A DNA stretch of 24,182 nucleotides from a virus. A program made the translations under genes and the position numbers. Positions 1 through 24,182 of this stretch are shown piece after piece. The notes under the pieces were generated by a model. That model was not told the origin of the DNA, did no database searches, and was given only the letters and a program-made list of their open reading frames with translations. The stretch spans positions 1-24,182 of the IMG/VR virus record IMGVR_UViG_3300047352_000504; one strand, 5' to 3'. The first letter of the stretch is position 1. Each line of letters begins with the position of its first letter.

Positions 1-1608
1 GGACTGCAAGGCACCATTGCTCGTGTATTCGGTGGCGGTCGTGTAGTCGATAACGAGATTGACACCGCAGAAGCAGCACTTCAGCAACATCTCTCTTCCG
101 GTAGAGCTGAAGATGCTCGCCTTGGTCGGGTGACAGTGCGTAATGACCGTGATCAGTTCGATCCTGAGGTGCGTGCTTACAACGACTTCCGTGCAGAAGC
201 CGAATCACAGCGCATTGCACGTGATCAGTTCACTGCAGGCGGTATGGGCTCTACTGCAGACGATGCTATTGGCCGTATTGCTGAGATCCGCAGTCTCGGT
301 AAGGTTGGTGAGACAGCTCAAGTAATTAGAACCGGTAACAACGAAATCTTAGGTGATGCAGTACGTAGAAATGATGGAATTTACATTGATCCTCGCTCTG
401 GGATGCCTATTGCTGTCCAAGAGGACGCATTGCAGCCAGCATTGCAAGGTGGCAACAGTCCCAGTACGGCAAATCAACTAAATGCCCCACAATCAGGTCG
501 TCAGTGGGTTTCAGAGACCCGTCCTGACTACAGAGAAGGTGGCAGAACGTTTGGTGACTACCCACAAGTAGATACAACGCTTGAAGCAACCACTTTTGCC
601 AACCGTGCCAACGATTATCTCAAAGGTGAGCTGCTTGTTCAGCCTCCTCGCACTATTGCCGAGTTTGAAGGTGCTGTAGACCAAATTCTGGCTACTGCAA
701 CAGAGCGTGGCGAAACAATGTACGACTTTGACCCTGAAACGGGTAAAAACGTCGCAACATCTACTCCCGGCACTGGTGCTGCACTTAACAAGCTGCGTTA
801 CAACGAATCTGGGATGGAAAGGATGGCAAATGCGCTATTCCAGCTCGATGCTGCTCAAAGATCCAGTGTTAACCAGAATCAGAAGGCAACATTTGCCAAT
901 CGCACAGGTGGACCTACTCAAGACGTTGTTTTCGGCGCTGCTGAAGCAATTAACCCCAATGAAGGTGCTGCTCGTGTTGCTCAACAAAGTAAAGGCACCA
1001 GTATTCGCATTGGAACCGAACGTGATAAGCGTGGTCGCCCCAAAGCTGTTAATCAAGACGTCAGAACCGCTATTCAGGGCCTCCCTGGCGGTCCCAGCGT
1101 AAGTAAGCCTTATATCGGTGCAGTTGCAGGTGAAGAGAAGCCTGTAGGCCGTCAGGTGTTCAAGGGACGCTCTCCAATGGAACAACGTGAGCGTCGGATG
1201 GCTCAACTGAAGACAAACGCTGCAAAACGCCGCAGAGAAGGTAAACCAATGACTCGCCAAGAGCAAGCTGATGCAATTGGCAAGCTCAGGCTCCAACAGG
1301 TGCAAAACGTTGTTGCACAAGCCCGTGCTGATCAAGGTGCTGCTGCACAACGTGAAAAAGCGAAGTCAGTCACTGATCGTGGTCGTTTAACAGCTACTCC
1401 TCCTGGTAGGCCTCCTGGTGAGCCCGGACCAATGAGGCAGCCTGAACCTGCACGTACTCCAACCGGTCCAACGACTACAGGAGATAGTTATTATGCAGAT
1501 AGGTCACGTGAGCAAATTGAACGCCGTCGTGGTACTCAAGTTGCCGAAGACCAACAAGTAATTAAGAAGCTTGCTGAAGTTGTTGCTCGTAGGAGGGCTT
1601 TAGGATGA
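1..1608 (+). CDS. Unknown putative virion protein, 5' end outside the window
   Basis: The reading frame is open from base 1, so the gene begins upstream; 535 codons are visible. An in-frame GTG at 130 is an internal codon, not a convincing start. The protein is hydrophilic, rich in Ala, Gly, Arg and Gln. A basic stretch near visible residues 390-470 is followed by a Pro-rich linker and a final basic helix ending KKLAEVVARRRALG. No catalytic motif or known domain is recognised. The stop overlaps the next start (ATGA at 1605-1608), implying translational coupling. A structural or internal head role is inferred only from its place at the head of a block of virion-like genes. The end of its last helix resembles the start of the next protein. 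Confidence 0.75.
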   Translation, partial: GLQGTIARVFGGGRVVDNEIDTAEAALQQHLSSGRAEDARLGRVTVRNDRDQFDPEVRAYNDFRAEAESQRIARDQFTAGGMGSTADDAIGRIAEIRSLGKVGETAQVIRTGNNEILGDAVRRNDGIYIDPRSGMPIAVQEDALQPALQGGNSPSTANQLNAPQSGRQWVSETRPDYREGGRTFGDYPQVDTTLEATTFANRANDYLKGELLVQPPRTIAEFEGAVDQILATATERGETMYDFDPETGKNVATSTPGTGAALNKLRYNESGMERMANALFQLDAAQRSSVNQNQKATFANRTGGPTQDVVFGAAEAINPNEGAARVAQQSKGTSIRIGTERDKRGRPKAVNQDVRTAIQGLPGGPSVSKPYIGAVAGEEKPVGRQVFKGRSPMEQRERRMAQLKTNAAKRRREGKPMTRQEQADAIGKLRLQQVQNVVAQARADQGAAAQREKAKSVTDRGRLTATPPGRPPGEPGPMRQPEPARTPTGPTTTGDSYYADRSREQIERRRGTQVAEDQQVIKKLAEVVARRRALG

Positions 1609-1913
1609 GATCACCTAGTGATATGAAAATTGCAGAGGTTGTTGCTGGTAGAAAGGCACAAGCTCTAAAAGAAACGCCTGGTGCTATTTCTGTCCGTAAC
1701 TCTACGGCTGAAGTACGTCCTACCCACAACCTTGATTCTGTTGGCACTTCACAGCGATATGCAGGCGATGAAGGATCATTCGCACTGTCTCTTCAGAACA
1801 GTCCAGAGGAAGCTGAGCGTGTAGACAAATGGATGACCGCCTTTGAAGGTTTTGCACCTTGGAAGAAAGATACTCCTTACGATAAAGATACAATGGGTGG
1901 AGGAATCGCGTAA
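1605..1913 (+). CDS. Small unknown protein, 102 aa
   Basis: The start is well supported: ATG at 1605 follows a strong ribosome binding site AGGAGG (1591-1596) at 8 nt and overlaps the preceding stop. The protein is hydrophilic, without signal peptide or membrane segment. Residues 7-18 (MKIAEVVAGRKA) resemble the final helix of the upstream protein (KKLAEVVARRRA), as if a short helical module had been duplicated across the junction. The C-terminal half (EEAERVDKWMTAFEGFAPW) is likely helical. The next gene follows after 5 nt. No family is recognised; a minor virion component is an inference from context. Confidence 0.72.
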   Translation: MRSPSDMKIAEVVAGRKAQALKETPGAISVRNSTAEVRPTHNLDSVGTSQRYAGDEGSFALSLQNSPEEAERVDKWMTAFEGFAPWKKDTPYDKDTMGGGIA

Positions 1914-1918
1914 TTAAA

Positions 1919-2518
1919 ATGGTCGCCGCAGCTGCTATACCCCTTACCGCTAAAGCCCTCGCTTATGCCAAAGGGTTGCTTGGATTAAAGACAGCCGGAA
2001 TGGCTGCAGCAGGTGCTGCCGCTAGAGGTGTTGCTGCTCGTGGTGTTATGGGCAAAGGAGCACGTGCGGCTGGCTCACGGCTTATGGAAGCAGCCGGAAC
2101 TAACACTACAGAGCGTCTAATGACGTTTGCCCCAGATGTCGTGTTTGGCGGTATGACAGCTCTTAATACTCCAGGGGATCTTGGAGATAAACTAATTGCA
2201 GGTGGATCAGATATGATCCTTGGTGGATTGGGCGGTGTTGGCCTCACGGGAGCAATTGGGCCTAAACGTTTAGGACAATACCGAGCTTTTGTTGACTTTG
2301 CAGGCTCTACAGCAGGTGGATACGGAGGTATGGCAGTTGGTGATCAGCTGATGCGTGCAAAAGACTCAATGATGGGTGGTGCAGGACAAACACCTTACGA
2401 ACGACTAGCTGAAGAAGATAGACGTGCACTAGAGCAGAACCTGCTTGCTCAATACGGCATTGGTGGATACAACCTCAATCAATACGATCCCTTCCTTGCA
2501 AGTAATGGTCTGGGCTAA
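1919..2518 (+). CDS. Gly/Ala-rich hydrophobic protein, 199 aa; candidate membrane-interacting or ejected virion protein
   Basis: The protein opens with a long Ala/Gly-rich apolar stretch (about residues 1-50) and has further glycine-rich apolar runs near 73-115 and 125-142, with many small-residue GxxxG-like spacings. This is typical of glycine-zipper packing or phage proteins that insert into membranes. There is no basic-plus-apolar signal peptide of classical form. The C-terminus (about 160-199) is polar and probably helical (YERLAEEDRRALEQNLLAQ). The stop shares a base with the next start (TAATG at 2516-2520). No family is recognised. A role as internal or pilot protein during DNA ejection is inferred from composition and neighbours. 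Confidence 0.72.
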   Translation: MVAAAAIPLTAKALAYAKGLLGLKTAGMAAAGAAARGVAARGVMGKGARAAGSRLMEAAGTNTTERLMTFAPDVVFGGMTALNTPGDLGDKLIAGGSDMILGGLGGVGLTGAIGPKRLGQYRAFVDFAGSTAGGYGGMAVGDQLMRAKDSMMGGAGQTPYERLAEEDRRALEQNLLAQYGIGGYNLNQYDPFLASNGLG

Positions 2519-3678
2519 TGTCAAGTCTCAACGATATTCTCAAAGACTTTATGAGTGCCGCTAAAGGCTCTTATGAGAAAGGATCAGAAGATTACAGACA
2601 GGCATTCTTTGAAGGACGTGAATCGCAAGGGCTAGATCCTACAGACGCTCCACGTATCTCACAGAACTTTGGTACTAACCCAACAGCTGTTGCTGCTCGG
2701 GATATGATGGGCATCAGTAACCCTGAATATCGCAAAGCCCGTGAACAGATGGGTATGGGTGTACCTAAGACTGTTGCAGGTAAAGCAGGGCATATGGTCG
2801 GTGCTATCGGTAACGATATCAGCAGAGATGCAAGTCGTGGTGTGTGGTGGCTGCTCAATGCACCGCAAGCCGTGTCTGACGTAGCTGGTGAGTACATCGT
2901 CAATAAAGCCAACCCTGATCTGTATAAGTCAGACAACACTGGCGTATCAGTAGGCAACAGTCGGCAAGCTGTAGCTGACGGTCTTGTTAATCAGCAAGGC
3001 AAGATGCGTGCTGGTGTTAGTAAGATCAAAGGTGAAGACGGTAAGAAATACTATGCAAAACGTCGGTATGAGCCAGGTGCTGTAGCTGCACTCGGCATCC
3101 CTGCCAGTATTGCAATCAACTCTGGTATGGGACTCACCAACTTCCTCGGTGGGACAGACGGATACACCGCTGCTGTGCCTAGTGATGACGATCTAACTAA
3201 AACTGCAAACCCTCTACTTGAAGTAGGTGCTAAATATGTACTTGGTAGAACAGGTAATCTATTACCGTGGGATGAGTTCAAGAAAGTACGCCCTGACGTA
3301 AGCAAGTCAGAGTATATGCAATACAAGGCATTTAAGTACAATAAGAATGTCGACCTTAATCCTTTTGATGATGGTCAAGCCAACCTCCCACTCGGTATTG
3401 CCAAGTTTAACGCTGACGGCATTCACGGTTCTGAAGTTCAGTTCCTCGGGAGAAGTCTTCCTGTTGCTACTACTATTATGCCTACAGCTAGCGCAATTGC
3501 TGGCACTGCATTAGGAGTACGTACAGGTCGTCCAATTCGTGACGGCATTATCGGCGGCCTTGCTGGTTTCACAGCTGGTCGTGTATCAGGAGAGCTAATT
3601 GAGCGTGAACGTCGCAACCGCAACGAACGTGCTCTGAATATGCCAGTAACAACCGCAATTGATCCAGAGACGGTATAG
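2518..3678 (+). CDS. Unknown virion-like protein with C-terminal glycine-zipper segment, 386 aa
   Basis: Residues 1-90 are polar and helical. Around 187-212 is an apolar stretch beginning AVAALGIPASIAI. Residues about 315-358 contain two apolar, glycine-rich stretches (TASAIAGTALGV and DGIIGGLAGFTAGRVSG) separated by a short basic turn, followed by a highly charged tail (ELIERERRNRNERAL). This looks like a membrane-inserting helical hairpin. The start overlaps the preceding stop, so translation is probably coupled. No enzyme motif is seen. With its neighbour at 1919 it could form a membrane-interacting pair of ejected or internal virion proteins; that is inference. Confidence 0.75.
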   Translation: MSSLNDILKDFMSAAKGSYEKGSEDYRQAFFEGRESQGLDPTDAPRISQNFGTNPTAVAARDMMGISNPEYRKAREQMGMGVPKTVAGKAGHMVGAIGNDISRDASRGVWWLLNAPQAVSDVAGEYIVNKANPDLYKSDNTGVSVGNSRQAVADGLVNQQGKMRAGVSKIKGEDGKKYYAKRRYEPGAVAALGIPASIAINSGMGLTNFLGGTDGYTAAVPSDDDLTKTANPLLEVGAKYVLGRTGNLLPWDEFKKVRPDVSKSEYMQYKAFKYNKNVDLNPFDDGQANLPLGIAKFNADGIHGSEVQFLGRSLPVATTIMPTASAIAGTALGVRTGRPIRDGIIGGLAGFTAGRVSGELIERERRNRNERALNMPVTTAIDPETV

Positions 3679-3680
3679 CT

Positions 3681-4133
3681 ATGAGTATTGCACCACGAAC
3701 AACCTCCTACTTCGGCGGGAGTATGGAATATGACAAGATCGGCGCTGCTCACGGCAACGCTCGCACACTGGGTGAGAAAGCTGAAATTATTGGGGATGCA
3801 CGAATAGATGCAGCCCAGAGTTTTGCCGATGCTCGTATTGATGCAGCTAAGAGAGGACTAGCTCAAGCCAACAGTCAAGCAGGTGGGATTGTACGTCAAG
3901 GATTTATGGATGCCGGTGTAAGTGCACTTTCAGGAGCAGTGAGCGGTGGAATGTTTAATAGTACTCCCCGCCCTGATATGAATACGCCTATTCCAGGTGT
4001 CAGTGATTCTGGATTCGGCGGAAGCGGTTCGCTAACCGGAGCCAGAGGAGATACATTTGGCAGCTTTGGTACATTTAATAATAACAACGACACCATTCAG
4101 TTTGGTGGCTACGGCTCTTCAGGTATCGCATAA
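3681..4133 (+). CDS. Small helical repeat protein with Gly-rich tail, 150 aa
   Basis: The start follows the previous stop by 2 nt. Residues 17-34 (from EYDKIGAAHGNARTLG) share a GAAHG motif and spacing with the next protein. Next comes a short 11-residue helical repeat, DARIDAA at 39-45 and again at 50-56, then an apolar patch (about 75-92) and a Gly/Asn/Ser-rich tail (110-150). The same order of modules occurs in the two following virion-like proteins. The short coiled-coil with a flexible glycine tail suggests a small trimeric or oligomeric virion component. An alternative start exists at 3723 (MEYDKIG). No family is recognised. Confidence 0.7.
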   Translation: MSIAPRTTSYFGGSMEYDKIGAAHGNARTLGEKAEIIGDARIDAAQSFADARIDAAKRGLAQANSQAGGIVRQGFMDAGVSALSGAVSGGMFNSTPRPDMNTPIPGVSDSGFGGSGSLTGARGDTFGSFGTFNNNNDTIQFGGYGSSGIA

Positions 4134-4786
4134 TGGCTATGCAATTTAAGGCTAAATCGCCTGACCAATATAACGTTCAAACCGGCAACTACGGTGCTGC
4201 CCACGGTATGACCGACTTGGGTGCAATCTTCGGTACGCTTCAATCTAAAGCACCTAAGTTTGACGCCATTGGCGGTAAGATTATTGAAAACAGAGGAGAT
4301 ATTAACGCTGCAAACATTACTGCAGACGCCTTTAGAGAGACTGCTGAAATTGAAGCTGATTCAATCACTGAAGCTGCAAAACTGCAAGCTAAAGGTCAGG
4401 GTAAAGTAGCTGATGCTCAAAACAAAGCAAGCACTATCGGCACTATCGGTAAAGTCGTAGGACTTGGCTTAGGTCTTGCCCTTAGTGACGAAAGCACTAA
4501 GAACACTATTCGTCGTATTGAATACGCTACGGAAACTCTGCGTGAACTGCGTCCAGTCTCGTTCTATTACAACGAAGAGTTCAGCACTAGCCCTGAGCGT
4601 ATGCATTACGGTTTCATTGCACAGGACTACAAGGATGTAATGCCTGACGCCACTTATTACGATGAGAGCATCGGCAAGATGTGCATTGATACAGGTGAGT
4701 TGATTGCTCTGCTTGTTCGTTCTATTCAAGAGCTTGAATCACGAGTTACTCGGATGGAAGCAAAAGAAGCTTTGATGAAAGTGTAA
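4133..4786 (+). CDS. Short virion protein with C-terminal S74 self-cleaving intramolecular chaperone
   Basis: Residues 1-50 carry the GAAHG motif shared with the upstream gene. Residues 55-100 are an Ala-rich helical stretch with roughly 11-residue periodicity, followed by a glycine-rich apolar stretch at 101-117. From residue 118 the protein matches the peptidase S74 / intramolecular chaperone family: SDESTK with Ser118 and Lys123 spaced +5 as in the endosialidase Ser-Lys dyad, then LRELRPVSFYYN, GFIAQDYKDVMPD and a final helix with IALLVRSIQELESRV. In this family the chaperone trimerises a fibre or spike and then cuts itself off at the Ala/Leu-Ser boundary. Cleavage before Ser118 would leave a 117-residue mature protein. 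Carrier this short is unusual; most are large spikes. Confidence 0.85.
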   Translation: MAMQFKAKSPDQYNVQTGNYGAAHGMTDLGAIFGTLQSKAPKFDAIGGKIIENRGDINAANITADAFRETAEIEADSITEAAKLQAKGQGKVADAQNKASTIGTIGKVVGLGLGLALSDESTKNTIRRIEYATETLRELRPVSFYYNEEFSTSPERMHYGFIAQDYKDVMPDATYYDESIGKMCIDTGELIALLVRSIQELESRVTRMEAKEALMKV

Positions 4787-4789
4787 AAT
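4784..4789 (+). promoter_or_regulatory. Candidate -10 element TAAAAT
   Basis: TAAAAT lies 24 nt before the ATG at 4814 and overlaps the stop codon of the preceding gene, which by itself supplies the first two bases. No -35 element is visible. It matches the TANAAT pattern found at similar distance before several other genes in the window. Confidence 0.35.
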
Positions 4790-4813
4790 AAGAGAAGACT
4801 ACGGTATAAGACT

Positions 4814-5545
4814 ATGGGCTGGGGATTAGTAGCAAATCTTGGATTGAAAGGCTTGCGTGCCGCATCTACGCTTCCTGGTGCAACAGCACTTACTGCAGCA
4901 AGTGTTGGCCTCCCTGTAATGATGGGAGCCGAAGATCGTAAATATGAGCTAGTACAGCAAGGTGAACGTGGAGGCAAGCATAGTCTCAGTTTGACTGATC
5001 GTCTTTTTAGTCCTCTTACAGGTATTAATGAGCAGAGTGTCGATGCTGCAAAGGTTGCATACCTCAATGATCAGCTTGGCCCACAGGCTGGTAAATACGG
5101 TCTGGAGGTAGGTAAAGATGGTAATTATTTCAATGCATCTGACACCCTTGCTGGTGCAAAGGTCAAAGTAGAAACCGCTGGTGAAGAGTACGCCTCAAAT
5201 AAGCGAAGAAAAGGTTCACAACAAGATGCTCACGATCTGTATATGTCACCTCAGATGGTTGAGGAGCGCAGAGTGCGTGATGAGCGTTGGAACCAAAGCC
5301 TTATACAGCAAGCAGAAAACAAACTAGAAGCAGAGAAGATCCGTCAAGAAGGCCGTGCAGAACAACGTGAGTTGCTTGCACAGCAAGGTATTCAAAACTC
5401 CGAAGACCGTAAGCTGACCCTGCAACTAGAGGGAATGCGCGACAAGCGTGCTTTTGACGAGCGTCGTAATAACTCTCAGATGGCTATGGTTGCTGCATTG
5501 ACCGCCAGTCTTGGAGACTTGGGCGATGCTTTTGTCAGCATTTAA
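4814..5545 (+). CDS. Unknown virion-like protein with C-terminal coiled coil, 243 aa
   Basis: The N-terminus (1-38) is apolar and Gly/Ala-rich (LGLKGLRAASTLPGATAL). Residues 40-130 are mixed and likely globular. Residues about 145-222 are a long, highly charged helix (EERRVRDERWN, ENKLEAEKIRQEGRAEQ, LLAQQGIQNSEDRKLTLQL), strongly coiled-coil-like with 11-residue spacing in places. The protein ends in a short apolar helix. This mirrors the helical and glycine-rich design of its neighbours. Its stop overlaps that of the opposite-strand hydrolase gene by 4 nt, so the two are convergent without a visible terminator. No family is recognised. Confidence 0.75.
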   Translation: MGWGLVANLGLKGLRAASTLPGATALTAASVGLPVMMGAEDRKYELVQQGERGGKHSLSLTDRLFSPLTGINEQSVDAAKVAYLNDQLGPQAGKYGLEVGKDGNYFNASDTLAGAKVKVETAGEEYASNKRRKGSQQDAHDLYMSPQMVEERRVRDERWNQSLIQQAENKLEAEKIRQEGRAEQRELLAQQGIQNSEDRKLTLQLEGMRDKRAFDERRNNSQMAMVAALTASLGDLGDAFVSI

Positions 5546-6570
5546 GTCTGCCAGCTGTAGTGGTAGAAGTTGCCTTTAGGATCAAGCATAGGATCTAGCT
5601 GCCCGTCTTTATTACCTTTACCAGAGCGGTTGTGCAGCATTGTCTGTCCTTTGAAGTCAGTGCGTCCGTCAAGAACGCCCAACGCTTTAAGGATTTCTTG
5701 CCGACCTTTGTCAGACTTAAGATCAGCAGTCAGAGCAGTGTCTGCAAAGTCTGTACCCTTAGTAAACGCTTCGTACTGATAAGTGCCCTTACCATCATTC
5801 TGATAAGCAACACTTTCAATAGTATTGGGGAAGTCTTTTGAAGTAACTCGGTTGAGAACAGAAGCTACGACACCATATCGATCTTTGCCAGGACCAGCTT
5901 CACCACTCACCACACGTGACAGTGTTGTCCAATCTTTATCCGTCAGGCTAGAGAGATCGTATTTTCCAGCTCCGGTAACAGTAGGGGTACCAGTGGTCCC
6001 AGTACCCCCGTCATCTTTACCACTATTGGAAGTGGAGTCAGAGCTGCCTGAGCCTCCATACTTTGACATATCAACGTAACCGGGTAGGCTGCTTGGATCA
6101 TCGATAGTGGTAGATATACCACCAGCCTTTTCAAGTTCGGCTCTAGCAGCTTCAAGTTTGGTACGTTCAGTTGCCAAACGGGTATTAGCCGCTTCCATTG
6201 CTTTATCTGTAATTGAGGAATCATACTTTTCGTTCATACCTTTTTTAAGTTGGTTACCAGTCAGATAACCTCCAAAACCTTTTGCACCTAAAGCCATCAA
6301 CATTCCAGCCATTCTTGGCTTTTTCTTTTGATCAGCTTCGTTCTTGATCTTGGTAACTTCGACTAAATTGTCACCACTAATTTTAGCAACGTCTGTTTTA
6401 GCCTTTGCACTAATTAGTGCCTTTTCTTTTTGTGTCCTAGCGTTAGATATAGTATTTGCAAGGCCTGCATAGTCAGGCGTAGTAGATACAGCAGCAGCAA
6501 AGTTCTTTCTAAAACTCTCACCAGCAGCAATTCCAGCAGTAATGTAACTAGCGGTATTGGTTTGTGCCAT
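5542..6570 (-). CDS. Cell-wall hydrolase, SleB-like catalytic domain, with virion-type N-terminal region
   Basis: The C-terminal domain (about 205-342) matches the SleB / Hydrolase_2 family of peptidoglycan lytic enzymes: WTTLSRVVSGEAGPGK then YGVVASVLNRVTSKDFPNTI. Glu224 corresponds to the catalytic Glu of the family's GEA motif, and the domain ends with FYHYSW. Residues 1-35 are apolar and Ala-rich, 38-80 form a helical stretch (NARTQKEKALISAKAKTDVAK), 86-103 are glycine-rich and apolar (RMAGMLMALGAKGFGGYL), 118-150 are helical, and 165-203 are a Ser/Gly/Thr linker. There is no classical signal peptide. The N-terminal order of helix and glycine-rich patch resembles neighbouring virion proteins, suggesting a particle-borne enzyme that opens peptidoglycan at entry. 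A lysis role is the alternative. It stands alone on the - strand. Confidence 0.87.
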   Translation of the reverse strand: MAQTNTASYITAGIAAGESFRKNFAAAVSTTPDYAGLANTISNARTQKEKALISAKAKTDVAKISGDNLVEVTKIKNEADQKKKPRMAGMLMALGAKGFGGYLTGNQLKKGMNEKYDSSITDKAMEAANTRLATERTKLEAARAELEKAGGISTTIDDPSSLPGYVDMSKYGGSGSSDSTSNSGKDDGGTGTTGTPTVTGAGKYDLSSLTDKDWTTLSRVVSGEAGPGKDRYGVVASVLNRVTSKDFPNTIESVAYQNDGKGTYQYEAFTKGTDFADTALTADLKSDKGRQEILKALGVLDGRTDFKGQTMLHNRSGKGNKDGQLDPMLDPKGNFYHYSWQT

Positions 6571-6593
6571 TTGGAAGCTTCCGTATCATTACT

Positions 6594-6599
6594 ATTGTA
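6594..6599 (-). promoter_or_regulatory. Candidate -10 element TACAAT for the hydrolase gene
   Basis: On the - strand TACAAT ends 23 nt before the hydrolase start codon. It is one arm of an inverted repeat (TATTGTA at 6593-6599, TACAATA at 6613-6619, 13 nt apart), so the divergent genes have mirror-image elements. No -35 consensus is seen. Confidence 0.45.
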
Positions 6600-6612
6600 A
6601 ATGCCTAGTAGA

Positions 6613-6618
6613 TACAAT
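6613..6618 (+). promoter_or_regulatory. Candidate -10 element TACAAT for the repeat protein
   Basis: TACAAT ends 25 nt before the ATG at 6644, with a ribosome binding site GGAGG (6623-6627) in between. It is the right arm of the dyad shared with the divergent hydrolase gene. An operator function for the dyad is the alternative reading. Confidence 0.45.
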
Positions 6619-6643
6619 ATACGGAGGGATCTTTTTTACAGCT

Positions 6644-7798
6644 ATGAGCAAAGACAATAAGAAAGACGGACAAGGTAAAAAAGAAGATAAAAAGCTGTCA
6701 GCCGGTAATTTGTTTGATGGCGGGTTTAGTCCCGCAATGGAAGGTTATTACGGATCTGGGCAGGGATGGCAAGAATTACTTGAAGCTGCTGGCGATGGAG
6801 AAGAACTAGCACAAACTTTGGCTCGAACTACAGCTGCTAACCAGCAACAGCAAGGGTTTAACTCACAGATTGCACGTAGCAACGCGCTGTATGAAGCTGG
6901 CCTCGGTCAGATGAACGCTACTCATATTGCTGGACTTGAGCGTGCTAACCAGCAGTTTGCTCGTGACGATGAGTTCACGAAGAATGCATTGAATATGCAG
7001 CAAGAGTATCAATATACAAATCAATTTGCTAATCAACAGCACACACGTGACTTAGGAATACTAGGTGAGCAAGGTTTCCAGGAACGTAAAAATATCCGTG
7101 CACAGGGTAAGGAAGATCGTATGGGGATGGTTGTTACAGGTGAGCAAACACGCCTAAACATTGGTGCACAGGGCCTGCAAACTCGTTTAAACATTGGCGC
7201 TCAAGGACAGCAAGACCGCTTGAATATTGGAGCACAAGGTGTTCAAAATCGTCTAACCAGAATTGAAGACGGTAACCAGAACAGACTTACCGATACCAAC
7301 AGGATTGAAAAGACTGGTAAGGAAACACGATTGACGGATACCAACAGGATTCAAGAGACTGGAAAAGAAACCAGGCTTACGGATACCAACCGCATCGAAG
7401 ATCAAGCCGATGCTGATGTGAAGACCGATACTAACCGTATTGGACTGACTGGTGAAGAGCAGAGGCTGACTGATACCAACAGAATTGAGGCACAGTCAGA
7501 TGCTGATGTCCGTAATATCGAAACTCAAGGCACAGAGACTCGCTCTACTGATACCAACAGGATTGAAACGACAGGTGAACAATCACGTCTGACTGATTCC
7601 AACCGAATTACGACGCAAGGTACCGAAGATCGTGCGACTGTCACTACTACAGGTGATCAGCAGAGGCAAACTGATAGTAATAGAATTAGAACAACTGCTG
7701 ATGAAGAGCGTAATACCATCGACTTTAGTGATCGCATTGCTGGTCGCCGTCAAGCTCGTCAGCGTGCGTCATCTAGAGGATTAGCCACGAGGTTCTAA
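6644..7798 (+). CDS. Fibre-like protein with 11- and 15-residue helical repeats, 384 aa
   Basis: The ATG at 6644 is preferred because it follows GGAGG (6623-6627); an open frame extends 29 codons upstream into the divergent promoter region without a good site. Residues 1-20 are very basic. After a helical Gln-rich part (50-165), three 11-residue units of type RLNIGAQGxQ(T/D/N) start at 170, 181 and 192. Then 15-residue units of type RLTDTNRIExTGxET follow: the TD(T/S)NRI aspartate falls at 217, 232, 247, 262 and 277 (exact steps of 15), then 303, 318 and 344 (steps of 26, 15 and 26, where 26 = 11+15). Such 11/15 periods are characteristic of right-handed coiled coils. A fibre, whisker or core protein is likely. 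The C-terminus is basic. Confidence 0.8.
   Translation: MSKDNKKDGQGKKEDKKLSAGNLFDGGFSPAMEGYYGSGQGWQELLEAAGDGEELAQTLARTTAANQQQQGFNSQIARSNALYEAGLGQMNATHIAGLERANQQFARDDEFTKNALNMQQEYQYTNQFANQQHTRDLGILGEQGFQERKNIRAQGKEDRMGMVVTGEQTRLNIGAQGLQTRLNIGAQGQQDRLNIGAQGVQNRLTRIEDGNQNRLTDTNRIEKTGKETRLTDTNRIQETGKETRLTDTNRIEDQADADVKTDTNRIGLTGEEQRLTDTNRIEAQSDADVRNIETQGTETRSTDTNRIETTGEQSRLTDSNRITTQGTEDRATVTTTGDQQRQTDSNRIRTTADEERNTIDFSDRIAGRRQARQRASSRGLATRF
7151..7249 (+). repeat. Three 33-bp tandem coding repeats
   Basis: These encode RLNIGAQGxQ units with an exact 11-codon period. The nucleotide copies differ mainly at synonymous positions, which indicates old, protein-level selection for the repeat rather than recent slippage. 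Confidence 0.75.
7283..7678 (+). repeat. Degenerate 45-bp coding repeats, some interleaved with 33-bp units
   Basis: Copies centre on the bases encoding TDTNRI or TDSNRI. The period is 45 bp for the first five copies and then alternates 78 (45+33), 45 and 78 bp. Insertions and losses have kept whole 11- or 15-codon units, so helical phase is preserved. This is a coding repeat, not a CRISPR or mobile element. Confidence 0.75.
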
Positions 7799-8334
7799 TG
7801 AAAACAGAAACAAAACAGGGAAAGGTCTACGTCAGTTATGTAGACCAGTGGCTTGACACACTCCCCGCTGCTGACTCAGAGAACTTCAGAGAATTTGCTG
7901 AGATCACTCCTTCAGTCATTGAAATTTGGGTATATGCAGGAGTCCTGCAATATCCGGGCACATTCAACGATCTTGTGCGTTGGGTGAAGATGAAGTATAA
8001 GAAACTGAATCGCCGTGAAATTCTTAATTCTGAAATCGCAGCCCTACACTCCGACATTCAAGACCTACGAATGGCAATTATGTCCGGGGAAATTAAAGGT
8101 GATAATGGAGCAGCCAGGCTTGCAGCTTTGGAGAAAGAGCTACGTTCTCACATTGAAACTTCCGAGCGGATTAATAGAAGTACTGACAAACGAGGACTTG
8201 TCCTTGCTGGCGCAGACAGAGTTATGCGAGAGTTTACCGCAATATTTAAAGATGACCCACAGTTTTCTGAGCCTATCGAAAATGCTATTAATGCAATCTG
8301 GGCTAAGGTATACAGTGAGCTGAGCAATGCGTGA
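7798..8334 (+). CDS. Candidate small terminase subunit, 178 aa
   Basis: The start overlaps the stop of the preceding gene (TAATGA). The protein is soluble and mostly helical. Residues about 28-60 (FAEITPSVIEIWVYAGVL) could form a DNA-binding helical part, 66-125 are a charged helical hairpin (EIAALHSDIQDLRMAIMSGE and AALEKELRSHIETSERINR), and 130-178 are a further helical domain. Small size, a coiled-coil middle and position just upstream of the large terminase (one short gene between) fit the small terminase subunit that recognises packaging DNA. No sequence motif proves it, so the call rests on architecture and gene order. Confidence 0.5.
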   Translation: MKTETKQGKVYVSYVDQWLDTLPAADSENFREFAEITPSVIEIWVYAGVLQYPGTFNDLVRWVKMKYKKLNRREILNSEIAALHSDIQDLRMAIMSGEIKGDNGAARLAALEKELRSHIETSERINRSTDKRGLVLAGADRVMREFTAIFKDDPQFSEPIENAINAIWAKVYSELSNA

Positions 8335-8593
8335 TTTACCTGATCTACCTGAAATTCAGTCAGTAAGGACTCAAGGCTTACGTCTACAGAACACTCTTGC
8401 TAAGCGTTTGCCTTCTATGCCTGATTTGGATAGCAATCAATATATGTCAGGCAACCCAGAAGCAGAGGAGATGCAGAAGTATATGCAAGCCATTCGCATT
8501 GCAAGTGACGAGTTTAAATATAACGACAAGATTCAACGTGCAAAAGCTAGGGCTAAGAATAGGTTTGCCCAACGCGCTTCGGAGGGCCGTTAG
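8327..8593 (+). CDS. Small unknown protein, 88 aa
   Basis: The start lies 8 nt inside the end of the preceding gene, so translation is probably coupled. The N-terminus is acidic with prolines (MRDLPDLPEIQSVRTQG), and the C-terminal half is a basic helix (KIQRAKARAKNRFAQRASEGR). No membrane segment and no known domain are seen. Its position between the small-terminase candidate and the large terminase suggests a packaging or head-assembly accessory, but nothing in the sequence demonstrates it. Confidence 0.65.
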   Translation: MRDLPDLPEIQSVRTQGLRLQNTLAKRLPSMPDLDSNQYMSGNPEAEEMQKYMQAIRIASDEFKYNDKIQRAKARAKNRFAQRASEGR

Positions 8594-8616
8594 ACTTAAG
8601 ACAAAAGATTAAGTTT

Positions 8617-10155
8617 ATGGCGGTCCCTAGTATTGCATTAGCTTATCGACGTTCTGCGTTGATGACTGCGACAAAAGTAACAGTTAAAGCTCCAGACGAA
8701 AAGGTATTAAAGGCGAGAGATAACTTCCAAGATTTCTGCGTAGCAATGGGCAAAGCTCCTGCTAAGCATATGTTGGAGTGGCACAGTGAATTATGTACAG
8801 GAGTAGATAGTGAATGTCTATTAGGAGTAGGAGGACCAAATACTGCGATCCTCGCGCCACGCGGATCTGCGAAGAGCACTGTCCTTGGTTTGTTCGCTGC
8901 TTGGATGATCGGTCGGCATACTGCTGCTGGCAAGATGCTGAGGATTCTGTACATCGCTTATATGGTGGACATTAGTCGTGCTAAGTCAGCAACGATTAAA
9001 GGTATTCTCACGTCGGCAAAATATCGTGAGATATTTCCAATGGTTAGACTATCCAAGATCAAAAGATCGGATGAGTATTGGAGTATTGACTATGAATTCG
9101 CGGGAATTGATACCGCAGGTGAAGAAGCATTTACCATTGCTTGTGGAGGTCTCAAAGGCGCAATTACCTCTAAGCGGTCTCAGCTCGTGCTCATTGATGA
9201 CCCTATCAAGTCCGCTGCTTCGATTAACAATCCTGACATTCGCCGTGAAATGGAGCAAACGTGGAGTAATGTTATCGCTCCTACAATGTTTCAAGGTGCA
9301 AGGGCTATCTGTCTGGGCACCCGCTTTCACTTTGACGATATCCACGCAACCCTCTTTGTCCCTAAAAATAACTGGAAACAAATTATTCAAAAAGCAGTCA
9401 TAACAGACGCTGAGGGGAGACAACGTTCGTATTGGCCTGAGTTCTGGTCAATGAAGTACCTAAACGAACGCAAGATGGAGGATCGTGTTGCATTTGCGTA
9501 CCAGTACCTCAACACCGCTGTTCGTAATACTGATGTTGGTATCTCACCTGAGCTAATTGTCAAAGGAGAAGTACCTGATGAGTACGACTGCCTTGGTGTA
9601 GGTATTGACCTTAGTGCTGGTCTATCTGAAAAGAACGACTGGACAGTAATGACATTAGGTGGCATCAAAGAAGGTAAGATCTATCTTATTGATCAACGGC
9701 GTGCTCGATCTATGGGCAACCTTGAGAAGATGGATCAGTTGTGCGAAATGCTAGCTGACTGGAACATCGTGCTTGAAAACGATGAGGGTCAGTTCTTCCC
9801 TACGATGTCACCCTGCATAATCTGGCCGGAAGCTGTTGCATATCAGAACTCATTTGAAGGTGACTTCAAACGTGTAATGATTGAGAATCGTGCGCTATAT
9901 AACCTAACGGTATCCCCAGTCAAAGGATTTAAAGGTGACAAGTTAGCACGACTGCGTGGTGTATTGGGACTATACGAAAACCGTAAGATCGTCTGGAACA
10001 AGTGGCGCAAGTGGAACATTCTCGAAGAGGAGCTGCTCAACTTTGGTCATTCAACTCACGACGACGCTGTTGATTCAATGGTGCTAACTATAGGAGGACT
10101 CTTGAGAAGAGGCGCATTACAATTAGACTACAATAGTGATAGCTTTGAACTCTAA
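8617..10155 (+). CDS. terL: Terminase large subunit (packaging ATPase and nuclease)
   Basis: The enzyme pumps DNA into the prohead and cuts it. Visible motifs in order: Walker A variant APRGSAKST (80-88), Walker B LVLIDDP (190-196), a coupling motif CLGTRFHFDD (232-241), and a RNase H-like nuclease with GIDLSAG (Asp331) and a C-terminal HDDAVD (481-486) carrying acidic metal ligands. The 512-residue length is normal for the family. The start at 8617 lacks a strong ribosome binding site; an alternative ATG is at 8662. The candidate small terminase lies just upstream and the portal downstream, the usual order. ATPase and nuclease residues all look intact. Confidence 0.95.
   Translation: MAVPSIALAYRRSALMTATKVTVKAPDEKVLKARDNFQDFCVAMGKAPAKHMLEWHSELCTGVDSECLLGVGGPNTAILAPRGSAKSTVLGLFAAWMIGRHTAAGKMLRILYIAYMVDISRAKSATIKGILTSAKYREIFPMVRLSKIKRSDEYWSIDYEFAGIDTAGEEAFTIACGGLKGAITSKRSQLVLIDDPIKSAASINNPDIRREMEQTWSNVIAPTMFQGARAICLGTRFHFDDIHATLFVPKNNWKQIIQKAVITDAEGRQRSYWPEFWSMKYLNERKMEDRVAFAYQYLNTAVRNTDVGISPELIVKGEVPDEYDCLGVGIDLSAGLSEKNDWTVMTLGGIKEGKIYLIDQRRARSMGNLEKMDQLCEMLADWNIVLENDEGQFFPTMSPCIIWPEAVAYQNSFEGDFKRVMIENRALYNLTVSPVKGFKGDKLARLRGVLGLYENRKIVWNKWRKWNILEEELLNFGHSTHDDAVDSMVLTIGGLLRRGALQLDYNSDSFEL
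10129..10134 (+). promoter_or_regulatory. Candidate -10 element TACAAT inside the end of the terminase gene
   Basis: TACAAT (followed by A) ends 28 nt before the ATG at 10163. A second TACAAT lies 11 nt earlier at 10118-10123. Both are inside coding sequence, so chance or codon constraint is a real alternative. Confidence 0.3.
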
Positions 10156-10162
10156 GTGAAAG

Positions 10163-11521
10163 ATGCCTCTCACACCAGAAGAAGAAAAACGCCGTAAAGC
10201 TGGCGATAAAGACGCACTCGGATATTTTGATCAGAAAGGTGGAGCTAAAAACTCTTCTGCTTTCGGCACGCCAACTACTACAGAAGCTCCTGGCGTCAGT
10301 GCACCTAAAAAGAAAGAGGCAACTGATTATCGCGGAACTACTTATAAGAATCGTCCAGACATTGCCGAACGCCCTAATCTGGGTAAGGAAGAATATAAAA
10401 GCCGCCGTCAATCTCAAACACAAACCAGCAATCAAATTGATAGGTTTGGTCTTGAGGGAGCTAAGGCACGGGCAAATGCTGTTGGTAACTTAAAGAATTA
10501 CGATCTCCGTGGCTTTGGTCGCGGGGGCGCTGGCGGCAACAGTGAAACTGAAGTGGGTAAGGGTAGAGCAATCCTTAGTAGGAGTGATGCCAAAGGGTTG
10601 GTAAATCACGGCAAACATACTGCTGCCGACGTGTTGTCGTATGCGCAAGGCTTGAACGAGGATGGTAAAAAAGGCGGCTTTGCTGGTGAAAACGCTTTGA
10701 ATTTCCTGCAAAATAAAACTAATCAAACTAAGAGGTCAATAAAGAAAGGCTACCTTTCTACAGCAGAGATCGGTGAACGGGACGGTAAGCCACGTGCAAC
10801 TCCTAAAGGTCTAGATCCCGACCTGGCTAGTGAAGCTTTCCAAGGTAAAGACTTCGGCAACCGGGATATGAAGCGCTATGAGAAATTGTACAAGGAGAAG
10901 TACGGCACAAAGCCTCCTAAAGGTACGAAACCTCCTAAGCCAGGATTCACTGTAGAGGATGGTCAGATTGTAAATCCCGGTAGTGGAAGCAGTGGCGGTA
11001 ATAGCGGAAGCAACACCACTTCCCAAGCTACTAGTAACAACGTAGGAGGAAACAAGTACGAGAATATTCTCAACGACTCTATGAACAATAACTCTGGAGT
11101 CATTACTAATGATTTCAGTGATAACCGCATCAGTTTCCAAAGCGGATCAAACACTTATAACTTCAGCGGTGGAAGCAATGGCGGTTCTCCAGCGAGCCAA
11201 ATGGCAATGATTCCCGATAATGAAACTCTTGGTGATTCCATTCAAAGCCAAGTTGCTCGTTCTGCAGTAAATATGAATCTACAGAAACAAGCAGACAAAG
11301 GGTTCAATCCATCTGCCACAGCTATTGCTAATAACAAAACGCAAGGCGGCGGTGCACAGATGGGTGAGCTAAACGATTACTTGTACTCTTCTCCTCAATT
11401 TATGTTTGATCAATCAGACATTCAGTTGAGTCACGCAATGGGTAATCAAGCGCAGATGGATGGCTATCGTTATCCTAAGTTCACTATGAAAGGAATTAAC
11501 GACGATAAAGACAAGGACTGA
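10163..11521 (+). CDS. Low-complexity unknown protein between terminase and portal, 452 aa
   Basis: The N-terminal third is strongly basic and hydrophilic. A possibly folded section spans about 125-215 (ILSRSDAKGLVNHGKHTAADVLSYAQGL, then TAEIGERDGKP). A Lys/Pro linker (about 245-262, repeated KPPKGTKPPKPG) leads to a Ser/Gly/Asn/Thr-rich section (270-345), and the end is helical and Met/Gln-containing. No catalytic motif is recognised. It is 7 nt downstream of the terminase stop and 28 nt upstream of the portal. A head-associated or internal protein is a guess from gene order. Confidence 0.72.
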   Translation: MPLTPEEEKRRKAGDKDALGYFDQKGGAKNSSAFGTPTTTEAPGVSAPKKKEATDYRGTTYKNRPDIAERPNLGKEEYKSRRQSQTQTSNQIDRFGLEGAKARANAVGNLKNYDLRGFGRGGAGGNSETEVGKGRAILSRSDAKGLVNHGKHTAADVLSYAQGLNEDGKKGGFAGENALNFLQNKTNQTKRSIKKGYLSTAEIGERDGKPRATPKGLDPDLASEAFQGKDFGNRDMKRYEKLYKEKYGTKPPKGTKPPKPGFTVEDGQIVNPGSGSSGGNSGSNTTSQATSNNVGGNKYENILNDSMNNNSGVITNDFSDNRISFQSGSNTYNFSGGSNGGSPASQMAMIPDNETLGDSIQSQVARSAVNMNLQKQADKGFNPSATAIANNKTQGGGAQMGELNDYLYSSPQFMFDQSDIQLSHAMGNQAQMDGYRYPKFTMKGINDDKDKD

Positions 11522-11549
11522 TAGACTAGAACAAAGTCGTTAAATAATA

Positions 11550-13793
11550 ATGAGCAACTCAGTACAGTCGCAATTTGATCAGATCTTAACTGCTGCTAAA
11601 GAGCGACGTGGTGATATGTCGGTAGACACGATGATCGTGTCTTCACATCTTGCTCAGATGCGGACTTTTATGCTGCGTCGCGGTATTGAGTTCTTTGCTG
11701 ATCAAGATAGCTTCGGTCAACGCACACAGTTCCTTGAAAAGATCTGTGAGCAGAATATGCTTGAGATGAAGTTTGAGAGCATTGTTGACTACTTCCTTTG
11801 TGACGGTCAAGGTCTCTTCTACTTCCGCCCATCAGGCGACGAGTATCAACTGCTCTACTTTCCTAAAGATAGCTATCGAGCATACAGAGATCAAACCGGA
11901 GAACTTGAAAGCGTTGTACTGATCTATAGCTTTGACGTACGTCAGCCTAATGCTATTGATATGTATGCCCAGCAGAATGGGCGTGGTGGTCGCAAGAAGT
12001 ATATTCGGCTGAAGGTATACAAAGATCGTATTGAACAGACAATCTCTGATGAGAAGATTGAGTTTGAGAACGATATGGGCCAGATGCCTATGACAATGCC
12101 TGGTCAGACTGAGACACTAACCAACAGCCTGGGTTTCATTCCTGCTGTTGAAGTGTTCAATCATATGGATTGCACAGGCGGCAGTACAGGTAATGGTGAA
12201 TTCGACTGGATGTCACACCAGATCCTGTATCACGATGAGCTAGTACGCAACATTCGTAAGAACATCAAGTTCTTCGGCAACCCAACTTTGGTGTCTAGCC
12301 GTCCTAAGCACGATCTGCTGGACTCTGGTGACGAGAATACCTTCCGTCCAACCATCAGTTCACAAGCAGGATTCTTTGCACAGAACCGTCCGAGCAGCAG
12401 GGTTAGCGAACCTTTCGGTATGTCTCCCGGTGTTGATGGACAAATCAAGGTTCCGCGTGTGATTGCCAACCTTGAACCTACTGATCGTGTCAGTTATATG
12501 ACGCCTGATGCAGTCTCAGGCGACCAGAACTTGTATGTAAAACAGTACCGCTCTGAGATTCGTCTTGCACTTGGTGGTGTTGATGACATTGATATTGGTA
12601 CCGCGTCTACTGCTTATGAGATTAAAACTCTCTACGGTCGTGTTGCAGCTACTGCAGAGAAGAAAGCAAAAGCCTTGTTTACTTACGGGTTATGCAGACT
12701 TTTCGGTATGATGATTCACTACGAAGAGGTTCTGTTTAAGAGGTCTTTTGCAGCTGCTATTGGTCTTGAAGAACCGACAATTCCATTGCCAGAAGAGTTT
12801 GAAGATCCAGCAGAATATGAAGCAGCTGGTGCTGAACACGTCAAGTTGATGGAGAAGTTTTCTGCAGAGTTAGAAGAATCTATCCGTGCTACACTGGACT
12901 CAGGCGAAATGCCTCCAGGAATTATCGGACTTATCCCTGACGGCAGCACGAAAGTGCGTTGGCGGTGGACGGGAGAAGTGTTTGAGGAGAGTACAGACGA
13001 TATTCTGAACAACAGTATTGTCGTCCGAAATCTCCAAGAACTAGGTGTTGATTCTATTGAAGCACTTAAGTATCTTTTCCCTGGGAAGACCGACGAAGAA
13101 CGAGCCGCTATGTTAAGCGGATATCCGTTCAGGATGGTCCAGCAAACACAACAATCATTAAACTCATTTATCGGATTGCTCGGTCAGTTGTATCAACTAC
13201 CGCATCCACAGACACCAGAACTACCATTGGCGTCTGACCCGAATCTTGACATAACAGGATTCTTATATCGATCTCTTGAATTTTTACGTAAGGAGTTAAG
13301 TTACAGTGGAAGGTACAAACCAAGCGGTGGCGTCGACGCCCCAAGCACCCTCAGTGATGCCGACCAGCTCCGCGCCGAGCGTGGTCAGCCAACCCGCGAT
13401 GAGCCAGCCCCAAGCCTCCCCGGCTTATCAGGTCCAGGTTCCGCAAATGCCTCAACAGGTAGCCCCTTCGGCCCCGGCCCCGCAAGCTTCGGCTCCGGCG
13501 GGCAACCCCTGGCAGGAGGCGTTCCAGGCTCTGAGCGCGTCGCTGAATACAAGCAGCCCGTCCCAGGCCCCGGCAGCGTACTCGGCTTACCAGACACCGA
13601 CACCCCAAGCAGCTACACAGGTCAGCTTCCCCTCTCAGCAAATTTCGGCAGCCCCGACCTACAGTCCCCAAGTTTCAACCCAGGCTTACTCGGCTCCGGC
13701 TTACCAGCCCGCCCAGCAGCAGATGGTAGAAGCTCAGGCTCCGGCGGAAGTAAGCGACGGGTATCTAAGCGCAATCAGCGACGACAGTCTTGA
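11550..13793 (+). CDS. Portal protein with long disordered C-terminal tail
   Basis: This is the dodecameric ring at the head vertex through which DNA passes and to which terminase binds. Support: 747 residues, position after terminase and before scaffold and capsid, and portal-like sequence with helical N-terminal part (MRTFMLRRGIEFFADQD), a beta-rich wing (GLFYFRPSGDEYQLLYFPKD) and a long stem and crown helical part (KTLYGRVAATAEKKAKALF). Residues 586-747 are Pro/Gly/Ser-rich, look disordered and end very basic (SKRRVSKRNQRRQS). That tail is encoded by bases that also encode the first 162 residues of the next gene in another frame. The large size recalls N4-like portals, but this is a memory-based comparison. 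Confidence 0.85.
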   Translation: MSNSVQSQFDQILTAAKERRGDMSVDTMIVSSHLAQMRTFMLRRGIEFFADQDSFGQRTQFLEKICEQNMLEMKFESIVDYFLCDGQGLFYFRPSGDEYQLLYFPKDSYRAYRDQTGELESVVLIYSFDVRQPNAIDMYAQQNGRGGRKKYIRLKVYKDRIEQTISDEKIEFENDMGQMPMTMPGQTETLTNSLGFIPAVEVFNHMDCTGGSTGNGEFDWMSHQILYHDELVRNIRKNIKFFGNPTLVSSRPKHDLLDSGDENTFRPTISSQAGFFAQNRPSSRVSEPFGMSPGVDGQIKVPRVIANLEPTDRVSYMTPDAVSGDQNLYVKQYRSEIRLALGGVDDIDIGTASTAYEIKTLYGRVAATAEKKAKALFTYGLCRLFGMMIHYEEVLFKRSFAAAIGLEEPTIPLPEEFEDPAEYEAAGAEHVKLMEKFSAELEESIRATLDSGEMPPGIIGLIPDGSTKVRWRWTGEVFEESTDDILNNSIVVRNLQELGVDSIEALKYLFPGKTDEERAAMLSGYPFRMVQQTQQSLNSFIGLLGQLYQLPHPQTPELPLASDPNLDITGFLYRSLEFLRKELSYSGRYKPSGGVDAPSTLSDADQLRAERGQPTRDEPAPSLPGLSGPGSANASTGSPFGPGPASFGSGGQPLAGGVPGSERVAEYKQPVPGPGSVLGLPDTDTPSSYTGQLPLSANFGSPDLQSPSFNPGLLGSGLPARPAADGRSSGSGGSKRRVSKRNQRRQS
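13306..13793 (+). other. 488-nt dual-coding overlap of portal and scaffold genes
   Basis: Two + strand frames are open across the whole segment. One encodes the portal tail (Gly/Pro/Ser-rich) and the other the scaffold N-terminus (Pro/Ala/Gln-rich). The segment is visibly richer in C and G than sequence on either side. Both products are low-complexity, as expected where two frames constrain each other. Confidence 0.75.
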
Positions 13794-14292
13794 AGTTCTC
13801 CAGCACTTTGGCGCTGAGGCTCCTGCTCTGCTGAACACTTATGCCTGTGCTGTTGAAGATGCTCTGATTGAGCAAGTGCAAGTTGCACAGTCTCAGTCTC
13901 TGATGCTTGAAGCAGCTGGTGAAGAGCGTGAGGCAATGAACCTGATGCTCACCCACCCCGACGTTCTTGCTGATTACGTCAACGACTTCTTCGGTCCCGA
14001 AGGTCCTTATCCGACGCCTACCGCTGAGGAAGAGGCTTACATCCGTGAAGCAGTTGCTCGCGAGAACTTTGAGAATGAGATCCAACAGCAGGAAGCTGCA
14101 TACAACGTTCCCCGGAACTTCCAGCGTCCTGAGATGGAAATGCCTACTCCCGGTCGTGCACAGAACGTTGCTAACGACTTCTGGGGTGGTTTCTCTCAGA
14201 TGATGGAAAGCAACCCTGAGCAAGCTTGGCAGTATCTGGCACAAGCTCCTCAAGGCGCAATGCAAGCCAAGATGCTGGTTCAGGACTCCTGA
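13306..14292 (+). CDS. Candidate scaffolding protein, starting inside the portal gene
   Basis: The GTG start at 13306 has a strong ribosome binding site AAGGAG (13290-13295) at 10 nt, which supports initiation within the portal gene. Residues 1-148 are Pro/Ala/Gln/Ser-rich and disordered, with one helical motif NPWQEAFQALSASL (67-80). Residues 150-265 are acidic and helical (LLNTYACAVEDALIEQVQVA, EEEAYIREAVARENFENEIQ). The C-terminus (286-328) is helical with FWGGFSQMMESNPEQAW. Acidic, helical, partly disordered character between portal and capsid is typical of scaffolds that template prohead assembly, but no family signature proves it. Bases are much richer in G+C in the overlap with portal. 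Confidence 0.7.
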   Translation: MEGTNQAVASTPQAPSVMPTSSAPSVVSQPAMSQPQASPAYQVQVPQMPQQVAPSAPAPQASAPAGNPWQEAFQALSASLNTSSPSQAPAAYSAYQTPTPQAATQVSFPSQQISAAPTYSPQVSTQAYSAPAYQPAQQQMVEAQAPAEVSDGYLSAISDDSLEVLQHFGAEAPALLNTYACAVEDALIEQVQVAQSQSLMLEAAGEEREAMNLMLTHPDVLADYVNDFFGPEGPYPTPTAEEEAYIREAVARENFENEIQQQEAAYNVPRNFQRPEMEMPTPGRAQNVANDFWGGFSQMMESNPEQAWQYLAQAPQGAMQAKMLVQDS

Positions 14293-14302
14293 TCTAGTTA
14301 CA

Positions 14303-14328
14303 TAGGGGGTACCAAAGTGTATCCCCTA
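14303..14328 (+). other. Hairpin between scaffold gene and next gene
   Basis: TAGGGGGTA and TATCCCCTA form a 9-bp stem with one G.T pair around an 8-nt loop. No T-run follows, so it is not a standard intrinsic terminator. Its right arm runs directly into the TACAAT element at 14327, so it could be an operator, an mRNA-end stabiliser or a transcript-start structure. Confidence 0.45.
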
Positions 14329-14332
14329 CAAT
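14327..14332 (+). promoter_or_regulatory. Candidate -10 element TACAAT
   Basis: TACAAT (followed by A) ends 25 nt before the ATG at 14358, in a true intergenic gap. The -35 window at 17-nt spacing reads AGGGGG, unlike TTGACA. Confidence 0.45.
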
Positions 14333-14357
14333 AGAAATATCAGATTAGATGTAGACA

Positions 14358-14840
14358 ATGGCTGCTCAACCTATTCATTCAATGCTAGATGGCGCTCAGA
14401 TGCAGAACGCAATGATTGCGCGTGCACAGGGTCCAATGCTTCGTGAGCTGTCCCCTGCTGGCCCTCAGGCTATGTACGACCCCGGTAGCAGTGTTGCTGC
14501 CAATGTTCAGCCGCAGCGTGAGATGCAATACGCATCGCAGCAGGTTAACCAAAACATTTTTACTCAAGGTGTAGGACAAGCTGCTCAAGGGCAAGCAATG
14601 GTCCGCAACAATGCTCTTAACGAGAGTGGTGCAAAAGACTTCTTCCAGCGCCGTGCATCTGAAGTGATGGTTGGTCTGGGCAAAGGTGAGAACACCCTTG
14701 CTGTTCAACAAACAATGCAAGGGCCTGAGCGTGCTTCGTTCTTGAACAACCTCGCACTAGGTAAAGCACAAGCTATTGGAACCAACCCTGCGTTGGCACA
14801 GGAAGCTGCTCAGATTATGCAACTACGTGGAATGGCTTAA
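14358..14840 (+). CDS. Unknown protein, 160 aa
   Basis: The protein is hydrophilic and Ala/Gln/Met-rich, without membrane segment. Residues 1-70 look flexible (AAQPIHSMLDGAQMQNAMIA, then SPAGPQAMYDPGSS); 70-160 look helical (VNQNIFTQGVGQAAQGQAMV, SEVMVGLGKGENTLAVQQTM). The start lacks a clear ribosome binding site, but a TACAAT element is 25 nt upstream, so it may be expressed from a very short leader. It follows the scaffold candidate and precedes a small gene and the sigma factor. Composition resembles other small virion proteins in the window (for example at 22054). Function unknown. Confidence 0.68.
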   Translation: MAAQPIHSMLDGAQMQNAMIARAQGPMLRELSPAGPQAMYDPGSSVAANVQPQREMQYASQQVNQNIFTQGVGQAAQGQAMVRNNALNESGAKDFFQRRASEVMVGLGKGENTLAVQQTMQGPERASFLNNLALGKAQAIGTNPALAQEAAQIMQLRGMA

Positions 14841-14866
14841 ATAACAAGTTTAAGTTGGTAATAAAG

Positions 14867-14872
14867 TACAAT
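14867..14872 (+). promoter_or_regulatory. Candidate -10 element TACAAT
   Basis: TACAAT ends 24 nt before the GTG at 14897 in a 56-nt AT-rich gap. There is no recognisable -35 element. Confidence 0.42.
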
Positions 14873-14896
14873 TAATATAGTGAATGTAAAGATGCT

Positions 14897-15199
14897 GTGC
14901 GTAAAGCTGGTGATCACGTAGAAGGTCCTGAATTATTTTCAGCGATCTACAAACATCTACGTTCAGACGAGATTCCGGATCAGGCTGCTAATCAGCTAAC
15001 AGCTGAAATATTGACGCACGGAGATGAAGTAGATAGCTCAGTTGAGCGGTTCCAAGAGAACTATGCAAACTTCAAGAGTAAAGGATATTGCGATGAATCT
15101 GCCCAAGCGATGGCAGTAGAAAGTATGGAAGAAGGTGCTGAACAACCTAAGAGAAGTTTGAGGTTTGCACGTTTATCTGATCTTGAAGAATTGGCTTGA
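14897..15199 (+). CDS. Small acidic unknown protein upstream of the sigma factor, 100 aa
   Basis: GTG at 14897 is the only usable start in frame; an in-frame stop lies at 14873. The protein is acidic and helical: FSAIYKHLRSDEIPDQAANQ (15-34), AVESMEEGAEQPKRSLRFAR near the end. It has a single Cys and no membrane segment or known domain. It lies 47 nt before the sigma factor in the same orientation. A partner or regulator of the sigma factor (for instance an anti-sigma or co-activator) is only a positional guess; a small structural protein is equally possible. Confidence 0.62.
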   Translation: MRKAGDHVEGPELFSAIYKHLRSDEIPDQAANQLTAEILTHGDEVDSSVERFQENYANFKSKGYCDESAQAMAVESMEEGAEQPKRSLRFARLSDLEELA

Positions 15200-15218
15200 T
15201 AAATAACAAATACCCTGC

Positions 15219-15224
15219 TATTAT
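15219..15224 (+). promoter_or_regulatory. Candidate -10 element TATTAT before the sigma factor gene
   Basis: TATTAT fits the TANNNT form and ends 22 nt before the ATG at 15247, in a 47-nt AT-rich gap. It departs from the TANAAT form seen at most other gaps, so it could be read by the host sigma. A ribosome binding site-like GGAAGAGG (15234-15241) follows. Confidence 0.35.
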
Positions 15225-15246
15225 TAATTAATAGGAAGAGGTATAA

Positions 15247-16185
15247 ATGACACAACCAAAAGCTTCAGGAGATAGTGTACGTGCTTATCTTCGGGACATT
15301 GGACGTGTACCTTTGCTTGAGCACGATGAAGAAATTCTGCTTGGCCGACAGGTGCAACGGCTAATGGAATTGGAAGAGATGAAGTCCGAGATGGAACTGG
15401 ATAATGACGGATTAGCTGAAGCTATGGAGTTACCAGTCAAACAAATCAAACGGGAACTACGTGAAGGCAGAAAAGCAAAAGAGAAGATGGTTACGGCAAA
15501 CCTCCGTCTCGTCGTCTCGGTCGCTAAGAAATATACCAAGCGTAATATGGAGCTTCTGGATATCATCCAGGAAGGTACGATCGGGCTCGTTCGCGGCGTC
15601 GAGAAGTTTGATCCTGGTCGTGGGTATAAGTTTTCTACTTACGCTTATTGGTGGATACGCCAAGGGATCACCCGTGCGATTGCTGAAAAATCGAGGGCAA
15701 TCCGGCTACCGATCCACGTTACTGAGAATCTCAACCGACTTAAGAAAGCCCAGCGTGAGCTGAGTCAGATGACTGGTGAGATGCCCAATGTATTCCAGCT
15801 GTCTGAGCACCTTGATTTGACAGTAGAAGAGATCAAAGATTTGATGTGCAAAGCTCGCCAACCTACCTCTCTAGAGATTAAGATAGGGGAGAACAGGGAC
15901 ACAGCTCTGATCGATCTTCTCGAAGACGAATCTCAGTTACCTGAAATGCTGCTTGAACGCTCTTGTATCAAAGAAGATATTCGTGAGCTAATAAGTGAAC
16001 TGCCCGAAATGCAAGCAGCAGTTATCAGTATGAGGTACGGCATCGGTGAAGAGATACTTGAACCTATGTCAATGACAGCAATTGGTCAGGTATTAAATAT
16101 GAGCCGTGACCGTGTTCGCACTCTTGAGCACAAAGCACTCCGTCACCTTAAAGAGAAGTCCGATAAGATCAGTGAATATCTCTAA
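15247..16185 (+). CDS. RNA polymerase sigma-70 factor, cyanobacterial group 2 type
   Basis: This complete 312-residue sigma factor directs host RNA polymerase to selected promoters. Region 1.2 spans about 8-40 (DSVRAYLRDIGRVPLL). Region 2 is 79-150 (ANLRLVVSVAKKY, LLDIIQEGTIGLVRGVEKFD, YKFSTYAYWWIRQGITRAI), keeping Trp135-Trp136 and the -10 contact pair Gln139/Thr142. Region 3 is about 154-235 with the cyanobacterial-style SLEIKIGENRDTALIDLLED. Region 4 is 245-305 with helix-turn-helix MSRDRVRTLEHKALRHLK. In the -35-reading helix Asp288 and Thr292 replace the usual Glu and Gln (E585 and Q589 in E. coli numbering). A ribosome binding site GGAAGAGG precedes the ATG. Length and motifs match cyanobacterial group 2 sigmas, indicating acquisition from a host. 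Confidence 0.96.
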   Translation: MTQPKASGDSVRAYLRDIGRVPLLEHDEEILLGRQVQRLMELEEMKSEMELDNDGLAEAMELPVKQIKRELREGRKAKEKMVTANLRLVVSVAKKYTKRNMELLDIIQEGTIGLVRGVEKFDPGRGYKFSTYAYWWIRQGITRAIAEKSRAIRLPIHVTENLNRLKKAQRELSQMTGEMPNVFQLSEHLDLTVEEIKDLMCKARQPTSLEIKIGENRDTALIDLLEDESQLPEMLLERSCIKEDIRELISELPEMQAAVISMRYGIGEEILEPMSMTAIGQVLNMSRDRVRTLEHKALRHLKEKSDKISEYL

Positions 16186-16191
16186 TACAAT
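16186..16191 (+). promoter_or_regulatory. Candidate -10 element TACAAT directly after the sigma gene
   Basis: TACAAT begins right after the sigma stop codon and ends 26 nt before the ATG at 16218. No -35 consensus is present. Confidence 0.42.
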
Positions 16192-16217
16192 GTAGAGAGG
16201 GATAATGCGGTTTACTG

Positions 16218-16913
16218 ATGGACGTTACCGATCAGATTAGACAATACCAAATTCAGTACGGCGCAAGTGACTATAACGATCTTGGTTATATTGCTGCGCA
16301 GCGTAAGCTGAATTACGCTGAAGGTTCGTCTATCAACAAACCTATTCGTGAAAGAGTTTCACTAATCCCTAGTACACTCAAGTACCAAGACGCTACCGGA
16401 TTGTTTGGTACTGAGAATACGTTTGTGCGTATTGACGTAAAAGCAATTAACCCTACTTCTATTTGCTTTGTAGAGAATACCTACGAATGTGCAGAGCTAG
16501 GAACAGAGGTAGTTTTTCCAGGCGATGAGTACACGTACAATGACGGACGTAATGTCCCAGGACAGGCTCTTATTTTTGACAAAGAAGATTTAACGATTGT
16601 CAATACGTACGAACCTGCTCAGTTTGGAGGCGATACTATTCCTACGCTTAACGATACTCAGATCAGCGTAGATCTAAAGAATTTAAAAACAGGTAACAAG
16701 TACCTTGACGATTGGCTTGATGTCAGGCTCTATACATCCAATCGTATGGAGCATCCATATGACTTTATGTGGGTACCGTTAAACGGATTTTTCTATATTG
16801 GTTTCCACGCTCGTAATACTAAAAGGCTCCCCTACAACGTTGAAGTGACTGTAGGAGAGCAAATTGTTAGCAGTTTTGATATTGAGGATCGTCGCTATCT
16901 TATGCGATCGTAA
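16218..16913 (+). CDS. Unknown beta-rich protein, 231 aa; possible virion surface or connector protein
   Basis: Residues 1-40 are polar and helical (DVTDQIRQYQIQYGASDYND). The remainder alternates apolar and polar residues as in beta-sandwich folds (TFVRIDVKAINPTSICFVEN, GFFYIGFHARNTKRLPYNVE), with several aromatic positions and no membrane segment. It could be a head-tail connector, decoration or receptor-contact protein. The start lacks a close ribosome binding site; a purine-rich GAGAGGG lies too far upstream (16194-16200). A tiny out-of-frame ATG at 16205 gives only 11 codons. The 3' end overlaps the convergent Ig-like gene by 14 nt. Confidence 0.7.
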   Translation: MDVTDQIRQYQIQYGASDYNDLGYIAAQRKLNYAEGSSINKPIRERVSLIPSTLKYQDATGLFGTENTFVRIDVKAINPTSICFVENTYECAELGTEVVFPGDEYTYNDGRNVPGQALIFDKEDLTIVNTYEPAQFGGDTIPTLNDTQISVDLKNLKTGNKYLDDWLDVRLYTSNRMEHPYDFMWVPLNGFFYIGFHARNTKRLPYNVEVTVGEQIVSSFDIEDRRYLMRS

Positions 16914-17580
16914 CAGAGAGAGTATCTTCTTGAGGAGTGTTAGATGCGCCTGCCTGAGAAACACTGCACTTAACGGTAGCGTCTCCGGCGTCTCCAGCAT
17001 CAACAGTAAGTGATGCAGTCCCTTGACCAGCTGTGATCGACAGGTTGCCGGTAACAGTCCAGGCATACACAGGAGCTGAAGCATCACCACCTGACAGAGC
17101 AACGCTGTACGTCAGATCTGAGGTATCAGCATCAGGGTTGTCATTGCCACTGACGGTAGGAGTACCGATCGTTTCAGCAGCAGTACCATCAGGCTTAGGT
17201 GCAGCACCAGCAGGTTTGACTGTCATTATTTTGCCGCCGCTGATAGCAGGGAATACATAATGCTCAATCAACTGCATATCTTCGGTAAACAGAGCAGCAC
17301 GGCTAATCTCATTAGCACCAATGAAAGTGAATACAAACGTATCGTGATCAATACGCACGTCTGTGCTCATATTGGTATCAAGAACAAGCTTGACCGTATC
17401 ACCACTAACGGTTACATCAAAAATGGTGCAATTGACATAGCACGTAGATACGCCACCAGACTTCCACCACTCTTTAACAAGGTGAGTGTCTCCTCCTCGC
17501 TTAGGACGAGTAAGCAGCATTTCAGTGCCAGTGTGCTTTGTAACGTCCCTAACACCTTTAAGAACAAGACTATCAGCCAT
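16900..17580 (-). CDS. Ig-like domain protein, 226 aa
   Basis: Residues about 137-226 form an Ig-like beta-sandwich as found on many phage head and tail proteins: ADTSDLTYSVALSGGD, APVYAWTVTGNLSITAGQ, the Cys-containing ATVKCSVSQAG and a final LSVTIA strand. Residues 1-120 are a separate domain rich in beta strands (TCYVNCTIFDVTVSGDTVKL, HDTFVFTFIGANE), joined by an Ala/Pro/Gly linker (121-136). There is no signal peptide. Such domains usually decorate the particle surface and bind glycans loosely. The gene is on the - strand together with the HNH gene, opposite to all surrounding structural genes; it starts 5 nt after the HNH gene ends. Confidence 0.8.
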   Translation of the reverse strand: MADSLVLKGVRDVTKHTGTEMLLTRPKRGGDTHLVKEWWKSGGVSTCYVNCTIFDVTVSGDTVKLVLDTNMSTDVRIDHDTFVFTFIGANEISRAALFTEDMQLIEHYVFPAISGGKIMTVKPAGAAPKPDGTAAETIGTPTVSGNDNPDADTSDLTYSVALSGGDASAPVYAWTVTGNLSITAGQGTASLTVDAGDAGDATVKCSVSQAGASNTPQEDTLSVTIA

Positions 17581-17585
17581 TGTGT

Positions 17586-17957
17586 TTAACTAAGACTTTC
17601 TTCTATTTTAGACCATTTAAGATTTGACACGTTGTTGTTAGTCTTACAACCATCTAAATGTCGAATCCTACTGCAACCTTTAGATTTACCGGGGCTTGCA
17701 GCGGGTTTATCTAAGAAGGCCAGTGCAACTAATTTATGCACAGTTGCTGTGATTGTTTGTTTACGTCCGATACGTTGAGTTAAATTAACCTGAGCATATC
17801 CGTTTTTGTTGACTCTCTGCTTGAGTAAACGTTCGATTGTACCCTTGGTGCTTTTAATTTGACCAGCTTCGTTTACATAGTACTCAATGCAGCTTTCAAA
17901 CCCAGGCAAGGTATGTATGGGCTTCCAAATTTTGTCATCAATAAAATCCATATCCAC
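17586..17957 (-). CDS. HNH homing endonuclease with NUMOD4-like N-terminus
   Basis: This is a free-standing endonuclease gene of the group that spreads by cutting related phage genomes. The N-terminal part (IWKPIHTLPGFESCIEYYVNEAG region) matches NUMOD4, with NKNGYAQVNL at 50-59. The HNH part includes TVHKLVALAFLDKP (72-85) and RIRHLDGCKTNNNVSNLKW (97-115), with His74, His100 and the Asn-rich motif. The protein stops just after the HNH core at 123 residues; many relatives continue with a further DNA-binding helix domain, so specificity may be reduced. The GTG at 17957 fits a TATACT element 23 nt upstream; an ATG at 17951 is an alternative. It neighbours the capsid gene. Confidence 0.88.
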   Translation of the reverse strand: MDMDFIDDKIWKPIHTLPGFESCIEYYVNEAGQIKSTKGTIERLLKQRVNKNGYAQVNLTQRIGRKQTITATVHKLVALAFLDKPAASPGKSKGCSRIRHLDGCKTNNNVSNLKWSKIEESLS

Positions 17958-17980
17958 AAAATTCTGGGGTACATAAGCAA

Positions 17981-17986
17981 AGTATA
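17981..17986 (-). promoter_or_regulatory. Candidate -10 element TATACT for the HNH / Ig-like genes
   Basis: On the - strand TATACT ends 23 nt before the GTG start at 17957, inside the 106-nt divergent gap. It fits the TANNNT form; no -35 is obvious. Confidence 0.35.
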
Positions 17987-18011
17987 ACTAATGACAGTAC
18001 TATTAGGTTAT

Positions 18012-18030
18012 GTGAGTAAGTCGAACTCAC
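18012..18030 (+). other. Inverted repeat before the capsid gene
   Basis: GTGAGT and ACTCAC flank a 7-nt loop, immediately upstream of a GATAAT element. It could be an operator for the capsid promoter. The 6-bp arms are short enough that chance is possible. Confidence 0.35.
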
Positions 18031-18036
18031 GATAAT
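18031..18036 (+). promoter_or_regulatory. Candidate -10 element GATAAT of the capsid operon
   Basis: GATAAT ends 27 nt before the capsid ATG. The ribosome binding site ACGGAG (18049-18054) lies between, which makes this the best equipped start in the region. Confidence 0.4.
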
Positions 18037-18063
18037 CCTTTTAGCTTACGGAGTTAGCGATCT

Positions 18064-19218
18064 ATGTGGATCGATAATGATTTTCCGAAGCTTCTTGGTG
18101 CAGAGCTTTACCGTCCTCATCCTGCCTACATCATTGAGATGGCAGTTGAGCCTGTGGTGGTCCACGATTTTTCCAAGCAACCCGGCCAGACCGTGCAGCT
18201 TGATCGTTACCGCTTCTGGGGTAAGCCTGGCACTAAGGAGTCCCGTGAGCGTACTGCTGACCAAACTTTGGGTTCGGCATCCGCTCGTAACATTGTGAAG
18301 GACAAGGTGCTGGTTACTCTCCGTGAGTACACCGGACCTGCTGACAGCCGCGACGCTGCACAACCTTCTACTTTCAAAGTTGCACGTGAGACCCTGATCA
18401 CTGCACAACGTCTCCTGCTCGATACTGGAAACCTCAACGTCTTCCACCAGTCCATCGGTTCTCTGACCCTGCTCGACGACTATCGTCGTTGGCGCGATCG
18501 GGTGTTCGCTAACGAACTCCTGAAAGCTGAAGCCTGTGGTGCTGCTTCCGAAGACCAAGGTGGTTACTACCTGCCCGGTGGTAAAGAGAAAGGCGCTTCC
18601 GCTACTGGCGACAACATTGATGTCACCTATGCAGCTGGCGAGTCTGCCAAGTTCGATGTGAAGACTGACCTTCTTGAGGTCGTCAAAGATATGCGCAAGC
18701 GGAACGTTCCGACGTTCGCTGACGGTTATTACCGTTGCATCGTGGATCCGACCGCGATGATGCACCTCCGCCAGAACAGCGACTTCCGTGAAATCGCTCG
18801 TTACCCTGGCACCGGGATGATCAACCCAATGCAGCCCGCTCTGCAGCCGAACGCCAATTTCTACCAAGGAATGGGTCCTGCTTACGGCCAAGCTGGTTTC
18901 GTTGCTGGTCAACCTGTTATGCCGACCGGCTTCCTCTTTGAGGGTGTCCGTTGGTTCGAGTCCACCAACCTGCCTGAGCAGTCTTACAACCTGACGATCA
19001 CCGACGAGAGCGGTGCTGCTGCCGATTACGGCGCTGCACAGTTGATCTTCTTTGGTCCTCAAGCTGTAGGCGTAGGCATCGGTGGTAACAACGCCCAGAT
19101 CCTCCTGAACAACAACGATGACTTCTCACGATTCATCATTATGATCTGGAGCCTGTTTGCCGGATTTGAAACCCTGAATAAGGATTTCATCACGGTTGGT
19201 TACTCTTTCGTTTATTGA
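18064..19218 (+). CDS. Major capsid protein, N4 gp56-like
   Basis: This is the shell-forming head protein. The 384 residues lack signals or enzyme motifs. The pattern resembles the N4 gp56-type HK97-fold capsid family: a conserved basic-aromatic element (GQTVQLDRYRFWGKPG, 41-56), a central helix with leucines (TLITAQRLLLDTGN), the peptide DGYYRCIVDPTAMMHL (220-235) like the family's Tyr-xxx-Ile-His-Pro region, and a late beta part (GFLFEGVRWFESTN, 289-302) with a family-like terminal section (FETLNKDFITVGYSFVY). Codons are strongly C-ending and unlike those of neighbouring genes, as expected for the most abundant protein. A good ribosome binding site ACGGAG precedes the ATG. Transcribed with the next gene, ending at an intrinsic terminator. 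Confidence 0.87.
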   Translation: MWIDNDFPKLLGAELYRPHPAYIIEMAVEPVVVHDFSKQPGQTVQLDRYRFWGKPGTKESRERTADQTLGSASARNIVKDKVLVTLREYTGPADSRDAAQPSTFKVARETLITAQRLLLDTGNLNVFHQSIGSLTLLDDYRRWRDRVFANELLKAEACGAASEDQGGYYLPGGKEKGASATGDNIDVTYAAGESAKFDVKTDLLEVVKDMRKRNVPTFADGYYRCIVDPTAMMHLRQNSDFREIARYPGTGMINPMQPALQPNANFYQGMGPAYGQAGFVAGQPVMPTGFLFEGVRWFESTNLPEQSYNLTITDESGAAADYGAAQLIFFGPQAVGVGIGGNNAQILLNNNDDFSRFIIMIWSLFAGFETLNKDFITVGYSFVY

Positions 19219-19233
19219 TAGGAGTTACTAACT

Positions 19234-19857
19234 ATGTCTATTATTTTCCCCGGTAACTATGTAGCCCACCTGAACGCTTATCGCGAACAGGGTGTTGAGG
19301 CTCTCCCTGGTGTTGAGTTCTACCGCGCTGTCGGTGCTCTTCCCCTGAACCCTGATGTGTTCACCGAACTGGTCAGTGGCGAACTGCCTGCTGATACCTA
19401 TCCGGTGTATGTGCTGTCTCCTGACCTGCGTCAAGATGACAAGCCCCGCAAAGATAAAGCTCTTGTGATTCCCGCAGGTTCTGTGGTTTACAAGGTCGCT
19501 GTCTCTGCTCCTGGTGTGCGTGAAGCAACCGTGGCTGGCACTTCTACTGTTGAAGTTGCTACCCCTGCTGCCCCCGCTGTTCCTGCTTTGACTGCAGAAG
19601 CTGACGGATACTTCCCTGAGGAAGGCTCTGGTTCCGCTCTGGTTTCAATCCTCGATGGAACCGCTCTGGGTGCTGACACCGCTGTCACCATCACGACCGA
19701 TGCAGAACTGATCGCTTCTCTCGATCCTTCTGCTGGTGCCTGCCGGAACTCTCCTTCTGCCCTGCTGGTTGAAGTGTGCTACTTCCGTCCCACCCCTGCT
19801 CCCGACGCTGAGGATGCTCATATTCCTTACGCTGTTGAAGCTGGACAAGGCGAGTGA
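19234..19857 (+). CDS. Capsid-associated or decoration-like protein, 207 aa
   Basis: It starts 15 nt after the capsid gene with a clear ribosome binding site AGGAG (19220-19224). It shares the capsid gene's C-rich codon choice, so high expression is likely. The sequence is beta-rich and acidic, with a Val/Ala/Pro-rich middle (TSTVEVATPAAPAVPALTAE) that looks like a linker between two domains (about 1-90 and 120-207). No membrane segment or known domain is recognised. Same operon, same codon bias and the terminator directly behind it suggest a head decoration or second shell protein. Confidence 0.75.
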   Translation: MSIIFPGNYVAHLNAYREQGVEALPGVEFYRAVGALPLNPDVFTELVSGELPADTYPVYVLSPDLRQDDKPRKDKALVIPAGSVVYKVAVSAPGVREATVAGTSTVEVATPAAPAVPALTAEADGYFPEEGSGSALVSILDGTALGADTAVTITTDAELIASLDPSAGACRNSPSALLVEVCYFRPTPAPDAEDAHIPYAVEAGQGE

Positions 19858-19875
19858 TTTAGATAATCACATATC

Positions 19876-19904
19876 AAAGGCGTCTCTTATGAGGCGCTTT
19901 TTTT
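19876..19904 (+). terminator. Intrinsic terminator after the capsid operon
   Basis: A stem GCGTCTC / GAGGCGC (one G.T pair, extended by three A.T pairs and another G.T) with the 4-nt loop TTAT is followed by seven T. It closes the capsid two-gene unit and is the only classical rho-independent terminator seen in the window. Confidence 0.85.
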
Positions 19905-19909
19905 ATGTC

Positions 19910-19915
19910 TATAAT
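19910..19915 (+). promoter_or_regulatory. Candidate -10 element TATAAT after the terminator
   Basis: TATAAT, the consensus form, ends 23 nt before the ATG at 19939. The upstream -35 position falls inside the terminator stem and shows no TTGACA. It restarts transcription for the downstream gene set. Confidence 0.5.
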
Positions 19916-19938
19916 AAAGCTAAGTGTACCCCAAGAAT

Positions 19939-20373
19939 ATGGCTGATACCAAACTATTTCAAGACACAAAGACAGGCAAACTTGTAGAGTTTATTTCTAA
20001 GCACGACAAAGAATTTGCAATGGTGCGTGATGCTGGGGGTGTCGTTACGTTTGTCACTCTTGAGCAGCTTGTGCCTTACGACAAAGAGAAAGGACGTTTG
20101 TCAAAGGTCAAAGCTCCTGTCCTACAAGAGCCTGAAGAGAAAATGCCAGATCGCGTCGTTCCTATTGAGGACACTCGCCTCAACCTCAACACTGCACCTG
20201 CAGAGCAAATTGCTAAGCGTCTGCCTGGCGTAGGTTTCGCTACCGCCAAAAAGATTGTTGAGCTGCGTATGTCCCTCAGCGGTGAGCGTTTTAATAACCT
20301 TAAGCAGCTTGAAAATATCCCTCGTGTCAATTGGGACCAACTCATAGAAGAGGATATGATTTTTATTAGTTAA
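19939..20373 (+). CDS. Helix-hairpin-helix (ComEA-like) protein with N-terminal small beta domain, 144 aa
   Basis: The ATG at 19939 is preferred over an in-frame GTG at 19924 because of the TATAAT spacing. Residues 1-50 alternate polar and apolar residues as in a small SH3-like beta domain (KTGKLVEFISKHDKEFAMV). Residues 80-140 match ComEA-type helix-hairpin-helix DNA-binding modules: LNLNTAPAEQIAKRLPGVG, then FATAKKIVELR, then FNNLKQLENIPRV. These bind DNA backbone without sequence preference. No signal peptide is present, so uptake of DNA as in ComEA is unlikely; a role in DNA packaging, completion or ejection is inferred. It follows the capsid operon after a terminator, alone with its own promoter. 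Confidence 0.8.
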   Translation: MADTKLFQDTKTGKLVEFISKHDKEFAMVRDAGGVVTFVTLEQLVPYDKEKGRLSKVKAPVLQEPEEKMPDRVVPIEDTRLNLNTAPAEQIAKRLPGVGFATAKKIVELRMSLSGERFNNLKQLENIPRVNWDQLIEEDMIFIS

Positions 20374-20399
20374 GCTGGATACATATCACTAGGGGCAAT

Positions 20400-20717
20400 A
20401 TGCTTTCTACGAAATACCGCCTCCGTATGGAGTTTATTTGCAATCGTATTGCCAATCAAGAAGAAGTAAAACTAGAAGATATGATTTGGGCAGAGAAACT
20501 AGCAAAGGCAAATAGCTCTGCTGGTGAAATGTTGCGTAAAGCTCGGCGCACTGCTGCTAATCCAGATGCGCCTGAGCAGTCACTTGATAACTTTCTAAAT
20601 CAGATGGATATTGGAGATCCAGATCCGTCTAAACACAAGAAGGGGTTTGATAGTGCAGAAGAGATTGCACAGTGGTTTCAACAAGACAAGCCTGATGATT
20701 GGCGGCAAAGAGATTAG
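20400..20717 (+). CDS. Small unknown helical protein, 105 aa
   Basis: Start ATG at 20400 is preceded by AGGGGC (20391-20396), a weak ribosome binding site. The protein is acidic and helical: MEFICNRIANQEEVKLEDM (10-28), MLRKARRTAA (44-53), and ends with a charged helix (AEEIAQWFQQDKPDDWRQRD). No membrane segment and no known domain are seen. The end overlaps the next frame by 19 nt if the TTG start of that gene is used. A head or packaging accessory role is possible but unsupported. Confidence 0.65.
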   Translation: MLSTKYRLRMEFICNRIANQEEVKLEDMIWAEKLAKANSSAGEMLRKARRTAANPDAPEQSLDNFLNQMDIGDPDPSKHKKGFDSAEEIAQWFQQDKPDDWRQRD

Positions 20718-21097
20718 CTAAACTAGTTATAGTAAAGCGTTTATTAGATATGCCATCTCCTGATGACATCCTTGCATACAAAGCAATGCAAGATGAACAG
20801 AATCGCATCTCTGCTCCTACTGCAGGTGCTATTGGTGCTGGCGTCGGTTTGCTTGCAGGTGTTACACAACGTGGACGCTTCGGTCAACGTATGGCAGGCG
20901 GAGCTAGTACAGCTATTGCAGGCGGACTGCTAGGTGTAGGCATTCAACAGATTGCTCTTCAAGAGTCACCCGCTGCAAGAGCATTGGCAAATATGCAAGC
21001 TAAAGAGCGAGCAGGCGGTCAAGTAACTCCTGAGGAAATGCGTTTGTACGAAAGTGCACTGGCTGAAGCTTATAACTCACAGCTTGGTATCGCGTAA
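20699..21097 (+). CDS. Small glycine-zipper protein, 132 aa; candidate membrane-inserting virion protein
   Basis: The gene starts with TTG at 20699 or ATG at 20750 (residue 18). The longer form adds a basic amphipathic helix (AAKRLAKLVIVKRLLD) and overlaps the upstream gene; neither start has a strong ribosome binding site. Residues 39-55 (APTAGAIGAGVGLLAGV) and 66-88 (AGGASTAIAGGLLGVGIQQI) are two apolar, glycine-patterned segments split by a basic loop (TQRGRFGQR), a hairpin able to insert in a membrane. The same pattern ends the protein at 2518. The C-terminus is a polar helix. The stop shares a base with the next start. Confidence 0.68.
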   Translation: MAAKRLAKLVIVKRLLDMPSPDDILAYKAMQDEQNRISAPTAGAIGAGVGLLAGVTQRGRFGQRMAGGASTAIAGGLLGVGIQQIALQESPAARALANMQAKERAGGQVTPEEMRLYESALAEAYNSQLGIA

Positions 21098-21585
21098 TGG
21101 AACTAAGTGAATACGAAAAGTCACGCACTAGATTTCACTTAGGTTTCAACGCTGGTGCTCAGATTCCTGCTGGTGACAGAGCTAGACTTGAAGAAGCTAT
21201 GGCACTAGTACCAGACGACAACTGGTATAGAGAGATTGTCAATCACATCCGACGTTGTGATAACGCTTGGGATAGAAGTGAGTACTTCCCTCCTGCTGGT
21301 GAAGGTAACACAAGTGTGAACCCCTCACGTTTGGAAACAATCTCTGGTGACGTTGAACGTACGATTCTGACAAGTGACCCAATTAAAGGCGACAGCTACT
21401 TCAGAGAGATCTATCTACGAGAAGTCGATCGTCTCGCTGAAACTCTATATGTTCCTAATTATCGGCGTCCTGAAGTACGTCGGTACGCTTTTGAAAGAGC
21501 TGGGGCGGAGTTTATTATGGCTGTGCCAGGACCTGCTGATACGTCAGTCGGGTCGCGAATCTTCCTAGCACTTAATTATAGATAG
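21097..21585 (+). CDS. Unknown helical protein, 162 aa; possible head-tail adaptor
   Basis: Start and preceding stop overlap (TAATG). The protein is charged, soluble and mostly helical: MELSEYEKSRTRFHLGFNAG at the start, RARLEEAMALVPDDNWYREI and a later YLREVDRLAETLYVPNYRRP. It closes with a small beta part. Size and position in a string of small genes after the capsid suit a connector or head-completion protein, but no family motif is visible, so this is a guess. Confidence 0.68.
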   Translation: MELSEYEKSRTRFHLGFNAGAQIPAGDRARLEEAMALVPDDNWYREIVNHIRRCDNAWDRSEYFPPAGEGNTSVNPSRLETISGDVERTILTSDPIKGDSYFREIYLREVDRLAETLYVPNYRRPEVRRYAFERAGAEFIMAVPGPADTSVGSRIFLALNYR

Positions 21586-21588
21586 AAT
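21583..21588 (+). promoter_or_regulatory. Candidate -10 element TAGAAT
   Basis: TAGAAT ends 25 nt before the ATG at 21614. The TAG is also the stop codon of the preceding gene, so the first two bases are not independent evidence. No -35 is visible. Confidence 0.33.
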
Positions 21589-21613
21589 AGTTTCAGGCTT
21601 ACTGTACAGAACA

Positions 21614-22054
21614 ATGATGCACGGCGGCACTCAAAAAATTACAATGGGTCGCGATAAACGTCAAGATAAAATTGACGCTATGAACGCGATGCGAAACGCC
21701 GGAGCAGTCGGCGGTATTGAAGGCGTTTACCTCGACGGTGCAATGCACGCAGGTGACGTTGTTAAGGACACGATGAATCCTAAATACAGGAACGTGGTTC
21801 CTGGTAAAGAGCTTGCTGCTGGTATTGAATTTGGTCAGCAAGATTCTGATTACTCCAGCCTTAATGCTGCTGTCCCTGCTACTCCTCAGGGAACGTCAGG
21901 TAGTCAAGAGCTAGGAGCATCAATGACAACTAACCCACAAAGTGGCTTTGATGACAGTGCAGTAATGCGACGCATTGCAGCTGCTGGTCAAGCTGGTGCT
22001 GAGTACGGAATGCAAGCATTCAATGGTTATAACGATCGTTCGAGGATGGGCTGA
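21614..22054 (+). CDS. Unknown Met/Gly/Ala-rich protein, 146 aa
   Basis: The protein is hydrophilic with a basic N-terminal patch (MGRDKRQDKIDAMNAMRNAG) and a flexible Ser/Gly/Thr middle (about 85-110), then a helical Ala-rich end (DDSAVMRRIAAAGQAGAEYG). Alternative starts are 21617 and 21644; the first ATG fits the TAGAAT spacing. It shares low-complexity, Met- and Gln-containing character with the next gene, into which it runs by shared stop and start. No domain is recognised; a minor virion protein is likely by context. Confidence 0.65.
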   Translation: MMHGGTQKITMGRDKRQDKIDAMNAMRNAGAVGGIEGVYLDGAMHAGDVVKDTMNPKYRNVVPGKELAAGIEFGQQDSDYSSLNAAVPATPQGTSGSQELGASMTTNPQSGFDDSAVMRRIAAAGQAGAEYGMQAFNGYNDRSRMG

Positions 22055-22653
22055 TGGCGAATTCTGAAAAGCAAGCACGTCGAGAAAAGATGGAGGGCAA
22101 AAGCGCTCCCGGTAACGTCCGTAAGTCAAACCAAACAAGCGCTGGTGCTGCTGGTGGTTTTCAAGTTACTGACCCTGGAATGATGCAACAGGCACAGCAA
22201 ATGTCTGTTGGCGGAAAGATGAATAATAATCCGCTAAACCCTAGGTCAATGATGTACGCAAGTACTACGACTGATCTTGGACAAGGTGCTCCTGTTTCAT
22301 ATAACGACGGTCGTATCTTTACTGATGCTCTGACAACTGTGATGCCTCAGCCTGCATCAGGTATGCAAGCGTTTGCTCCTGGCACACGTCTGAACTCACA
22401 GGCTCCTATTGGTATGCAGCAGCAGCCTCCTTCTGCAATGGAAGATCAGATGTTGGCTGCACAATACAACCAACGGAATATGTTTGGTCAGCCTTCAATG
22501 ATGGGAATGATTGGTGCTTCTGCACAACCAGCCCCTGGTGGAGTAGTACCTTCCCCGCAACAAACTGCTAGTACTCTTCCGCCGCAAGGTGTTCCCAGCG
22601 CTGAAGCAGTTACCGGTGTTAATATGAAAACAGGCAAACGAGGTAAAGCATAA
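22054..22653 (+). CDS. Met/Gln/Pro-rich low-complexity protein, 199 aa
   Basis: The N-terminus is strongly basic (ANSEKQARREKMEGKS), the remainder is enriched in Met, Gln, Pro, Gly and Ser with no predicted hydrophobic segment (for example MMQQAQQMSVGGKMNNNP and QPSMMGMIGASAQP). Such composition points to a largely disordered protein. Its end is basic (MKTGKRGKA). Start and previous stop overlap, as do its stop and the next start, so it belongs to a coupled string of at least three genes. A packaged or linker-like virion component is possible; function is unknown. Confidence 0.66.
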   Translation: MANSEKQARREKMEGKSAPGNVRKSNQTSAGAAGGFQVTDPGMMQQAQQMSVGGKMNNNPLNPRSMMYASTTTDLGQGAPVSYNDGRIFTDALTTVMPQPASGMQAFAPGTRLNSQAPIGMQQQPPSAMEDQMLAAQYNQRNMFGQPSMMGMIGASAQPAPGGVVPSPQQTASTLPPQGVPSAEAVTGVNMKTGKRGKA

Positions 22654-23138
22654 TGGCTTCAACAGCTACTAATAAGCAACCGCTACTTATTGATCGTCCG
22701 CTGCATAATGCAGCTATTGTTAACGGATCTAGTGGTAGCTCTACTCCTGATCTAGGCGCTGCTGGTGTTACCGGCACTCTGCTTGTTGATTGCACTGGTA
22801 ATGATGGTGCACTTGTTGAGGATGCATACGCCATCTCTCGTGGCACTGAGCACGCTGTCAACTTGTACCTCAGTAACTTCAATGATCTCCTGCGTCCTGA
22901 CTCCCCAGGATCTGGTGTAAACACTGTTTATGTTGGGACAATTGAAGGAAGTGCAACAGTCGATGATGTGACTAATGCAGATGGACTTCCGCGAGTCCTA
23001 GCTCCGACTTTGCAGACTGCTCAACTGAGAGCTTTGTATGTTCCTAAAGGCAAAGCATTGTGGGCAACCCTGCGTCGTGCAGACGTTGGTGCTATCACAA
23101 CTGGTCCTGTCGTTGGAGTCCAAGGCGGGTTCTATTGA
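22653..23138 (+). CDS. Unknown beta-rich protein, 161 aa; possible virion surface protein
   Basis: A ribosome binding-like GAGG lies about 10 nt upstream of the ATG. The N-terminal 35 residues look flexible (Ser/Gly-rich). Then come beta strands (VTGTLLVDCTGNDGALVED, AVNLYLSNF, VNTVYVGTIEGSATVDD), and a final part KGKALWATLRRADVGAITTG. No membrane segment or catalytic motif is seen. Its beta character and place in the structural region suggest a head decoration, connector or fibre-attachment protein. The stop overlaps the next start (TGATG at 23136-23140). Confidence 0.67.
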   Translation: MASTATNKQPLLIDRPLHNAAIVNGSSGSSTPDLGAAGVTGTLLVDCTGNDGALVEDAYAISRGTEHAVNLYLSNFNDLLRPDSPGSGVNTVYVGTIEGSATVDDVTNADGLPRVLAPTLQTAQLRALYVPKGKALWATLRRADVGAITTGPVVGVQGGFY

Positions 23139-23587
23139 TGACTAGCGATTGCGAAAAGCAAATAGGTTACGTACTCTTTGATTGCGTATGCCTAATGCTT
23201 GGCGCAGCAGAACTACGTGCATCACTAACAGCTGAAGCTGCTGAAGAAATGGCAGAAGCTGCTAAGCCTGTGCTATCTAAGTTTGAGAAATATATTTTGA
23301 CGATTGCTGATGAGGCGTCTAGTAAAACTGATGTAGCTTCAGCTGTGTTTGGCATTATGTCAACCGTCTACAGCGGCGGCTGTCTGGGTGCAGTTGTCAG
23401 TGCTTGGCTTGGTACGTTGTCAGTAGGCAATGCAATTCTGTACGGAGCCACTGCATTTGGAACAATCCTTGCCACGTTCTTTACTGATGGTGCGGCTGAG
23501 ATTGGATTGATTGTTGTTGAGCTAGCCACTGCTGCCTGGTTAATTGAAGACAGCGTCAAGTGTGCTGAAGAGTGTAGCTATGCCTAG
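23138..23587 (+). CDS. Six-cysteine membrane protein, 149 aa
   Basis: The ATG at 23138 overlaps the previous stop and is chosen over an in-frame ATG 26 codons upstream that would read through the preceding gene. Residues 1-62 are soluble, with an acidic helix (AEAAEEMAEAAKPVL). Three apolar segments follow at about 66-92 (ending AVVSAWLGTL), 95-115 (VGNAILYGATAFGTILATFF) and 119-136 (AEIGLIVVELATAAWLI). Cysteines lie at 5, 16, 18, 82, 142 and 146, so a disulphide pair at the C-terminus is possible. Holin and host-envelope roles are alternatives, but no lysis gene adjoins it and the acidic N-terminus is unlike most holins. Confidence 0.7.
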   Translation: MTSDCEKQIGYVLFDCVCLMLGAAELRASLTAEAAEEMAEAAKPVLSKFEKYILTIADEASSKTDVASAVFGIMSTVYSGGCLGAVVSAWLGTLSVGNAILYGATAFGTILATFFTDGAAEIGLIVVELATAAWLIEDSVKCAEECSYA

Positions 23588-24182
23588 GAAACAAAACGGA
23601 TTTGGTAACTTTGGTGCCTCTTCTGTTCGTGGATTAGATAGTAAAACCAAAGTTGGACAGGTAGGCAGATCGCCAGGTACCTATCCAGGTAACCGTCAAT
23701 ACGGTACAAGAATTACACGGACAGCAGTTGAGAAGTACAATATCGATGCAAAGTACGCACGGTGGCGTAGAGGTTACGAATACTTTAGCCGCAACTCATA
23801 CGCTGATTTTGATGGTCCATTTGTGTCTACATTTTTTGCAGGCACAGAAAGCAGTGCAGTCTTTGACATTAAACTTCGTAGATTTGCTGCTCGTAAAGGC
23901 ATTAACGATACCTCTGTGCGCTATGTAAGCAGACGAGTTAAGAGAGACTCCCCGCTACAAGAATACAGAGTAGGTCAAATTGGAGAAGTGTATGACAGCG
24001 CTTTAATTAACATAGAGCTGAGAGACAGAAAGGAACTGTGGTGCTCACTAGGAGACTCAAGTCCCGTAGGCGATAATGAGCTGCTAGGAAAACTTGTAGG
24101 TGAGTACGTAGGCAACCAAGAAGTTAATGCCATTGTTCGTATGGTGTTTGATAGTCAAAAGAGACCCGCAGTGTTTATGGGT
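23580..24182 (+). CDS. Unknown protein, 3' end outside the window (201 codons visible)
   Basis: The ATG at 23580 overlaps the preceding gene by 8 nt, and the frame stays open to the last base. The first 45 residues are basic and Gly-rich, hence flexible (KQNGFGNFGASSVRG, TYPGNRQYGTRITR). Residues 46-201 look folded, with strands and charged helices (EKYNIDAKYARWRRGYEYFS, FDIKLRRFAARKG, LLGKLVGEYVGNQEVNAIVR). No membrane segment is present and no family is recognised. A virion protein is probable from context. Confidence 0.7.
   Translation, partial: MPRKQNGFGNFGASSVRGLDSKTKVGQVGRSPGTYPGNRQYGTRITRTAVEKYNIDAKYARWRRGYEYFSRNSYADFDGPFVSTFFAGTESSAVFDIKLRRFAARKGINDTSVRYVSRRVKRDSPLQEYRVGQIGEVYDSALINIELRDRKELWCSLGDSSPVGDNELLGKLVGEYVGNQEVNAIVRMVFDSQKRPAVFMG

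Follow-up and report, generated by a model that had tools for sequence, protein, structure and literature searches.

The locus and its genes

The DNA analysed here, referred to at its full length of 24,182 nt as the window, is the virus fragment IMGVR_UViG_3300047352_000504. It is a piece of an S-EIV1-like phage genome: among 50,697 phage records, the best match to the portal protein of the window, and the only convincing one, is that of Synechococcus phage S-EIV1, at 49% identity. The portal gene has the neighbors expected of it, with the gene for the terminase large subunit (8617-10155) upstream and that for the major head protein downstream. Its 3' end is shared with the beginning of a second open reading frame, whose product is predicted to be a scaffold protein (Table 1).

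An overlap of this length in two frames was described in the initial annotation, and both open reading frames lie exactly as given there. The low complexity and the raised G+C that had been pointed out in the shared region are likewise present. The portal tail is rich in Pro, Gly, and Ser and the scaffold N terminus in Pro, Gln, Ala, and Ser, both regions are disordered in structural models, and G+C reaches 0.61 within the overlap versus 0.42-0.47 in the upstream part of the portal gene.

Table 1. Positions of the features discussed, in the numbering of the window
Feature	Position	Strand	Remarks
Portal gene, whole open reading frame	11550-13793	+	747 aa
Portal core, residues 1-585	11550-13304	+	Single-frame coding; matches phrog_20475 and, by Foldseek, portals
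Portal C-terminal tail, residues 586-747 and stop	13305-13793	+	P/G/S-rich, predicted disordered, basic end GSKRRVSKRNQRRQS
Shine-Dalgarno-like AAGGAG within the portal gene (codons K581-E582)	13290-13295	+	10 nt before the scaffold GTG
TAA stop in the scaffold frame	13297-13299	+	Just upstream of the scaffold start; read in the sequence
Predicted scaffold (capsid assembly) protein	13306-14292	+	328 aa; GTG start; +1 frame relative to portal; homologues in five clades
Dual-coding overlap	13306-13793	+	488 nt; both reading frames open, with selection data
Start of the overlap, scaffold codons 1-40	13306-13425	+	Portal frame more constrained (portal NN/SN 0.45, 0.34; scaffold NN/NS 0.84, 0.50)
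Scaffold residues 67-81 NPWQEAFQALSASLN	13504-13548	+	Sole predicted helix in the overlap; invariant NPW motif
Major head protein	18064-19218		Matches phrog_1357

Several other open reading frames of the window are recorded here as observations in their own right. One of 452 aa between the terminase and portal genes (10163-11521) matches no family, and hardly any of the fetched loci contain a relative of it. A complete sigma factor of the sigma-70 type (regions 1.2, 2, 3, and 4) is encoded at 15247-16185, between the scaffold and capsid protein genes; it occurs only in the loci of the marine clade and is absent from the S-EIV1 stretch. A frame of 338 aa lies open antisense to the major capsid gene (18046-19062, minus strand), and an antisense frame is annotated at the matching place in S-EIV1; that of the window is probably a by-product of codon usage.

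The portal protein

The identification of the upstream gene as a portal gene, proposed from the sequence at the outset, is borne out by the predicted fold of its product. The best Foldseek match of the AlphaFold model is the portal of cyanophage P-SCSP1u (E=3e-7), the gp8 portal of T7 follows at E=1.5e-6, and all 37 PDB entries matched at E<=0.001 are portals or complexes that contain one, obtained with a model of modest confidence (mean pLDDT 53.9). By sequence, residues 9-717 match phrog_20475, a family of virion structural proteins of head and packaging, at E=1.3e-181, so that the profile reaches into the tail. Residues 618-747 have pLDDT <50 and are predicted to be disordered. The end of the tail is basic throughout the phage group described below, with clade medians of +5 to +7.5 for the net charge of the last 15 residues in five of five clades.

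The predicted scaffold protein

Phage scaffold proteins are usually encoded between the portal and capsid protein genes and are helical proteins with a helical C terminus and a disordered N terminus. The second gene of the overlap sits between those of portal and major capsid protein, with other genes intervening before the latter in the window; in S-EIV1 it follows that of portal, and a single gene separates it from that of the major capsid protein. The AlphaFold model of its product (mean pLDDT 60) is all-helical and flexible with a helical C terminus, residues 1-150 being disordered except for a helix at 68-81 that carries the NPW motif. Because of this position in S-EIV1 and this shape, scaffold is the best assignment that gene order and model suggest, and "predicted scaffold" is used here as a label only, placing the protein in no named family. 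Of the earlier view of the gene as a scaffold candidate, the fit of position and helical model stands, while a match in sequence or fold to a known scaffold family is lacking, none being found in Pfam, PHROGs, PDB sequences, or PDB folds.

That same negative result favors another reading, which accepts the dual coding but gives the second protein a role other than scaffolding, such as that of an internal head protein or a chaperone. The location of the gene after portal and before the major capsid protein, the all-helical model with its disordered N terminus, and the presence of the protein alongside portal in every clade make such a reading unlikely, if still one to be reckoned with, and the protein is treated below as a predicted scaffold.

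S-EIV1 (KJ410740.1) offers the closest comparison among named phages. Like the window, it has a portal gene (57537-59840, with a core 49% identical) and a scaffold start inside that gene, near 59287, giving an overlap of 554 nt in the +1 register. Unlike the reading given here, its GenBank record lists hypothetical proteins only and does not annotate the overlap. The GenBank protein AHV82225.1 (59863-60264), which starts after the portal stop, corresponds to the C-terminal ~134 aa of the predicted scaffold; read from the conserved start near 59287, the latter has 325 aa, so that the GenBank version is shorter by ~190 codons. The record thus shows that in this phage group the scaffold gene can be cut short by annotation. 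A major capsid protein 68% identical to that of the window (18064-19218) is encoded at 60859-61989 on the plus strand of S-EIV1. GenBank shows at that locus a minus-strand frame (60784-61545) and a short plus-strand frame (61540-62010), and the capsid gene seems to have been missed.

Where the scaffold frame begins

The record of S-EIV1 represents a simple alternative, namely that only the portal frame is functional and that the scaffold starts past the portal stop, as in the GenBank entry (59863-60264). The mostly disordered state of scaffold residues 1-150 agrees with it, but several features of the sequence do not. The NPW motif and adjoining scaffold residues are invariant across clades. 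The conserved domain of the scaffold begins near residue 151, and the window offers no in-frame start codon between residues 140 and 191, so that the scaffold must start inside the overlap.

A GTG start with a good ribosome binding site inside the portal gene had been proposed, and an AAGGAG is indeed found 10 nt upstream of it. GTG is the scaffold start codon in 90 of 90 sequences of the marine clade. The AAGGAG is kept in 89 of 90 marine and 107 of 108 S-EIV1-like sequences (196/198; the sequences are related and the counts not independent), although AAG makes up only 35-46% of the Lys codons in them and GAG only 32-37% of the Glu codons. It is absent from all 31 sequences of clades 3-5, where the scaffold nonetheless begins at a fixed start codon, ATG or GTG. 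A ribosome binding site of this strength inside the portal gene is thus a trait of two clades and not of the overlap as such, nor universal to its design.

The retention of this internal AAGGAG with a GTG or ATG in two clades also speaks against the portal-only alternative, and it bears on a different one, a programmed +1 frameshift within the overlap that would yield a portal-scaffold fusion as the main or an additional product. The scaffold frame is indeed +1 to portal and open throughout, and a fusion would tie the two proteins together. The conserved start codon with its AAGGAG in two clades nevertheless indicates initiation, and the scaffold frame is closed by a stop at the position of window 13297-13299, just before the start, in 225 of 228 distinct sequences; no slippery site came to light either, short of a systematic search. 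Frameshifting is a very unlikely explanation. As evidence of function that stop is weak, because the portal residues Leu-Ser/Thr favor a stop at this place.

Conservation across the phage group

The relatives considered here come from three protein or profile scans, one unsorted scan of viral contigs with a degenerate pattern, one scan of genome contigs, and the S-EIV1 record. The portal core is found in 353 loci, whose overlaps comprise 230 distinct sequences. These fall into five clades, one of marine relatives of the window (90 sequences), one of S-EIV1-like sequences (109), and clades 3 (22), 4 (7), and 5 (2), the portal cores of the last three being 45-60% identical to that of the window or of S-EIV1. 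Contigs of the group also occur in bacterial metagenome bins (MAGs) labelled Crocinitomicaceae, Rhodobacteraceae, Blastopirellula, and others (L231-L235); misbinned phage contigs are more likely here than real hosts.

Both frames are open in 228 of the 230 distinct sequences, in the same +1 register and from the same starting point, over overlaps of ~455-680 nt. The two exceptions look like assembly defects. One is a single contig represented by two loci (L175 and L348; IMGVR_UViG_3300047546_001245), with a portal-frame stop <=10 nt from the contig end; the other (L251) has a frameshift within the conserved core by which both readings are lost, probably an assembly error. No relative without the overlap was seen among the loci from the protein and profile, degenerate-pattern, and genome-contig scans or among the phage records.

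A newly overprinted portal tail, which the initial annotation had offered as one explanation, does not agree with this distribution. The overlap is present in all five clades, between which portal-core identity falls as low as 46%; this rules out recent overprinting, and the overlap thus predates the split of the clades. By these comparisons it is real and ancient dual coding.

The same distribution bears on the possibility that only the scaffold frame is real, the portal ending near 13300 and its tail being a leftover open frame. The region is G+C-rich and of low complexity, hence poorer in stop codons, and the tail is predicted to be disordered, all of which such a reading would accommodate. 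Against it, a portal ending near 13300, the case that had been set beforehand as contradicting dual coding, was looked for and is absent from every relative found; moreover, the basic C terminus is kept in all clades, and the PHROG portal family spans the tail. As to which of the two frames is the older, codon usage fits the portal tail better in 81 of 81 marine, 95 of 98 S-EIV1-like, 12 of 20 clade 3, 6 of 6 clade 4, and 0 of 2 clade 5 sequences, a pattern that third-position G+C alone could cause.

Selection on both frames

Comparison of related genomes for constraint in each frame had been proposed as a check on the overlap. Differences between close relatives were classed by their effect in each of the two frames (dNN, dSN, and dNS), and nulls were obtained from simulations in which these sequences evolved at the measured transition bias with only one frame constrained. 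Because of this bias, the neutral portal-frame ratio is ~0.7 by simulation and not 1.0, and the statements on selection made here use the simulated null.

Within the overlap, substitutions affecting both proteins are less frequent than those affecting a single one. The portal-frame ratio dNN/dSN is 0.26 (95% interval 0.13-0.44) for close pairs of the marine clade, 0.38 (0.26-0.54) for S-EIV1-like pairs, and 0.22 (0.14-0.32) for those of clade 3; the corresponding scaffold-frame ratios dNN/dNS are 0.19 (0.09-0.35), 0.19, and 0.23. As a control, the same classing was applied to the part of the scaffold gene beyond the portal stop. The ratio for the portal pseudo-frame there is 1.25-1.53 in marine and S-EIV1-like pairs; for clade 3 it is 1.46 (1.21-1.80) in the larger set and 0.61, with no usable interval, in a set of three pairs.

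The simulated nulls, with means of 0.69-0.79 overall, never reach the values observed in the marine clade or in the first 150 codons of the S-EIV1-like clade. When only the scaffold is constrained, the marine portal-frame ratio has a mean of 0.74 and a minimum of 0.59, versus 0.25 observed, and when only portal is constrained, the scaffold-frame ratio has a mean of 0.79 and a minimum of 0.61, versus 0.19 observed. In the first 150 codons of the S-EIV1-like clade, 0.40 (portal) and 0.21 (scaffold) compare with null means of 0.69-0.73. When the S-EIV1-like overlap is taken in full, the portal-frame ratio lies closer to its null (0.56 versus 0.70 with a minimum of 0.58), since the final part of that overlap shows no portal-frame constraint. 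In addition, a stop arises in the unprotected frame of 44-63% of the descendants simulated from close pairs under constraint on one frame only.

These results show purifying selection on each frame, separable from that on the other, and the check thus finds both frames constrained. The unusually long dual-coding overlap of head genes that had been claimed is, by this evidence, genuine. For the scaffold-only alternative, the portal-frame ratio lies far from its null and about half of simulated descendants would have acquired a portal-frame stop; together with the absence of shortened portals, this leaves it extremely improbable. Portal-only coding is highly improbable as well, the scaffold-frame ratios of 0.19 and 0.21 falling below the minima of the portal-only null (0.60-0.63). 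A chance open frame is ruled out by these nulls together with synonymous codon shuffles of the window alone, which leave the portal frame open in 0.45% of cases with the scaffold protein held fixed and the scaffold frame in 1.6% with the portal protein held fixed; with the distinct sequences described above, the two frames are open on the same DNA beyond chance.

Lowered synonymous change could also reflect an RNA structure or regulatory element instead of two proteins, and synonymous divergence is in fact lowered across the whole overlap: at third positions of the scaffold frame, divergence between marine pairs rises from 0.16-0.26 in the overlap to 0.33-0.45 past the portal stop. Constraint at the nucleotide level, however, would not leave double-nonsynonymous changes scarcer than either class of single-frame nonsynonymous change, nor would it keep both frames free of stops or end at the portal stop. 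A search of Rfam gave no match within the window, and there is little probability left to an RNA element as the sole cause.

Where along the overlap each protein is constrained differs. The portal frame is the more constrained over the first codons of the overlap (Table 1). In the region of the NPW helix (codons 61-80) the scaffold frame dominates, with a scaffold NN/NS of 0.17 and a portal NN/SN of 1.00, and it is also dominant toward the end of the overlap. The two proteins thus partly divide the shared DNA between them. In the S-EIV1-like clade, scaffold codons 161-180 show no portal-frame constraint (ratio 2.31), and at its very end the portal frame of this clade may simply be read on, passively, until a stop is reached.

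How the shared DNA may be used

Taken together, these comparisons make it very probable that the overlap encodes two functional, independently started proteins on one mRNA, with both frames under purifying selection. A single late mRNA would carry the portal reading. Ribosomes that translate from 11550 to 13793 would produce a portal whose C-terminal ~160 residues form a disordered tail with a basic end, which would be expected on the head-interior (crown) side. Other ribosomes would initiate within the portal gene at 13306, with help, in this clade, from the AAGGAG, and continue in the +1 frame as far as 14292, yielding a scaffold whose disordered N-terminal half is encoded in portal-tail DNA. 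Internal initiation of this kind would allow scaffold to be made in excess over portal.

P22 requires scaffold for the incorporation of its portal (PMC9320234). The initiator complex of lambda consists of portal, protease, and scaffold (PMC3224144). It is plausible, as had been suggested, that the overlap couples or matches the synthesis of portal and scaffold. More tentatively, and with some doubt, the shared DNA may itself be a coupling device, in which the tail and the scaffold arm co-evolve as partners in procapsid nucleation, or in which portal translation through the scaffold start sets the portal-to-scaffold ratio, or both.

The phages related to cyanophage S-EIV1 are widespread and little studied. 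That two core head genes have ~490-600 nt in common, kept down to 46% identity in a genome of ~80 kb, fits poorly with simple compression of the genome. With its hundreds of sequences, the group is a natural setting in which to ask why overlaps persist, how two disordered regions share a code, and whether an overlap sets the stoichiometry of assembly.

Comparison with known systems

Long overlaps between genes in different frames are unusual; 84% of those counted in a survey of viral reference genomes, whatever their frame, are <50 nt (PMC7017920). Overlapping genes are already known as a kind, and no report of an out-of-frame portal/scaffold overlap was found in the open-access literature, a search that the S-EIV1 genome paper lay outside; novelty is accordingly not proven.

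Three known systems resemble the present one in part. In the C/Nu3 pair of lambda, an internal start in the protease gene gives the scaffold, so that here too a head-assembly gene with an internal start yields a scaffold protein. Nu3, however, is read in the same frame and is the C-terminal part of C, whereas in the window the partner is portal, the frames are different, and the two sequences are unrelated. The Rz/Rz1 spanin genes of lambda, a tailed phage with double-stranded DNA, are functionally paired and overlap out of frame, as the genes described here do. They differ in being lysis genes with a shorter overlap, one fully nested in the other, whereas in the window head-morphogenesis genes overlap end to start by ~490 nt.

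Long overlaps are also known from other viruses, such as those of the polymerase and surface genes of HBV and of p19/p22 in Tombusvirus (reviewed in PMC8227390). With these the overlap of the window shares selection on two frames, low synonymous divergence, and biased composition. The viruses in question are small and have RNA genomes or replicate by reverse transcription, and the newer of the two frames usually encodes an accessory protein and not a structural one; in the phage group of the window, both products are predicted to act in head assembly, and the phage is tailed, with a genome of ~80 kb.
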